Shown here: piece after piece, positions 1-64,000 of the stretch
Layout of the letters: the number at the start of each line of letters is the position of its first letter
How positions within the stretch are numbered: the first letter of the stretch is position 1
Origin: Methanococcus maripaludis C5
GTDB lineage: Archaea > AGJL01 > Methanococci > Methanococcales > Methanococcaceae
Reading direction: 5' to 3'
Assembly: GCF_000016125.1 (NCBI RefSeq)
Contig: NC_009135.1
Location: 1,426,001-1,490,000 of the forward strand
DNA length: 64,000 nucleotides
The notes under the pieces: model-generated
The model's database searches: none
What the model saw: only the letters and a program-made list of their open reading frames with translations
What the model was told of the DNA's origin: nothing
Program-made: the position numbers and the translations under genes

Positions 1-604
1 TAAAGGTTTTCTTTGACTTGTTGAAATCTATGTATTTAAGATTCAATACTTCCGATTTTCGACAGCCCGTTTCCCAAAGGGTTTCTATTGCGATAAGATC
101 CCTAATGCGTGAAAAATTAGATGAACCTGCATATGGGTCTTCTTTTTTATAATCAATTTTTTCGAATAATTTATCCCTAATTAAATCATACTCATCTGGA
201 GTAATTTTACTATAATGTATTTCAGGTAAGTTTGAATATCTCCTTGTTTTCCTACTATCAAGTTGGTATTCAAAAAGATTTTTGTACCCCTGAATATAAT
301 AGAATGTTGAGAGCATATGAAGATATTTCTTTCGAGTCTTTACGCCGCAGTTTCTTTGCTTATCTAAGTATTTGAAAAAGGCTTTAAATTCTCGTTTCGT
401 GAAGTCTTGTGGGTGCAGATTGTTGTTTTGGCAGAACATTAAAAACACCCCGAGACTTGCTAAATTGTCTCTTATTGTAGAGATTTGCTTATTATCTTCA
501 TCCCTTGCCTCCTCATACTCAACTAAATATTTTTTAAATTCAGGACATAATTCATTTTCTTTGTTATTTGTTTTTAATACTCTCAACTTTTTTAAAATCG
601 ACAT
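1..604 (-). CDS. Tyrosine site-specific recombinase, partial (C-terminus beyond window)
   Basis: From an ATG at 604 the minus strand stays open for 201 codons to the window edge, so the protein is incomplete. Residues 20-115 look like the helical core-binding (SAM-like) domain of XerC/D-type recombinases. The stretch TLWETGCRKSEVLNL contains Arg182, the first catalytic arginine box. The remaining Lys, HxxR, His and Tyr boxes would lie left of base 1. A GAGG site is about 10 bases before the ATG. It shares the accessory segment with a complete integrase at 3275-4207, but the two are not obviously related in sequence. Whether it is an element integrase, a resolvase or a Xer-like enzyme cannot be told from this part. 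Confidence 0.8.
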   Translation of the reverse strand, partial: MSILKKLRVLKTNNKENELCPEFKKYLVEYEEARDEDNKQISTIRDNLASLGVFLMFCQNNNLHPQDFTKREFKAFFKYLDKQRNCGVKTRKKYLHMLSTFYYIQGYKNLFEYQLDSRKTRRYSNLPEIHYSKITPDEYDLIRDKLFEKIDYKKEDPYAGSSNFSRIRDLIAIETLWETGCRKSEVLNLKYIDFNKSKKTF

Positions 605-941
605 TCCAACCGCCTCATTATTCTTACTAATTACGACATTTGTAGGTTAATAAATTTATTTTAAATATTCAAAAATCGGACTAATAATTCCTAATTGCAT
701 TTTTTTATGCACCCTTTGACAAACACCCCCTAATTACCTGGCCATTTCGTTAAAAAATTTTTGACCGGATTATATACATTGTTTTTCCTGCCATATATAA
801 TTTTTAGGTAGGTGGTTTGGCTCATAAACCTCCTATTTAATATTTAACCCATTTTAAACCGGCAATATTATAGGCAGCTACATAGGTAGGTAATTAAATA
901 CAAGTATTCATTTTTACAATTACACTTAAAAATGTACTTTT
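605..941. other. Gene-free AT-rich spacer with small dyads
   Basis: No convincing ORF with a ribosome site is seen. The stretch contains a short hairpin with TGCAT/ATGCA arms around 697-712, the octamer ATCGGACT at 675-682 (the complement of a motif repeated next to the integrase at 4207-4533), and several AGGTAGGT-like repeats near 815-890. It probably holds the promoter of the recombinase that starts at 604 and the 3' end of the GIY-YIG gene transcript. Confidence 0.5.
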
Positions 942-1769
942 TTAATAAACATCTTTTAGTAATCTACCATCCATTGTTTTCCAAACCAGCCACCCGCTTA
1001 TATTTTGTCCTTTGACAATACATGCAGCTGAACTTGGTGAATTGAATGCATAATCCTCGGTGAATATGTAAGAATTGCCACCCAAATTTTTTAAAATCCC
1101 TGAATCTACAAGCACTTTTTTCAGTAGGCTATTATGTAGTGACATGCTTGATGACTCATCATATCTAGCATTTGAATTTTTTAATACTGTGAATTTTCCG
1201 TTTTGATATTTTCCGTATGCAACCTCGTTCCCAATACTACATTGGAAAATGGGATCGCTCGAATCTTCAGTTTTTTCAAAACTCGTAAAACCCAGGGTTG
1301 ATAGATATCCTTCAATATCGGGAATTACCCTTTCAAGTGTAATTTTCCCATATTCGAGATCCGTATTCTGACTCGTATTTTTATTCCTAACCCGGCAATT
1401 TGATAAGTTTGCTTTTAAAATGAACCTCGTTTCAAGATATTTTATAAATGCTTTGTTGAAATAATTTTTTAAAGAGACTATGCATATGCACGAATTCCAA
1501 TCGAAATTGTCCGTATGCTCAGTTATTCTCTTTAAAACATTTTCAGATTCTCCAATGTATATTTCAGGTCGTTCAAGTTCATCAGAATCCCCAATTAAGA
1601 AGTATATTCCCATTCCTTCGAGATTTGATGTTTCAGGAATATCTTTTAAATTTTTAATACCTGCCCTCAATACATGAATCGCTTGAAGGGTTGAATCTAA
1701 ATAGTCGCATATTTTTACATTTTGCATGATTTTCATGTGAAGTTCACGTGGGTTTTGTATATTTTGCAT
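942..1769 (-). CDS. GIY-YIG nuclease-family protein with C-terminal DUF4357 domain
   Basis: The 275-residue product has a GIY-YIG nuclease core: G54-I-Y, then Y71-I-G with Arg81 in VLKRITEH, and a later YLETR (Glu113) that fits the metal-binding glutamate. The last ~70 residues, with the pattern Y-F-x-FNSPSSAACIVKG and GWLVWKTMDG, match the DUF4357 domain that often follows GIY-YIG in bacteria and archaea. A GAGGT site lies 7 bases before the ATG. The gene is divergent from the winged-helix regulator at 2038, with shared operator-like repeats between them. Function is probably DNA cleavage in a mobile or defence context; the target is unknown. The protein lies in the accessory segment beside two recombinases. 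Confidence 0.85.
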   Translation of the reverse strand: MQNIQNPRELHMKIMQNVKICDYLDSTLQAIHVLRAGIKNLKDIPETSNLEGMGIYFLIGDSDELERPEIYIGESENVLKRITEHTDNFDWNSCICIVSLKNYFNKAFIKYLETRFILKANLSNCRVRNKNTSQNTDLEYGKITLERVIPDIEGYLSTLGFTSFEKTEDSSDPIFQCSIGNEVAYGKYQNGKFTVLKNSNARYDESSSMSLHNSLLKKVLVDSGILKNLGGNSYIFTEDYAFNSPSSAACIVKGQNISGWLVWKTMDGRLLKDVY

Positions 1770-1817
1770 AAGGGTTACCTCGTTTGTTTTTAGCTTTTTG
1801 GAAGAATTACCTAAAAA

Positions 1818-1844
1818 TTATGGTTCTTTTGAGTTTGGATTCAT
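1818..1844 (-). other. Possible 8-codon leader peptide upstream of GIY-YIG gene
   Basis: On the minus strand an ATG at 1844 opens an 8-codon reading frame (MNPNSKEP) ending in TAA at 1818. It is preceded by GGGGGTGAT, one of the best ribosome sites in the region. It lies about 50 bases upstream of the GIY-YIG start and would be on the same transcript. It may be a translated leader, or a relic of a lost gene start. Confidence 0.25.
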
Positions 1845-1880
1845 GAGAATATCACCCCCATTATTATAACTTATACGATA

Positions 1881-2029
1881 GTGATTGTAGTTACATATGT
1901 GTAAGTATATCTGTGCCGCAGGCCCTATATAAACTTATCCATAAGTGTATGTAGAAACAGTAATAGGATAACTTTCATTTTTGGAAAAAGATATTATATA
2001 GTTTAGTCCACAAGTGTAACTAGTAACAG
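1881..2029. promoter_or_regulatory. Divergent promoter region with three operator-like repeats
   Basis: Two direct copies of about 22 bp are seen: CCATAAGTGTATGTAGAAAC at 1939-1958 and CCACAAGTGTAACTAGTAAC at 2008-2027, each continuing AG. A third, weaker copy in the opposite orientation lies at 1881-1903 (complement contains ATGTAACTACAATCA). A TATA-like TATTATATAG sits at about 1992-2001 for the plus-strand gene. The arrangement between a small winged-helix gene and its divergent neighbour suggests autoregulation and co-regulation of the GIY-YIG gene. This is inferred from position and repetition only. Confidence 0.5.
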
Positions 2030-2037
2030 GAGATATT

Positions 2038-2325
2038 ATGGAAACGATAAAAGCACTTAATCGAAGCAAATCTGTTGAAATTTTAGAAACTCTTAAAAAA
2101 TCAGGGAAACTTCATTTTAATCAGATTGTAAAAGACATCGATGCAAACACATCCACCGCTTCAAGGGCACTAAATGACCTATTAGAATCTCATTTGGTGA
2201 ATAGAATTGAAGAAGGGTCGAAAAGAACAGATAAGGTTTATTACGAAATAACTGAAAAAGGTGTTGATGTTCTGAATGTAATATACGACTTGATAAAAAT
2301 TGATGAAAAATATTCTAAAAAATAA
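2038..2325 (+). CDS. Small winged-helix transcriptional regulator
   Basis: A 95-residue basic protein. Residues 10-75 have the pattern of an ArsR/HxlR-type winged helix: SVEILETLKKSGKLHFNQI, then the recognition helix STASRALNDLLESHLV, and a charged wing followed by YYEITEKGVDVL. The start is set by AGGAGAT three bases before the ATG. Three similar ~22-bp repeats lie upstream, the last one directly over the expected transcription start, which fits autorepression. No effector-binding domain is present, so the signal is unknown. Likely partner or target is the divergent GIY-YIG gene. Confidence 0.75.
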   Translation: METIKALNRSKSVEILETLKKSGKLHFNQIVKDIDANTSTASRALNDLLESHLVNRIEEGSKRTDKVYYEITEKGVDVLNVIYDLIKIDEKYSKK

Positions 2326-2803
2326 CTTATTTTACGATTTTCAAAAATTATTTCATTTTTTTAAATAATTGTTAAAATCCATTTATTTTTTTTGCATTTT
2401 TTTATTGAATTTTAAATTTTTAATACGTAAATTTAACTTTTTTTCTGAAATTAGATCTTGGAAAGGCTAGCTTGATATATATACTATATAAGTGATAGAA
2501 AAATTTGTAAAAACTTTGTAGGTGATCTCAAATGAGAAATGAAGAATCAATATTTGATATTTTAACAATCTTGAGTTTAATAACTGGAGATTTGTTGTAT
2601 GGGTTAACAATTGGATCTGAAATAAAAATATAGCATATGAAAATGTGTTTCGTGAAAACAATGAAATGGAGGTGAATTTAGTTTGAAAAATAGATTATCA
2701 ATAGATGGTTAAATATAGAAAAAAATGGAGGCATTGTAATTTTTAAATTAACAATCAAAAGTAACTTTAAAAAACAAAATACTAACTAATATTAAAATTA
2801 GCC
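2326..2803. other. Gene-poor AT-rich stretch with several orphan ribosome sites
   Basis: Very AT-rich DNA with no normal-sized ORF. It contains a TATA-like tract (about 2474-2490), then GGTGAT before the short ORF at 2532, then GGAGGTGAA near 2670 before a TTG that opens only 9 codons, then another GGAGG near 2726 without a usable start. The run of ribosome sites with immediately broken frames looks like decayed gene starts. Nothing recognisable is encoded. Confidence 0.4.
2532..2633 (+). CDS. Possible 33-residue peptide
   Basis: ATG at 2532 with a GGTGAT ribosome site six bases upstream and a TATA-like element about 50 bases upstream. The 33-residue product begins MRNEESIFDILTILSLITGD and is acidic then hydrophobic. 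It has no family I recognise and could be the broken N-terminus of a larger lost gene. Codon use is not informative at this length. Confidence 0.25.
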   Translation: MRNEESIFDILTILSLITGDLLYGLTIGSEIKI

Positions 2804-2822
2804 CTTGTTGGCGCAAGTTTTT
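2804..2822 (+). terminator. Weak hairpin plus T-run
   Basis: CTTG and CAAG arms around a six-base loop are followed directly by TTTTT. The stem is only 4 bp, so a terminator role is tentative. It lies just left of the GC-rich stem-loop array. Confidence 0.25.
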
Positions 2823-2928
2823 CAAAACATGCTTGATTTTGAGACTTATTCTTTTAGCCTGCCCGTTATAGGGATTGTGGCCTATCTGGACTGAACTAAC
2901 TTAACTTAAAATATTATTGTGTCGATTG

Positions 2929-3240
2929 TCGGCATTAACGGAAGAAAAACGAGTGTAGCGAAGCGTAACGAGTTTTTATTACGGTTAATGCCGAAGAGGT
3001 AACGGATCCCCGGAGTGATCCTGGCCCGATCCTAATATGGCGGCCGCTATTGCGGCCGCCTTTAGAAAAAATTATTAGAGGTTTTTTTATGAAATTATAT
3101 TATCACGAAAGCTACCGCTTTCTTAAAACATATGGTTGCTATCGCAGCAAATGGATAATGTGTCAGCTACGCTGCCACGGTTTAGAAAGGGTCGTCAGAG
3201 CTACGCTCTTCCTCCTGCCCTACGGGCACAAGGCTTCGCC
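2929..3240 (+). repeat. Array of eight stem-loops, GC-rich, upstream of integrase
   Basis: In about 310 bases there are: an 11-bp perfect stem (2929-2939 with 2984-2994) enclosing a nested AAAAAC/GTTTTT stem (2945-2950 with 2972-2977); GGATC/GATCC (3004-3021); a 9-bp all-GC stem GGCGGCCGC/GCGGCCGCC with loop TATT (3039-3060); GAAAGC/GCTTTC (3107-3122); TTGCT/AGCAA (3136-3150); CAGC-TAC-GCTG (3164-3174); AGAGC-TAC-GCTCT (3197-3209); TGCCC-TAC-GGGCA (3216-3228). A minimal GGC-TTC-GCC (3232-3240) follows. Three hairpins share a TAC loop with different stems, so structure rather than sequence is repeated. GC content is far above the surroundings. The reading frame of the integrase happens to stay open through the part after 3050, but this part does not look like protein-coding sequence. 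Confidence 0.8.
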
Positions 3241-3274
3241 AAACTTATATTTTTTACAGTTAAGGGAAATTTTA

Positions 3275-4207
3275 ATGGCTAGAAATAGAATAAGATCACT
3301 GAAAGAGCAATTCAAATATGCGATCGTTGACCGTTCGTTTAAAGAAGGTGTCGACAAACATTCGCTTAAAAAAGATGCTGAAAACGATAATTCGTGGAGA
3401 ATTTATTCATATTCCGAAAAAAATAACCTTATGGACTTGTCAGCGAGTTTTTGTAAATTTTTAAATAAAAATCATGCCGAGATTAAGCAAATAAAAGATA
3501 TTAACGAATTACATGTTCAAGAATTTTTAAATTTTAAAGCCTCGGCATGTACTACTGAAACACTTTATAACTACAGAACTAGATTTATAAAAATTTCAAA
3601 GTGTGTAAACCATGCATTTCAATCCTGTTCACTACGGGTTTCAGATGTGGTGATTCCTCTTTCGAAAGTCGGAAAATCAAAAAGGAACCTCATGATGACA
3701 GAAGAACATGCAGAACTTTTGCTAAATTACTGTAAAAATAGTGACTCACAAGCTGCGATCGGGGTTAGATTCGCATTAGCGTTTGGTTTACGGGTTTCGG
3801 AAGTTACGAAACTAATGGGTAAAGATATTGATTTGGATAATTTAAAACTGCACATTCATAAATCAAAAGGTGGGAGAAGCAGAAATATTCCAATTCCAAA
3901 AGAACTGGTTCCATTTTTATCGAATGTTAAAAATGAATTTGGCGAAAATCAGCGAATTTGCCCCTTGCGGAATGATTCAGTCAACAGATTTGTATATCGG
4001 GTTTTTAAGTTTTACAGAATAAATGACTACAAAGATGCAAAAACGTCCATTCATGCAATACGTAAACTATGGGCGCAGAAGCTGTATGATAAACTTCGAA
4101 ATGAGGGAAAAACAATAAAAGAAGCCTGTGAGGAAGTATCTGTACAACTCGGTCACGGAAAAGATAGAAAAGATGTTTTTAATAGATATATATCGAATAT
4201 CTGGTGA
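3275..4207 (+). CDS. Tyrosine recombinase / integrase of the element
   Basis: Complete 310-residue integrase when started at the ATG at 3275, which follows AAGGGA. Catalytic boxes are all present: Arg173 in GLRVSEV, Lys198 in KGGRSR, His260 and Arg263 in HAIRKLWAQ, His294 in QLGHG, and nucleophile Tyr305 near the C-terminus in FNRYI. The form with HAIRKLWAQKLYD and a G after the LGH resembles the Integrase_1 type seen in integrative elements. An in-frame extension to an ATG at 3089 (behind GAGG) or further left exists, but it would translate the stem-loop array and is unlikely. The gene points at tRNA-Leu(UAA), 270 bases away, the classic arrangement for tRNA-targeting integrases. Confidence 0.9.
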   Translation: MARNRIRSLKEQFKYAIVDRSFKEGVDKHSLKKDAENDNSWRIYSYSEKNNLMDLSASFCKFLNKNHAEIKQIKDINELHVQEFLNFKASACTTETLYNYRTRFIKISKCVNHAFQSCSLRVSDVVIPLSKVGKSKRNLMMTEEHAELLLNYCKNSDSQAAIGVRFALAFGLRVSEVTKLMGKDIDLDNLKLHIHKSKGGRSRNIPIPKELVPFLSNVKNEFGENQRICPLRNDSVNRFVYRVFKFYRINDYKDAKTSIHAIRKLWAQKLYDKLRNEGKTIKEACEEVSVQLGHGKDRKDVFNRYISNIW

Positions 4208-4258
4208 TTAAAATTTTGAAAGATACATTAATTTTTTTTAAATAATATTTAATCGAAA

Positions 4259-4426
4259 AGTCCGACATACTGAAAAAATACGACACGTTTGAGCTTAGTT
4301 TTAGAATATCGGACTTAGTCCGATGCATATCCCACCGCAATTTTTAGGTACGACAGCATAATTTTCAAAAAATAAATATCAAAAACGACGGATCATCGAG
4401 ATAAAGACATGAAATACCAGTCCGAT
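4259..4426. repeat. Repeated octamer AGTCCGAY, putative integrase binding sites
   Basis: AGTCCGAC or AGTCCGAT occurs at 4259-4266, 4317-4324 and 4419-4426, and its complement at 4308-4315 makes the near-perfect palindrome ATCGGACTTAGTCCGAT (4308-4324). The same octamer is in the anticodon arm of the adjacent tRNA-Leu (4526-4533, with ATCGGA at 4515-4520) and, inverted, at 675-682 near the other recombinase. Spacing between integrase stop and tRNA fits an attachment-site region with core and arm sites. Binding is inferred. Confidence 0.45.
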
Positions 4427-4476
4427 AATAACTATATCAAAAAAGACGTTCGTTTTGAAGTTGATTTTAAAAAAAG

Positions 4477-4561
4477 TGGAGGGAAAGGGATTTGAACCCT
4501 CGAACCGCTACCGGATCGGATCTTAAGTCCGACGCCTTTGACCAGGCTTGGCAATCCCTCC
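4477..4561 (-). tRNA. tRNA-Leu (UAA)
   Basis: An 85-nt cloverleaf folds on the minus strand. The acceptor stem is GGAGGGA with TCCCTCC and discriminator A, the D arm is GCC/GGC, and the anticodon arm is TCGGA-CTTAAGA-TCCGA with anticodon TAA. A long variable arm CCG-GTAG-CGG marks a class II tRNA, and the T arm is GAGGG-TTCAAAT-CCCTT. CCA is not encoded. Its 3' end faces the integrase, so it is the likely insertion target of the accessory segment on its left. Confidence 0.95.
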
Positions 4562-4645
4562 AATGAGTCATATTGCTTGCATCTATACCTATACTGATCT
4601 AATATATATGCTTTTCGTTTATCGGTAAATTTAAAATTAAAAAAT

Positions 4646-5575
4646 TTAGTAGAAATTATTCTCCAAAATTTCATCAAATTTGTACTCGAAATCATTTGAA
4701 AGATACATTCTGAGCTCTTCTGGAGTAATTAACGTGCTTTCATAATTTTGGTAGTCATCCATTACTATCCTCGGACATGCACAGATCACGTATGCATCGA
4801 CTTTGTAAAATAAATAGCTTTGAGATAGGTTATTTAAAATTATTGGAATGTATTCAATGTTATTTTTCTTTAAAAGTTCAATTACATTTTCAAATGACTT
4901 TAATCTGCACTGACCTTTTTTCGTTGATAAAACTACACCGATTTTTTTAGGCGGATTTAATAATAACTTTGAAACTCTGCCAATCCTTAATTTTATCAAT
5001 TTTTTTATCTCTTCGTCACTTATTTCAGAAATTTCTCTCGTAATCGGATTATAAATTTTAACAGTTTTTTTAAGTTTATACGCCATCATTAACGGGTGAA
5101 ACCTTCCAGTTCCAACAAATATTACGTTTTCTGCATTTTCAACCGGAGCCCTGCATCCTAAAATTACAACAGGATTAAATTTTGAAAGCGCTTTTTTAAA
5201 CTGAATAGTCGTTGTAACTGTTGGATTTTCCATTTTTTCAAGGATGTTTTCGACATCTTCTAAAAAATACTCGTTTTCTTTAAAATAAGCGTGAACGAAT
5301 ACTACAGGAATTTCTGAATGAACGTATGAAAGTTCTTCGTGCCCGTAATGAATAATTAAATCTGTTCCTAAAATTTTAACTTCTTCATCGCACAGATCAC
5401 ACGCACCAAAACATGTTTCGCCCCATATCATGAGTTCTGCATCAAATTTCGTTTTTAAAAATTCTATTTCCTTTTCAACGGCCCTTTTAAGTCCTTCAGG
5501 TGCTTGTAATACTACTTTTCTCGCATTTCTTGTTTTTATCTCGTTTAAGACCCAATCTGTCTCTAAATCCCACAT
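4646..5575 (-). CDS. dph2: 2-(3-amino-3-carboxypropyl)histidine synthase (diphthamide step 1)
   Basis: The 309-residue protein matches archaeal Dph2, the non-canonical radical-SAM [4Fe-4S] enzyme that transfers the aminocarboxypropyl group of SAM to a histidine of elongation factor 2. Three separated cluster cysteines are visible: Cys59 in CFGACD, Cys141 in ILGCRAP and Cys267 in CACPRIVMDD, one in each of the three repeated domains. The N-terminal VVLQAPEGLK and IIHYGHE segments are family hallmarks. Length is close to the family norm. It is divergent from thiC and is the first core gene outside the accessory segment. Confidence 0.9.
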   Translation of the reverse strand: MWDLETDWVLNEIKTRNARKVVLQAPEGLKRAVEKEIEFLKTKFDAELMIWGETCFGACDLCDEEVKILGTDLIIHYGHEELSYVHSEIPVVFVHAYFKENEYFLEDVENILEKMENPTVTTTIQFKKALSKFNPVVILGCRAPVENAENVIFVGTGRFHPLMMAYKLKKTVKIYNPITREISEISDEEIKKLIKLRIGRVSKLLLNPPKKIGVVLSTKKGQCRLKSFENVIELLKKNNIEYIPIILNNLSQSYLFYKVDAYVICACPRIVMDDYQNYESTLITPEELRMYLSNDFEYKFDEILENNFY

Positions 5576-5664
5576 AATACCACTTCGAATATTTATTTAA
5601 ATAATCACTACATACTAATACAGATGCTTGTATACTATTTAATTAAAGCGATAAAAGTGATATT

Positions 5665-6945
5665 ATGACCCAGATGACTGACGCAAAATCCGGAATAACT
5701 ACCGAAGAGATGAAGTTCGTAGCAAAAGAAGAAGGAATGGATGTTGAAACATTCAAAAACCTGATTGCGAAAGGATACGTCGTAATTCCTAAAAACGTAA
5801 ACAGAAACACGAAACCAGTTGGAATTGGCGATAATTTAAGAACCAAAGTTAATGTAAATCTTGGAACTTCACCAGATTTTATTGATATCGCTTGCGAACT
5901 TAAAAAAGTTGAAATTTCAAATAAATACGGTGCCGATGCAATTATGGATTTAAGTACCGGCGGAAACCTTCCAGAAATTAGAAAAGAGATTATTAAAAAC
6001 ACGAATCTTCCAATAGGAACCGTTCCAATTTACGAAGTCGGTGCCGATGCAAAAGCAAAGTACGGAAGAGTTATCGATATGGACGAAGATTTGATATTTA
6101 ACGTAATTGAAAGGCAGGCAAAAGAAGGCGTTGACTTTATGACACTACACTGTGGAATTACAAAGCAAACTGTCAGCGCTTTAAATAACGATCCAAGAAA
6201 AATGGGTGTCGTAAGCAGGGGCGGTGCATTTTTAACTGCATACATCATGTACCACGACAAGGAAAACCCACTTTACAAAGAATTTGACTATTTACTCGAA
6301 CTTTTAAAAGAACATGACGTAACTTTGAGCCTTGGAGATGGAATGAGACCCGGATGCTTACAGGACAACACTGATAGGGCGCAAATCCAAGAATTAATTA
6401 CTTTAGGGGAACTTGTAGATAAATGTAGAGAAAAAGGAGTTCAGGTAATGGTTGAAGGACCTGGCCACGTTCCATACAACAATATTGAGGCAAATATGAA
6501 AATCCAGAAAACACTCTGTAAAAATGCGCCATTCTACGTTTTAGGCCCAATTGTAACCGATTTAGCTCCAGGATACGACCACATCACAGCAGCAATTGGG
6601 GGAACCCTTGCAGCAGTCAGTGGAGCAAATTTCTTGTGTTATGTTACTCCTGCTGAACACGTAAGACTCATGAAAGAAGATGATGTAAAAGAAGGATTAA
6701 TTGCATCAAAAATTGCCGCTCAAGCTGCAGACGTTGCAAAAGGACATTCAATCGCTTGGAAACTTGAAAAAGAGATGGCTGATGCAAGAATGAAACATGA
6801 CTGGGAAAAACAGTTTGAAATCGCGCTTGACAGCGATAAACCAGGAAAAATGAGAGAAGAAATCCCTTCAAAAGATGAAAAAGCTTGCAGTGTCTGCGGA
6901 GACTACTGCGCCCTTTTAATGGTCGAAGAACTTGGAAAAAGATAA
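5665..6945 (+). CDS. thiC: Phosphomethylpyrimidine synthase ThiC
   Basis: The 426-residue radical-SAM enzyme converts aminoimidazole ribotide to HMP phosphate, the pyrimidine of thiamine. The family core is recognised in MDLSTGGNLPEIR, DFMTLHCGI, LGDGMRPGC and VMVEGPGHVPYNNIEANM. The C-terminal cluster motif is CSVCGDYC (Cys408, 411, 415), the short archaeal spacing. AGTGAT lies three bases before the ATG. No thiamine riboswitch is visible in the ~90-base upstream region. It stands alone, divergent from dph2 and convergent with the YrdC gene. Confidence 0.95.
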   Translation: MTQMTDAKSGITTEEMKFVAKEEGMDVETFKNLIAKGYVVIPKNVNRNTKPVGIGDNLRTKVNVNLGTSPDFIDIACELKKVEISNKYGADAIMDLSTGGNLPEIRKEIIKNTNLPIGTVPIYEVGADAKAKYGRVIDMDEDLIFNVIERQAKEGVDFMTLHCGITKQTVSALNNDPRKMGVVSRGGAFLTAYIMYHDKENPLYKEFDYLLELLKEHDVTLSLGDGMRPGCLQDNTDRAQIQELITLGELVDKCREKGVQVMVEGPGHVPYNNIEANMKIQKTLCKNAPFYVLGPIVTDLAPGYDHITAAIGGTLAAVSGANFLCYVTPAEHVRLMKEDDVKEGLIASKIAAQAADVAKGHSIAWKLEKEMADARMKHDWEKQFEIALDSDKPGKMREEIPSKDEKACSVCGDYCALLMVEELGKR

Positions 6946-7017
6946 AATATAACTGATTTTTTTAATTTTTATTAACTTTTGATTGAAATTTTAAATTTAA
7001 AAAGATGAAAAAATTAT

Positions 7018-7635
7018 TCATTTTACTGATTTTAAAATCTCTTCAAATGGGATTTTGCCTTCCCGTATCAATTCTATTTTGCCACCAATCACTTTTACAA
7101 TCGTTGACTGCACTTTGTATTTAGATGGGCCTGTATCAATTATTAAATCTACTTTTTCTTTTATTACTGAATCAACTTCTTCAAGAGATATTGGAGCAGT
7201 TTTTCCGCTGATATTTGCACTTGTTGTGGTCAATGGAACAATTGCAATCTTTCTTATAACGTCGTTATCTGGAATTCTAACTCCCACATCATCTTTTCCC
7301 AAAATATCGGGAATGATATCCTTTTTCTTTAAAATAACAGTAATTGGACCAGGCATGAATTTTTCAATTATTTTCTTTGCAGTTTCGCCCACATAAACGT
7401 AATTTTCGATCTGCTTTTTTTCGCCGAGACTTATCGAAATCGGCTTGTTTGGATCCCGTTCTTTTATTGAATAAATTCTTTCGATTGCTTTTTTATCTAA
7501 CGCATTTGTAGATAGGCCGTAAAGAGTGTCAGTCCCGCAGAGAATAATTTTTCCACCCAATATCATTTTCTTTGCAGTTTCTATCTCTTCATTACAATTT
7601 TTGAGATTACTTTCCGAAATCTCGAAAGTTTTCAT
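7018..7635 (-). CDS. Sua5/YciO/YrdC family threonylcarbamoyl-AMP synthase
   Basis: A 205-residue YrdC-fold protein. Motifs include GGKIILCGTDTLYGLSTNA near residues 30-48, the ATP/carbonate-binding KERDPNKPISI, and PGPITVILK. Family members make threonylcarbamoyl-AMP from Thr, bicarbonate and ATP for the t6A37 modification of ANN-decoding tRNAs. The long C-terminal Sua5 domain is missing, as in bacterial TsaC. GGGATATTTATG sets the start. It is followed 11 bases upstream on the same strand by the nucleoside phosphorylase gene, so the two are probably co-transcribed. Confidence 0.88.
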   Translation of the reverse strand: MKTFEISESNLKNCNEEIETAKKMILGGKIILCGTDTLYGLSTNALDKKAIERIYSIKERDPNKPISISLGEKKQIENYVYVGETAKKIIEKFMPGPITVILKKKDIIPDILGKDDVGVRIPDNDVIRKIAIVPLTTTSANISGKTAPISLEEVDSVIKEKVDLIIDTGPSKYKVQSTIVKVIGGKIELIREGKIPFEEILKSVK

Positions 7636-7646
7636 AAATATCCCTT

Positions 7647-8408
7647 TTACATTACCGCGTTTTCGAGTGCAGATTTACAAAAACACGTTCTTTCACTAAA
7701 CTCATAATTAATAAAGTCGTCAACAACATTTAAAATCTTTTCTTCCATTTCTTTCAGAGTTTCTAAAACTTCGTCAACTGTTAAAACATTTTTAGAAATT
7801 CCTGCCGCATAATTTGAAACATTACAAACTGAAGTGTAACACATTTCCATTTCCCTTGCCAAAACTACTTCAGGGTAAGCTGTCATTCCAACAACATGGC
7901 CCCAATTTTTATATATCTGAATTTCTGTTTTTGTTTCAAATCTAGGGCCTTCCGTACAGACGTAAACGCCTTCATCAAACTTGTAATCTCTTTTTTTGAG
8001 AATTTCTTTTGTAACTTCTTTTAATTCTGGACAGTACGGCTCAGTTACATCAATATGAACGACTTTTCCATTGTTCCCGTCATAGAATGTACCTTTTCTT
8101 GCTTTTGTAAATTCTAAAAAGTCGTTTGGAATTAAAAAGTCTCCTGGAACCACGTCTTCACGAAGTGAGCCAACTGAACTTAATGCTAAGATCCTTTCAA
8201 CACCAAGCGTCTTTAAAGCGCAGATATTTGCACGATAATTTATTTTATGTGGGGGAGTGTTGTGTTCAGCCCCGTGTCTAAAAAGTAATACGACATCGCT
8301 TTCTTTATCGATTAAAACTTTAGATTTTCCGTATTTTGTATCAATAATTCTTTCTTCGCCCTTGTTTAATATTGAAGAAATCCCTGTTCCGCCAATAATG
8401 CCAATCAA
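7647..8408 (-). CDS. S-methyl-5'-thioadenosine/6-oxopurine nucleoside phosphorylase (MTAP family)
   Basis: The start is best placed at a TTG (8408) because GGTGAT lies three bases before it and the family's N-terminal IGIIGGTGIS follows at once, giving 253 residues. An upstream in-frame ATG at 8492 adds non-conserved sequence. Phosphate and purine-binding segments are present: FRHGAEHNTPPHKINYRAN, ALSSVGSLREDV, CTEGPRFETKTEI and GMTAYPEVVLAREMEMCY. In methanogens this family salvages methylthioinosine or 6-oxopurine nucleosides; the exact substrate cannot be read from sequence. It is divergent from ribK. Confidence 0.85.
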   Translation of the reverse strand: MIGIIGGTGISSILNKGEERIIDTKYGKSKVLIDKESDVVLLFRHGAEHNTPPHKINYRANICALKTLGVERILALSSVGSLREDVVPGDFLIPNDFLEFTKARKGTFYDGNNGKVVHIDVTEPYCPELKEVTKEILKKRDYKFDEGVYVCTEGPRFETKTEIQIYKNWGHVVGMTAYPEVVLAREMEMCYTSVCNVSNYAAGISKNVLTVDEVLETLKEMEEKILNVVDDFINYEFSERTCFCKSALENAVM

Positions 8409-8517
8409 ATAATCACCCGAATATACCAAATATTTATGCGATAAAATAAAATTATTAGATAATATTTTTTGAATAGATACTAACGGTTTCAAATTATATA
8501 TAGTGACGGTGACACTT

Positions 8518-8901
8518 TTGGAAATTTTTGGGAATGTCGTAAGCGGGCTTGGAGAAGGCAGGTTTTTTGTTGGATTAACCCCCTATAAAAACAAGTTTGA
8601 AGAATTAACTGGATTTATTCCGTTTGAAGGAACATTGAATGTAAAATTAAAGCATAATTTCAATTTAGATAACTTTAATCCAATAGAATTCGACGGATTT
8701 GAAATCAACGGGAAAAGATACTTTGGCGGAAAGGTACTTTTAATAAAACTATTCAATAAACACGGAAATTTTGTAAATTGTGCAATTGTTGCCCCAAAAA
8801 AGACCGATCATTCTAAAAAAACCTTGGAAATTATTGCACCGATTCAGCTTCGAAAATTTTTATCATTGAATAATTCCAATGTTGTAAAAATCGTAATTTA
8901 A
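8518..8901 (+). CDS. ribK: CTP-dependent riboflavin kinase
   Basis: Archaeal RibK (former DUF120) phosphorylates riboflavin to FMN using CTP. Recognisable segments are [59 protein letters not shown] and [11 protein letters not shown]. The TTG at 8518 follows GGTGAC by four bases and is the likely start, giving about 127 residues. An in-frame GTG at 8503 is the alternative. It opens a plus-strand riboflavin cluster with ribB and ribC. Confidence 0.9.
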
Positions 8902-9021
8902 AATAATTGGGTCAATTTTACTCTTTTTTTATTTTTATTTTTAAATCCTAAATCCGTATCCTAACAGATATATAGTCTTAAAAACAGATTGGTAAAAACT
9001 TAAAAATAATAGTGTGATAAT

Positions 9022-9765
9022 GTGACAACAGATTCAAAAAATGCGAGAAATTCAGAAGTAAAAATATCTGGAGATGAAAAAATCAGTAACATCGAAAAAG
9101 CAATTGATGCTCTAAAAAGTGGAAAAATAGTATTACTTTACGATAGCGATGATAGGGAAGGGGAAACCGACATGGTTGTAGCATCAGAGTTCGTTACTCC
9201 AGAACATATTCGAGAAATGAGAAAAAATGCAGGAGGATTAATCTGCACCTGCCTTCACCCTGATTTCTGTGATAAACTCGGTATTCCATTCATGGTTGAC
9301 ATTTTAGATGTTGCAGCTGAAAAATACCCTGTTTTAAAAGAATTATATCCAAACGACATTCCTTATGATGAAAAATCAACATTTGCACTTTATGCAAACC
9401 ACAGAAAAACATTCACAGGAATTACAGATAACGATAGAGCACTAACTGTTAAAAAAATAACAGAACTCTGTAGCGAAGAAAGATTTAACGATTTTGGAAA
9501 AGAATTCAGGTGTCCTGGCCACGTTGCATTTTTAAGAGCTACAAAAGGACTTGTTAAAAACAGGCAAGGCCATACCGAAATGACTGTTGCACTTGCAGAA
9601 ATGGCTGGACTTACTCCAATCACCACCATCTGCGAAATGATGGGAGATAATGGAAAAGCAATGTCAAAAGAATTAGTTAAAAAGTACGCTGAAGAAAACG
9701 ATCTCGTTACAATAAACGGTCAAGAATTAATTGAATACTACCTCAGTGAATTCTCAAAAGAATAA
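9022..9765 (+). CDS. ribB: 3,4-dihydroxy-2-butanone 4-phosphate synthase
   Basis: The 247-residue enzyme makes the four-carbon precursor of the riboflavin xylene ring from ribulose 5-phosphate. It has the acidic metal-binding segment [15 protein letters not shown] and the Gly-His pairs in [12 protein letters not shown] and [18 protein letters not shown] start follows GTGAT. An N-terminal ~25-residue Lys/Ser-rich extension is not conserved in the general family. There is no fused GTP cyclohydrolase II domain, as expected in archaea. Confidence 0.93.
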
Positions 9766-9934
9766 TTCATTTTTGAATTCACTCGAATTTATCTTCTTTT
9801 TTTAAAATTTACCCCGTAATTGCTCTTTTTCATTGATTTTCTTTGATAAATCCGCCGTATTTATTGATTTATGGATATAGATAAATACCCCTAAAAATAA
9901 ATTTATCATCGTCAACAAAAACCAGAGGGGGAAT

Positions 9935-10147
9935 ATGGAATTTATTTTACCATCGAATATGAGATCTGGGGCCATGCATTTTAAAATGAAGCATACTGTG
10001 CAGGCTAAAAAGAATAAAAACAAAATTAAAGAACTTTTCAGTAAAGCGGCAGTTTACAAGGACTTATACCACGATGCAATTTCAAAAATTGAAGAAAGAG
10101 AAAATAAAGCTAAAAAAGGCAGGAAAGCTAAAAAAGCTAAAAAATAA
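9935..10147 (+). CDS. Small basic hypothetical protein in riboflavin cluster
   Basis: A 70-residue Lys-rich protein with a strong ribosome site (AGAGGGGG then AAT ATG). The N-terminal half starts MEFILPSNMRSGAMHFKMKH, the middle is predicted helical, and the tail is a poly-basic KKGRKAKKAKK. Base use and the ribosome site say it is real. I do not recognise the family. It could bind nucleic acid, judged only by charge. It sits between ribB and ribC, about 140-170 bases from each, so may have its own promoter. Confidence 0.65.
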   Translation: MEFILPSNMRSGAMHFKMKHTVQAKKNKNKIKELFSKAAVYKDLYHDAISKIEERENKAKKGRKAKKAKK

Positions 10148-10255
10148 GCCTTTTTGAGTTTTTTAAAAATTATTATTCTTTTTTATATTTACTTTTTTAA
10201 AAGTGTTTTTAAATTAACTTTGTGACATGTTTTTTATAGTTTAAATAAGCTATAA

Positions 10256-10759
<504 letters not shown>

Positions 10760-10880
10760 ATTACTTTTTTCCTAATTCTTAATTTTAAAAGATTTTAAAA
10801 ATTCAGGATTTATGTTATTTATTTAAACCTTGAATTCATCTAGTTTTATTATATTCTATTCTTGTTATCGACAGAAAAAA

Positions 10881-10889
10881 TTTATACAT
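10881..10889 (+). promoter_or_regulatory. TATA-like element of purL
   Basis: TTTATACAT lies about 50 bases before the purL ATG and matches the methanococcal TATA box (TTTATATA). The intervening leader holds a GAGGGA ribosome site. Confidence 0.5.
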
Positions 10890-10933
10890 TAGATTATTGT
10901 TATTATCCTTAATTTACTACGAGGGACGTATTC

Positions 10934-13903
10934 ATGCAAACGATTAATGCTGAAAACAACGGAAAAATATACAGAATTGAGATAGATACGAAAGAAAAAA
11001 GTTCTGAAGCAACGGGAATCGAAAAAAAGCTATCTGAACTTGGATACGATGTATCAGTAGATGTAAGCAAGGTCTACACGATAAACTACGATTTTTCAAT
11101 TGAGGATGTTGAAAAAATTGCGAATTCACTCCATAATCCAGTAACCGAAATACCCCGGATTAACGTTCCGTCCAATAATAAATTCGACTGGACACTTGAA
11201 CTTGGATTTTTACCAGGAGTTACTGACAACGTTGCAAACACGACCACTGAAATCATTAACGATCTTTTAAAAATCAATATTGGACTCAGCAAGGTATTTT
11301 CATCAAAAGTAGTATATTTAAGCGGAAATTTAGCGAAACACGACGTTGAAAAAATTGCAGAAGAGCTTATCAACATTTTAATCGAGAGATACCACATAAA
11401 AACCTATGATAATTACGTTAAAGACTGCGGAATGGACTACATTATTCCAAAAGTAAACTTAACGTCTGAACCAAAGGTTATTGAAATCAGCCTAAATGTT
11501 AGCGATGATGAATTAATCGAAATCGGTAAAAAAGGAATATTGGATCCAGAAACTGGCGAAAGAAGAGGCCCTCTCGCACTTGATCTTGATTACATCACTG
11601 CAATAAAAAAATACTACCAAAAAGAAGGCAGAAACCCTACAGATATCGAGTTAGAAGCACTTGCTCAGACATGGTCTGAACACTGTAAACATACCATTTT
11701 TGCATCCCAAATCGACGATATCGAAGAAGGAATATTTAAAAAGTACATAAGAAATGCCACAAATGAAATAAGGGAAGAACTTGGTGAAAAAGACTTCTGT
11801 ATTTCAGTATTTTCAGATAACTCTGGTGGAATCATCTTTGACGATGAATGGATGGTAACTGATAAAGCAGAAACTCACAACAGCCCTTCAGCACTTGACC
11901 CTTTTGGTGGTGCAATTACAGGAATTGTTGGAGTTAATCGGGATACTGTCGGATTTGGCCTTGGAGCACTTCCTGTTGCAAATAAATACGGATTCTGCGT
12001 TGGAAGACCCGAAGATACAAAAATAATCTACAGGGGCCAGAATAAATCAAACCCATCACTTCTTCCAAGAAGAATACTTGATGGAATCGTTCACGGCGTA
12101 AATGTTGGTGGAAACCAGTCCGGAATTCCAACCCCTAATGGATTTGTCTACTTTGACGATACTTATAAAGGAAAACCTCTCGTATTCGTTGGAACTATCG
12201 GTTTAATTCCAAGAAAACTTCCAGATGGAAGATTAAGCCACGAAAAAGCGGCTGAAAATGGAGATAACATTGTAATTATCGGCGGAAGAGTTGGAAAAGA
12301 TGGAATTCACGGTGCAACATTCTCCTCAGAAGCAATGGATGAAGGAAGCCCTGCAACTGCAGTTCAGATTGGAGACCCAATTACCCAGAAAAAACTCTCT
12401 GATGCAGTAATTAAGGAAGCACGAGATAGGGAACTTTACAACAGTATCACGGACAACGGTGCAGGAGGAATTTCCTGTTCAGTTGCAGAAATGGCAGAAG
12501 AATGTGGCGGTTTCGTTGTAGAACTTGAAGAAGTTCCTTTAAAATACCCTGGACTTGAACCTTGGGAAATCTGGATAAGTGAATCTCAAGAACGAGTTAC
12601 GCTATCCGTTTCAGATGATAAATTAGAAGAATTCATGGATTTAATGAAAATAAGGGGCGTTGAAGCTGTTGTAATCGGTAAATTTAACAATACTGATAGA
12701 GCAGTTGTAAACTATAACGGAAAGACCATAATGGATTTAAATATGGACTTTTTACACAACGGACTTCCAAAAAGAAAGTTAATAACAAAACCGTACCCCT
12801 ACAAAACAGAAGAACCAGAAATTACTGTTAAAAACCAGCTAAAAACTTTTGAAAAAATACTTGGAAACCACAACAACTGCAGCTTCGAGTACATTTCAAA
12901 ACAGTACGACCACGAAGTACAGAATAATTCAGTAATAAAACCACTTCAAGGAAAAGGAAGAGTAAATGGAGCTGCTTCAGTTATAAGGCCCCTTTTGAGT
13001 AGCCAAAAAGGACTTGTAATGAGCCAGTCACTTTTCCCAAGATTGAGCGAAATTAGCTGCTACGACATGGCTGCTTGTGCACTGGATACAGCAATTAGAA
13101 ACTGTGTTGCAGTTGGCGGAAACATAAACCATATCGCAATTATGGACAATTTCTGCTGGTGCAGTTCAGATGAGCCCGAAAGATTGTATCAATTAAAAGA
13201 TGCTGCAAAATCATGCTACGATTATGCAAAAATCTATCTTACTCCATTAATTTCTGGAAAAGACAGCATGTTTAATGATTTTAAAGGATTTGACGAAAAT
13301 AACAACCAGATTAAAATTTCAGTGCACCCCACTTTGATGATGTCAGCCCTTGGTGTAATCGATAACGTGGAAAAAACAAACTCAATGGATTTAAAATTGA
13401 AAGACGATTTAATTTACGTTATCGGAGAAACTAAAGACGAATGCGGTGGAAGTGAGTTCTACCATGCATTTGGTGAAGTTGGTGGAAAATCTCCGAAAGT
13501 TGATGCAAAATCCGCTAGAAAATTGTACGAAAAAATGTACGAATTAAGCCAGAAAGGAATATTTAGCTCCTGTGCGTCAGTTGCTGCCGGAGGACTCGCA
13601 ATTACTCTTGCAAAAATGGCAATTTCAGGTATGCTTGGATTAGAAGCTGATTTATCAAAAGCTCCAAATGAAAATCTTGACTTTGGAAAAATCATGTATT
13701 CTGAAACACAATCAAGATTTATAGTTACTATTGCTCCCGAAAATGAAAAAGAATTTGAAAATTTAATGAAAGAATTCAAAATAGGAAAAATCGGAAAAGT
13801 TACCGAAAAAGAATTTGTAATTAAGAATAATGAAGATATTGTGATAACTTCAAGCCTTGAAAACATGGACGAAGTGTACAGAAGTAGATTTGAAGATTTC
13901 TAG
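10934..13903 (+). CDS. purL: Phosphoribosylformylglycinamidine synthase with PurS-like N-terminal part
   Basis: The 989-residue protein performs the FGAR to FGAM step of purine synthesis. Residues 1-165 resemble the small PurS-like and linker domains of large PurL, followed by the first AIRS-type half (LAQTWSEHCKHTIFASQ, DKAETHNSPSALDPFGGA) and the second half (GLVMSQSLFPRLSEISCYD, LISGKDSM, VAAGGLAITLAKMA). The glutaminase is a separate gene directly downstream. So it is a large-type synthase split before its amidotransferase domain, unlike the three separate PurS, PurQ and PurL chains usual in archaea. GGGACG upstream acts as ribosome site. It forms an operon with purQ. Confidence 0.93.
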   Translation: MQTINAENNGKIYRIEIDTKEKSSEATGIEKKLSELGYDVSVDVSKVYTINYDFSIEDVEKIANSLHNPVTEIPRINVPSNNKFDWTLELGFLPGVTDNVANTTTEIINDLLKINIGLSKVFSSKVVYLSGNLAKHDVEKIAEELINILIERYHIKTYDNYVKDCGMDYIIPKVNLTSEPKVIEISLNVSDDELIEIGKKGILDPETGERRGPLALDLDYITAIKKYYQKEGRNPTDIELEALAQTWSEHCKHTIFASQIDDIEEGIFKKYIRNATNEIREELGEKDFCISVFSDNSGGIIFDDEWMVTDKAETHNSPSALDPFGGAITGIVGVNRDTVGFGLGALPVANKYGFCVGRPEDTKIIYRGQNKSNPSLLPRRILDGIVHGVNVGGNQSGIPTPNGFVYFDDTYKGKPLVFVGTIGLIPRKLPDGRLSHEKAAENGDNIVIIGGRVGKDGIHGATFSSEAMDEGSPATAVQIGDPITQKKLSDAVIKEARDRELYNSITDNGAGGISCSVAEMAEECGGFVVELEEVPLKYPGLEPWEIWISESQERVTLSVSDDKLEEFMDLMKIRGVEAVVIGKFNNTDRAVVNYNGKTIMDLNMDFLHNGLPKRKLITKPYPYKTEEPEITVKNQLKTFEKILGNHNNCSFEYISKQYDHEVQNNSVIKPLQGKGRVNGAASVIRPLLSSQKGLVMSQSLFPRLSEISCYDMAACALDTAIRNCVAVGGNINHIAIMDNFCWCSSDEPERLYQLKDAAKSCYDYAKIYLTPLISGKDSMFNDFKGFDENNNQIKISVHPTLMMSALGVIDNVEKTNSMDLKLKDDLIYVIGETKDECGGSEFYHAFGEVGGKSPKVDAKSARKLYEKMYELSQKGIFSSCASVAAGGLAITLAKMAISGMLGLEADLSKAPNENLDFGKIMYSETQSRFIVTIAPENEKEFENLMKEFKIGKIGKVTEKEFVIKNNEDIVITSSLENMDEVYRSRFEDF

Positions 13904-13912
13904 GTGATAAAA

Positions 13913-14722
13913 GTGGTTCCAAAAGTACTTGTAATGTCTGGATACGGCATAAATTGTGAAACAGAAACCGCCCACGCATTCCAAAAAGCTGGTGCAGAAA
14001 CGGACATTGTCCACATTAACGATTTAATCGCCGGAAAAAAGAAAATGGCAGATTATGAAATAATTATGTTTCCAGGAGGGTTCTCATACGGGGACGATAC
14101 TGGATCAGGTAACGCATTTGCAAATAAAATTAAAAACAACTTATTTGACGATTTAAAAGAATTTATTAATTCTGGAAAATTGATTTTAGGAATATGTAAT
14201 GGATTTCAGGTAATGACCAATTTGGGATTATTTGCACTTCCTTCAACCGATTACGGGGAAAGAATTAGTGCACTTGAAGCAAATACGAACAATAGATACG
14301 AATGCAGATGGGTGCACGTTAAAGAAAATGATTCCATTTGTGTATTTACAAAAGGAATTACTATAACACACGTTCCAATTGCTCACGGAGAAGGTAGATT
14401 CTACTGCGATGAAAAAACCTATTTCGAATTAAAAGAAAATAAGCAGATTGTATTTAGTTACTGCGATTCTGAAGGAAATTCTGCTAACCAAGAGTACCCA
14501 CTAAATCCAAACGGTGCTTACTACGATATTGCAGGAATTTGTGACAAAACCGGGAGAATCATGGGTTTAATGCCGCATCCGGAAAGGTCACTTTATTCGA
14601 TAAGTGAACCAGAATACCAACTTAAAAAAGAAATTGCTAAAAGAAATAGAGAAATTATTCCCGAATTTATTGAAAGTAATCTTCAAATATTTAAAAATGC
14701 GGTTGAATACTTCAATAAATAA
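13913..14722 (+). CDS. purQ: FGAM synthase glutaminase subunit
   Basis: This class I glutamine amidotransferase supplies ammonia to PurL. The catalytic cysteine lies in LGICNGFQVMTNLG and the His/Glu pair in MPHPERS. HGEGRFYCD is the family's substrate-side segment. The likely start is a GTG at 13913, four bases after GGTGAT, which itself overlaps the purL stop; an upstream GTG at 13904 is possible. At 269 residues it is longer than stand-alone PurQ (about 225) and matches the C-terminal domain of large-type PurL, supporting a gene split. Translational coupling with purL is likely. Confidence 0.9.
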   Translation: MVPKVLVMSGYGINCETETAHAFQKAGAETDIVHINDLIAGKKKMADYEIIMFPGGFSYGDDTGSGNAFANKIKNNLFDDLKEFINSGKLILGICNGFQVMTNLGLFALPSTDYGERISALEANTNNRYECRWVHVKENDSICVFTKGITITHVPIAHGEGRFYCDEKTYFELKENKQIVFSYCDSEGNSANQEYPLNPNGAYYDIAGICDKTGRIMGLMPHPERSLYSISEPEYQLKKEIAKRNREIIPEFIESNLQIFKNAVEYFNK

Positions 14723-14856
14723 TTAAAAACCAGTTTTTTACCCCAATACTCTTTTTAAACATTCTTCGATAGATTAATTTGAAATGTTAACTTTTTTAGA
14801 AATTTATAAATAATTTCGCCCACATATTTTAAATTTATAACTAAAAGGGGGATTTC

Positions 14857-15216
14857 ATGGAAAACTGGAAATTAAGCCATTCTACAAAATGCTACAGTTG
14901 CGGAAAAGTTGCAGATCAAATTATTGAAATTTATCCAAATCAGGCGTTAGTCAGATGCAGTAATTGTAATGCTACAAGATATTACATAATTAAAAAAGCA
15001 GATATTGAAGATGAAGATCTTTTAAAAGAAGAATTAAACGTTAAAAGAAAATACGATAATTGGGTACTCCAAAAAGATGTCGAATGCGCCAAATGCGGCG
15101 AATTTGGTCCTCAAGATATATTGATTACTGAAAATGGAATATATGTAAGATGTAGAAACTGTGGATTTACAAGATACTACAGATACCACATCCACGACCC
15201 TGCCGGAGGAGAATAA
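14857..15216 (+). CDS. Double zinc-ribbon protein of unknown function
   Basis: A 119-residue protein with two similar halves, each with two paired cysteines: CYSCGK with CSNCNATRYY, and CAKCGEFG with CRNCGFTRYYRY. It therefore looks like a tandem zinc-ribbon protein, probably a nucleic-acid or protein-binding factor. GGGGGAT lies three bases before the ATG. It lies between purQ and the CDC48 ATPase with its own AT-rich upstream region. I know no characterised function. Confidence 0.75.
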   Translation: MENWKLSHSTKCYSCGKVADQIIEIYPNQALVRCSNCNATRYYIIKKADIEDEDLLKEELNVKRKYDNWVLQKDVECAKCGEFGPQDILITENGIYVRCRNCGFTRYYRYHIHDPAGGE

Positions 15217-15247
15217 TTCGAATTAATTAATAGTATATTACCGAAAC

Positions 15248-15257
15248 CTATATATAG
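15248..15257 (+). promoter_or_regulatory. TATA-like element of cdc48
   Basis: CTATATATAG in ACCTATATATAGAAC is a clear TATA box. Transcription would start near 15275-15280, leaving a leader of about 50 bases before the ATG at 15332. Confidence 0.55.
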
Positions 15258-15289
15258 AACCTCAAATGATTATTAAGTTTAATTAATAA

Positions 15290-17686
<2,397 letters not shown>

Positions 17687-17720
17687 TGCGAAAAAATAAA
17701 AGAATATTAATTAATTTTAT

Positions 17721-18179
17721 TTATTTTACTATTTTTGAAATAATTTTTTTAACCTGTTTGAAATATTCTGGGCGAATTACGTACTCAGAATATATTCTGA
17801 TCCATCCGTTATCAGCAGAATCATTATCTCCTAAGTCGCTTAAATGGTAAACTAACGTTCCTACTTCGTTTTTCCATACTGTAAATTTAATATAGTTTTC
17901 TTCATAAGGGGCATCAAACTCACGGTATTTATATTTTTTAAAGATATTTACAGTTTTTATTTCTTCTTTGGAAAGATTTAATTTTAAAATTTCTTTTTCC
18001 AGCATCCTAAACATTAGAGTTGAATACAAACAAAATTTTATGTAAATATAAGGGTCATTTACCTTAAAAGAATCTTTTTCGAGTTCCAAAAGTTTTTCTT
18101 CGTATTTTTTAAGTACTGATGAAATCGACATATTTTCTGAAAATGTATCTACAAAATATGAGTTATTTTTAAATTCCAT
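17721..18179 (-). CDS. Conserved-looking hypothetical protein
   Basis: A 152-residue soluble protein when started at the ATG at 18179, which is preceded by AGGTGG five bases upstream; the longer GTG at 18188 overlaps that site. It is Lys/Glu/Tyr-rich, with FKKYKYREFDAPYEENYIKF and a Gly/Asp turn LSDLGDNDSADNGWIRI. No motif or family is recognised. It is convergent with cdc48 and divergent from the HD phosphohydrolase gene. Confidence 0.6.
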   Translation of the reverse strand: MEFKNNSYFVDTFSENMSISSVLKKYEEKLLELEKDSFKVNDPYIYIKFCLYSTLMFRMLEKEILKLNLSKEEIKTVNIFKKYKYREFDAPYEENYIKFTVWKNEVGTLVYHLSDLGDNDSADNGWIRIYSEYVIRPEYFKQVKKIISKIVK

Positions 18180-18321
18180 TTTTGCCACCTGAGTTCTTCA
18201 TATCGTAGTATCCAAATTTGATATATTTTACTTATACTAAATCCGAAATTAAACGAAAAATCAACTAAACTATCTATATATCCATATAAATTTATATATT
18301 TGTTTAAATATATTGGGTAGC

Positions 18322-19698
18322 ATGTCAAAACTCAAAATAATAAGGGATCCAATCCACAAAGATATCAAGCTTAATGAAGAAGAGATTTCAATAGTAGATA
18401 TGCCCGAAATTCAGAGATTGAGAAATATTAAGCAGACCGGACTTACTTGCTTAGTATATCCCAGTGCAAACCATACCCGTTTTGAACATTCTATCGGTAC
18501 AATGCACGTTGCAGGCGAAATTGCCAAAAATTTGGAAAATATTGATAGAAATCTAACCAAAATCGTTGCTTTACTTCACGATATTGGACATCCTCCTTTT
18601 TCACATACTTTAGAGGTTGCAGGATACAATCATGAAGAATTTACGAAAGAAAAAATAAAAAAAATGAGTTTTGAGAACTATACTTCCAAAGAAGTTTTAG
18701 ATGTATATTCCTCAAAAGGTCTAGAAGGCTCATTGATCCACGGGGATGTCGATGCTGACAGAATGGACTATTTAATAAGGGACAGCCACCATACTGGAGT
18801 AGCATATGGCTCAATTGATATTCCTAGACTCATTAGAAGTATCGTGGTTCTTGAAGATACGAATAAACTTGGAATCATTGAAAAAGGAAGAACCACTGTT
18901 GAGTCCCTCCTTACTGCACGATACCAGATGTATCCTACCGTTTACATGCATCCTGCATCCAGAATTTCAGAAACCATGATTAAAAACGCGACGATCGATG
19001 CAATAAAGGATAGTATCTTCAAATTAAGTGATTTATCGGTAATGGATGATATTGATCTCATTTGTACCCTCAGAAGATCCGAAAGCTCAGCAACTGAAAT
19101 GATGAAGAGATTGGATAATAGGGATTTATTTAAAAGCATTTCGATTCAAAGATACAATGAATTATCCCCTAAAGAGAGATGGAACTTAATAAATTTATCT
19201 GAAAATGAAATAGGTTTAATTGAAAACGAAATGACTGAATATTTTGAATCTAGAATCTTTTTAGATATCCCAAAACCTCCTAAAATGGCAGAACACAGAA
19301 TTACTGTCATGATGGGCGATAGAAAACATAGACTCGATGAAATATCTCCACTTGCAGAAAGTTTAAAAGAAGCATACAAAAAATCATGGAGTATCATGGT
19401 TTATTCAGAACCGGAATCCGCAAAAAAACTATCTGAATTGATAAAGGATAGAGAAAAATTCTTATTTGAGTTTATTACTGATGGGCCCATTGATAACCCG
19501 ATTTTAAATGTTTTAAAAGAACACGGAACCGTTCAAGGAGTTACAAAATTAGCAGGCCTCATCAAGAAAAGTCCAAACGATGTAGAATTCCATTCCGAAC
19601 TTCAAAAATTAATATTCTGCGGTTTAGTGGATAAAAAAGTTGAGCCTGTACGCGGAACTTATAGGTACGATTACACTGCGGTATCAATTGATAATTAA
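18322..19698 (+). CDS. HD-superfamily phosphohydrolase (SAMHD1/dGTPase-like)
   Basis: The 458-residue protein has the full HD signature: H in NHTRFEHSIGTMHVA, HD in ALLHDIGHPPFSHTLE, and the distal Asp in HGDVDADRMDYLIRDSHHTG. This is the COG1078 group related to SAMHD1, which usually cleaves deoxynucleoside triphosphates. The ATG at 18322 replaces a longer TTG frame. A TATA-like AATTTATATA at about 18289-18298 lies only about 27 bases upstream, so the mRNA may be nearly leaderless. Its stop overlaps the stop of cfbE on the other strand by a few bases. Substrate not determinable. Confidence 0.85.
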   Translation: MSKLKIIRDPIHKDIKLNEEEISIVDMPEIQRLRNIKQTGLTCLVYPSANHTRFEHSIGTMHVAGEIAKNLENIDRNLTKIVALLHDIGHPPFSHTLEVAGYNHEEFTKEKIKKMSFENYTSKEVLDVYSSKGLEGSLIHGDVDADRMDYLIRDSHHTGVAYGSIDIPRLIRSIVVLEDTNKLGIIEKGRTTVESLLTARYQMYPTVYMHPASRISETMIKNATIDAIKDSIFKLSDLSVMDDIDLICTLRRSESSATEMMKRLDNRDLFKSISIQRYNELSPKERWNLINLSENEIGLIENEMTEYFESRIFLDIPKPPKMAEHRITVMMGDRKHRLDEISPLAESLKEAYKKSWSIMVYSEPESAKKLSELIKDREKFLFEFITDGPIDNPILNVLKEHGTVQGVTKLAGLIKKSPNDVEFHSELQKLIFCGLVDKKVEPVRGTYRYDYTAVSIDN

Positions 19699-20897
19699 CA
19701 TAAATTCGAGCGGTAAATTACCAAAGTATCGTTTTTAAATTCGTAATTTTTGATAGTAACACTTTCTAAATTAACCAACTTTTTCAAATTTTTACCAACA
19801 TCCCCTGAAAGTTCAATTTTAACGCCTTTTTTGATATACTGATTTATTAAATCTGCCAGTTTTTCGATATTTATTTCTTCACAAGTACATCCAAAGTCCC
19901 CGCCAATAACTACAGTTCCATTATCGAATACAATTAAAAAATCAGATACTGCATAATCTATTGCTTTTAAATCAAGCCCCGGGTTTATATTTTTAACAAT
20001 TGTATAATTTCCCTTTTTTTCTACATTCATTCGGTTTTCAATTTTAAATCGTTTAAGACTGATCTTTATCTCGTCAAAACTTAAAAAATTGGAGCATAAT
20101 TCAATTACAAAACTTGAATTTTCTACAAAGTGGCGTCCAAAAACAGATTCATTGAATTCAAAGTCATTTTCCAAATAATTAAATTTTAAAGGATATTTTG
20201 AAACTACTTTTGGATTTTTAACGACTTTTAAAGCGTTGTGATCCAGTTTAAAGCTGTTTTTAAGGTATTCGTTAACAAAAACGACTTTGGAATTTTTTAG
20301 AGAATCTATCTTTATAGAAGCACCTCTCCTACCGCCTGCAATTGTATAGTTTTCCAAAATATTTGTTAATATTGAATATTTTGAAGAAACTATCCCTAAA
20401 GAAATTTCAAATATTAAAAAGTCGTAAATTTGAAGTTTTCCTTTTTCACTTAATTTATTTAATATATTTAGCACAGTTACTGGAGTAATCGACCCATCGT
20501 TACTGTTGTGACAATAACAATTATATTTTTCAGATAATAGATGTTTTAAAAGTTCAGTGCTTGTTGTTTTTCCTTTAACTCCGGTTACTGTTATCATTTT
20601 TTCGATAATTTCAGGATATTTTTTAGAAATAATTTCAGAAACTGCATCGTGAAATGTTTTAAATTTAACGTCCATTGGACAGTGAACTGGTGCAATAACT
20701 TCCCGGTAATTTAAAAAATCGGGAATTTCATTTCTTGGAATTATTTTAAATTTTGATAAAGTATTCTTATTTTTTTCTTTAAAGTCTTCGTTTCGATCCA
20801 ATTTTCCGTAAATATCCCAAATTACAGGTTTTTTTCCAGATTTTTCATATTCTACTGCCAAATCTAAAGCACCGTGGTTAATATCAACGATCAACAT
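19695..20897 (-). CDS. cfbE: Coenzyme F430 synthetase (Mur-ligase family)
   Basis: The 400-residue protein is a divergent Mur ligase with ATP loop VTGVKGKTTSTELLKHLL (about residues 103-120), N-terminal LIVDINHGALDLA, and a degenerate central domain. Among methanogens this architecture is CfbE, which uses ATP to close the ring carbon in the last step to F430, the nickel tetrapyrrole of methyl-coenzyme M reductase. cfbA and cfbC are elsewhere in this window, supporting but not proving the call. GGTGAC sits before the ATG. Alternative: an uncharacterised Mur ligase-like protein. Confidence 0.72.
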   Translation of the reverse strand: MLIVDINHGALDLAVEYEKSGKKPVIWDIYGKLDRNEDFKEKNKNTLSKFKIIPRNEIPDFLNYREVIAPVHCPMDVKFKTFHDAVSEIISKKYPEIIEKMITVTGVKGKTTSTELLKHLLSEKYNCYCHNSNDGSITPVTVLNILNKLSEKGKLQIYDFLIFEISLGIVSSKYSILTNILENYTIAGGRRGASIKIDSLKNSKVVFVNEYLKNSFKLDHNALKVVKNPKVVSKYPLKFNYLENDFEFNESVFGRHFVENSSFVIELCSNFLSFDEIKISLKRFKIENRMNVEKKGNYTIVKNINPGLDLKAIDYAVSDFLIVFDNGTVVIGGDFGCTCEEINIEKLADLINQYIKKGVKIELSGDVGKNLKKLVNLESVTIKNYEFKNDTLVIYRSNLC

Positions 20898-20978
20898 TTA
20901 GTCACCAGAAAGTTGTTTTGGTTACATTTTTAAATTATTAGACTAATATTTCTTTGGGAATTATCTGGGGGGATAATT

Positions 20979-21266
20979 TTGAATATTGCAGAAATCTTTG
21001 GAGTAATCAGTAATGTTTACAATCTAGTATTTAGCTGTGTTTTTGGGCTGTGTGGGATATACTATCCTTTATTTGTAAGCGGAATAATTTCAATGTCTGT
21101 TTTTTTTGTATTTAGAAGTACAAATAAAAGTATTATTGCGTTGATAGTTAGTGCGATAGTTATTTTGCTAATTCCAATAACACCGTACGAAGCCAAACTT
21201 GTGGCAATAGTTCTCGCGGCCGTTTCTTCAGTATTTTTTATAGTATTATTTAGAAAAGTGTGCTAA
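20979..21266 (+). CDS. Small integral membrane protein
   Basis: A 95-residue hydrophobic protein with three likely membrane segments (about residues 15-35, 38-65 and 70-92) and almost no charged loops. A TTG start follows GGGGGGAT. No family is recognised. It is divergent from cfbE and ends three bases from the convergent permease gene at 21270. Confidence 0.6.
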   Translation: MNIAEIFGVISNVYNLVFSCVFGLCGIYYPLFVSGIISMSVFFVFRSTNKSIIALIVSAIVILLIPITPYEAKLVAIVLAAVSSVFFIVLFRKVC

Positions 21267-21269
21267 TTT

Positions 21270-22013
21270 TTATGAAATTTGATGAATAAAGTCGTTATAA
21301 AGTAAATAACATGCAATCGTGACAGAAAATATATTGGAAGACATTATCATCCACATTATAGTTATCTGAACCTTTGCAGCTTCTAATGGATCGACACCTG
21401 CAAAAAGCATTCCAACCATTGCACCAGGAATGAATATAAGACCTACTGCTTTTGTAGAGTTTAAATGGGGGGTTAATGCGGCCCGAACTGCTTTTTTGAC
21501 AAAATCGTGTACAGATTGTTTTTCTGTTGCCCCAAGTGCAAGATAGCCCCAAAGTACGTCTTTTTCAGACTTTAAATCACTTAAAAATCTTTCGAGCCCT
21601 ATTGACATTGCGTTTGTAGAATTTCCAATAACCATACCCATTAATGGGATTAAATAGCGTACTTCAAACAAAATCGTCTTTGAAACTGTTAAAATAATCA
21701 AAGCAATAATTGTTATTGTAAAAGTCGATAAAAATGCTGCTGCAACAATTTTTCTGTTCTTTTCCTTTGTTACGTTTCTTTTAACCATGAACGCTGAAAC
21801 TGATATCATAAAGAGAATCATAATTCCTGCATAATAAATTCCAAGATTAAATATGATCCCAATTACATATCCTAAAATAACGAGCTGGACAAGGGCCATA
21901 ATTTCTGCAATAAATATTTCTTTTCCGATACCAAGCTTTTCCTTAAATATCAGCACTAAAGAAAGTATAACAAATGAAAAAGAAATTAAAAGAGATTCAA
22001 ACACTTTTATCAT
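21270..22013 (-). CDS. UPF0014 / FetB-type membrane permease
   Basis: A 247-residue polytopic membrane protein with about seven segments. PLMGMVIGNSTNAMSIGLERF, LGATEKQSVHDFVKKAVRAALTPHLNS and FIPGAMVGMLFAGVDPLEAAKVQI (each quoted in part) are the hallmark segments of the UPF0014 family, whose E. coli member FetB exports iron with the ATPase FetA. No ATPase partner is adjacent. Its ATG is three bases after the stop of the ATP-grasp gene, so the two are translationally coupled. The transported substrate is unknown. Confidence 0.8.
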   Translation of the reverse strand: MIKVFESLLISFSFVILSLVLIFKEKLGIGKEIFIAEIMALVQLVILGYVIGIIFNLGIYYAGIMILFMISVSAFMVKRNVTKEKNRKIVAAAFLSTFTITIIALIILTVSKTILFEVRYLIPLMGMVIGNSTNAMSIGLERFLSDLKSEKDVLWGYLALGATEKQSVHDFVKKAVRAALTPHLNSTKAVGLIFIPGAMVGMLFAGVDPLEAAKVQITIMWMIMSSNIFSVTIACYLLYNDFIHQIS

Positions 22014-22016
22014 CTT

Positions 22017-22874
22017 TTAGCTTTTTTTGTATTTTATAAGGCACTCTGCAATCCTTTTATCGACATCAATCCCAAGGGAACGGAATCCCTTTGTACCTGG
22101 TGCAGTATTTACTTCAACAATATAGTACTCTCCATCTTTTGGTAGGATGTCGATTCCCATAATATATCCATTCATGCACTCAGAACACTTTAAAGCAATT
22201 TCTTCAAGTTCGGAGGATACGTTTAAAGCCTCGATTTGACCGCCCGAATATAAGTTGGTTATGAAGTTATCACTAACTCTTCGATATCCGCCAACAACTT
22301 CGCCATCAATTACGAGTATTCTCATATCCTTATATGTGTCTCCTTCTTTAAAATCCACATACTCCTGAATCAGTTTGTTTTCCCAGATTGCATTTCTTGA
22401 AAGTTTCTTTAATTCCGCATCCGAATTTACCCGATTCACTTTCGTTCCGCATTTTGAAAATGAATTTTTTAATATTACAGGATATTCCATGTTAGTCGTG
22501 CTTAAAAAGTGTTTTCCATCCTCAAAATCACGAACCAGTGCTGTTTTTGGAGTTTTTAGCCCGCATTTACTAATTATCTTCGCTGCTTTAAATTTATCTG
22601 ATGAATTGTAAATTGTTTCGAGTGGATTTATGAAATAGTGCCCTTCTGATTCCAGATTTTTTAGAACCTGCCATGAAAAAAGGGTCAGCCTATCTAAATA
22701 ATCCCCTATACCGCACCTTGAATGTATCAAATCTGTTTCAACATTAAATTCAGTATCTATCAATAAATTATCGCTAGAAAGCAATAAAATATCACATTTT
22801 TCTCCCAAATCTTCAATGGCTTTTTTTAAGGAGTTTACTGTGGATCCTCCCTCTACACAAGCAATCGTTATCAT
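22017..22874 (-). CDS. RimK-type ATP-grasp glutamate ligase (CofF/MptN group)
   Basis: A 285-residue ATP-grasp protein. ATP and metal-binding segments are YPVILKNSFSKCGTKV, ENKLIQEYVDF, DMRILVIDGEVVGGYRR and the magnesium-binding IVEVNTAPGTKGF. In methanogens the RimK group includes CofF, which adds a glutamate to coenzyme F420-2, and MptN, which adds one to tetrahydromethanopterin. Both fit the size and I cannot separate them from sequence alone, though CofF seems slightly more likely. The start follows GGGTGAATA. It is upstream of and coupled to the FetB-like gene. Confidence 0.75.
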   Translation of the reverse strand: MITIACVEGGSTVNSLKKAIEDLGEKCDILLLSSDNLLIDTEFNVETDLIHSRCGIGDYLDRLTLFSWQVLKNLESEGHYFINPLETIYNSSDKFKAAKIISKCGLKTPKTALVRDFEDGKHFLSTTNMEYPVILKNSFSKCGTKVNRVNSDAELKKLSRNAIWENKLIQEYVDFKEGDTYKDMRILVIDGEVVGGYRRVSDNFITNLYSGGQIEALNVSSELEEIALKCSECMNGYIMGIDILPKDGEYYIVEVNTAPGTKGFRSLGIDVDKRIAECLIKYKKS

Positions 22875-22894
22875 TATTCACCCAAAATTAACGT

Positions 22895-24022
22895 TTAAAG
22901 GAATGAGTATATCATTGAAGCTAGTATCACCAGCCATACAAATATACTTATCGAGTTTAAATTTCTTTCACTGATTATCCATCCAACCAGATTTGCAAGT
23001 TTTGAAACTAACCTGTTATTCTTTTTAAAGTCCCTTATCGCATCAGGCAACGCCATCCATATGTGATATCCATCAAGAGGGGCTGCTGGAAGTAAATTGA
23101 AAAATCCTAAGAGCATATTTAATAAAGACGTCCAGTAAAGAGTTTGTAAGATATATAATACTGTTTTTGAAGGTTCTGAAACGATTCCCATTTTTCCTTC
23201 TTCAGATGTCGTTATATAATACGAATTTACCTCGTTATTTCTTAAAACGACTAATTCAACACTTTGTTCAGGTTGTATGTCACTTACTGCATCGTAAAAA
23301 TCATTTAAAGAGTTAACAGTTTTTCCGTTTATTGAATAAATTACATCGCCTTCAAAAATTATTCCATAGGCAGGATTGTCTTCTAAAACTTCAGTTATCG
23401 TTAATTTTGAATTCATTCCTGTAAAATAAGGCATTGCAAAAAGTACGAGGAAAAATACAAGTACATTTGAAATTGGGCCTGCTGCTGCAATTGCACCCCG
23501 GATTTTTGGTTTTGAATCTTTGAATTCATCCCCAAGTTCCACAAATGCGCCCATAGGAATTCCTAAAGCCATTAAAAGTCCAGAACTTTTTATTTTCTGC
23601 CCAAATGATGCTGCGACAATCCCGTGTGAGAGTTCGTGAATTGTAACTCCAATGATAATTGCCATAATTCCTGGAATCCACGGAATCGTGTTTCCAAATA
23701 AAAATATAATCGGTTTAGCGGCTTCTTTTTCAACGGTTCCGCCAAAAAGCCCGACAGTGGAGAGAATAAATGCGTAAAATGTGTAAATACTTATTGCAAC
23801 ACATACTGGAATTGAAATATATGCAAGTTTCTGCCATATCTTGTATTTTCCAAGTTTTTTTATCGTATTCATTCCAAGTTGCGTCCTTAAAATGCCAAAA
23901 ATTCCCATGTATGTTTTTAAATCCAAATTAATCCTTAATTTATCTTTATTAAGGTTTATCAGGTACAAAACTGTCCAAAATATTAAAAAAACCAACAGTA
24001 TTGCTGTTGACGTAAGTTCCAT
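22895..24022 (-). CDS. Site-2 protease family (M50) intramembrane metalloprotease with PDZ domain
   Basis: The zinc motif HELSHG sits in a membrane helix near residue 135, and the second metal site is NLLPAAPLDG near residue 318. A PDZ-like domain (residues about 205-275, with GIIFEGDVIYSINGKTVNSL) lies between them. About six membrane segments flank these. The ATG at 24022 follows GGTGAAG; an upstream ATG at 24049 is less likely. Members cleave membrane-anchored regulators. Substrate is unknown. It precedes the ATP-grasp gene by about 20 bases on the same strand. Confidence 0.88.
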   Translation of the reverse strand: MELTSTAILLVFLIFWTVLYLINLNKDKLRINLDLKTYMGIFGILRTQLGMNTIKKLGKYKIWQKLAYISIPVCVAISIYTFYAFILSTVGLFGGTVEKEAAKPIIFLFGNTIPWIPGIMAIIIGVTIHELSHGIVAASFGQKIKSSGLLMALGIPMGAFVELGDEFKDSKPKIRGAIAAAGPISNVLVFFLVLFAMPYFTGMNSKLTITEVLEDNPAYGIIFEGDVIYSINGKTVNSLNDFYDAVSDIQPEQSVELVVLRNNEVNSYYITTSEEGKMGIVSEPSKTVLYILQTLYWTSLLNMLLGFFNLLPAAPLDGYHIWMALPDAIRDFKKNNRLVSKLANLVGWIISERNLNSISIFVWLVILASMIYSFL

Positions 24023-24134
24023 TTTTTCTTCACCGTTTGTAATTATCAACGTTATAATTAGAACTGTTTCGACAGTACTTAACTTTTTATATCATATTTT
24101 TTATAATATATCTTAAGATATATTCTGTGATACA

Positions 24135-24593
24135 ATGAAGCATACCCGAAAAATAAAAGAACTTACAAAAATTTTAATACTAAAGTTTCTCGAAGAAGAA
24201 CCTCTTCACGGATATCTTTTGATTTCAAAAATTGGGGAAATTACGGGAATTTCCGTTAGTCCAAGTATGGTTTATCCAATACTATCAAATCTAAAAACTA
24301 ATGGTTTGATTGAAGTTGAAAAAACAGAAGACCGTGGAAAAAAAATCTACAAATTAACTGAAACCGGCCATTCCTTTTTGGATGAAAATCGTGAAAAAGT
24401 AGATTACTGCATGAAAAAATCTGAAGCACTCTATTATTTCCATAACGGTGGTGGAAGTGAACTTAAAAAAGCTGTCCATTTGGCATTTGAAGAATTTATG
24501 AATATAGATGATGAAAAAAGAAAAAAAATTGGGGAAATAATGCAAAAATGTGCGAAAGATATCCGTTATTTGATTGAATACGGAGATGAATAA
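24135..24593 (+). CDS. PadR-family transcriptional regulator
   Basis: The 152-residue protein has a PadR winged helix (KILILKFLEEEPLHGYLLISKI, SPSMVYPILSNLKTNGLIEVE, DRGKKIYKLTETG) and a C-terminal helical dimerisation part (FEEFMNIDDEKRKKIGEIMQK). TGTGAT precedes the ATG by three bases. It overlaps or abuts the ABC ATPase gene, so it very likely regulates this efflux operon, usually by drug-relieved repression in the family. A TATA-like TTATAATATATC sits at about 24100-24113. Confidence 0.88.
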   Translation: MKHTRKIKELTKILILKFLEEEPLHGYLLISKIGEITGISVSPSMVYPILSNLKTNGLIEVEKTEDRGKKIYKLTETGHSFLDENREKVDYCMKKSEALYYFHNGGGSELKKAVHLAFEEFMNIDDEKRKKIGEIMQKCAKDIRYLIEYGDE

Positions 24594-24594
24594 C

Positions 24595-25566
24595 ATGTAT
24601 GCAATCGAAGTAAAAAACTTGGTAAAAAAATTTGACAAAAATGTTGCAGTCAATAATGTATCATTTAATGTTAAAAAAGGGGAAATTTTCGCATTTTTAG
24701 GCCCGAATGGCGCTGGAAAAAGCACTACAATAAATATGCTAACAACACTACTTAAAGCAACATCGGGCAGTGCAATAATTTCAGGATTTGACGCGTCTAA
24801 AGACCCTAAAAAAGTTAGAAAAACCATAGGAATTGTTTTTCAGGATTCTACCCTCGACAATCAATTAACAGCTTATGAAAATCTTTACATTCATGGAAAA
24901 ATATATGGATACAAAGGAGAAGCATTAAAAACTAGAATTGATGAATTATTGGAGTTTGTGGAACTTTTGGAAGTTAAAGACACTGTTGTAAAAAATTTCA
25001 GTGGTGGAATGGTTAGACGACTTGAAATTGCAAGATCACTAATTCACGAACCCGAAGTTTTATTTTTAGATGAACCAACAATCGGACTAGACCCGCAAAC
25101 GAGGTCGCACATCTGGGAGTATATCCAAAATATGAGAAAAAGAAACAACATGACTATATTTTTAACTACCCACTACATGGATGAAGCAGAGCTTTTGGCA
25201 GATAAAGTTGCGATAATCGATAACGGAAAAATTATTGCCGAAGGAACCGTAAACGAGCTTAAAAAAATCGTTGGACATGATTGTGTTTCTATAAAATTTG
25301 AAGAACTTCCAAAAAACCTGGATTCGGAAAAGTGCGAACTAAAAGAAGATGGAAGAGTACACTACTACACTGAAAATGCAGATTCTGAAATTCCAAAAAT
25401 ATTCGAATTCGCACAAAAAAATGGCTTAAAAATTCAAGAAATAAGCTATAAAAAGCCAAATTTAAACGATGTCTTTATAAAATTGACTGGAAGGGAAATA
25501 AGGGCTGAACGGGAAAATTCAAAAATAAGTATGCGTCCTCTGATGATGGGAAGGAGAGGATTTTAA
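24595..25566 (+). CDS. ABC transporter ATP-binding protein (DrrA-like)
   Basis: The 323-residue nucleotide-binding subunit has Walker A GPNGAGKSTT near residue 40, signature FSGGMVRRLEIARSL, Walker B VLFLDEPTIGLD and the H-loop FLTTHYMDEAE, plus a C-terminal extension (DUF4162-like) common in DrrA-type exporters. The start at 24595 follows GGAGAT; in-frame ATG 24586 is possible. The matching ABC-2 permease is the third gene of the operon, with a MATE gene in between. Likely exports a hydrophobic compound. Confidence 0.9.
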   Translation: MYAIEVKNLVKKFDKNVAVNNVSFNVKKGEIFAFLGPNGAGKSTTINMLTTLLKATSGSAIISGFDASKDPKKVRKTIGIVFQDSTLDNQLTAYENLYIHGKIYGYKGEALKTRIDELLEFVELLEVKDTVVKNFSGGMVRRLEIARSLIHEPEVLFLDEPTIGLDPQTRSHIWEYIQNMRKRNNMTIFLTTHYMDEAELLADKVAIIDNGKIIAEGTVNELKKIVGHDCVSIKFEELPKNLDSEKCELKEDGRVHYYTENADSEIPKIFEFAQKNGLKIQEISYKKPNLNDVFIKLTGREIRAERENSKISMRPLMMGRRGF

Positions 25567-26949
25567 ATGAAAACCACCAAAGGTGTTCAAAATCTACTTG
25601 GAGACCCGAAAAAAGCCATTGTAAAAGTTTCAGTACCAATGATCATTGCAATGTCTTTTCAATCATTATACAACATAATCGATGCGATATGGGTTGCAGG
25701 ACTTGGTTCAGATGCCCTTGCGGCAATTGGGTTATTCTTTCCATTCTCTTTCGCACTAATTGCTCTTTCGAATGGTGTAGGAATTGGGGGGAGTTCTGCA
25801 ATTTCAAGACGAATTGGGCAGAAAAATAAAAGCGCAGCAGATAACATTGCAGTTCATTCTGTTGTACTTGGGATAATCATTGGAATTTTATTAATCGGAG
25901 CTATTCCATTTTTGGGGAACATTTTTTCAGTTATCGGAGCATCGGGAACCACTGTTACAATGGCAGTTGAATATTCTACAATTTTATTCGGAGGTGCTGT
26001 TATTCTCCTGTTTACAAATATTGCAAATGCAATTTTGAGAGGAGAGGGGGACACTAAAAGAGCGATGTATGCGATAATTCTTGGATCGGTTTTGAATATT
26101 GTGCTTGACCCGATTTTTATATATGTATTGAATATGGGCATAGCAGGTGCCGCATGGGCCACATTAATTTCTATGTTAATTACTAGCCTTTTATTCGTAT
26201 ACTGGCTTTTCATAAAAAAAGATACGTTTGTAAATATTCATTTTAAAGATTTTAAGATGAATTTGAACATAATAAAAGAAATATTCTCAATAGGAATTCC
26301 TGCTTCTGTTTCACAGCTTACAATGGCCACTTCAATGTTTTTATTGACTGCGATTGTGGCAAAGGCTGGCGGAAATAATGGAATTGCAGTTTTCTCAACA
26401 GGCTGGAGGATCGTGTCCATGGGAATCATTCCTATGGTGGGATTTGCAACAGGAGTTACTGCAGTAACTGGGGCGGCATACGGCTCTGCAAACCCTGAAA
26501 AATTGGAAATTTCTTATAAATACGCCATAAAAATGGGAATTCTCATTGAATTAGTAGTTGCAGTGTTGATTTTATTATTTGAAAATCAGATTGCGTATTT
26601 ATTTACCTACTCAGAAAGTTCAGTGCATATTTTGGGCGATTTACTGGTATTTTTAAAATACATGTTTGTATTCTACCCAACAATGCCGCTTGCAGTGCTT
26701 ACTTCTGCAATGTTTCAGGGCGTTTCGAGAGGGAAAAATTCATTGTTTATATCATTCCTAAGAACGATAATCCTGCAAGTTCCAATGGCATACCTCTTTG
26801 GGGTAACATTTAACCAGGGATTAACAGGAGTCTGGTTTGGAATGATTGTGGGACACGTTATTGCAGTATCTATTGCATATTTACTTGGATTATACACAAT
26901 AAAACAGTTAAAAACAACATTAACACCAGAAACGGTAAAATTTAGGTAA
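25567..26949 (+). CDS. MATE-family multidrug/Na+ antiporter
   Basis: A 460-residue, twelve-segment membrane protein of the MATE family with two homologous six-helix halves. The N-terminal half has VSVPMIIAMSFQSLYNIIDAIWVAG and ALIALSNGVGIGGSSAISRRIG (shown in part), typical of NorM/DinF-like exporters. The start directly abuts the ATPase stop with GGAGAGG upstream, so it is co-translated. Being inserted between the ATPase and permease of an ABC exporter is unusual. Confidence 0.9.
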   Translation: MKTTKGVQNLLGDPKKAIVKVSVPMIIAMSFQSLYNIIDAIWVAGLGSDALAAIGLFFPFSFALIALSNGVGIGGSSAISRRIGQKNKSAADNIAVHSVVLGIIIGILLIGAIPFLGNIFSVIGASGTTVTMAVEYSTILFGGAVILLFTNIANAILRGEGDTKRAMYAIILGSVLNIVLDPIFIYVLNMGIAGAAWATLISMLITSLLFVYWLFIKKDTFVNIHFKDFKMNLNIIKEIFSIGIPASVSQLTMATSMFLLTAIVAKAGGNNGIAVFSTGWRIVSMGIIPMVGFATGVTAVTGAAYGSANPEKLEISYKYAIKMGILIELVVAVLILLFENQIAYLFTYSESSVHILGDLLVFLKYMFVFYPTMPLAVLTSAMFQGVSRGKNSLFISFLRTIILQVPMAYLFGVTFNQGLTGVWFGMIVGHVIAVSIAYLLGLYTIKQLKTTLTPETVKFR

Positions 26950-26958
26950 GTGATTAAT

Positions 26959-27720
26959 ATGGACGCGTTTTCAGCTATGCTTTACAGACAACTTAGAAGA
27001 TTTACCCGCGCAAGATCTAGAGTAATTGGCTCCTTACTAAACCCGTTAGTTTGGCTGGTTTTCTTTGGAATTGGATGGAGCAGGGCCTTTGATTTCCCTG
27101 CAGCAATAGAAATATTTGGTGGAGTTGACTACCTGACCTATTTAATTCCCGGAGTCGTTTCAATGACAGTATTTAGCGGAAGTTTCATCAGCGGTGTTAC
27201 GGTTATATGGGATAAACAGTTTGGATTTTTAAAAGAAACCCTTGTTGCTCCAACTTCGAGAAGCGAAGCAATTTTGGGTAGAATTATGGGGGACGCCCTT
27301 ACAGCACTCGTTCAAGGTCTTTTGATAATGGTATTGAGCCTTTCTTTGGTATCATTAAATCCATATGGAATGATTCCAGTAGTTTTTACGAGTTTTGTTC
27401 TGGCCATAGCGTTTGCGAGTGTCGGAATGACGTTAGGATTAAAAATAAACAGTCAGGAAGGTTTTCATTTGATATTTGGACTTTTGATGCAGCCATTAAT
27501 ATTTTTGAGCGGTGCATTTTATCCAATAGATGCAATGCCGACTTGGATGAAATTTTTAGCACATATAAATCCATTAACCTATGCTGTTGATTCTGCAAGA
27601 TATTTCTTGGCAGGGTTTTCGAGATTTCCAATTATGCTTGATGTTTCGATTTTAGTAATTCTCAGCATTTCTCTCGTAATTTTGGCCATGTATACGTTTG
27701 AAAGGGCAGTTATCGAATAA
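26959..27720 (+). CDS. ABC-2 type transporter permease (DrrB-like)
   Basis: The 253-residue protein has six membrane segments and ABC-2 family patterns: YLIPGVVSMTVFSGSFISG, KETLVAPTSRSEAILGRIMG, and FLSGAFYPIDAMPTWMK. The ATG at 26959 follows AAGTGAT. It is the membrane partner of the ATPase at 24595 and closes the operon padR-ATPase-MATE-permease. Confidence 0.88.
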   Translation: MDAFSAMLYRQLRRFTRARSRVIGSLLNPLVWLVFFGIGWSRAFDFPAAIEIFGGVDYLTYLIPGVVSMTVFSGSFISGVTVIWDKQFGFLKETLVAPTSRSEAILGRIMGDALTALVQGLLIMVLSLSLVSLNPYGMIPVVFTSFVLAIAFASVGMTLGLKINSQEGFHLIFGLLMQPLIFLSGAFYPIDAMPTWMKFLAHINPLTYAVDSARYFLAGFSRFPIMLDVSILVILSISLVILAMYTFERAVIE

Positions 27721-27810
27721 TTTCGATTTAAAACGTAAGCTATATATGGCTGTAATGTAAAATAATCCTAAATATTAAAAATGAATTCAAAAATATTACA
27801 GGTGCATATT

Positions 27811-28251
27811 ATGGAAGCATTGGTTTTGGTAGGCCACGGTAGCAGACTCCCCCACTCAAAAAACGTTGTTATGGAAGTTGCTGAAAAAATAAAAGCTAGA
27901 GGAATTTACGACATTGTAGAAGTTGGTATGATGGAATTCAACGAACCTACAATCCCTGAAGCAATAAAAAAGGTAATTGATGCAGGCGCTAAAAAAGTAA
28001 CTGTAACTCCCGTATTTTTAGCTCCAGGAAACCATACTGAAAGAGATATCCCAAAAATACTCGGAATTTACGAAGGAGATGATGAAGGGGGACATCACCA
28101 TCATCACGACCACGATTGCGAACACCATCACCATCATCACGACACGACAGCTGTTGAAATTCCAGAAGGTGTTGAATTAGTGTACAGAAAACCGATGGGT
28201 GCAGATGATAGAATTATAGATATAGTCCTCGATAGAGCTAACGGACTTTAA
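27811..28251 (+). CDS. cfbA: Sirohydrochlorin nickel/cobalt chelatase
   Basis: The 146-residue small CbiX-type chelatase inserts nickel into sirohydrochlorin, the first F430-specific step, and cobalt for cobamides. The active-site histidine is in LVGHGSRLPHSK and the second in FLAPGNHTERDI. A His-rich loop (about residues 90-110, HHHHHDHDCEHHHHHH) typical of some CfbA/CbiXS proteins may store metal. AGGTG lies before the ATG at 27811; an upstream ATG at 27781 lacks a ribosome site. Confidence 0.92.
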   Translation: MEALVLVGHGSRLPHSKNVVMEVAEKIKARGIYDIVEVGMMEFNEPTIPEAIKKVIDAGAKKVTVTPVFLAPGNHTERDIPKILGIYEGDDEGGHHHHHDHDCEHHHHHHDTTAVEIPEGVELVYRKPMGADDRIIDIVLDRANGL

Positions 28252-28297
28252 TTTAATCTTTTAATTTTAAAAAAAATAAAAAAAGTATTTTATTTAA

Positions 28298-29335
28298 TTA
28301 AGCTACAATTACTTCTTTTTCTTCTTCGGATTTAGCTTCTCCGTAGAGTTTGTGTGCAATATCTTTCAAAACGTCGAGTCCTTTTGCTTCAGTTCTCAAT
28401 AATTCAAGGTTTGCAATAACTTTGTCGCCGAATTTTTCGTTTACAAGTTCAAGTCTTTTTTCCTGTAAGCTTCTTCTTGCTCTACAGAAGTCACACTCTA
28501 CGTCTTCAGGGATAATCTGGTTAACTACAACTGAATCTACAGGTATTTTAAACTTGTTCAAAGCTTGCATTGCTCTTTCACTTTCTAAAATACTCATTTC
28601 TTCAGGAATTACAACAAGTCTGAATGCTGTTCTTTCAGGGTTTGCCAAAATTCCTCTTGCTTTTGTAATTCTTGCTTTCATTTCGTCCATTTCGTCTAAT
28701 GCCTTGTCATAATCGACATCTTCGCCTTTACCGCCGAATGGCATGACTTTATTCATCATCTTCATGAAACCGCTCATCTGTTTTTTGAGCTTGATCATTT
28801 TTGTCATATATTTGTCCATGATTTCTGGAAGTCCTAAGAATCTTAAAGTGTGTCCTGTTGGTGCTGTATCGAATACAACTACATCGAATTCATCACTGTC
28901 CATGTATTTTAAAAATACATCGAATGCTGCGCTTTCATCGGTTCCAGGGGATAATGAAGCCATTTCTAATTGATCTTCGAGCATTCCACCCATCATTGGG
29001 TTTTCGTCCATTTGTGATTTTAATTTTTCTTTGTATTCTGACATTGCAGCTTCTGGATCGATTTCTACAACGTATAAGTTTTCCATGCCATTTACTTTGG
29101 TTGGTTCGTGACCAAATGACTGTTCAAAGCTGTCTCTTAATGAGTGAGCAGGGTCTGTTGAAACTACAACTGTTTTCATGCCTTGTTCTGCACAGTAAAT
29201 ACCTGTAGCGGCACTCATTGTAGTTTTTCCAACTCCACCTTTTCCACCAAACATGATGTACTTGGTTCCGTTTTCTTTTTCGAGTTTTTTAGTAGTAATT
29301 CCTTTCAATGATTCCTTTAATTTAGATAATACCAA
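28298..29335 (-). CDS. Get3/ArsA-family ATPase
   Basis: The 345-residue protein has a deviant Walker [17 protein letters not shown], switch segments DPAHSLRD and [17 protein letters not shown], and a CxxC pair in [10 protein letters not shown] single ATPase domain with CxxC is characteristic of Get3/TRC40, which targets tail-anchored membrane proteins; the methionine-rich central region ([21 protein letters not shown] in part) fits the hydrophobic substrate groove. No ArsB pump is adjacent. The start is a TTG three bases after GGTGAT. Confidence 0.88.
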
Positions 29336-29395
29336 AATATCACCTTATTGATAATCTAAGATACTTAGTAGTTACACGTTTTTATAGGTTTTTAA

Positions 29396-30040
29396 TTAAC
29401 ATGGTTCATTTTTTAGTCGACTAATTAATTCTTCAACATCCACGAGTGTTGAAATACATCCATCCTTCATTAAAAGCTGTCCTTGAATAGGTATATTCTT
29501 TCTTGAAAGTGAGTTCATTCCGTGAAACATGTCGTTATGGCACGCTACTGCGAAAACTCCGTCTGGCCGTTTCTCTTTTAAAACTCTCTTTAAAAAAGTA
29601 GAACCGGGAACCACATAAGTTTTGTATCCATTTTCTTCAGCAACATTTATTATTTTACCAATTGGACATTTTCCGCAGAATATACACTCTACCCCATCGG
29701 GTCCGAGTTTTCCGGGGCATTTTAAGTCCCTCAAACAGTGCGGAAGGATTAAAACTTTATTTTTTGCTTTTTTAAATTCTTCGCAGTAGTACTTATTGTA
29801 AAAGTCACTCGCAACGTTGTAAAATGTATCTTCCGTTCCGATCAGTAGAAACATTCTTAATAGAATGGAATAAAAGTTATTTGTAATATATAGTGATAGT
29901 TTAGGAAACAAGATTTTATTCTTCTTTAAAAGATAATATCCAAGAACAATTGCAGTTAACAATAAAAGAATTGCTAAAACAATTAATATTGATGAAATTA
30001 TCCCTAAATACTCAAAAATCCATATACTACTAAGATCCAT
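29396..30040 (-). CDS. DUF116 family membrane-anchored cysteine protein
   Basis: The 214-residue protein has one or two N-terminal membrane segments (residues 12-37), then a cysteine-rich DUF116 domain: LPHCLRDLKCP, ECIFCGKCPIG and GSTFLKR. The CxxCxxC pattern suggests a metal or iron-sulphur centre. Function is not known. GTGAT lies three bases before the ATG. Only 18 bases separate this start from the oppositely oriented comB start. Confidence 0.8.
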   Translation of the reverse strand: MDLSSIWIFEYLGIISSILIVLAILLLLTAIVLGYYLLKKNKILFPKLSLYITNNFYSILLRMFLLIGTEDTFYNVASDFYNKYYCEEFKKAKNKVLILPHCLRDLKCPGKLGPDGVECIFCGKCPIGKIINVAEENGYKTYVVPGSTFLKRVLKEKRPDGVFAVACHNDMFHGMNSLSRKNIPIQGQLLMKDGCISTLVDVEELISRLKNEPC

Positions 30041-30058
30041 ATTATCACGGTGAACTAA

Positions 30059-30808
30059 ATGAAAATTTCAATTTCTTTTGATTTTTTTGGTAGCGATGAA
30101 AACCCAAAAACAGTTGATTTTAGTGATTACTGCGTTATCATAATCGATGTTTTAAGGGCATCTACCACCATTTGTACACTACTTGAGTTATGTGACAAGA
30201 TATATATAACAGACAGTCTCGAAAAAGCTGAAAAAATAGAAAATTCTATTAAAATCGGAGAAAGAAACGCCCAAAAAATTGAAGGATTCGATTTTGGAAA
30301 TTCTCCTGTTGAATTAATTGTGAATAAAAATTTAATAAAAGAGCATGCAAATAATGGCGGAAATATAGTATTGACCACAACAAATGGAACGCGAGTTCTT
30401 GAAAATATCTCTTCAGAACATATTTTAATCGGTTCAATTACAAACGCGGAGGAAGTTGCAAAAAAAGCTTACAGTATTGCAAAAAAAAATAAAAAAGGAA
30501 TAATGCTCGTTCCGTGCCACAGGAAAGGAAATTTTGCAATCGAAGATTTTATAGGGGCAGGAATTATTGCGAATTATCTTTTTAAAGAGTACGATGAAAA
30601 AATTCCTGATGAAAAATTCGAAGAATTAATTTCTGCGAGAGTTTTGACTAAATCTGACTGGGTAAGAAAAATATTTGAATCAAACTCAGGAGCAAATCTA
30701 AAAAAATTGGGTTATTTTGAAGATTTAATATTCTGTACCTCAAAAAACAGCCAAAAATCCGTTGGAATTTTCGATAAAAAATCGGGAATCATTTCTCAGT
30801 TAATTTAG
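30059..30808 (+). CDS. comB: 2-phosphosulfolactate phosphatase (coenzyme M biosynthesis)
   Basis: The 249-residue ComB removes phosphate from 2-phosphosulfolactate in the phosphoenolpyruvate route to coenzyme M. Family segments are IIIDVLRASTTICTLLE, GERNAQKIEGFDFGNSP, LTTTNGTRVLENI and PCHRKGNFAIEDFIGAG. GGTGAA lies before the ATG. Its promoter has to lie largely within the neighbouring DUF116 coding sequence because the two starts are 18 bases apart. Confidence 0.93.
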   Translation: MKISISFDFFGSDENPKTVDFSDYCVIIIDVLRASTTICTLLELCDKIYITDSLEKAEKIENSIKIGERNAQKIEGFDFGNSPVELIVNKNLIKEHANNGGNIVLTTTNGTRVLENISSEHILIGSITNAEEVAKKAYSIAKKNKKGIMLVPCHRKGNFAIEDFIGAGIIANYLFKEYDEKIPDEKFEELISARVLTKSDWVRKIFESNSGANLKKLGYFEDLIFCTSKNSQKSVGIFDKKSGIISQLI

Positions 30809-30948
30809 AAAATAATAAATAATTAAACTTGAGTTTTTATATTAATAATTCATATATTTGAAGGATTATTTGTAAAATTAATTGTTTAATTTCGTTAGAA
30901 TTTGATAATTTAAGATTAAATCGGATAAAAAAGAGTGAGGAGAGCAAA

Positions 30949-32250
30949 TTGATCTGGTCCAAAGAAGAAACACTGGATAGAAATGAAATTAAAAAAATAC
31001 AGCTTGAAAGATTAAAAGAATCTGTAAAAAAAGCTTATGAAAATGTTCCTCTCTACAAGGAAAAATTTGATAGCGTAGGGTTAAAACCGGAAGATATAAC
31101 CACGTTAGATGACCTTAAAAAAATTCCTTTCACAGTAAAAGACGATTTTAGGGCAAATTATCCGTTTGGAATGTTTGCAGTTCCGAAAAAAGAAGTTGTA
31201 AGAATTCATGCGTCTTCTGGAACCACAGGAAAACCTACCGTTGTAGGGTACACAAAAAAAGACCTCAAAACATGGGCAGAATTAATTTCTAGAGTTGTAA
31301 CTGCTGCAGGAGTAACTGATGAGGATACGGCTCAAGTTGCATTTGGCTACGGACTTTTTACTGGGGGATTTGGGTTACACTATGGTCTTGAAAATGTTGG
31401 GGCATCGGTAATTCCAATGTCAAGCGGAAACACGGAAAAACAGATTATGCTCATGAAGGATTTTGAAACAACTGTTTTAATCTGTACTCCATCATATGCT
31501 CTTTATATTTCAGAAGTTGCACAAAAAATGGGAATTGATCCTAAAAAAGACTTGAAATTAAAAATAGGTCTTTTCGGAGGAGAAGCATGCTCAGAATCTG
31601 CAAGAACAGAAATTGAATCAAAATGGGGCATACTCGCAACCCAAAACTACGGTATGAGTGAATTAATGGGCCCAGGAGTTTCTGGAGAGTGTGAATACCA
31701 GTGCGGAATGCATATTTCAGAAGACCACTTCATCGCAGAAATAATCGACCCAAAAACTGGCGAAGTACTCCCTGAAGGAGAAATTGGAGAACTTGTAATT
31801 ACAACACTTACAAAAGAAGCTCTTCCGGTTTTAAGATACAGAACAAAAGACATGACCAGTCTCACTTACGAAAAATGTGAATGTGGAAGAACTACTGCAA
31901 GAATGCTAAAAATAAGGGGAAGAAGCGACGACATGTTAATCATTCGTGGAGTAAATGTATTCCCAACACAGATCGAAAGTGTTTTAGAAGGAATCGAAGA
32001 AATCGGACCGCACTATGAAATAATCGTTACTAAAAACGGACACCTTGACCAGATGACTATCAATATTGAACTTGCAGATGGAAAATTCCTCGAAAAATTC
32101 AGCTGCCTTGAACAGATCAGCAAAAAAGTAGATCATAAATTAAAAACTGTGCTTGGATTAAGCTCTAAAATAAATATAGTCCAACCTAGAACTCTCGAAA
32201 GGTTTGAAGGTAAAGCAAAACGTGTAAAAGACTTAAGAAACTTCGATTAA
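30949..32250 (+). CDS. paaK: Phenylacetate-CoA ligase family (aryl/acyl-CoA synthetase)
   Basis: The 433-residue AMP-forming ligase of the PaaK type has the phosphate loop IHASSGTTGKPTVVGYTKKD, LFGGEACSE, QNYGMSELMGPG, and the hinge GRSDDMLIIRGVNVFPTQIE. A TTG start follows GGAGAG. In methanogens it could activate aryl acids for aromatic amino-acid synthesis through indolepyruvate oxidoreductase, but that is inference. It is convergent with the L39e gene. Confidence 0.88.
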   Translation: MIWSKEETLDRNEIKKIQLERLKESVKKAYENVPLYKEKFDSVGLKPEDITTLDDLKKIPFTVKDDFRANYPFGMFAVPKKEVVRIHASSGTTGKPTVVGYTKKDLKTWAELISRVVTAAGVTDEDTAQVAFGYGLFTGGFGLHYGLENVGASVIPMSSGNTEKQIMLMKDFETTVLICTPSYALYISEVAQKMGIDPKKDLKLKIGLFGGEACSESARTEIESKWGILATQNYGMSELMGPGVSGECEYQCGMHISEDHFIAEIIDPKTGEVLPEGEIGELVITTLTKEALPVLRYRTKDMTSLTYEKCECGRTTARMLKIRGRSDDMLIIRGVNVFPTQIESVLEGIEEIGPHYEIIVTKNGHLDQMTINIELADGKFLEKFSCLEQISKKVDHKLKTVLGLSSKINIVQPRTLERFEGKAKRVKDLRNFD

Positions 32251-32295
32251 ATTCCATTATTTTTTAAATTTGATGAAAAAAAGAAGATATTTTAA

Positions 32296-32451
32296 TTATT
32301 TTTTAAGGTTTTTTCTTCTCCAGTGTCTCATTTTTGGGTGCTGTTTAACGCTTCCTTTTGTTCTTGCAATAGCAAACATAGGAACTCTTCTGTTCTGTTT
32401 TAAAGCTTTTGCAAGTCTAATTTTTTTACCCAAAGGTTTGTTGCCTGCCAT
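32296..32451 (-). CDS. rpl39e: Large ribosomal subunit protein L39e
   Basis: Reading the minus strand gives a 51-residue, very basic protein starting [20 protein letters not shown] and ending with [11 protein letters not shown], a textbook L39e that lines the peptide exit tunnel. A GAGGTGAAAAG ribosome site precedes the ATG at 32451. It is the last gene of the minus-strand translation cluster. Confidence 0.95.
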
Positions 32452-32467
32452 CTTTTCACCTCTGAAC

Positions 32468-33055
32468 TTATCGTTTTAAACCAATAACTCTTGATTGAAT
32501 GTGTTTTGGGAAGTATTCGAGCGGATCGATTCCTCTTTGCCTTATTAACTCCCTTATTTCGGTTTCATAGTCTGATTTCAAAAGTTCTTCACTTTCTTTT
32601 TCAGAAATTATGAAATAATTGTTAACTAGATTTCTTAAAGTTTTGTGACCAAATCCCATTAAAGGAGTCACGTACTGAATATTTTTCCTCATTTCGAGGC
32701 TCTGGAGTTCAGAGTGATCAAGTCTTGGGACGCGATCGTCTCTTCTAGTACCGTCTGCAATCACATCGTATTTCTCGGAAATTATTTCGAGAACTTGCTT
32801 GTGTACAAACTGAATCCCGTTTCCAGGATATCCATCCTTTAAAATCATGTCAACAGATTTTTCGATTAATTCCTTATCTATTAACTCGACTTTATGGGAA
32901 TAGCCAATTATTTTGGCAGTTTCTTCTGCATGAAGGTATGAATCCAAAACTCCGAAATTAACGGTTACTAATTGAATCTCATAGCCCAGATTATGCAAAA
33001 TTATGGCAGAAAGTGAACTATCTTTTCCACCACTGAATAAAACGTGAGCTTTCAT
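32468..33055 (-). CDS. PP-loop ATPase (N-type ATP pyrophosphatase) protein
   Basis: The 195-residue protein begins [20 protein letters not shown], an N-type pyrophosphatase PP-loop, followed by [13 protein letters not shown], a typical adenylate-binding segment. Such proteins adenylate tRNA bases or other substrates. The position between the PDCD5 homologue and L39e is conserved in Methanococcales and hints at a translation role. The ATG at 33055 overlaps the preceding gene's end region, with only a weak ribosome site, so translational coupling is likely. Confidence 0.75.
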
Positions 33056-33064
33056 ATGAATCAA

Positions 33065-33421
33065 TTATTTTCTCATTATCGTGATTTCTTTCTTTGCAGG
33101 TCTGTTCATCTCGTATATTCTATCGAGAAGGCCTTTAAAATACTCGTCAGTGAGCGGAACTGGAAGTTTTCCTGCCTGCGCGAGTTGTATTAACTGCATT
33201 TCGACATGTTCTGCAAACTGAGGTTTTGCAAGTTTTATTCTTGCTAATCTCGATCTTGCATCTTCAGAAAGAATCTGTCTGAGAATTTTTTGTTTTTGCA
33301 TTTCGTACTGCATTTGCTGCTCTTGCGCCTGTCTCTGAGCTTCAGGGTCTTCTGCCCCTTGCTCTTGAGCTTTTGCTTGCATTTCCTGCAGTCTTCTTTG
33401 CCTTATTTCTTCTGGGTTCAT
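33065..33421 (-). CDS. PDCD5-related DNA-binding protein
   Basis: The 118-residue helical protein has a Gln/Glu/Ala-rich N-terminal helix and the conserved core ILSEDARSRLARIKLAKPQF, with LIQLAQAGKLPVPLTDEYFKGLL following. This is the archaeal PDCD5 family. GAGGGGG precedes the ATG at 33421 (a TTG three bases earlier is less likely). It sits directly after the S19e gene, as in many archaea. Confidence 0.9.
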   Translation of the reverse strand: MNPEEIRQRRLQEMQAKAQEQGAEDPEAQRQAQEQQMQYEMQKQKILRQILSEDARSRLARIKLAKPQFAEHVEMQLIQLAQAGKLPVPLTDEYFKGLLDRIYEMNRPAKKEITIMRK

Positions 33422-33445
33422 CAAACCCCCTCGAATAAAATTAAA

Positions 33446-33871
33446 TTATTGTGCTACTGAATCAGCTACTTCTTTTGCAGTGTTGTCTACTAAAGATTGG
33501 CCTTTTGGTGCAATAATTCTTCCACCAGTTTCAGCTTTAGCGAGTAATTCTTTAGCCTCTAAAGCTTGGAAAGCTGTTCTGATAATGTTTCCACTACCTT
33601 TAACGAATTTTTCAGGAGCGCATCCTCGGTTCTTCCTTCCACCGTAAACGCTTCTTAATCTTTCAACACCAACAGGGCCGTTGATGTATACTTTTCTTAA
33701 TATTGCAGCACATCTTACGTACCACCAGTCTCCGTTGTCAGGTCTTCTCTCTTTGTGAGCTCCTGTTTTAACGAAGTTTGTCCATTCAGGCTCTTCTACG
33801 CCCATTTCTTTCAATTTTTCAGCTAATTTTGCGATTAAATCGTTTGCTGGTACATCGTAAACGGTTACCAT
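33446..33871 (-). CDS. rps19e: Small ribosomal subunit protein S19e
   Basis: 141 residues from the ATG at 33871, which follows GAGGTG. Family segments are MVTVYDVPANDLIAKLAEKL, KERRPDNGDWWYVRCAAILRK and VYGGRKNRGCAPEKFVKGSG. A longer in-frame start at 33937 adds unconserved residues. First gene of the S19e-PDCD5-PP-loop-L39e block. Confidence 0.95.
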   Translation of the reverse strand: MVTVYDVPANDLIAKLAEKLKEMGVEEPEWTNFVKTGAHKERRPDNGDWWYVRCAAILRKVYINGPVGVERLRSVYGGRKNRGCAPEKFVKGSGNIIRTAFQALEAKELLAKAETGGRIIAPKGQSLVDNTAKEVADSVAQ

Positions 33872-34111
33872 GTAAACACCTCTAATAATAACGTTCAGTT
33901 CATCCTTTTGTAACTCATATTCGGATAATCTGGACAATTAACGGATTCATTAAAAACAATATTTAAAAATCCTTAAGACCGAGCAATCTTATTATAATAA
34001 TCGTATCCCATATATATTACTTTCCCCGATTTTCAGCAATATAAATAAGGGTAAAAAAAGAGTAAAAAATGAAAAAAAGGTTAAAATATCATCCTTTATT
34101 AAAATAACACT

Positions 34112-34495
34112 TTATCTCCTAAGGAGTGCTTTTTTGGACCGCATTTCTTCAAATTCTTCAACATACTTTTCTTTCTTTGTTTTCTTTGTTGAATACTTTT
34201 TCCAGCCTTCTTTTGGCTTGAAAATAGTAATAACATTTCCAACTACACTAATAACTTCTGCACCAGTTTCTTTAGCGATTTTTTCAGCCATTTCGGTTTT
34301 ATCGCCACTTTCAAGTGCACTTTTTCTTACTTTAATTTTTATGAGGCTTTTGTCTTTTATCTGCCTTTTAATTTCTTCTATGGTTTTGTCGACCCCTTCC
34401 TTTCCAACCCAAACTACGGGTTCGATTTCGTGTGATTGGGACCTTAATATCTTCTTAGCCTTGGATGATATTTTTATTTCAGTATTTTCGGTCAT
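34112..34495 (-). CDS. YhbY/CRS1-type RNA-binding protein
   Basis: The 127-residue protein has the CRM-domain signature VWVGKEGVDKTIEEIKRQIK and LIKIKVRKSALESGDK, with VVGNVITIFKP after it. The domain binds structured RNA, and YhbY associates with ribosomal precursors. GGAGAG sets the ATG at 34495; the longer in-frame start adds a region with no conservation. It lies upstream of S19e with a 240-base gap, so may be a separate transcript. Confidence 0.85.
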   Translation of the reverse strand: MTENTEIKISSKAKKILRSQSHEIEPVVWVGKEGVDKTIEEIKRQIKDKSLIKIKVRKSALESGDKTEMAEKIAKETGAEVISVVGNVITIFKPKEGWKKYSTKKTKKEKYVEEFEEMRSKKALLRR

Positions 34496-34731
34496 ATTCT
34501 CTCTCCTTGATATGTATGCGCATAATTTGATACTATGAGTTAACTTTTCCATTAAAACAGTGAAATCATTAAAATAATCAATAATTAATCTGTCCGCTAA
34601 GTTATTTAAAATATCATATATATAATGTACAGTTAGCAACATACTATTGTTATTTAAGTATAAATATATTTTTGGAAAATTTTATAACCATATTTGAAAT
34701 TTTATTTAAGAAGCCAAAAGGGGCTGGTTAT

Positions 34732-36237
34732 ATGAACGTATTAGTAAACAATAATCCAAAATCCGGAAAAACCTTAAAGGACGTAATTAAGGACGAATAC
34801 TATATTCCGGGATCAAACATCGTGATTATAAAGGGAACTTCCACTGTAGTTAAGGAAGAAACAAAAAAATACCTGATAAAAACTACCAAAGGCTCATTCG
34901 TAGTTGGGATAACTGAAGAAAATGAAACAGTTGATTTCTGGAATAAAAACTACAAATCATTTGAAGATAAATCTCTGATATGGAAAAGTATTTCTGACGT
35001 ATCTTTTGGATCTATCGAGATACCACTTCCAGTAAGCAGCGCAAAACAGAATTTTAAAAAGTGGGACGTTGTTTTAAGTGTTTCTGGACTTGATATTAGT
35101 GAAGGAAATTTGATATTCGTTCAAAGAGACGTATTTGAATTATACGGGCTTGAAACTCCAAAAATAGGCATATTAATTGGTGGAAAGCGAGTTTTAAAAA
35201 CACTGACTGCTGATGATAAAATAATATCGATAGAACAGATGCGAGAATCGAAAGAAAATATCGATTACGAAATAACTACCGATTTAGATACAGAACTTCA
35301 AGATAATTGGAAAATATACACTTACTGTAAAGCAGAATTCGATGGCCCATCAAAAAGTACAGAACATGCCCTTGCGATACTGGAAAACGGAACTTTAGAA
35401 ATTTCAGAAAACACGAACACGTACGTTGCAGATTGTAGACTTCAGACCCTTTTGATAGATGAAGAAAACCCCGAAGAAAGAGATAGGGGAGCAATTACTG
35501 TTAGAAATATCGGAAACGGTGTTGGAAAAGTATATATCTATCAAGAAAGCCGTGTATCGTCCCTATCCCATACAGTAGTTGGAAAAGTTACAGACGGAAT
35601 CGAAATTGTTGATTTTTCAAATTCGGGAAATATCACTGTAAAAACGAGCCCTGAAAGATTAAATGTAATTGGAAAAACACAACAAGATGCGAAACTTTTG
35701 TTTGAAAAACAGGGCATTGCATTAAAAATGGAAGGAAATACAAATGAAGATGCTATAATCGTTGAACAATCCCCAGAATATACGATGGACATATTAAAAT
35801 CAAAAAAAGTAACTACAAAGGGAATTGAGCCTGAAAAATTATTATACGTTGAAATATATGATGAAGACGCCCCAACTACCGCGTGGTACTTTAGAAAAAC
35901 TACCGGGCTTACTACAAAAAGAATCGGTACATTAAAAATTTACTTCAGACACGATAACATTTCAATGTTTGAAAGGAATTGGGACTATTCAAAAGGATTA
36001 TTACCTGAAAATACGCCTAAAAAATCTGTTGATTCTGGAATAATTGCAGTTACAAATATGGCTAAACGATACAAAGGATATATGGGTGTCAGGATAGGTT
36101 CAAACGATAAATACGGGCCAACAGGCGAAACTTTTGAAGGTACAAATATCGTTGGAAAAGTGGTTAAAAACTCGGAAATTTTAAAAAGCGTTAAACAGGG
36201 CGAAAACATATACATACTTGAAGTTAATAAAAACTAG
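34732..36237 (+). CDS. Methanogenesis marker protein 3 (UPF0288)
   Basis: The 501-residue protein matches the UPF0288/methanogenesis marker 3 family. It begins MNVLVNNNPKSGKTLKDVIK, carries an acidic central part and ends in a cyclophilin-like segment with MFERNWDYSKGLLPENTPK and GYMGVRIGSNDKYGPTGE. Family members co-purify with the ATP-dependent activation complex of methyl-coenzyme M reductase in related methanogens. The ATG at 34732 is favoured over the TTG at 34672. It is followed by aksA, another methanogenesis cofactor gene. Confidence 0.82.
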   Translation: MNVLVNNNPKSGKTLKDVIKDEYYIPGSNIVIIKGTSTVVKEETKKYLIKTTKGSFVVGITEENETVDFWNKNYKSFEDKSLIWKSISDVSFGSIEIPLPVSSAKQNFKKWDVVLSVSGLDISEGNLIFVQRDVFELYGLETPKIGILIGGKRVLKTLTADDKIISIEQMRESKENIDYEITTDLDTELQDNWKIYTYCKAEFDGPSKSTEHALAILENGTLEISENTNTYVADCRLQTLLIDEENPEERDRGAITVRNIGNGVGKVYIYQESRVSSLSHTVVGKVTDGIEIVDFSNSGNITVKTSPERLNVIGKTQQDAKLLFEKQGIALKMEGNTNEDAIIVEQSPEYTMDILKSKKVTTKGIEPEKLLYVEIYDEDAPTTAWYFRKTTGLTTKRIGTLKIYFRHDNISMFERNWDYSKGLLPENTPKKSVDSGIIAVTNMAKRYKGYMGVRIGSNDKYGPTGETFEGTNIVGKVVKNSEILKSVKQGENIYILEVNKN

Positions 36238-36287
36238 TAAATTTATGTGGAAGTTTATTTCTTTATTATTCAACAGGAGGAATAAGT

Positions 36288-37448
36288 ATGGATTGGAAAG
36301 CTGTATCTCCGTACAACCCTAAATTAAATTTGAAAGACTGTTATTTGTATGATACGACATTGAGAGATGGTGAACAGACTCCCGGAGTTTGTTTTACACA
36401 TGATCAAAAACTTGAGATCGCCAAAAAACTGGATGAACTTAAAATTAAACAGATCGAAGCGGGTTTTCCAATTGTTTCTGAAAACGAGAGAAAAGCCATC
36501 AAATCAATTACTGGCGAAGGATTAAATGCACAAATTTTGGCGTTATCAAGAGTTTTAAAAGAGGATATTGATAAAGCCATTGAATGTGATGTTGATGGAA
36601 TAATTACATTCATTGCAGCTTCACCAATGCATTTGAAATACAAATTGCACAAAAGCCTCGATGAAGTCGAAGAAATGGGTATGAAAGCCGTTGAATACGC
36701 AAAAGATCACGGACTTTTCGTAGCATTCTCTGCAGAAGATGCGACAAGAACTCCTGTTGAAGACCTCATCAGAATCCACAAAAATGCAGAAGAACACGGT
36801 GCCAATAGGGTGCATATTGCAGATACCCTCGGGTGTGCAACACCACAGGCAATGTATCATATCTGCTCTGAATTAAGCAGTAACTTGAAAAAAGCACATA
36901 TCGGGGTACACTGTCACAACGACTTTGGGTTCGCAGTTATAAACTCGATATACGGATTAATTGGTGGAGCAAAAGCGGTATCTACAACAGTTAACGGAAT
37001 AGGCGAAAGAGCAGGAAATGCTGCAATTGAAGAAATTGTAATGGCATTGAAAGTACTTTACGACCACGATATGGGATTAAATACTGAAATACTAACTGAA
37101 ATATCGAAACTCGTTGAAAACTATTCAAAAATTAGGATTCCCGAAAATAAACCTCTTGTTGGGGAAATGGCATTTTACCATGAAAGCGGAATACATGTTG
37201 ATGCGGTTTTAGAGAATCCTTTAACGTATGAACCGTTTTTACCTGAAAAAATAGGTCAAAAAAGAAAAATTATACTTGGAAAACATTCCGGATGCAGAGC
37301 AGTTGCACACAGACTGCAAGAACTTGGGCTTGAAGCTTCAAGAGAAGAACTTTGGGAAATTGTGAAAAAAACTAAAGAAACCAGAGAAGAAGGTACTGAA
37401 ATAAGCGACGAAGTGTTTAAAAACATTGTCGATAAGATTATAAAATAA
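36288..37448 (+). CDS. aksA: Homocitrate synthase (coenzyme B biosynthesis)
   Basis: The 386-residue member of the isopropylmalate/homocitrate synthase family has LYDTTLRDGEQTPGVCFT, the metal-binding HCHNDFGFAV and GIGERAGNAAIEEIV, but no leucine-type allosteric C-terminal domain. This short form is archaeal AksA, which extends 2-oxoglutarate to longer oxoacids for the coenzyme B chain. The strong ribosome site GGAGGAATAAGT precedes the ATG. Isopropylmalate or citramalate synthase are the alternatives. Confidence 0.85.
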   Translation: MDWKAVSPYNPKLNLKDCYLYDTTLRDGEQTPGVCFTHDQKLEIAKKLDELKIKQIEAGFPIVSENERKAIKSITGEGLNAQILALSRVLKEDIDKAIECDVDGIITFIAASPMHLKYKLHKSLDEVEEMGMKAVEYAKDHGLFVAFSAEDATRTPVEDLIRIHKNAEEHGANRVHIADTLGCATPQAMYHICSELSSNLKKAHIGVHCHNDFGFAVINSIYGLIGGAKAVSTTVNGIGERAGNAAIEEIVMALKVLYDHDMGLNTEILTEISKLVENYSKIRIPENKPLVGEMAFYHESGIHVDAVLENPLTYEPFLPEKIGQKRKIILGKHSGCRAVAHRLQELGLEASREELWEIVKKTKETREEGTEISDEVFKNIVDKIIK

Positions 37449-37474
37449 CTTTAAAACTTTTTTAAGGTGGGAAC

Positions 37475-37627
37475 TTGTTTGGCTGGATAATAACTGCAAT
37501 TATTGCCGCAATTATCGTATTTTTGATCTTGAAGTTTATATTCAAAATGGTGTTTACAACAATAAAATTAGTATTACTTTTTGCAGCGATAATTCTGCTC
37601 GTTTACGCACTTAGCATATTAATTTAA
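37475..37627 (+). CDS. Tiny two-segment membrane protein
   Basis: A TTG at 37475 after AAGGTGGG opens 50 codons ending in TAA. The product starts MFGWIITAIIAAIIVFLILK and has two hydrophobic segments joined by a short loop with Lys26-type charges. It is only 26 bases after aksA, so it is likely in that operon. No family is recognised; the ribosome site and clean hydrophobic pattern argue that it is real. Confidence 0.6.
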   Translation: MFGWIITAIIAAIIVFLILKFIFKMVFTTIKLVLLFAAIILLVYALSILI

Positions 37628-37751
37628 CTTTTATATTGACTTTTTTAAAAAATTTTAAAAATAGAAATTTTTCCCGATTAGTTGGAGTGGTGACTAAAAG
37701 AGATAGATAGACTAACATCATGTTTGTACGCATATGGCTAGTGATGGTCAA

Positions 37752-37765
37752 ATGGTTGCAACCAT
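37752..37765. promoter_or_regulatory. Perfect 14-bp palindrome
   Basis: ATGGTTGCAACCAT is fully self-complementary. It lies in the 240-base spacer between the tiny membrane protein and the convergent transporter gene. The spacer also has TATA-like ATTATATAG on the minus strand (around 37788-37796). Could be an operator or part of a small RNA. Confidence 0.35.
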
Positions 37766-37870
37766 ACTATTACTTCACACTTATACTATATAATTATTAC
37801 GAATTAAAAAAAAATCATACTGAAAATTATATTTATTAAAATTAGTATTACTAAAAAAATAAAAAAAGAG

Positions 37871-39211
37871 TTAGAAAGGCCAGATCAGTGGAATAAATAC
37901 AATTGCAATTATTGCACAGATTATTTCAAGCGGCCATCCTGATTTTGCGTAATCCTTAAATGAATAACCTCCAGGACCAAGTATAATCATATTTGGAGGT
38001 GTTGCAATTGGAGTTAAGAAACATGATGATGCTGCAACTGCGATTGCCATCAATATTGGTTTTGCACTAACGTCAAATGCGTCTGCAAGGGCAATTCCAA
38101 GAGGCATTACCAAGGCCGCTGTTGCAGTGTTTGACATTACTTCCGTAATTAATGCAGTCAGTATGTATGCTGCGGCTAAAAGTGCCAGCGGACTGTGAAC
38201 ATACGTAATAACCGTATTTGCAATCATTGTAGCAGCACCTGTTGCCGCCATTGCAGTACCAAGTGGAAGCATTCCTGCGAACAAAAATATTGTTGTCCAC
38301 GAAATACTATTAAATGCTTCCTGCATCGTGATACATCCTGTCGTTACAACTATACATGCGCCCAACATGAATGCAGTTACGAGCGGAATCGTTCCAGTTG
38401 CTGTCATCAAAACAACAAATGTAAAGACAAGCGTTGCGATCCACATCTTGTTAGTTCGGTATTTTAAAGTATCCGAAACAAAATCTTTTGCTTTTGCTTT
38501 TGATTCGGGCAGTAATTTGTGCCCGATTGCACCGTAGTATAATATTCCTGCAATGAATATTAAAATTCCTATTTTTGCAAACTCGAAGAATCCAAAGGGA
38601 GCAATCCCTGATTTTTCGAGTGCATCGTTTACAAGCCCGTTTGGCGGAGTTCCAATCAAAGTCATGGTTCCACCAAGGGATGCAGCATATGCCATAGGAA
38701 TTAACAATTTTCCAGGTTTTAAACTTGCGGAAACGCAGATTCCCATTACAATCGGTATAAATGCTGCTGTTGTTCCCGTGTTTGATAAAAATGCAGACAT
38801 TGTACCTATTGCAAGCATTACCAGAAGCATTAATTTTAACTGGCTTTTTCCTGCTGCTTTTACGGTCATTTGCCCGATTTTATCTGCAAAACCTGTTCTA
38901 AATACCGCTTCACCAAGGATAAATGCTGCCATGAACAATACTACCCATTTATTTCCAAAATCTGAGAAAGCCTGCGTACTCGACAGTATATTTATCCCTG
39001 GAAAGCTTAAAGCTACAGGAACGAGCATTGCAGTAACAGGTAACGGAAGCGCTTCTGTGAAAAATAACACAGCCGCAGTTCCTAAAATTATAAGTGTCAT
39101 TATCGCTTTTTGGCTGTTTATTCCGTCAGCAGATTCTTCATCTACATACGTGATCTTTGTAAAGCCAATTAAAAATACGGCGAGCACGAGTAAAATTAGT
39201 GCTTTTTTCAT
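37871..39211 (-). CDS. DASS/SLC13-family sodium-coupled anion transporter
   Basis: The 446-residue membrane protein has about eleven segments and two Ser-Asn-Thr motifs of the DASS fold: FLSNTGTTAAFIP and MSNTATAALVMP, together with TLIGTPPNGLVND and ATPPNMIILGPGGY at the paired hairpin tips. Such carriers import dicarboxylates, sulfate or phosphate with Na+. The substrate cannot be read from sequence. GAGGTGATTTT precedes the ATG. A 380-base structured leader lies upstream. Confidence 0.9.
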   Translation of the reverse strand: MKKALILLVLAVFLIGFTKITYVDEESADGINSQKAIMTLIILGTAAVLFFTEALPLPVTAMLVPVALSFPGINILSSTQAFSDFGNKWVVLFMAAFILGEAVFRTGFADKIGQMTVKAAGKSQLKLMLLVMLAIGTMSAFLSNTGTTAAFIPIVMGICVSASLKPGKLLIPMAYAASLGGTMTLIGTPPNGLVNDALEKSGIAPFGFFEFAKIGILIFIAGILYYGAIGHKLLPESKAKAKDFVSDTLKYRTNKMWIATLVFTFVVLMTATGTIPLVTAFMLGACIVVTTGCITMQEAFNSISWTTIFLFAGMLPLGTAMAATGAATMIANTVITYVHSPLALLAAAYILTALITEVMSNTATAALVMPLGIALADAFDVSAKPILMAIAVAASSCFLTPIATPPNMIILGPGGYSFKDYAKSGWPLEIICAIIAIVFIPLIWPF

Positions 39212-39591
39212 AAAATCACCTCGTTATATAAATTTCGATAAATTCACCTCGTCGAATCGACTTTAGGAAATCTTTTGAGAAAATCGTATAAAATTAGAAT
39301 GCATATAAAACTAGGCTTATCAGTTTTTGAATAACTACTAACTTGTTTGATTGGTAGTTTTTAAAGAACTTCGGGGAATTTTCCCGAGTTAAAAGTTAGT
39401 CTCCGACATATTGCCTGAATAGATATCTCTTCGATTCTGTCAGGAACTTTTATTCCTATATTCTGTGTAATATTTATTACTATTCATTTGAATCGGAAAA
39501 AAATAGTTCTACAAATCTTGAAAATAATTCGTTAAAAAAGCTATTTTGTAAAATAAAATATAAATTTAGACCAAAAAAGAAAAGTAATGGA
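39212..39591 (-). other. Gene-free leader of the DASS transporter with stem-loops
   Basis: No ORF is seen. Two clear stem-loops lie at 39333-39359 (AACTAC/GTAGTT, 15-base loop) and 39367-39390 (AACT-CGGG with CCCG-A-GTT arms, one bulged base, seven-base loop), and a weaker CCTGA/TCAGG at 39414-39444. The stretch follows the L40e stop and precedes the transporter start on the same strand, so it may hold an L40e terminator, a promoter and a structured 5' leader. It matches no riboswitch that I can recognise. Confidence 0.45.
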
Positions 39592-39735
39592 TTATGCCCT
39601 AGCTTCTTTAGCTTTAGGTCTTAAATTTGTGTATCCACATTTTCTACATTTTGTAGCTTTCCATGAGTTTCTTGAATTACATTTCATGCAGATCTTTTTC
39701 ATGAAAACTCTTTTGATTGCTTCTTCGAATGCCAT
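39592..39735 (-). CDS. rpl40e: Large ribosomal subunit protein L40e
   Basis: The minus strand encodes 47 residues starting [20 protein letters not shown], with a C4 zinc site CxxC...CRKC and a basic tail. This is archaeal L40e. GGTGAG before the ATG lies inside the last codons of the upstream Tsr3-type gene, four bases after whose stop it starts, so they are coupled. Confidence 0.95.
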
Positions 39736-39739
39736 TATC

Positions 39740-40255
39740 TCACCTGTTTCGTATGTTATTTAAAATTTCGTTCTGAATCCTAATGATTTCATCAGATGTT
39801 TTTCCACAATACTGTTCAAGTAATTCTTTATTAACATCTATAAAAGTGTTTCCCCATTTGAAACCATTCAATAAAGAGATGGCCTCATTTTTATAGTTTG
39901 CTATATAGAGGGTAGCCACTATTGCTTCCAAAGTAGTTAGTTTACAGGGTTTTCCGTAATTTACAGGATTTCCTGCAATTAAAAACGGTAAAATCCTCTG
40001 ATTCTTGGCGTTTGTTTTTTTAAATACAACTTCAGCCTGTTTCCACGAACAGTCCAATCCCAAAATTCCATATTTTTCGATAATTTCCCTATCTTCAACG
40101 GAAACTGTCTTTTCCGAATATGGATTTAGTAAAAGTGAATTCCTCGGAACTTTGTTTGGATTTGTAATTATCTTTGCGTACCCGAGTTTTCCCATTTTTA
40201 GTGCAGTACACCTTTTTGGGTCGCACTGTTTTTCATGGTATATGAAAAGTTTCAT
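39740..40255 (-). CDS. Tsr3-type rRNA aminocarboxypropyltransferase (DUF367)
   Basis: The 171-residue protein has DUF367 segments [49 protein letters not shown] and EAIVATLYI. Eukaryotic Tsr3 transfers the aminocarboxypropyl group of SAM to a hypermodified uridine of small-subunit rRNA, and archaeal members probably do the same. GTGAT sets the ATG at 40255. Pairing with L40e fits a ribosome role. Confidence 0.88.
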
Positions 40256-40324
40256 TAGAATCACTAAGATATATATGAATATAACACCTATGATGTTTTG
40301 AAATTTAAACCTACTGGTGATACG

Positions 40325-41377
40325 TTGAATTTAAGAAACACAAAAGCAGGTTTTTTGTTGAGTGCTGAACACGAAAAACTTCCACTGGCAGAATTAAACG
40401 CTTTGATCGATATTTTTAATCTTGAAGGAAATTTAAACTGCTTTAAAAATTACTTAATATTGGACAGTTCAATTTCAAAAGATATCATAAAAAAAATGGT
40501 TAGTAGGGGGGGATACACAAACGAAGGACACTTATTATTCTCAGAAACTCCGATAATTAACCAGAATGTAGATGAAACACTTAATAATTTTTTCAAAACT
40601 TCCGAAAGTCTTGATTTTCCAATTGAAAAAAGTGAAACTTTTGCAGTTCGTGTTTTGAAATTAGAAAAAGAAAGCCCGTTTAATTCAATGGAAATCGAAA
40701 GAAAACTCGGCGGAATTATAAAGAAAAAAACTTCTGCAGAGGTAAACTTGAAAAATCCCGTAAAAACATTTAGGGTTGTTATTTCAGATAATACAATATA
40801 TACGGGACTTGTTCTTGAAAAAAGAGATATTGAATATTTCCAAAACAACCGGCCCCACCTAAGAGCATATTTCCATCCTGGATGCATCATGCCAAAACTT
40901 GCAAGGTGCCTTGTAAACCTATCGAGAGTTAAAGAAAGAGAGATTGTTTTAGATCCATTCTGCGGAACCGGGGGATTCTTAATTGAAGCTGGATTTTTAG
41001 GATGTAAATTAATTGGTAGTGACATTGACGAACAGATGGTAAAAGGTGCAATTTTAAACTTAAAAACGTATGATTTATCAAAACAAGTCATTTCAATTAA
41101 ACAAAACGATGCTAAAAACGTTTCAAAATATTTAGAAGAATTGGGAATTGAAAAAATAGATGGGATTGTAACTGATCCCCCATATGGTATTTCTACATTG
41201 AAAAAAGGAGATATGTTAGAAATATTTAAAAAAATTGTTGATGTTTTAAAAAATAACGATTATTTAGTATTTGCGGCCCCAAACAAAATGGAACTTGATT
41301 TAAAGTTAGTAGAATTCTACGAAATGAGAGTTCATAAAAGTCTTACACGATATATTCATGTTTATAAAAAAGATTAA
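40325..41377 (+). CDS. tRNA (guanine-10-N2) methyltransferase, Trm-G10 type
   Basis: The 350-residue protein has an N-terminal THUMP-type region, then a Rossmann methyltransferase with DPFCGTGGFLIEAGFLG (SAM site), GSDIDEQMVKGA and the catalytic DPPYGIST for exocyclic amine methylation. A TTG at 40325 three bases after GGTGAT is the likely start; the longer frame begins nine codons earlier. Divergent from the Tsr3-type gene, so two RNA-modification genes share this region. Confidence 0.88.
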   Translation: MNLRNTKAGFLLSAEHEKLPLAELNALIDIFNLEGNLNCFKNYLILDSSISKDIIKKMVSRGGYTNEGHLLFSETPIINQNVDETLNNFFKTSESLDFPIEKSETFAVRVLKLEKESPFNSMEIERKLGGIIKKKTSAEVNLKNPVKTFRVVISDNTIYTGLVLEKRDIEYFQNNRPHLRAYFHPGCIMPKLARCLVNLSRVKEREIVLDPFCGTGGFLIEAGFLGCKLIGSDIDEQMVKGAILNLKTYDLSKQVISIKQNDAKNVSKYLEELGIEKIDGIVTDPPYGISTLKKGDMLEIFKKIVDVLKNNDYLVFAAPNKMELDLKLVEFYEMRVHKSLTRYIHVYKKD

Positions 41378-41400
41378 GTTTTAAAAAGGAAAAAAGTTAT

Positions 41401-43311
41401 TTAATCATACTTGAAATCTTCAAGCTCTTTTTTAACATCTTCTAGACTCGTATTATCTTCCAATGTAGTAACATCGCCTATTTCTTCGCCTATTATGAGT
41501 TTTTTCAAGATTCTTCTCATTATCTTTCCACTTCTTGTTTTTGGAAGCTTATTTACGAAGAATATCATTGCAGGAGTTCCAATTGGGCCAACAGTATCCC
41601 TGATATGCCGGATAAGTGTAGCCTTTACTTCATTTGATGGAAGTTCACGGTATCTTTCGTTTAATATAACAAATGCAACAGGAACTTCTCCTTTTACATC
41701 GTCAGGTTTTCCAACTACTGCAGACTCTGCAACCATCTTATTTGACACAAGCTCGTGTTCGAGTTCCGCTGTTCCTATCCTGTGTCCTGAAACATTCAAT
41801 ACTTCGTCAGATCGTCCCAATACCCAGATGTATCCATCCTGATCCTTTATTGCATAGTCAGATGTTGAAAAGTTGTTTTTAAATCTATCCCAGTATGCTG
41901 CACGGTATCTTTCATCGTTATTCCACAGCCCTGCAAGCATTCCTGGCCATGGCCTTTTTATAATAAGGTTTCCTTTTATATTTGCTTCTACGGGATTTCC
42001 TTCGTTGTCCACAACGTCAACGTCAATTCCGATTCCTGGAAACGTTGCAGAACCTGGTTTTAATGGAACTGACTGGATTCCGATTGCAGGATAAATCATG
42101 TGTCCTCCGGTTTCTGTTTGCCAGTAGCAGTCACAAATTGGGCATTTTTCTTTCCCAATTACTTTATAGTACCATTTCCAAGCTCTTGGATTTATCGGTT
42201 CCCCTACACTTCCTAAAAGCCTCAATGTTGATAAATCGTGGGTATTTACCCATTTTTCACCGTACATCATGAGCATTCTTATCGCGGTTGGTGCGGTGTA
42301 AAGTAAGGTAACTCCGTGATTTTCCACAATCCCCCATAACCTGTCGGGTTCAGGGTAGTCTATCGCACCTTCATAGAGTACTATCGTAGCACCAAGTGAT
42401 AATGGGCCATACACTACGTAAGTGTGACCCGTAATCCATCCAATGTCCGCAGTACACCAAAATACATCCATTTCATTTAATCCCCATGTCCAATCCATGG
42501 TTTTTGTAGCGTAAGTTAAATATCCCCCTGTTGAGTGAACCACTCCTTTTGGACTTCCGGTTGTACCACTCGTGTAAAGAATAAATAGGGGGTGATCTGA
42601 TTCTACAGGAACAGGTTCCACGTAGCTTTTAGCACCGCCCATTAATTCATCCCAGAAGTATTCTTTTCCAGAAACTAAATTAAATTCTTCGATTCCCCTT
42701 TTTACATAAACTACGTGTTTTATTGAATTACAATTTAATAGTGCTTTATCCAATATTTTTTTAAGTTCAATCTCTTTTCCACGTCGGTACAACAGGTTTG
42801 TAGTCACCAATATTTTTGATTTTGAATCGTTTATCCGGTCAGCAAGCGCATCTGATGAAAATCCAGAAAATACAACGTTATGGATTACCCCGATTCTCGA
42901 ACATGCAAGCATTGCAATAATTGCCTCGGTCATCATTGGCATGTATATTGTGACTACATCCCCTTTTTCAACACCCAAATTCTCAAGAACATTTGCAAAT
43001 TTATTTATTTCTCGGTATAATTCATAATATGTTAAAATTCCACAACTTCCATCCTCTTTTTCACAGATTATGGCCGCCTTATTTCTCCTGTTTCCTTTTA
43101 TGTGTCTATCAACACAATTATAGCTTGCATTTAAACTGCCGCTTTTGAACCATTTTGCGTAAGGTGGATTCCACTCCAGTACGTTATCCCATGTTTTATC
43201 CCATTCTAAACATTTTGCTTGCTCCCCCCAGAATTTTTCAGGATCTTCCAAAGCTTTCTGCTGCATTTCCGAATATTTTTCAAGCAGTATATATTTATCT
43301 CCCGTTTTCAT
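41401..43311 (-). CDS. acs: Acetyl-CoA synthetase (AMP-forming)
   Basis: The 636-residue enzyme activates acetate to acetyl-CoA. Motifs are FILYTSGTTGSPKGVVHSTG, YWQTETGGHMIYP, the hinge GRSDEVLNVSGHRIGTAELE and the C-terminal KTRSGKIMRRIL with the catalytic lysine. Length equals the family norm. GGGGGAT precedes the ATG. Methanococci assimilate acetate by this enzyme but do not use it for methane. Confidence 0.95.
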   Translation of the reverse strand: MKTGDKYILLEKYSEMQQKALEDPEKFWGEQAKCLEWDKTWDNVLEWNPPYAKWFKSGSLNASYNCVDRHIKGNRRNKAAIICEKEDGSCGILTYYELYREINKFANVLENLGVEKGDVVTIYMPMMTEAIIAMLACSRIGVIHNVVFSGFSSDALADRINDSKSKILVTTNLLYRRGKEIELKKILDKALLNCNSIKHVVYVKRGIEEFNLVSGKEYFWDELMGGAKSYVEPVPVESDHPLFILYTSGTTGSPKGVVHSTGGYLTYATKTMDWTWGLNEMDVFWCTADIGWITGHTYVVYGPLSLGATIVLYEGAIDYPEPDRLWGIVENHGVTLLYTAPTAIRMLMMYGEKWVNTHDLSTLRLLGSVGEPINPRAWKWYYKVIGKEKCPICDCYWQTETGGHMIYPAIGIQSVPLKPGSATFPGIGIDVDVVDNEGNPVEANIKGNLIIKRPWPGMLAGLWNNDERYRAAYWDRFKNNFSTSDYAIKDQDGYIWVLGRSDEVLNVSGHRIGTAELEHELVSNKMVAESAVVGKPDDVKGEVPVAFVILNERYRELPSNEVKATLIRHIRDTVGPIGTPAMIFFVNKLPKTRSGKIMRRILKKLIIGEEIGDVTTLEDNTSLEDVKKELEDFKYD

Positions 43312-43362
43312 TATTATCCCCCAAATTTATTTATCATTATTAATCATTATAGATACGACAAA

Positions 43363-43374
43363 CTATATATAAAT
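43363..43374 (-). promoter_or_regulatory. TATA-like element of acs
   Basis: On the minus strand ATTTATATATAG lies about 55 bases before the acs ATG, a near-perfect methanococcal TATA box. The rest of the ~300-base spacer to cfbC is AT-rich with no ORF. Confidence 0.55.
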
Positions 43375-43608
43375 TTCGAAGGAAATGTATATAATTTAGT
43401 TAAATGCCGAATAATTTTAAATAAAATAGTGATTGTTTTTTACTAACAATTTTTAAAACAAAATTAGATTAAATAATTCAAATATTCTGAGTAGGATTTT
43501 TCAATCAATAATCCCATAATAAATTATATTAGTTATTTAGATTATATGTACTATATTGTTTTAATTAAATTGCGAGAATCCCCCATATTTAGGTTAATCG
43601 GTGATATT

Positions 43609-44487
43609 TTGAAACAGATTGCGTTCTACGGAAAAGGTGGCATCGGAAAGTCGACTACGGTTTGTAATTTAGCAGCGGCATTATCAAAACGTGGCAAAAA
43701 AGTTATCGTTGTAGGATGCGACCCGAAACACGATTGCACCTCCAATTTAAGAAGTGGTGAAGACATACCCACTGTTTTAGATGTTTTGAGAGAAAAAGGA
43801 ATTGATAAACTCGGAATTGAAACCATAATTCGCGAGAAATTACTTGAAAAAGAAGATATAATTTACGAAGGATTTAATGGAATTTACTGCGTTGAAGCAG
43901 GAGGTCCAAAACCAGGATACGGCTGCGCTGGAAGGGGTGTGATTGTTGTAATTGACCTTTTGAAAAAAATGAAAGTTTTTGAAGAACTCGGTGTTGATGT
44001 AGTTCTTTACGATGTTTTAGGAGATGTTGTGTGCGGAGGATTTGCAATGCCACTTAGAATTGGCCTTGCTGACCAGATATACGTTGTAACTTCTTCAGAT
44101 TACATGGCACTTTACGCGGCAAACAACATCTGCAGTGGAATAAGCCAGTTTGTAAAACGTGGAGGAAGTACACTTGGAGGAATAATATACAATGTCAGGG
44201 GCTCTATGGATGCATTTGATATTGTAAGTGAATTTGCAAACCAGTTAAATGCAAACATTATTGGAAAAGTTCCAAATTCCCCAATAATTAACGAAGCCGA
44301 AATCGATGGGCAAACTGCAATAGAATATGCTCCAGAAGAAAAAATAAGTGAAATATATATGGAACTTGCAGAAAAAATATATGAAAATAATACTGGAACG
44401 ACACCTAACCCCCTAGAAAACGCTCAAATAATGCAGATTGGAAAAATGATTAAAGAAAGAATAAAAAAGCAGAAAATTGTCGAATAA
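43609..44487 (+). CDS. cfbC: Ni-sirohydrochlorin a,c-diamide reductive cyclase, NifH-like subunit
   Basis: The 292-residue NifH-type ATPase has P-loop GKGGIGKSTTVCNLAAAL, GCDPKHDCTS, and the two bridging cluster cysteines in GYGCAGRGV and DVVCGGFAMP. CfbC feeds electrons to CfbD in F430 synthesis. The lack of nifD/nifK/nifE neighbours and the mature-protein tail argue against nitrogenase NifH. The TTG at 43609 is set by GGTGAT three bases upstream; the frame extends further left to 43546. It begins a long co-oriented gene run. cfbD is not in the window. Confidence 0.85.
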   Translation: MKQIAFYGKGGIGKSTTVCNLAAALSKRGKKVIVVGCDPKHDCTSNLRSGEDIPTVLDVLREKGIDKLGIETIIREKLLEKEDIIYEGFNGIYCVEAGGPKPGYGCAGRGVIVVIDLLKKMKVFEELGVDVVLYDVLGDVVCGGFAMPLRIGLADQIYVVTSSDYMALYAANNICSGISQFVKRGGSTLGGIIYNVRGSMDAFDIVSEFANQLNANIIGKVPNSPIINEAEIDGQTAIEYAPEEKISEIYMELAEKIYENNTGTTPNPLENAQIMQIGKMIKERIKKQKIVE

Positions 44488-44502
44488 AAGATGCGTGAAA
44501 CC

Positions 44503-45909
44503 ATGGATGTAATTGTAGTAGGCGGTGGAACTTCGGGACTTCTTTCAGCACTTGCACTTGAAAAAGAAGGGCACAACGTAACAGTATTTGAAAAAGAAGA
44601 TGTAGTAGGCGGTTTGTGTAGAAGTGAAAAAATTGATGGATATACTGTTGATATAGGGGTCCATGCAATTACCATGCTTGATAACGGACCGTTGATCAGA
44701 CTTTTAAATAAATACTCTAGATACATTCCAAATTTCAGAAATTACGGGGATTACTACATAAGAACTGATAAATTGCATAGAATACCTGTTTCGATGCATG
44801 AATGGATGACTACACCCGTAATTCCAAATAAAGATAAAGTTTTGATCACATCTAAAATTATGGACTTAATGACAATGGGTTTTACAAAAGATGCCTCAGT
44901 ACATGACTTTGTAAAAGAAATGGGCCTTAGTGAAACTTCGATAGACTTTTTCAACACCATTGCTTACTTTTTAAGTGGGGAAGACCTTGAAAACACCCCA
45001 CTCTGGAGATTTTTTACAGGTGCAGGATATATTCCTGAAGATGATATTTTACCATTCATCTACAAGGATATGAAGATAAATCCGCTGAAATCAACACTCG
45101 TAAAGAAATTTGGAACTGAACGGATCATTAATATTTTAAATGCAGGATTTATAAGCTCCATAAAGAACGGATCAAAAAAATACATCAATAAATTCATGAC
45201 TGAGCACAGATATTCGACGCAAGGCTATCCTGTTGGAGGAGTTCAGTCTATCTGTAATTGTATAACTTATTCACTCGTAAATACCCGAATAAAAAACGAA
45301 GAAGTTAAAAAAATAACAAAAAACGGTAAAAAATACACTGTAAAAACTTCTGAAGGAGAATACACATCAGACATTATTGTTTATTCTGCGCCCGCAATTA
45401 CATTACCAAAAGTGGCGAAAATAACTAAAATTCAGAAAAATAAGGAAAAATTAAACAATATCAAATTTACAAAATCAACTACGATCTGGATAGGGGATGA
45501 AAAAAATTATTTCCCATATCTGGGTTCAGAAATATGGATAGAAAATCCTTGTTGGGCATCTACCGTTTCAAACTACGATGAAAGCCTTGCTCCAAAAGGA
45601 AAACACCTGATGGGCTTTTCTTTTGTAAATTCGACAAAAGAAAATGCCTTACAAACTATTGAAAATAAATTAAATTTAAATACTGACAAAGTCGATATGC
45701 TCTATGTTCAAGAAACGATTCCGGAGCAGGCTTCTTGCTCGATCGGACAGTTCTTCGTGTACCCTAAAATTGATGATAGTTTCTTTGTTGTTGGAACAGA
45801 TTCTGATCCAAGAAGTATGGGTATAACAAGAGCCGCATATTCTGTTGAAGTCATGTTATCAGAATTTAAAAGTATTTACGATACTCAAAACGAAACGGCT
45901 AAAAAATAA
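44503..45909 (+). CDS. FAD-dependent oxidoreductase, phytoene desaturase-like
   Basis: The 468-residue protein begins with the dinucleotide fold MDVIVVGGGTSGLLSALALE and the amine-oxidase/desaturase segment GGLCRSEKIDGYTVDIGVH, and ends with a second FAD segment SFFVVGTDSDPRSMGITRAA. Members reduce or desaturate isoprenoid chains or oxidise amines; the substrate is not evident. ATG 44503 is preferred over 44491. It starts within 16 bases of the cfbC stop, so the two are co-transcribed. Confidence 0.78.
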   Translation: MDVIVVGGGTSGLLSALALEKEGHNVTVFEKEDVVGGLCRSEKIDGYTVDIGVHAITMLDNGPLIRLLNKYSRYIPNFRNYGDYYIRTDKLHRIPVSMHEWMTTPVIPNKDKVLITSKIMDLMTMGFTKDASVHDFVKEMGLSETSIDFFNTIAYFLSGEDLENTPLWRFFTGAGYIPEDDILPFIYKDMKINPLKSTLVKKFGTERIINILNAGFISSIKNGSKKYINKFMTEHRYSTQGYPVGGVQSICNCITYSLVNTRIKNEEVKKITKNGKKYTVKTSEGEYTSDIIVYSAPAITLPKVAKITKIQKNKEKLNNIKFTKSTTIWIGDEKNYFPYLGSEIWIENPCWASTVSNYDESLAPKGKHLMGFSFVNSTKENALQTIENKLNLNTDKVDMLYVQETIPEQASCSIGQFFVYPKIDDSFFVVGTDSDPRSMGITRAAYSVEVMLSEFKSIYDTQNETAKK

Positions 45910-45933
45910 ATTAAATTTAAATTGGTGAATTTT

Positions 45934-46491
45934 ATGAGCAGGTTATTGGAAGAATCATTGAAAACGTGTCCTATTGTAAAAAGAGGAGAATACCACTACT
46001 TTATACACCCGATATCTGATGGAGTTCCACTTGTTGAACCAGAATTATTAAGAGATATTTCAACAAGAGTTATCAAAATGATAGATACCGAAGTTGATAA
46101 AATTGTGACTGCTGAAGCGATGGGAATTCCAATTGTGACCGCAGTATCAATTGCAACAGATATTCCTTACGTTATAATGAGAAAAAGAGAATATTTACTT
46201 GAAGGAGAAATTCCTGTCCACCAAGAAACTGGATACAGTAAAGGAGAACTTTACTTAAACGGAATAAACAAAGGAGACAAGGTTGTAATCCTCGATGATG
46301 TTATCTCAACAGGCGGAACCCTTGTTGCAATTATAAACGCATTGAAAAGAGCTGGTGCAGATATCAGGGATGTTTTGTGTATAATCGATAGGGGAAACGG
46401 GCAAAACATTGTTGAAGAAAAAACAGGATACAAAGTAAAAACTCTCGTAAAAATTGAAGTTGTTGATGGAAAAGTGCAGATTTTAAAGTAA
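45934..46491 (+). CDS. hpt: Hypoxanthine/guanine phosphoribosyltransferase, archaeal type
   Basis: The 185-residue salvage enzyme has the PRPP-binding motif [18 protein letters not shown] and the upstream [14 protein letters not shown] and [11 protein letters not shown] segments of the archaeal HGPRT family, related to adenine phosphoribosyltransferases. GGTGAA sets the ATG at 45934. Confidence 0.9.
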
Positions 46492-46505
46492 ATTTGGGTG
46501 AAAAT

Positions 46506-47114
46506 TTGAATATAACTCCTTCAAAAATAGTATGTGCTGGATTGAATTACAAAGATCATGCCGAAGAACTTAAAATGAAGTTGCCAAAAGAGCCAGTTAT
46601 ATTTTTAAAACCCACTTCTTCGATAATATTTAACGAAGAAGCAATTAAAATACCAAAAGCATCTGAAAGAATCGATTACGAAGCTGAACTTGCAATTGTA
46701 ATTGGAAAAACCTGTAAATCCGTAAAAAAAGAAAATGCAAAAAACTACATAAAAGGAGTTACAATTTTAAATGATGTTACTGCAAGAGATCTTCAGGAAA
46801 AAGATGGGCAGTGGACAAGAGCTAAATCTTTTGATACTTTTTCTCCAATTGGTCCAAAAATAGTATCAGGAATTGATGCAAATAACTTAAAAATACAGTT
46901 AAGAGTTAATGGAAAACTAAAACAGGATTCAAACACCAATAATATGATATTTAGTGTTGAAGAACTTGTTGAATTTGTTTCTTCAATAATGACACTTTAT
47001 CCAGACGATATTATTTCAACAGGAACCCCACCTGGAGTTGGAAAGCTTGAAAAAGGAGATATTGTCGAAATTGAAATTGAAAACATTGGAATTTTAAAAA
47101 ATTTCGTTGAATAA
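46506..47114 (+). CDS. Fumarylacetoacetate hydrolase-family protein
   Basis: The 202-residue protein has the FAH fold signature: IVCAGLNYKDHAEEL, EPVIFLKPTSSII, the metal-binding IDYEAELAIVIGK, and DIISTGTPPGVGKLEKGD. Family members are oxaloacetate tautomerases, decarboxylases or hydrolases. The TTG at 46506 after GGTGAA is the likely start. Substrate unknown. The start lies 14 bases after hpt. Confidence 0.85.
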   Translation: MNITPSKIVCAGLNYKDHAEELKMKLPKEPVIFLKPTSSIIFNEEAIKIPKASERIDYEAELAIVIGKTCKSVKKENAKNYIKGVTILNDVTARDLQEKDGQWTRAKSFDTFSPIGPKIVSGIDANNLKIQLRVNGKLKQDSNTNNMIFSVEELVEFVSSIMTLYPDDIISTGTPPGVGKLEKGDIVEIEIENIGILKNFVE

Positions 47115-47141
47115 TTCAATATTTTTTATTTTTGTGATATT

Positions 47142-48257
47142 TTGAACGTAGGAATTGTTGTACACGGGCCCGAAATCATTGATTCAGGATTTGCAGAAAA
47201 AATCTTTGCTATTTTAAAAAATTTAGATAAAAATATCAATTTACAGATTAAATTAGGGGGAACCATTGGAAGAGTTGCAGTAATCGATAATTCCCTTGAA
47301 TATATCATCGATATTTCTGAAAAGTTGGTTCCATCAAAATCGCTTAAAAAACTCGAAAATAATGACATTTTGATCCTTTTAAACTATGGAAAATCAAAAA
47401 TTACTGGCCACACTTTCGGAAAAATCGTTGTTGAAAGATCAACTGTTAAAAAACCAGTAATTCAGATTGAAAGGCCTGGAGAAGCTGACGGTACAATAAT
47501 ACTATGGAATACTACAAAAGATGATGAAATTTTAGGAAAAATAGTAAATGAAATCTCAGATAAACTCGAGTTAAACGTTGAAAAGTGTATCAGTAAGGGA
47601 TTAAATTTCTGGGTTGAAGGAACTAAATCTTTTAGAAAAATAAATGGTGTAGATATAGATGAGTCCATTATGCTAAATGGCATTATAATTGGACGGTCTA
47701 ACCAAAAAGATGTTACAATAGTTTCTGAAAATGGAAATATTGTAGATATTATTGGCGGAACTGTCAAATGGCACGGTGTTGAAAAGTTAGGAAATATCGA
47801 TCTTGAAAAAGTTGTTGTAAAAACCGGACTTTTAAGGCGCCACCCTTCAAAAAACCAAAAAATTTCCAAATATAACTTAAATTCTGATTTAGGTGAAGTT
47901 TTATTTGTAAACCATGCCGGAGAAGACGTTTTAGAAACCATACAAAACAAAAAAATATGCGCAGTTTTGACTGTTGGTGACGATACAACTACCATCTGCG
48001 GAGATATCCTTTCAAGATTTGGAGTTAAAATAATCGGGATTACTGATGGGGATAGGGACGATATCTTGAAAAATCCAAGTATTTTGGGCGGATCTGTCGT
48101 ATTTCTGATTAAAAATCAAAAAGATGATGATGTCGGAGAATTACTTGAAAAAGAGCTTGGTAATTCTAAAAAATTGGGGAATTTTGAAAAATACGTGGAA
48201 ACTATAAAACAGATAATGAAGAAAGAATGTATTGAATTTGAAGAAATAATCCACTAA
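47142..48257 (+). CDS. DUF2117 family protein
   Basis: The 371-residue protein matches the methanogen DUF2117 family. N-terminal GIVVHGPEIIDSGFAEKI and GGTIGRVAVIDN, central GIIIGRSNQKDVTIVS, and C-terminal CAVLTVGDDTTTICGDIL with GITDGDRDDIL suggest a nucleotide- or metal-binding fold. No function is known. TTG start three bases after TGTGAT. Confidence 0.75.
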   Translation: MNVGIVVHGPEIIDSGFAEKIFAILKNLDKNINLQIKLGGTIGRVAVIDNSLEYIIDISEKLVPSKSLKKLENNDILILLNYGKSKITGHTFGKIVVERSTVKKPVIQIERPGEADGTIILWNTTKDDEILGKIVNEISDKLELNVEKCISKGLNFWVEGTKSFRKINGVDIDESIMLNGIIIGRSNQKDVTIVSENGNIVDIIGGTVKWHGVEKLGNIDLEKVVVKTGLLRRHPSKNQKISKYNLNSDLGEVLFVNHAGEDVLETIQNKKICAVLTVGDDTTTICGDILSRFGVKIIGITDGDRDDILKNPSILGGSVVFLIKNQKDDDVGELLEKELGNSKKLGNFEKYVETIKQIMKKECIEFEEIIH

Positions 48258-48320
48258 TAAATTTAAAATTTGATATTAACCGTGACTTCAAATGTCTGTG
48301 AATTGGCGGATGTTGAAAAT

Positions 48321-48713
48321 ATGATGGAAATATTTTGTGGGAATTGCGGAATAAAATTAGATGATAAAGGCCGATCCTGTCCAAACTGCGGAAGTTCGAA
48401 ACAGGAACTGATGATTACACTTAAAGATACGATAAATATAACCGTGCACAGTAAGATTGGCAACAAATTTAAAAAAGAAGGCATTAAAAAGCCAGTTTTT
48501 GAATGTATGCAGGGGGATGACCCGTATAAAAAGTCAGGTACATGGAATCATCGGAAAATGACAATAGATAGAGAAAATAACAAATATACCGAAATAATAA
48601 CCGATAAAGACACTAACGAACTAATACATTTCTGTGAGGAACCACTTTCAGAACATTTCGGCCACAGTAGTGCAAAATATAAACCCAAAAATAATATTAA
48701 AAAACTTGATTAA
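48321..48713 (+). CDS. Zinc-ribbon hypothetical protein
   Basis: A 130-residue product from ATG 48321 with an N-terminal zinc ribbon (CGNCGI and CPNCGSS) followed by a conserved-looking basic and acidic part (FECMQGDDPYKKSGTWNHRK and HFCEEPLSEHFGHSSAKYK). Starts further upstream (48270 or 48303) are possible. Function is unknown. It lies in the long cfbC-hypF gene run. Confidence 0.6.
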   Translation: MMEIFCGNCGIKLDDKGRSCPNCGSSKQELMITLKDTINITVHSKIGNKFKKEGIKKPVFECMQGDDPYKKSGTWNHRKMTIDRENNKYTEIITDKDTNELIHFCEEPLSEHFGHSSAKYKPKNNIKKLD

Positions 48714-48730
48714 GTTTTAATCGTGATTTT

Positions 48731-50236
48731 ATGAAATATTTGGATTTTATAATAGATTTTTTTGAAAATAAAGGCGTTAAATCTGTTTTCGCATATCCTG
48801 GAGAGCAGATTCTTCCAATTTATGGGGCACTTCATGAAAACTCGAAAATAAACTGCATCGATGTAAAACACGAACAGGCTTCAGCTCATGCAGCAGATGG
48901 ATATTTTAGAATTACAAATGAAGTCGGGGTTTGCCTTGCAACTGCAGGCCCGGGAGCTACAAATTTAACAACCGGAATTGCAACTGCATTTAAAGATTCG
49001 TCTTCAGTTCTCGCACTTAGTGGCAGGTGTTCTACAAATTACCTTGGTAAAAATTATTTTCAAGAAATTCCGATGGATTTTTTAAATTTTGAAAAAGGAT
49101 ATTTTGTTGAAAATTCTGACTCCAAATATTTAATTAATTCATATGATGATTCTTATGAACTTAAAAAGCCAGTTTCTATAAATATCCCTGCAGATATCTA
49201 CGATTTAGAGGTTATTGATTCAGAAATAGATTTAATAAATAAAAATACGGAATCACTTGAAACCACAATTTCAACGATAAAAAAACATGAAAATGCTAAA
49301 AATCCAGTTTTACTTCTAGGACAGGGGATTTACGGTAATTTAAAGTATTCTGAAATTCTTGAAATTAATGAAATTTTAAAAAAGCTTCAAATTCCAATAT
49401 TAACTACATATCCTGCAAGAGGAGTTATTGATGAGAATTTTGAAAATGTGTACGGCATGGTTGGAAGAAGGGGAAGTTTACAGTCAAACGAACTCATTTT
49501 AAAAAGCGATGCGGTATTTTCAATAGGTGCGAGTCTCTCATACAATACACTTCCAGAAAGCGTAAGGGATAAAATTTTATATAATGTAATTCCCCTTAAG
49601 TTTGGTATCAATAGTACCAACGACATTAAGACTATTGTAAATACATTTAATGAAAACGTTTTTTCCGGCCACGTTAAGCCGTCCGGACATGATTTAAGCC
49701 GAAACGAATTTAAATTCGGCGACTATTCTACTAAAATCCATGAAATATTGGAAAACTTACCAAAAGATACAATAATAACTACGGATGCTGGAAATCACAC
49801 TGTTTTTGTTTCTTTATTAAAAAAATGTGTGGCTCCACGAAATATCATTTCTTCTCATTCAATGGGCACCATGGGCTTTGGACTTCCCGCTTCAATCGGT
49901 GTCAAATTTGGATGCAATGATTATAATATAAACCGAGAAGTCGTTTCCATTAGTGGAGATGGCGGTTTTCAGATGACTATCCAAGAACTTGGGACTGTCG
50001 CTGAAAATAACTTAAAAATACTTATTGTAGTGATGAAAAACAATCATTTAAACATGTTTGGCAAAATCAATACGCCCGATTTCAATAAAATTGCGGATGC
50101 ATACGGAATTGAAAATGTTTACATCCAAAATAGCGATGAAATCGGTGAAAATATATCTTACTTCTTAAAAAAGAGCATTCCATACGTTATGGTTGTAGAA
50201 TGTGAAAATGAAAAACTTCCAAAACCGTTTATTTAA
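48731..50236 (+). CDS. Thiamine diphosphate-dependent IlvB-like enzyme
   Basis: The 501-residue protein has the catalytic glutamate in VKHEQASAHAADGYFR, the FAD/central domain and the TPP motif GDGGFQMTIQELGTVAENNL. It resembles the acetolactate synthase catalytic chain but is shorter (about 500 rather than 590) and has no regulatory subunit gene nearby, so it may be a different 2-oxoacid decarboxylase or ligase. CGTGAT precedes the ATG. Confidence 0.78.
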   Translation: MKYLDFIIDFFENKGVKSVFAYPGEQILPIYGALHENSKINCIDVKHEQASAHAADGYFRITNEVGVCLATAGPGATNLTTGIATAFKDSSSVLALSGRCSTNYLGKNYFQEIPMDFLNFEKGYFVENSDSKYLINSYDDSYELKKPVSINIPADIYDLEVIDSEIDLINKNTESLETTISTIKKHENAKNPVLLLGQGIYGNLKYSEILEINEILKKLQIPILTTYPARGVIDENFENVYGMVGRRGSLQSNELILKSDAVFSIGASLSYNTLPESVRDKILYNVIPLKFGINSTNDIKTIVNTFNENVFSGHVKPSGHDLSRNEFKFGDYSTKIHEILENLPKDTIITTDAGNHTVFVSLLKKCVAPRNIISSHSMGTMGFGLPASIGVKFGCNDYNINREVVSISGDGGFQMTIQELGTVAENNLKILIVVMKNNHLNMFGKINTPDFNKIADAYGIENVYIQNSDEIGENISYFLKKSIPYVMVVECENEKLPKPFI

Positions 50237-50265
50237 ACTTAAAACATAACTTATTCGGTGAAAAT

Positions 50266-51138
50266 ATGTCAAACGAATTATTTGAAACCCTTACAAGCAA
50301 TATTCACTTTAATGTGACTGAAATGGGTAGAAAAACGTGGAATCAAAACTGGATGGTTCCTGAAAATCTTATTACAATTGTAGGACTTAAAAATGGTAAA
50401 AAACCCGTCTTTTACTATGGGCATACTGAAAATTACAGGACAAACTTCGTTTTAAAAAAAGGAACTTCAGAAAATGGCAACAAATACATAAATGCCAGAG
50501 TTTACTTCAGATTCTGTAAAGATACAATTGTTGAAAAAGAAAAATACGTTGTTGCAAACGGATTTAACGGCCTATTACTCGGAATAAAGATAGGTAAAAC
50601 TGAATTTATAAACACTTTCAAAAGTATGCTCCTTGAAGAGTACAAACGAGGAGACGAACATACAATAGAAGTTTTAGAAAGAATGAAAGATAGAAATGTC
50701 TTTGAATCTGTTGAAGAAAGTGCTCAGTACATTGCTGACAGAGATTACAACTGGTTGATCGGCAGATTAAAATATAAAGGCAAATTATTCAACTATTCCG
50801 GTCAAGGCTACTGGTTACTTCCTTTGAAAACTCAGATGGAATTGACAAAAGGTTTCGTTGAAGAAGACTGTGATTTAACAATAGACCTTGAAAATACGGA
50901 AGTTTTCGAAAACTACCTTATCTACGTTGACACAGTAAACAGTGTAGTTAGATACAATGGTGAAAGACTCTGTACTTCAGGATATTCGCTTGCAGAAGAG
51001 TTGAAAAAACATAACGATGAAAATACCTGTCCATGGTGTGGAGAGAAATTAAGGCTCATAAGAACTAAAAAAGGAGAATTTTTAGGATGCTCCTCTTATC
51101 CAACATGTTTGTACAGGCGATTTTTAAATAAAAAATAA
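50266..51138 (+). CDS. Hypothetical protein with topoisomerase-type C4 zinc finger
   Basis: The 290-residue protein ends in CPWCGEKLRLIRTKKGEFLG then CSSYPTCLYRR, the C4 zinc finger found at the ends of topoisomerase I. The first ~240 residues match nothing I know (WNQNWMVPENLITIVGLKNG, YINARVYFRFCKD). Nucleic-acid binding is plausible. GGTGAA precedes the ATG. Confidence 0.7.
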   Translation: MSNELFETLTSNIHFNVTEMGRKTWNQNWMVPENLITIVGLKNGKKPVFYYGHTENYRTNFVLKKGTSENGNKYINARVYFRFCKDTIVEKEKYVVANGFNGLLLGIKIGKTEFINTFKSMLLEEYKRGDEHTIEVLERMKDRNVFESVEESAQYIADRDYNWLIGRLKYKGKLFNYSGQGYWLLPLKTQMELTKGFVEEDCDLTIDLENTEVFENYLIYVDTVNSVVRYNGERLCTSGYSLAEELKKHNDENTCPWCGEKLRLIRTKKGEFLGCSSYPTCLYRRFLNKK

Positions 51139-51182
51139 AATAATTCTTTTTTTTAATTATCGATTATTTTGGTGACGTTTCA

Positions 51183-53492
51183 ATGATTACAAAACGAATA
51201 GATGTCAAAGGCATCGTTCAGGGCGTTGGTTTTAGGCCATTTGTATACAGAATTGCTAAAAAAAATGACCTGAAAGGTTATGTCAAAAACATGGGAAATT
51301 ACGTTGAAATAGTTGTTTTTGGGGATTTGAAAAATATTGATGCTTTTTTATCAGATTTGAGACTCGAAAAACCGCCACTATCAAAAATTGATAAACTTTC
51401 CATTGAAAATATAGATGAAAATTTAAACGAAATTTACAGCGATTTTACAATAAAATTAAGTGAAAACTCCGAAATTGAGGAAGAAGGAACGACTCCTCCA
51501 GATATTTCGATATGTGGTGAATGTTTAAAAGAAATAATGGATAAAAAGGACAGAAGATCAAATTACGCGTTCACTGCATGCACAAACTGTGGTCCAAGAT
51601 TTACAGTCATTGAAAAACTGCCGTATGATAGAGAAAACACGTCAATGAAAGACTTTCCATTGTGTGAAAACTGTATTGAAGAATATAAAAATCCGGAAAA
51701 TAGAAGGTTTCACGCTCAGGCCACTTGCTGTGATATTTGCGGGCCAGAACTATTCATAACTGACAATTCTGGAAAAATAATAAGTAAAGATATTAAAGAT
51801 GCTGTTAAATTCCTTGAAAATGGAAAAATTGTTGCAATTAAGGGAATTGGTGGAACGCACCTTGTTTGTTCGATTAATTCTGATAAATCAGTTTTAGAAC
51901 TTCGAAAAAGGCTTAACAGGCCAACTCAGGCGTTTGCGATTATGAGTCGGGAAGAATATCTTGATTTATTTTCAAAAATAGATGAAAATGAATTAAATGC
52001 AATAATCTCTCCAAAAAAACCAATTGTTGCTTTGAAAAAAAATGAATTTTACGAAAAATATTTTTCAGAGCATGTTTCAAACGTAAATACAATTGGAGTA
52101 ATGCTCCCATATTCTGGACTTCACTACCTTCTTTTTGAAAATACTGACCAGATTGCATACATAATGACCTCTGCAAACCTGCCTGGGCTTCCAATGTCGA
52201 TAGATAATAAAGAGATTTTGAAAAAATTAGAAAATATTGCAGACTATTTTTTACTCCACAATCGAAAAATTGTAAATCGATGTGATGACAGCGTTTTAAA
52301 AGAAATAAATGGAAAAATGCAGTTTTTAAGGCGTTCGAGAGGTTTTGCTCCAGAACCTGTTGAAGTAAATTATGAAAAAATTAAAAATAACTCGAAAAAC
52401 ATTCTTGCGCTTGGCCCGGAATTAAACTCTGTTGCATGTTTGATTAAAAATAATAAGTTTTATTTAACCCAATATATAGGAAATACAGGAAAATACGAAA
52501 CATTTAATTATTTAAAGGAAGCTACCGAAAATTTAATAAACATCACGAATACAAACAAGATCGATGCAATAGTTTGCGATTTGCACCCTTCTTTTAATTC
52601 AACGATTTTTGCAAAGGAAATGGGAGAAAAATATGGAATTCCTGTAACTCAAGTACAACACCATGAAAGCCATTGCTATTCATTAATGGGAGATTCAGAT
52701 ATTTTTGAAAATAACATCACAATTGCAATTGACGGCCTTGGATATGGAAATGACGGAAATATCTGGGGTGGAGAAGTATTTTTGTTTAAAGATGGAAAAA
52801 TTGAAAGAATCGGACATCTTGAAGAACAGATTCAGCCAGGAGCAGATCTTGCTTCAAAATATCCGTTAAGAATGCTTGCGTCAATACTAAATAAAGCTAA
52901 TTTAAATGTTTCTGAAATTATTAACGGATATGACTACTTTTCAGAAAAGGAACTGAAATTAATATTGTTCCAACTTGAAAAAAATATTAATGTTTCAAAA
53001 ACTACATCAACTGGAAGAATTCTTGACTCGATTTCTGCACTTGTTTCTCTTTGTTTTGAAAGAACATACGATGGAGAACCATCAATAAGACTTGAAGCGC
53101 TTGCAAATGAATATGCTGGAAAAATATCAGAAATTGAAAAATTGGTAGAAGATTCTATTAAAATTGAAAATAATGTATTAAATACTACATATTTGGTTGT
53201 AAAAGCAATAGAAATGCTAAATAACAATGAAAAAATTGAAAAAATAGCATATTTCATTCATATTGCACTTGCAAACGGTTTATCAAAAATAGCAATTGAA
53301 ACTGCAAAAAAACATAATATTGAGTACATTGGAATAACAGGCGGAGTATCTTACAACAAGATAATCTCTGAAAGAATCGTTGAAAACATTAAAAAAGAAT
53401 CGTTAAAACCATTAATTCATGAAAAAATTCCAAATGGAGACGGCGGAATTTCTTTCGGCCAAGCTATTGGTTATCTTTTAAATTCTAATTAA
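51183..53492 (+). CDS. hypF: Carbamoyltransferase HypF (hydrogenase maturation)
   Basis: The 769-residue enzyme makes the CN ligand precursor of NiFe hydrogenases from carbamoyl phosphate. Domains in order are acylphosphatase (KGIVQGVGFRPFVYR), two zinc fingers (CGECLKEIM, CTNCGPRF, CENCIEEY, CCDICGPEL), a YrdC-like domain (VAIKGIGGTHLVC) and a Kae1-like domain (QHHESHCYSLMGD, AIDGLGYGNDG, GITGGVSYN). GGTGACG precedes the ATG. Its position next to fdh is not a functional need of formate dehydrogenase. Confidence 0.95.
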   Translation: MITKRIDVKGIVQGVGFRPFVYRIAKKNDLKGYVKNMGNYVEIVVFGDLKNIDAFLSDLRLEKPPLSKIDKLSIENIDENLNEIYSDFTIKLSENSEIEEEGTTPPDISICGECLKEIMDKKDRRSNYAFTACTNCGPRFTVIEKLPYDRENTSMKDFPLCENCIEEYKNPENRRFHAQATCCDICGPELFITDNSGKIISKDIKDAVKFLENGKIVAIKGIGGTHLVCSINSDKSVLELRKRLNRPTQAFAIMSREEYLDLFSKIDENELNAIISPKKPIVALKKNEFYEKYFSEHVSNVNTIGVMLPYSGLHYLLFENTDQIAYIMTSANLPGLPMSIDNKEILKKLENIADYFLLHNRKIVNRCDDSVLKEINGKMQFLRRSRGFAPEPVEVNYEKIKNNSKNILALGPELNSVACLIKNNKFYLTQYIGNTGKYETFNYLKEATENLINITNTNKIDAIVCDLHPSFNSTIFAKEMGEKYGIPVTQVQHHESHCYSLMGDSDIFENNITIAIDGLGYGNDGNIWGGEVFLFKDGKIERIGHLEEQIQPGADLASKYPLRMLASILNKANLNVSEIINGYDYFSEKELKLILFQLEKNINVSKTTSTGRILDSISALVSLCFERTYDGEPSIRLEALANEYAGKISEIEKLVEDSIKIENNVLNTTYLVVKAIEMLNNNEKIEKIAYFIHIALANGLSKIAIETAKKHNIEYIGITGGVSYNKIISERIVENIKKESLKPLIHEKIPNGDGGISFGQAIGYLLNSN

Positions 53493-53540
53493 TTTATTTT
53501 AAAAAAAAGAAAAAAGAATTAGGCATTACCTGTAACTATC

Positions 53541-54668
53541 TTATTTGTATAAAAATGGCATGCTGTCATCAATTCCTGGCACAAATCCAGTAGTTTCCCT
53601 GATTTTCAGTTGTGCCCTATGGTATATTTTTGCTAGTGGAATTTCCACAGGACATACATCTTCACACTGACCACAGTTTATGCAGCTGAAGCTCATGTGT
53701 GAAAGCCTTATTCCTTGGAACATTATTGGATCAGGCGGTATCGTTCCTTTATCTAAATAATCTTCAGCTAAAGCGCATTCTTTACAGAAGCATATTGGAC
53801 ATACATCCCTACAACCGTAGCATTTTATACATCTGCTCCAGTATTCGTTCCATTTTTCAGGTGAAGGATATTTTTCATCCAAATGTTCTTTTTGGAATTT
53901 TTTACCGAGGTTAATCATTGATTTCTCAATTTTTCCCCGAATTTCAAGCGCTTTTTCAGAAGGTGCTTTAACGTTTATGTAGCCTTCTTTTTGTGCGTTT
54001 TTAAGCAGTTCTTCTCCTTTTTCGGAACCGACTTCTACAAAAGTCCATCCTTTTTCAGCACCCCAGTTTCCGCAAGCGAGGTCTGCATTTCTTGGAACTT
54101 TCAATTCGCATCTTTGACAGTTTGTTCTTCTTCCGTATCCTTCTTCTTCGAGTTCATCGATTTTGACGGATTTTTCGCTTCCGTCTTTTAATTCAATTAT
54201 GAATTTTCCTTTATCGATTTCTTCTTTGATTACATCTTCTGGATCTACATCGTAAAAGAGTTCTATCATCTTTTTTGCAGTTTGTGGGGGTACTGTTCCA
54301 CCACAGTTTAATCCAATCGTGTATATTTTGTCTTTATCAATTTGATGTCTTTTTTCAAGCTCATTTATCGCCATTGCGTCACATGGCTTTACAGATACTG
54401 CAAGATTCATATCTTTCAAGTGCTTGCTTATCATGTTTCCAAACATTGTTGGAGCGCAGTGAAGTGAACCGCAAGTTTCTACCAGTTCTTCTGAGTTGTT
54501 AACTAAATAAGGAACTCCGTCATAAACGTCTTCTCCTTTTTTAAGTGCTAAAACTCCATCAACCAGTTTTTTATCAAGAAGGTACTTGAAAAATGCAGTA
54601 ACTGCCCCACCACATTCCGCATGCTTTAAAACATCTTCGTCCGTTGACTGAACTAAATAATAGCTCAT
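53541..54668 (-). CDS. fdhB: F420-dependent formate dehydrogenase, beta subunit
   Basis: The 375-residue FrhB/FdhB-type protein binds FAD and two [4Fe-4S] clusters and passes electrons to coenzyme F420. Ferredoxin motifs are [16 protein letters not shown] and [16 protein letters not shown]. The N-terminal FrhB domain has [16 protein letters not shown] and [19 protein letters not shown] precedes the ATG. It starts 23 bases after the fdhA stop, in one operon. Confidence 0.95.
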
Positions 54669-54691
54669 TTAAATCACCTCAAAAATATTTA

Positions 54692-56722
54692 TTAAATTTT
54701 TTCAACATTAACGGCACATATTTTGAGTTCTGCGGTTTTTGATACGGGATCATATGCGGAATTTGTTAGTTTATTTGTTGCTTCCTCTAAAAAGTGGAAT
54801 GACATGTAAACTACTCCTTTTATGACGTTTTCAGTTACTCTAGCGATTGCATTTACCGTTCCCCTTCTTGAGGAAACCCTAACTTTTTCTCCAGGCGTTA
54901 TTCCTAAGTTTTTAGCGTCTTCGGTGTTTATTTCGATGAAGTTTTCGTCAATCTCGTTCGTGATACGCTTACACCTTCGGGTCATTGTTCCGGAGTTGTA
55001 GTGGAATATGATCCTTCCTGTGGTGAGTATGAGTGGGTATTCTTCATCTGCAAACTCGTCAGGGTCTTTATGTTCAACTGGAACAAATTTACCGAGTCCA
55101 TTTGGTCTTAAGAATTTTTCCTTGTGGAGAATCGGGGTTCCAGGGTCTTCTGGAGTTTTACATGGCCACTGAAGTCCATCAATACCGAGTCTTTCAAAAG
55201 ACATTCCAGTATATTGTGGAATAACTTTTGCCATTTCATCAAATATTTCTGATGCACTTTCGAAATTGAGTTTTTCGCCAGCACCCATTTTTTCAGCAAG
55301 TTTTCGAACAATGAGCCAGTCTGGAAGTGCATCCCCTGGTGCATCGACTGCTTTTCTGATTCTCTGTACTCTTCTTTCAGAATTTGTGAATGTTCCGTCT
55401 TTTTCAGCCCAACATGCTGCAGGAAGTACAACATCCGCGAGTTTTGCAGTTTCAGTTAAGAATATATCTTGAACCACAAATAAATCTAAACTTTTTAAAG
55501 CTTTTTCAACGTGATTTATATCTGCATCCGCAACCATCGGGTCTTCCCCAACAATGTGGAGGTATTTTATCTGTTTTCCAGCTTCATGTAATACTTCAGG
55601 GCTTGTTAATCCAATTTCTCGGTTCAAATCTGCTGTTTCCCATAAGTCTTCGAGTCTTTCATAAGCTTCTCCAACTTTCTGGTATCCTGGGAATACGTTT
55701 GGAAGTGCACCCATGTCGCATGCACCTTGAACGTTATTCTGACCTCTTAATGGGTTTACACCCGTTCCAGGCCTTCCAAGGTTTCCAGTAACCATTGCAA
55801 GATTACAGCAAGATTTTACGTTGTCCACACCAAATGTATATTCAGTAACACCCAAACAATACATTATAGCTGCATTTTCTGCACTTCCGTACAGTCTTGC
55901 TGCTTCGATAATTGTTTCTGCAGGTATTCCTGAAATTTCTGCTGTTTTTTCTGGAGTGTATTTTGAAACTACTTCTTTTAATTCGTCGTAGCCTTCAGTT
56001 CTGTTTTTAATAAATTCTTCGTCAGCCATTCCTTCTTGGATAATGACATTCGTGATAGTATTTATTAAATCAATGTTTGATCCAGGAATTAGCTTTAAAT
56101 GTAAATCTGCCATTTTTGCAGTGTGTGTTGTCCTTGGATCGATTGCAATTATTTTAGTACCATTTTCTTTGGCTTTTACAATACTTCTTGCTATTAAAGG
56201 GTGAGCTTCAAAAGTATTGGAACCGTAGATAAGCAATACATCTGCTTGTGCTAAATCAGTGATTGAATTGGTCATTGCACCTGACCCAAAACATTCTCCG
56301 AGCCCTACAACTGTCGGCGCGTGTCATATTCTAGCACAGTGATCTACGTTGTTCGTTTTCATTACGGTTCTTGCAAATTTCTGCAAAGCATAGCTTTCTT
56401 CATTTGTGCCTCTCGCACATGAAAAGAATGCTACTTCTTCAGGGGAATATTGTTTTAATTTTCCTGCGATAAGATCTAATGCTTCATCCCATGTGGCTTC
56501 AATAAACTCCCCATTCTTTTTGATGAGTGGTTTTGTTAGCCTGTCTTCGCTATGAACGAATTCATAACAGTAATTACCTTTTATACAGACTTTACCCTCG
56601 TTTACAGGGTGTCTTTTGAAAGGGTGGGAATCTACTACTTTACCGTCCTTAACTACGAGGTCAATACCGCAGCCCGTTCCACAGTAGGGGCATATGGTAT
56701 GAACAACCTTAAATTCGGTCAT
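54692..56722 (-). CDS. fdhA: Formate dehydrogenase alpha subunit, selenoprotein
   Basis: The frame runs from an ATG at 56722 (GGTGG upstream) to 54692, 676 residues, interrupted only by an in-frame TGA at 56326-56324 (codon 133). Its context, [18 protein letters not shown], matches the active-site selenocysteine of molybdopterin formate dehydrogenases that ligates Mo/W. The [4Fe-4S] motif [17 protein letters not shown] opens the protein, and molybdopterin-binding segments [13 protein letters not shown] and [10 protein letters not shown] follow. It is therefore one selenoprotein and not two genes. An archaeal SECIS must serve it; see 56723-57271. Confidence 0.95.
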
Positions 56723-57271
56723 GTATCCACCTTTTGATTTGTTATACGTATTTTAAAAAATATTTTTGAGAAAAATTAAAAATTAAGCTCAAAAATTCGC
56801 TTGTTCCATTGTGAATCTTGTGGTCTTGTGGGGCCACACCCACACATATATGGTTACTACATATAATTACTTATCGATTATATGTAATTAAAAAGTATTA
56901 ATACAAATTTATTACGCAATAAAATGTTCCCCAAATCATTGATGGCGAATAAAAAACCTTTAAAAAAGAAAAATATGGCCTAAAAATTGTTAAATAATAA
57001 CTGTATCAATAAATATTCTTTTTAGATATACGCCAATTTATTTCTTTAAATATACATTACCTTAATCCATATAGTAATTTATATATATTACTGAAGTACC
57101 ATATTGTAATGTGCACTAGTTGCACATCTTAGAAAGTGACATTCATATTCCACTTTTGAAGATCACCAAAAATATTTGTCCCAACAATAGAGAGATATCA
57201 AGAAATATCTTTTCTTTATATCCTTTAAAAGAGCTTTTTTAAAAAAATTTAAAAATTGTATTTTGTGATTG
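56723..57271 (-). promoter_or_regulatory. Long gene-free 5' region of fdhA
   Basis: 549 bases with no ORF. A GC-rich hairpin TGTGGG-GCCACA-CCCACA lies at 56827-56844, about 105 bases before the fdhA ATG, within an AT-rich leader. A dyad ATGTGCA-CTAGT-TGCACAT is at 57109-57127, beside TATA-like tracts, and looks like an operator. Because only 23 bases separate fdhA from fdhB, the SECIS for the selenocysteine codon would be expected here, as known for the fdhA of Methanocaldococcus jannaschii. I do not see the standard GAA/A core in the 56827 hairpin. Confidence 0.45.
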
Positions 57272-58309
<1,038 letters not shown>

Positions 58310-58322
58310 TTAAATAAAAAAA

Positions 58323-58826
58323 TTAAGCTTTTGAAATCTTTTTCTTCAAGTGCGGCATTAATCCGCCATTGTTTAAGATTTCCATCATGAAGTCTGGAAG
58401 TTTTTGGCCCGTTAATTCAGCGCCGGTCGTAACGTTTTTAATAGTACCTTTATCAAGGTTTACTCTTAAAACGTCGCCTTCTTTTACGTGTTTTGAAATA
58501 TCTTTACATTCCAAGAGTGGAAATCCGATATTGATGGAATTTCTGTAAAAAATTCTTGCAAAACTTTCTGCAATAACCATTGAAATTCCTAAACCTTTCA
58601 AACCAATTGGAGCGTGTTCTCTTGAACTTCCACAACCAAAATTCTTACCACCAACGATTATATCGCCAACAGTAGCTTTTTCTGGGAATTCTGGGTCTGT
58701 TCCAGTCATTGCGTATTTTGCAAGCTGTTCTTCGGTAGTGTATACAAGGTATCTTGCAGGTAATATTGCATCAGTATCGATATTATCCCCAAAAACCCAT
58801 GCTTTGCCTTCGACAGTCTTTTTCAT
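58323..58826 (-). CDS. leuD: 3-isopropylmalate dehydratase small subunit
   Basis: The 167-residue swivel-domain subunit has FGDNIDTDAILPARYLVYTT and FGCGSSREHAPIGLKGLGIS. The specificity loop reads YLVY; in methanogens YLVY-type loops mark isopropylmalate isomerase (leucine pathway) and YLRT marks the homoaconitase used for coenzyme B. The loop therefore supports LeuD over HacB. The ATG at 58826 follows GGTGG. The large subunit is not adjacent. Confidence 0.85.
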   Translation of the reverse strand: MKKTVEGKAWVFGDNIDTDAILPARYLVYTTEEQLAKYAMTGTDPEFPEKATVGDIIVGGKNFGCGSSREHAPIGLKGLGISMVIAESFARIFYRNSINIGFPLLECKDISKHVKEGDVLRVNLDKGTIKNVTTGAELTGQKLPDFMMEILNNGGLMPHLKKKISKA

Positions 58827-58846
58827 AAATTCCACCAATTTAATGA

Positions 58847-60058
58847 TTAGTCTATTGCTTTTCTGAGTACTTCCATGTCACATTCGATTTCTGTAGGCAT
58901 TGTACTTGCTTTGATTGCAGCATCAGGATCTTTCAATCCATTACCAGTAGTAATACATACGATTTTTTGGTCTTTGTCAATTAATCCCATGTCTATTAAC
59001 TTGATGAGCCCTGCAATTGATGAAGCTGAAGCAGGCTCTACGAAAATTCCTTCTGTTTGTGCGAGGAGTTTCTGAGCTGCGGTGATTTCTTCATCAGTTA
59101 CACTTTCTGCGAGTCCGCCTGAAGATTTGATCGCATCAAGCGCTTTTGCTGCATTTACGGGGTTTCCAATTCTAATTGCAGTTGCAATTGTTTCTGGATT
59201 TTCATCAGGAATTATCTTATCGAGTCCTGCTTTTATCGCTTTTACGATTGGCTGTGCACCTTCTGCCTGGATTCCAGTCATTTTTGGTAAGGTGTCAATC
59301 ATTCCTGTTTCTTTAAATTCTTTAAATCCTTTCCAGATTGCGCTGATGTTTCCAGCGTTTCCAACAGGTAAAATAACCATGTCTGGAACTTCAAAGTCCA
59401 ATTGGTCGCAGATTTCAAAACCAATTGTTTTTTGACCTTCGAGTCTGAATGGGTTTACAGAGTTTAATAAATAGAGTTTGTTTTCTAATGCGAGGTTTTT
59501 AACCATTACGAGAGCTTCGTCGAAGTTTCCGTTGATTTGGATAACTTTCGCACCGTAAAACATTGCTTGAGCAAGTTTTCCAAGAGCTACTTTTCCTCCA
59601 GGGAGAAGAACGATACATTTTTTACCTGCTCTTGCAGAGTATGCTGCAAGGGATGCAGATGTGTTTCCAGTTGAAGCACAGCCTACTACTTCAACACCGA
59701 GTTCATTTGCTCTTGTAACTCCAACAGTCATTCCCCTATCTTTGAAACTTCCTGTTGGGTTTGCACCTTCGTTTTTAACATATAATTCTTTCATTCCTAA
59801 TTTTTTTGCGAGATTTTCACATTTGTAAAGAGGGGTTCCTCCTTCGTGAAGGCTTACGATTTTTGCAGGATCTTTAACAGGTAAGTAGTCTAAATATCTC
59901 CATACACCGAGTTCTCTTTCTCTTAAGGACTCTTTTGAAACTTTTTCTTTGATGCTTTCAAAATCGTATTTAATTTCAAGTAATCCGCCACATTCGCAGT
60001 TATAAATTATGGCATCTACTTCGTATTCTTTTCCGCATACTCTGCATTTTTGAATCAT
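58847..60058 (-). CDS. thrC: Threonine synthase
   Basis: The 403-residue PLP enzyme converts phosphohomoserine to threonine. The PLP lysine is in NPTGSFKDRGMTVGV, the phosphate-binding loop is GNAGNISAIWKGF, and ASTGNTSASLAAYSARAGK is family-typical. A rubredoxin-like N-terminus (CRVCGKEYEVD with CECGG) is common in archaeal threonine synthases. It starts the operon with leuD 20 bases downstream. Confidence 0.95.
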   Translation of the reverse strand: MIQKCRVCGKEYEVDAIIYNCECGGLLEIKYDFESIKEKVSKESLRERELGVWRYLDYLPVKDPAKIVSLHEGGTPLYKCENLAKKLGMKELYVKNEGANPTGSFKDRGMTVGVTRANELGVEVVGCASTGNTSASLAAYSARAGKKCIVLLPGGKVALGKLAQAMFYGAKVIQINGNFDEALVMVKNLALENKLYLLNSVNPFRLEGQKTIGFEICDQLDFEVPDMVILPVGNAGNISAIWKGFKEFKETGMIDTLPKMTGIQAEGAQPIVKAIKAGLDKIIPDENPETIATAIRIGNPVNAAKALDAIKSSGGLAESVTDEEITAAQKLLAQTEGIFVEPASASSIAGLIKLIDMGLIDKDQKIVCITTGNGLKDPDAAIKASTMPTEIECDMEVLRKAID

Positions 60059-60331
60059 ATTCTCACTTGTTATGTTGATTGAATACCACTATCAAATTAT
60101 AAAATATAAATGTATCACTAAATAAGAACTTTAGAATTGATAATCAATACCTTGAAAACTTTCGATTTAGAAAAGTTAATAGCATAAATCATAAATACTA
60201 ATAATGGAATAAAGGAATTGGGGAACATAAACTTGTAATTAACATGCCACCAATTGTTATCAAACCATTGTAAATATTGTGCATCTTGGATAAGACCTAT
60301 TTTCTTTGGAAAGCTTTTTTTCTTTCCATCA

Positions 60332-60670
60332 TTACAGATACTTTTTTATTTTGAACAGTGTTTTAATTGACGAAGTTATTTCATTAATTCTACCAATTTC
60401 TTCTTCTGAATCCAATTTTAAAAATAAATATTCGATTTTTCTATCGATTATCTGTAATTTATCTTCATTTTTTGAATTTTCAGACATTTCTTTTATTTCT
60501 TCTTTCAAATCTTTTGAATAATTCTTAATTTCGATTTTTAATCCATTGCAGTTTGGACAGTACTCTAAACCGTCTTTTTCAAATATTGGAAAACCGCACG
60601 AACTGCAGTGTTTTCCAAGCATTTTTGCCCCCTTGGCAAGCTCTTTTGAAGCAATGCTGATTTCATCCAT
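60332..60670 (-). CDS. Autoantigen p27 / Sjogren-scleroderma-1-like zinc-binding protein
   Basis: The 112-residue protein has SKELAKGAKMLGKHCSSCGF and CPNCNG, the hallmark of the archaeal COG1645 zinc-finger family, then a helical Lys/Glu tail. No clear function is known for archaeal members. GGTGG precedes the ATG. A GGAAAG/CTTTCC hairpin at 60308-60327 lies just after its stop. Confidence 0.8.
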   Translation of the reverse strand: MDEISIASKELAKGAKMLGKHCSSCGFPIFEKDGLEYCPNCNGLKIEIKNYSKDLKEEIKEMSENSKNEDKLQIIDRKIEYLFLKLDSEEEIGRINEITSSIKTLFKIKKYL

Positions 60671-60798
60671 GTTACCACCAATATTGTAGGTATTTTACAA
60701 TAGCTAATAAATCTTGAAAATAATGAGTTAAAATTCTTAAAACTTATTTTAATGAAAATAATATGGTTTAGTAAGTAAATAAATTCAAAATAGATAAA

Positions 60799-61314
60799 TC
60801 ATTCCGTATAGTTTATTGCCCATGTTGAATACATGATTTTTTTAAGTTCTGGATTTTTGGAGTATTTAACCTCCAACTTTTCTTCGAGACTGTTTCCAAT
60901 TTTTTCACTTAATCTTTCAAAAATTTCTATTTCTTCTGGAGATAATATATTTTCAATCTCTTTTAATGTACACTTGTGCATTTCATTTCTCCATTTAAAC
61001 ATGAAATGTCCTCGTTCTGTTAATTTAACAATCACTTCTCTCTTATCAGATTCAGACCTTATTTTCTCCACATACCCTTTTTTTTCCAATTTATTTATTC
61101 TTTCAGTAACTGAAGTTTTTGTATAGCCCATTTCGTTTGCTAATTCCGTTATTTTCGGATTTTCAAGGGTTCTGATCGTATCCAGATATTTTTTATCTGT
61201 CATGGTAAATTCCAAAACATCTTCTTTTGGAATTTTTTGATATAGGTATTCCCTTGAACTTACGTACATAAATTCCCATAATTTATTAAAATTGTCCATA
61301 GTTTTTGGATTCAT
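60799..61314 (-). CDS. MarR-family transcriptional regulator
   Basis: The 171-residue winged-helix protein has ITELANEMGYTKTSVTERIN for the recognition helix and YVEKIRSESDKREVIVKLTERG for the wing, both typical of MarR. The wing DKR triad is intact. It is divergent from the chemotaxis receptor at 61505, with a perfect inverted repeat (61441-61465) in between. It likely regulates itself, the receptor, or both. The ligand is unknown. Confidence 0.88.
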   Translation of the reverse strand: MNPKTMDNFNKLWEFMYVSSREYLYQKIPKEDVLEFTMTDKKYLDTIRTLENPKITELANEMGYTKTSVTERINKLEKKGYVEKIRSESDKREVIVKLTERGHFMFKWRNEMHKCTLKEIENILSPEEIEIFERLSEKIGNSLEEKLEVKYSKNPELKKIMYSTWAINYTE

Positions 61315-61440
61315 ATTATGACCTTATTTATTCGATATAACTTTTTTAAAATTAGAATCTAATTATATTTAATGATTATTCTAGCGACGTATACACCTAC
61401 ATAAAAAGAATATATACCTCAGAAAATAAACAAAACGCGA

Positions 61441-61465
61441 TAGTTAGTTTCAACAAAACTAACTA
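61441..61465. promoter_or_regulatory. Perfect 10-bp inverted repeat in MarR-receptor intergenic region
   Basis: TAGTTAGTTT and AAACTAACTA flank a CAACA spacer. Symmetry and position between a MarR gene and a divergent gene suggest a MarR operator. On RNA the same sequence would be a hairpin about 25 bases before the ribosome site of the receptor gene. A TATA-like GAATATATAC lies near 61409. Confidence 0.5.
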
Positions 61466-61504
61466 AGGTCCTCATACTTCGATAATGTTAGGTGGGTGTA
61501 TATA

Positions 61505-63700
61505 TTGAAAATATTGAATACTAAAAAATTGGGTACTAAATTACTATTTTTTTCAGTACTCACGGCATTAATTCCCATACTTATTTTGGGCGTTATTGCA
61601 ACCAATACTGTAAAAGATAGTATGGAAGTACAGGGTCAGGATGCGATAGAAAAGGATCTTGGCATTTCAAAAGCGATGTTTGATGAACACGTTATGCAAA
61701 TTGTCGAAATTACTGAATATAATACAAAAAATCATGAATTACTTACATATATGGAAGAAAAAGACTCTTACAAATTATATAATTTGGCTTCTAACCTTGA
61801 AGAATCTGCAGGGTTGGATTTAGTCGCGTTTACAGATACTCAAGGTCAAGTAATTGGATCCAATTTAAACAAAGACGTTTATATAAGCGATATTGTTAAA
61901 AAACTTTCCAGTTCAGGATGTAAATACTCTACTGAAAAAATATCTGATGAACTTACAAATTCAATATCAAATGGCAAAATATCGGGGATTGAGGGTTCCC
62001 TTGCAATTATTTCTGTTTTTCCAATTCAAGACTCAGGATCATTGATCGGATATATTGTATCAATTGACGTATTGAATAAAGATTACACCCTTGTAGATGG
62101 GGTCAAAAAATCAACCAGGGATGTAACAACCATTTCACTTGGAAAATACAGGATATCTACAAATGTAGAAAATAACGGGCAACGGGCAATAGGAACTGCA
62201 ATTTCTGATGAGATTTACAACCAAGTAGTACTTGGAAAACAGGACTACTATGCAAGAGCAGATGTGCTTGGAGTTTCCCATCTTTGCGGGTATGCTCCGC
62301 TTTATGATTGCCAAGGCAATGCTGTTGGTATGGTATTTACCGGAACTCCTGCAGCACCGTTTGACAGTGTTGTGAGCAATATATTAAATTCGATAATTAT
62401 TATCGGGATCTTGGGTATGGTAATTGCCATTTTGATTTCGATATTTACTGGCAAAAAAGTTACAAAACCAGTTGACGAACTTAAAAAAGGTGCAGAAATT
62501 TTCGGTAATGGAAATTACGAACATGTCGTAAAAGTCAGTACTGGTGACGAACTAGAAGAATTGGCCAATTCATTTAACGGTATGGCTCAAAATATTAAAG
62601 AAATGAATGAGCTTATGGATACAGATAAAAAAGAACTTGGAGTTACAATTAAAGATGTCGCAGACACAATGACTGCAGTTGCAAATGGGGATTTCACAGT
62701 AAGGGCTGATGAAAAGAGAAAAAGAAATAATTTACAAAAAGCGATTAACACCGCAATTAGAAATGTTGCACAGTTGATTAAAGACCTAAGAGAAGAAGTT
62801 GATCTATTGAACGTTCAGGTTCAAAAAGTTGAAGACGAACTTAAAAGTGCAGAAGAAACTGCAACACAGGTTACAGAAGCTGCAAATCAGGTTGCAGAAG
62901 CTTCAAGTGATCAGTCTGCAAAATTACAGGAAGCATCAGATCAGCTTGAAAATACTTACGAAGTTGCAAAAACTGTTTACACGGATGCAGAAGAAACTGT
63001 CAGATCTGCAGAAGAAATCAGCGAAAACTCTGAAAATGGGGTTAAAAAAGTTGAAAACGCAATTTCAAGAATGCAAGGAATTACAAATGTAATTGACGAT
63101 TTAGGAAAATCAATCCAAGAACTCGGTGAAGATGGTAAAAAAATCAATGAAGTAACCGATTTAATTAAAGATATTGCAGAACAGACAGGACTCTTAGCTT
63201 TAAATGCTTCAATTGAAGCTGCACGTGCAGGAGAAGCTGGAAAAGGGTTTGCAGTTGTTGCAAGCGAAATTAAAGCACTTGCAGAAGAAATTAAAAAATC
63301 CGTTGAAAATATTAACCACACGATTGATGGTGTCCACAAGCGAATCGGAGAAACGATGGATCTCGGATTAAAAGGAAAAGATGAAGTCGATAAAGGGGTA
63401 ATTGCAATCGACGAAGTAAATGATGCGCTCTTAAGAATTAAAGAAAGTGTTAATGGCGCTGCAATTAAAATAAATGGTATTAAACAGGGAGCGCAGAGTG
63501 CTGCTGACAATACCGAAGGTGCTTTAAAGAATGCACAAGATATTGCATCAATTTCAGAAGAGTTTACTGCAACAGCAGAAGAAGTTACTGCATCAACTGA
63601 AGAATTAAATTCAATTATTGAAGAAATCAGAGGAATTGCAGAAGAAGTAACTCATGTATCTGAGAGGGTGACTAGAAAATCAGGTCAGTTCAAAATTTAA
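61505..63700 (+). CDS. Methyl-accepting chemotaxis protein
   Basis: The 731-residue transmembrane receptor starts at a TTG (61505) nine bases after AGGTGG; a GTG at 61496 would overlap the ribosome site. Segment 1 (about residues 12-32) and segment 2 (about 293-315, IIIIGILGMVIAILISIFTG) flank a Cache-type extracellular sensor. A HAMP domain follows, then a HAMP-like second unit (DVADTMTAVANGDFTVRADE), a long coiled coil, and the signalling tip EQTGLLALNASIEAARAGE. It should signal to CheA/CheW to control the archaellum. Ligand unknown. Confidence 0.92.
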   Translation: MKILNTKKLGTKLLFFSVLTALIPILILGVIATNTVKDSMEVQGQDAIEKDLGISKAMFDEHVMQIVEITEYNTKNHELLTYMEEKDSYKLYNLASNLEESAGLDLVAFTDTQGQVIGSNLNKDVYISDIVKKLSSSGCKYSTEKISDELTNSISNGKISGIEGSLAIISVFPIQDSGSLIGYIVSIDVLNKDYTLVDGVKKSTRDVTTISLGKYRISTNVENNGQRAIGTAISDEIYNQVVLGKQDYYARADVLGVSHLCGYAPLYDCQGNAVGMVFTGTPAAPFDSVVSNILNSIIIIGILGMVIAILISIFTGKKVTKPVDELKKGAEIFGNGNYEHVVKVSTGDELEELANSFNGMAQNIKEMNELMDTDKKELGVTIKDVADTMTAVANGDFTVRADEKRKRNNLQKAINTAIRNVAQLIKDLREEVDLLNVQVQKVEDELKSAEETATQVTEAANQVAEASSDQSAKLQEASDQLENTYEVAKTVYTDAEETVRSAEEISENSENGVKKVENAISRMQGITNVIDDLGKSIQELGEDGKKINEVTDLIKDIAEQTGLLALNASIEAARAGEAGKGFAVVASEIKALAEEIKKSVENINHTIDGVHKRIGETMDLGLKGKDEVDKGVIAIDEVNDALLRIKESVNGAAIKINGIKQGAQSAADNTEGALKNAQDIASISEEFTATAEEVTASTEELNSIIEEIRGIAEEVTHVSERVTRKSGQFKI

Positions 63701-64000
63701 TTTCTCTTTTTTTCTTTTTGATCACTAAAAGATTGCAAAATACCATTTTTTTAGAATATTTAAAGATAAATAATACTCCGTTTATCAAAATAATCGTTAA
63801 AACTCGTTTAAAATTCGAAAAACTTATATATCACTAAGATCTAAGTTAAATACAGTTCCGTTAAAAATTATTATAAACCTATTGGATTTTTGTGGTAAAT
63901 ATTAAACCTATTGAATATTTGTGAAATGTTCTGGAAAAATAAAAACGAGTTGAATTTAAAATAACGGAACTTTTTTCCAGAATCTAATCCTACTTTGAAT
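63701..64000. other. Gene-free right end with imperfect tandem repeat
   Basis: No ORF with a ribosome site is seen. After the receptor's T-rich end, a roughly 28-30 bp unit is repeated head-to-tail: 63871-63900 (ATAAACCTATTGGATTTTTG then TG) and 63901-63928 (ATTAAACCTATTGAATATTT then GTG). A 9-bp inverted pair GTTCCGTTA (63855-63863) and TAACGGAAC (63962-63970) brackets the repeat. Confidence 0.45.

Follow-up and report, generated by a model that had tools for sequence, protein, structure and literature searches.

The window, a stretch of 64,000 nucleotides of the Methanococcus maripaludis C5 genome (NC_009135.1, positions 1,426,001 to 1,490,000), carries near its left end a cluster of stem-loops upstream of a gene of the tyrosine-recombinase (TR) family. 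The features of this region are listed below by window position, with the strand where one is assigned; copy 2 denotes a second Methanococcus copy described further on.

1..604, minus strand: XerA/XerD-like second integrase, 341 aa, cut by the left end of the window (the same gene as L004:10580-11605)
942..1769, minus strand: DUF4357 / GIY-YIG-like protein, from a domain search
2038..2325, plus strand: 95-aa winged-helix HTH protein, encoded upstream of the leader; missing from copy 2, where homology starts at 2458
2475..2491, plus strand: TATA-like sequence TATATATACTATATAA, a possible leader promoter judging from its sequence; copy-2 homology begins at 2458
2532..2633, plus strand: 33-aa small ORF at the leader's 5′ end, perhaps coding; also in copy 2, at only 75% DNA identity
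2929-2939/2984-2994, plus strand: long hairpin (LIR), 11-bp stem, TCGGCATTAAC...GTTAATGCCGA; conserved alongside genes of the recombinase family; proposed cognate or oriT-like site
3004-3008/3017-3021: hairpin GGATC-CCCGGAGT-GATCC, 5 bp, read directly from the sequence; identical in copy 2
3039-3060: GC hairpin GGCGGCCGC-TATT-GCGGCCGCC, nine GC pairs, loop TATT; identical in copy 2
3107..3240: array of six mini-hairpins, with loops C-T(N)NC-G on the plus strand, equal to C-G(N)NA-G on the minus strand; class kept and sequence changed in copy 2. Its members, from the stem search, are the next six entries
3107-3122: mini-hairpin, 6 bp, loop TACC
3135-3148: mini-hairpin, 5 bp including one G.T pair, loop TATC
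3160-3178: mini-hairpin, 7 bp around one mismatch, loop TAC
3197-3209: mini-hairpin, 5 bp, loop TAC
3216-3228: mini-hairpin, 5 bp, loop TAC
3232-3240: mini-hairpin, 3 bp, loop TTC
3275..4207, plus strand: tyrosine-recombinase-family protein, 310 aa (PF00589, E 1.3e-12), proposed to be a TR-like relaxase or a hairpin-site recombinase
4471..4527: att repeat, the 57-bp 3′ part of tRNA-Leu(UAA) from the anticodon loop; its twin (C1:1423745-1423801) is 6.7 kb upstream, beyond the window's left end

The two copies of the 57-bp repeat are 100% identical and flank an element of about 6.7-6.8 kb, which contains MazE/F-like genes, the XerA/XerD-like integrase, the DUF4357/GIY-YIG-like protein, the winged-helix protein, the hairpin leader and the 310-aa recombinase gene. 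Judged by these ends, the hairpin module is carried on a small element integrated at tRNA-Leu(UAA). The presence of two tyrosine recombinases within one small element needs explaining; an XerA/XerD-type integrase is also aboard, and the 310-aa enzyme therefore need not be the integrase of the element. In another genome of Methanococcus the same tRNA carries a relative that retains only a truncated gene. The MazE/MazF-like pair (L004:9180-9783) adjoins the left att inside the element, to the left of the window, and another Methanococcus genome has a near-identical pair at this tRNA (L014:6300-6903). The stretch 4208-4470, from the recombinase gene to the tRNA-Leu att, holds GTCCGAT/ATCGGACT repeats that resemble integrase arm sites, and similar GTCCGAT-type repeats occur in copy 2 and in L014. 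A second element (L003:5964-12436) is bounded on one side by a tRNA-Leu fragment; its opposite end has a 398-aa integrase close to tRNA-Ser(GCT), and a search for a tRNA-Ser repeat found none.

A preliminary description of the window had reported eight inverted repeats in series upstream of an integrase-type gene, three of them with the loop TAC in differing stems and one with a stem of nine GC pairs. A direct stem search bore this out: eight to nine stem-loops lie within 2929-3240, the TAC loops at 3160-3178, 3197-3209 and 3216-3228, the nine GC pairs at 3039-3060, and the TR-family gene follows at 3275-4207. When folded, the stretch 2900-3270 scored better than all 100 dinucleotide shuffles, both as RNA (z -4.27) and with DNA parameters (z -4.78). 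The cluster also has relatives: the genome (1,780,761 + 8,285 bp) contains one further copy, copy 2 (C1:1125241-1125589), which is 95% identical and likewise precedes a TR gene, and the same first hairpin occurs on gut plasmids and in Clostridia. The hairpin cluster is genuine, conserved across domains and no artefact, and it is a composite of more than one feature. The hairpins of the reported series are thus real but are not equivalent sites, since a single conserved hairpin comes first and an array confined to this lineage comes after it.

Homology between the two Methanococcus loci runs from 2458 to 4528 of the window and takes in the leader (with its 33-aa ORF), the hairpin cluster, the recombinase gene and the tRNA-Leu fragment. 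Their identity is mosaic along its length, which suggests gene conversion; because the copies look gene-converted, their likeness alone is no proof of selection. No DNA homologs of the cluster were found in plasmid and phage collections, a DNA search of 21 other genomes of the family gave only one 35-bp chance-like match, exact-pattern scans of viral contigs found nothing, and the remainder of the 64 kb shows no recurrence of such hairpins. The link to plasmid pURB500 suggested in the preliminary description was not borne out, as there was no BLAST match and no hairpin of the same class on the 8,285-bp contig. Several other candidates were rejected. A conserved protein frame through 3089-3274, the alternative that had been set against a structural role, fails in copy 2, where it stops after 21 codons and contains an indel. 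An intrinsic terminator is ruled out for the 2929-2994 hairpin, which has no T run after its stem, a T-tract 3′ of it being absent in the window and in L016, L017, L023 and L031. A known structured RNA family is rejected too, since at the gathering threshold the Rfam 15 models matched only tRNA, with weak sub-threshold matches otherwise.

The same arm motif as in the first hairpin precedes homologous recombinases at 20 loci, both Methanococcus copies counted, and 18 of the 20 have the ATTAA core; counted as independent loci these are 19, of which 17 have the core. L040 and L065 contain the hairpin and lack the exact ATTAA core. The hairpin recurs before a homologous TR gene in about 15 plasmids or genomes of Clostridia, where nearly all homologs with available upstream sequence carry such a hairpin, and it also precedes the TR gene on two two-gene rolling-circle plasmids, pRGI00546 and pRGI00782, which we take to be plasmids of the rat-gut metamobilome series. 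The arms on these plasmids (GGGCATTAACGC...GCGTTAATGCTC and TGCATTAACGG...TGTTAATGCA, respectively) match those of the window, and arms that are altered yet paired are found among the 20 loci (GGTATTAACG/CGTTAATACC, GGATTAAC/GTTAATCC, TAATTAACC/GGTTAATTA and CCATTAAG/CTTAATGG). The stem has a constant box, ATTAA(C)/(G)TTAAT, whose flanking pairs covary, and the loop is highly variable in length, with the ATTAA boxes standing about 10 to more than 45 bp apart.

Compensatory changes, named in the preliminary description as a check on its reading, are present in this hairpin. In an alignment of the arms of 15 distinct members (fifteen rows), which were recognised partly by the ATTAA box and the complementarity of its flanks, so that the box is constant by ascertainment and the pairing is partly so, 98.0% of cells were paired compared to 78.2% after shuffling, and the covariation score was 0.495 compared to 0.091, a value reached in 0/500 shuffles. 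Both sides had changed in 26 cells, slid-register controls were 22-45% paired, and the outer three pairs alone were paired in 50/51 cases (shuffled mean 29.5, maximum 43 in 10,000). Covariation of the arms would also result from a protein dimer binding a palindrome; this is probably not the sole cause, because the inner stems differ yet pair and the loop varies widely. For instance, the inner stems of L038 and L056 show a compensating G-C to A-T double change, in which the sequence differs and the pairing is kept.

The best-hairpin score averaged 15.2 in the family, compared to 8.1 +/- 1.3 for the sequences before 51 other window genes and 7-12 for those of other tyrosine recombinases, with one distant homolog at 15.6. 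The sense strand was more stable than the antisense strand in 12/19 loci, tied in 7/19 and never clearly worse, and one extra unpaired base was favoured in the 3′ arm in 8/17, and in the 5′ arm once (L061, ambiguous). About 20-45 nt separate the end of the hairpin from the start codon in many relatives, and the leaders upstream fold strongly and share little sequence outside the hairpin.

The 170 bp that follow the first hairpin are a Methanococcus-specific mini-hairpin array, which in the Methanococcus copies stands, together with the GGATC and 9-bp GC hairpins, between the first hairpin and the gene. Its loops are C-TAC-G, C-TACC-G, C-TATC-G and C-TTC-G, which read on the minus strand as GNA or GNNA closed by C-G. 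With a mini-hairpin defined by a stem of at least 4 and a loop of 3-4, four were observed in 3100-3245, compared to a shuffled mean of 0.79 (15/2000 shuffles reach 4). The C-TNC-G class accounts for 4/4 of these strict mini-hairpins in the array and 5/5 in copy 2, compared to 3.4% of the 206 in the whole 64 kb. The class is kept in copy 2 through changes of both stem and loop, AGAGC-TAC-GCTCT becoming AGGC-TATC-GCCT and the loop of TGCCC-TAC-GGGCA becoming TTAC. DNA hairpins with GNA-type loops such as d(GCGAAGC) are unusually stable, and the array is like them in that its minus-strand loops are all C-GNA-G or C-GNNA-G, and unlike them in being a tandem series before a recombinase gene. We read the array as a mark of selection for a folded minus strand, and less surely for RNA structure.

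The 310-aa protein has the catalytic set R173-K198-H260-R263-H294-Y305, which is invariant in the Methanococcus copies, and R173, K198 and Y305 are invariant in a wider alignment. Its profile aligns with XerA over 54-264, and a SAM-like domain gives a weak match in L016 (E 8e-4), so the protein appears to retain an N-terminal core-binding region. IntI4 is its second-best solved relative by profile; an AlphaFold model from the single sequence had a pLDDT of 39. By tblastn, a full-length homolog (34% identity, E 8e-43) is encoded on the circular 3.6-kb pRGI00546 and another on the 2.9-kb pRGI00782, where, apart from rolling-circle Rep genes (Rep_1; Rep_OBD), there are no further large or annotated ORFs. 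In viral contigs no integrase relatives were found with the first two queries, and four weak partial ones with query A3.

In a maximum-likelihood tree the Methanococcus proteins lie inside a clade of gut-plasmid and clostridial proteins (support 84/88), and the proteins of the archaeal plasmids pFS01 and pMETOK01 lie outside it. Given this nesting, the module crossed between bacteria and archaea, in one direction or the other. In L050 (G679:C2) and L059/L066 (G1014:C45) there are two module copies per contig, 14.5 and 17.2 kb apart; L050 looks like a head-to-tail plasmid dimer, with tetracycline-resistance-like genes also aboard. The N-terminal half of the homolog in L030 (G040:C49) is fused in frame to an apparent C-terminal part of a serine recombinase. 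The plasmids pFS01 and pMETOK01 have in common a structured leader (L018:4300-4940 and L019:4300-5000; TAGCTCCGATGA..., ...GGGGACTG...), which precedes the more distantly related integrase of each plasmid; this leader had no Rfam match, and Rfam found CRISPR repeats on pFS01. In plasmids of Pantoea and Klebsiella (L068 and L069) and of Brevibacillus (L070), strong hairpins of 14 to 26 bp stand just 5′ of genes for tyrosine recombinases or 'Integrase domain-containing' (PF12834/PF12835) proteins, possibly further relatives of the same arrangement.

The preliminary description had left the function between an attC-like site, a replication or transfer origin, and a structured RNA; a transfer origin and a folded site fit the present data best, and strict attC membership fails. 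Among the functional readings a transfer origin is the most likely, an attC-type site is its main rival, and an RNA leader and then a plasmid-resolution site follow. We put at about even the chance that the hairpin at 2929-2994 would be the cognate, strand-specific oriT-like site of the 310-aa TR on the tRNA-Leu(UAA) element. The hairpin is probably the DNA signal through which the recombinase moves the element, perhaps as the start of transfer to other cells. A single strand of 2929-2994, preferably the sense strand, would fold into a stem that contains the constant ATTAA(C)/(G)TTAAT box, and the TR encoded at 3275-4207 would bind and nick the folded box, with strand-specific processing as the outcome, like that of the oriT/TR-like-relaxase pairs MobK-pIGRK, TcpM-pCW3 and MpsA-SGI1. 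The array would be active when one of the strands has become single-stranded, for instance in minus-strand priming or as a structural signal, or it may alternatively be a structured RNA like the sgm-sRNA of SGI1.

The oriT-like reading draws on the recurrence of the hairpin before this gene family and on its covariation, high score and strand asymmetry. On small plasmids, mob usually occupies the second-gene slot beside Rep, and the gene on the gut plasmids sits in this slot, as in pIGRK, which argues for an oriT-like site. A 14.5-kb clostridial plasmid with the module points the same way, as it encodes a serine resolvase and, in the scan of its proteins, showed no conventional relaxase. Against this reading stand the tRNA-Leu att beside the 310-aa gene, as expected of an integrase, the apparent core-binding region in the protein, and the arm covariation, which also fits a dimer on a palindrome. 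The TraG/TraD C-terminal family had no match in the host genome, and transfer would therefore need a helper. An AGCGA-motif link to pIGRK was rejected (10 compared to 8.5 expected, not significant), and the leader motif ACGAGC is slightly enriched.

Folded single strands also serve in recombination, the precedents being integron attC and the folded attP of CTX phage, and the TR could recombine the hairpin as single-stranded DNA so as to integrate or exchange DNA, with no start of transfer. We regard this as unlikely, although the hairpin recalls attC in its conserved AAC/GTT box, its variable terminal loop, the extra unpaired base in one arm and its strand preference, and IntI4 ranks second among the solved relatives by profile. 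However, the element ends at tRNA-Leu and not at the hairpin, and there is a single site per element with no cassettes. Strict attC membership is rejected for want of the boxes RYYYAAC/GTTRRRY, of cassettes and of an integron integrase: CATTAAC/GTTAATG agrees with the boxes at 5/7 positions, AAC is AAA or AAG in four members, and the integron-integrase model TIGR02249 gave 39.2 bits against a cut-off of 265.

The hairpins may instead act in the transcript 5′ of the recombinase gene, controlling translation or serving as an sRNA. The position of the hairpin before the start codon in many relatives makes its presence in the mRNA likely, the sense side has G.T pairs, the upstream leaders fold strongly, and the SGI1 sRNA is a precedent (PMC9299015). 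Nevertheless, no Rfam family matches, the leaders have little common sequence outside the hairpin, the array loops, taken on the opposite strand, match stable DNA loops, and the constant ATTAA box suits recognition by a protein; a leader RNA or sRNA is accordingly a doubtful account, ranked below the folded recombination site.

A site used as a duplex, for multimer resolution or as the integration core of the recombinase, in the manner of cre/lox or TnpI-IRS, is improbable. A single inverted repeat adjoining a plasmid recombinase gene would suit it, and dyad binding likewise yields matching arms. Duplex TR core sites such as lox and dif have a fixed 6-8 bp spacer between the inverted arms, in contrast to the variable spacing of the ATTAA boxes, the inner stems vary yet stay self-complementary, as in the L038/L056 double change, and a serine resolvase is already present on one of these plasmids. 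That the hairpins are incidental and share no function, the two copies being kept alike by recent gene conversion, would agree with their mosaic identity and is highly improbable for 2929-2994, which is conserved with covariation across bacteria and archaea.

More broadly, and at somewhat less than an even chance, the oriT-like reading would point to an undescribed TR-like family that acts on one folded strand through an ATTAA-box hairpin and that, having spread on small gut-bacterial plasmids, was carried into methanogenic archaea; it would be an archaeal mobilization module of the TR-like-relaxase type, with the core-binding domain retained, unlike the known ones. If so, a new family would join the very small set of recombinase-derived relaxases, the ATTAA-box hairpin with its gene would be a searchable signature for plasmids now typed 'non-mobilizable', and a route of DNA exchange between gut bacteria and methanogens would become testable. 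If the enzyme instead recombines the hairpin, folded-strand recombination would have a further system besides those of integrons and Xer-using phages.

To our knowledge, three recombinase-derived relaxases have been characterized, MobK (pIGRK), TcpM (pCW3) and MpsA (SGI1). In all three systems an inverted-repeat-rich oriT lies directly upstream of the gene or adjoins it (PMC8152469, PMC6137059, PMC6414798). The present locus parallels them in its order of leader, strand-biased hairpin, structured stretch and TR gene, in the two-gene plasmids and in the separate integrase of the element. The 310-aa protein has the tyrosine-recombinase catalytic residues with the nucleophilic tyrosine, and an inverted-repeat-rich upstream region is present, by position and structure, at about 19 loci; MobK, TcpM and MpsA are without the N-terminal core-binding (SAM-like) region (PMC8152469), which the 310-aa protein appears to have. 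We claim that it may work like a TR-like relaxase, not that it is one, because the core-binding region seems to be kept and no TraG-type coupling protein was found in the host.

The pCW3 system resembles the present locus in its 150-bp oriT upstream of the TR-like relaxase gene and in the wHTH gene upstream of oriT, with TcpK as a further component (PMC6137059); the window also has an upstream wHTH gene, but the second Methanococcus copy is without one, and unlike pCW3 the host element here is without conjugation genes. SGI1, with its oriT, sgm-sRNA and MpsA/MpsB, is likewise an integrative element with a separate integrase and a GC-rich, multi-inverted-repeat oriT near a TR-family gene (PMC6414798), and an essential sRNA is encoded between its oriT and mpsA (PMC9299015), as an RNA-coding stretch would be here. 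It differs in being bacterial and in having its core-binding-like part as a separate protein, MpsB, and the likeness is one of layout. MobK is smaller than the 310-aa protein and lacks the core-binding domain, and its nicking is demonstrated whereas that of the present enzyme is predicted. Its likeness, by layout and with no common oriT motif demonstrated, lies in a two-gene rolling-circle plasmid of Klebsiella that encodes a TR-family protein and has an inverted-repeat-rich noncoding region directly 5′ of the gene (PMC8152469).
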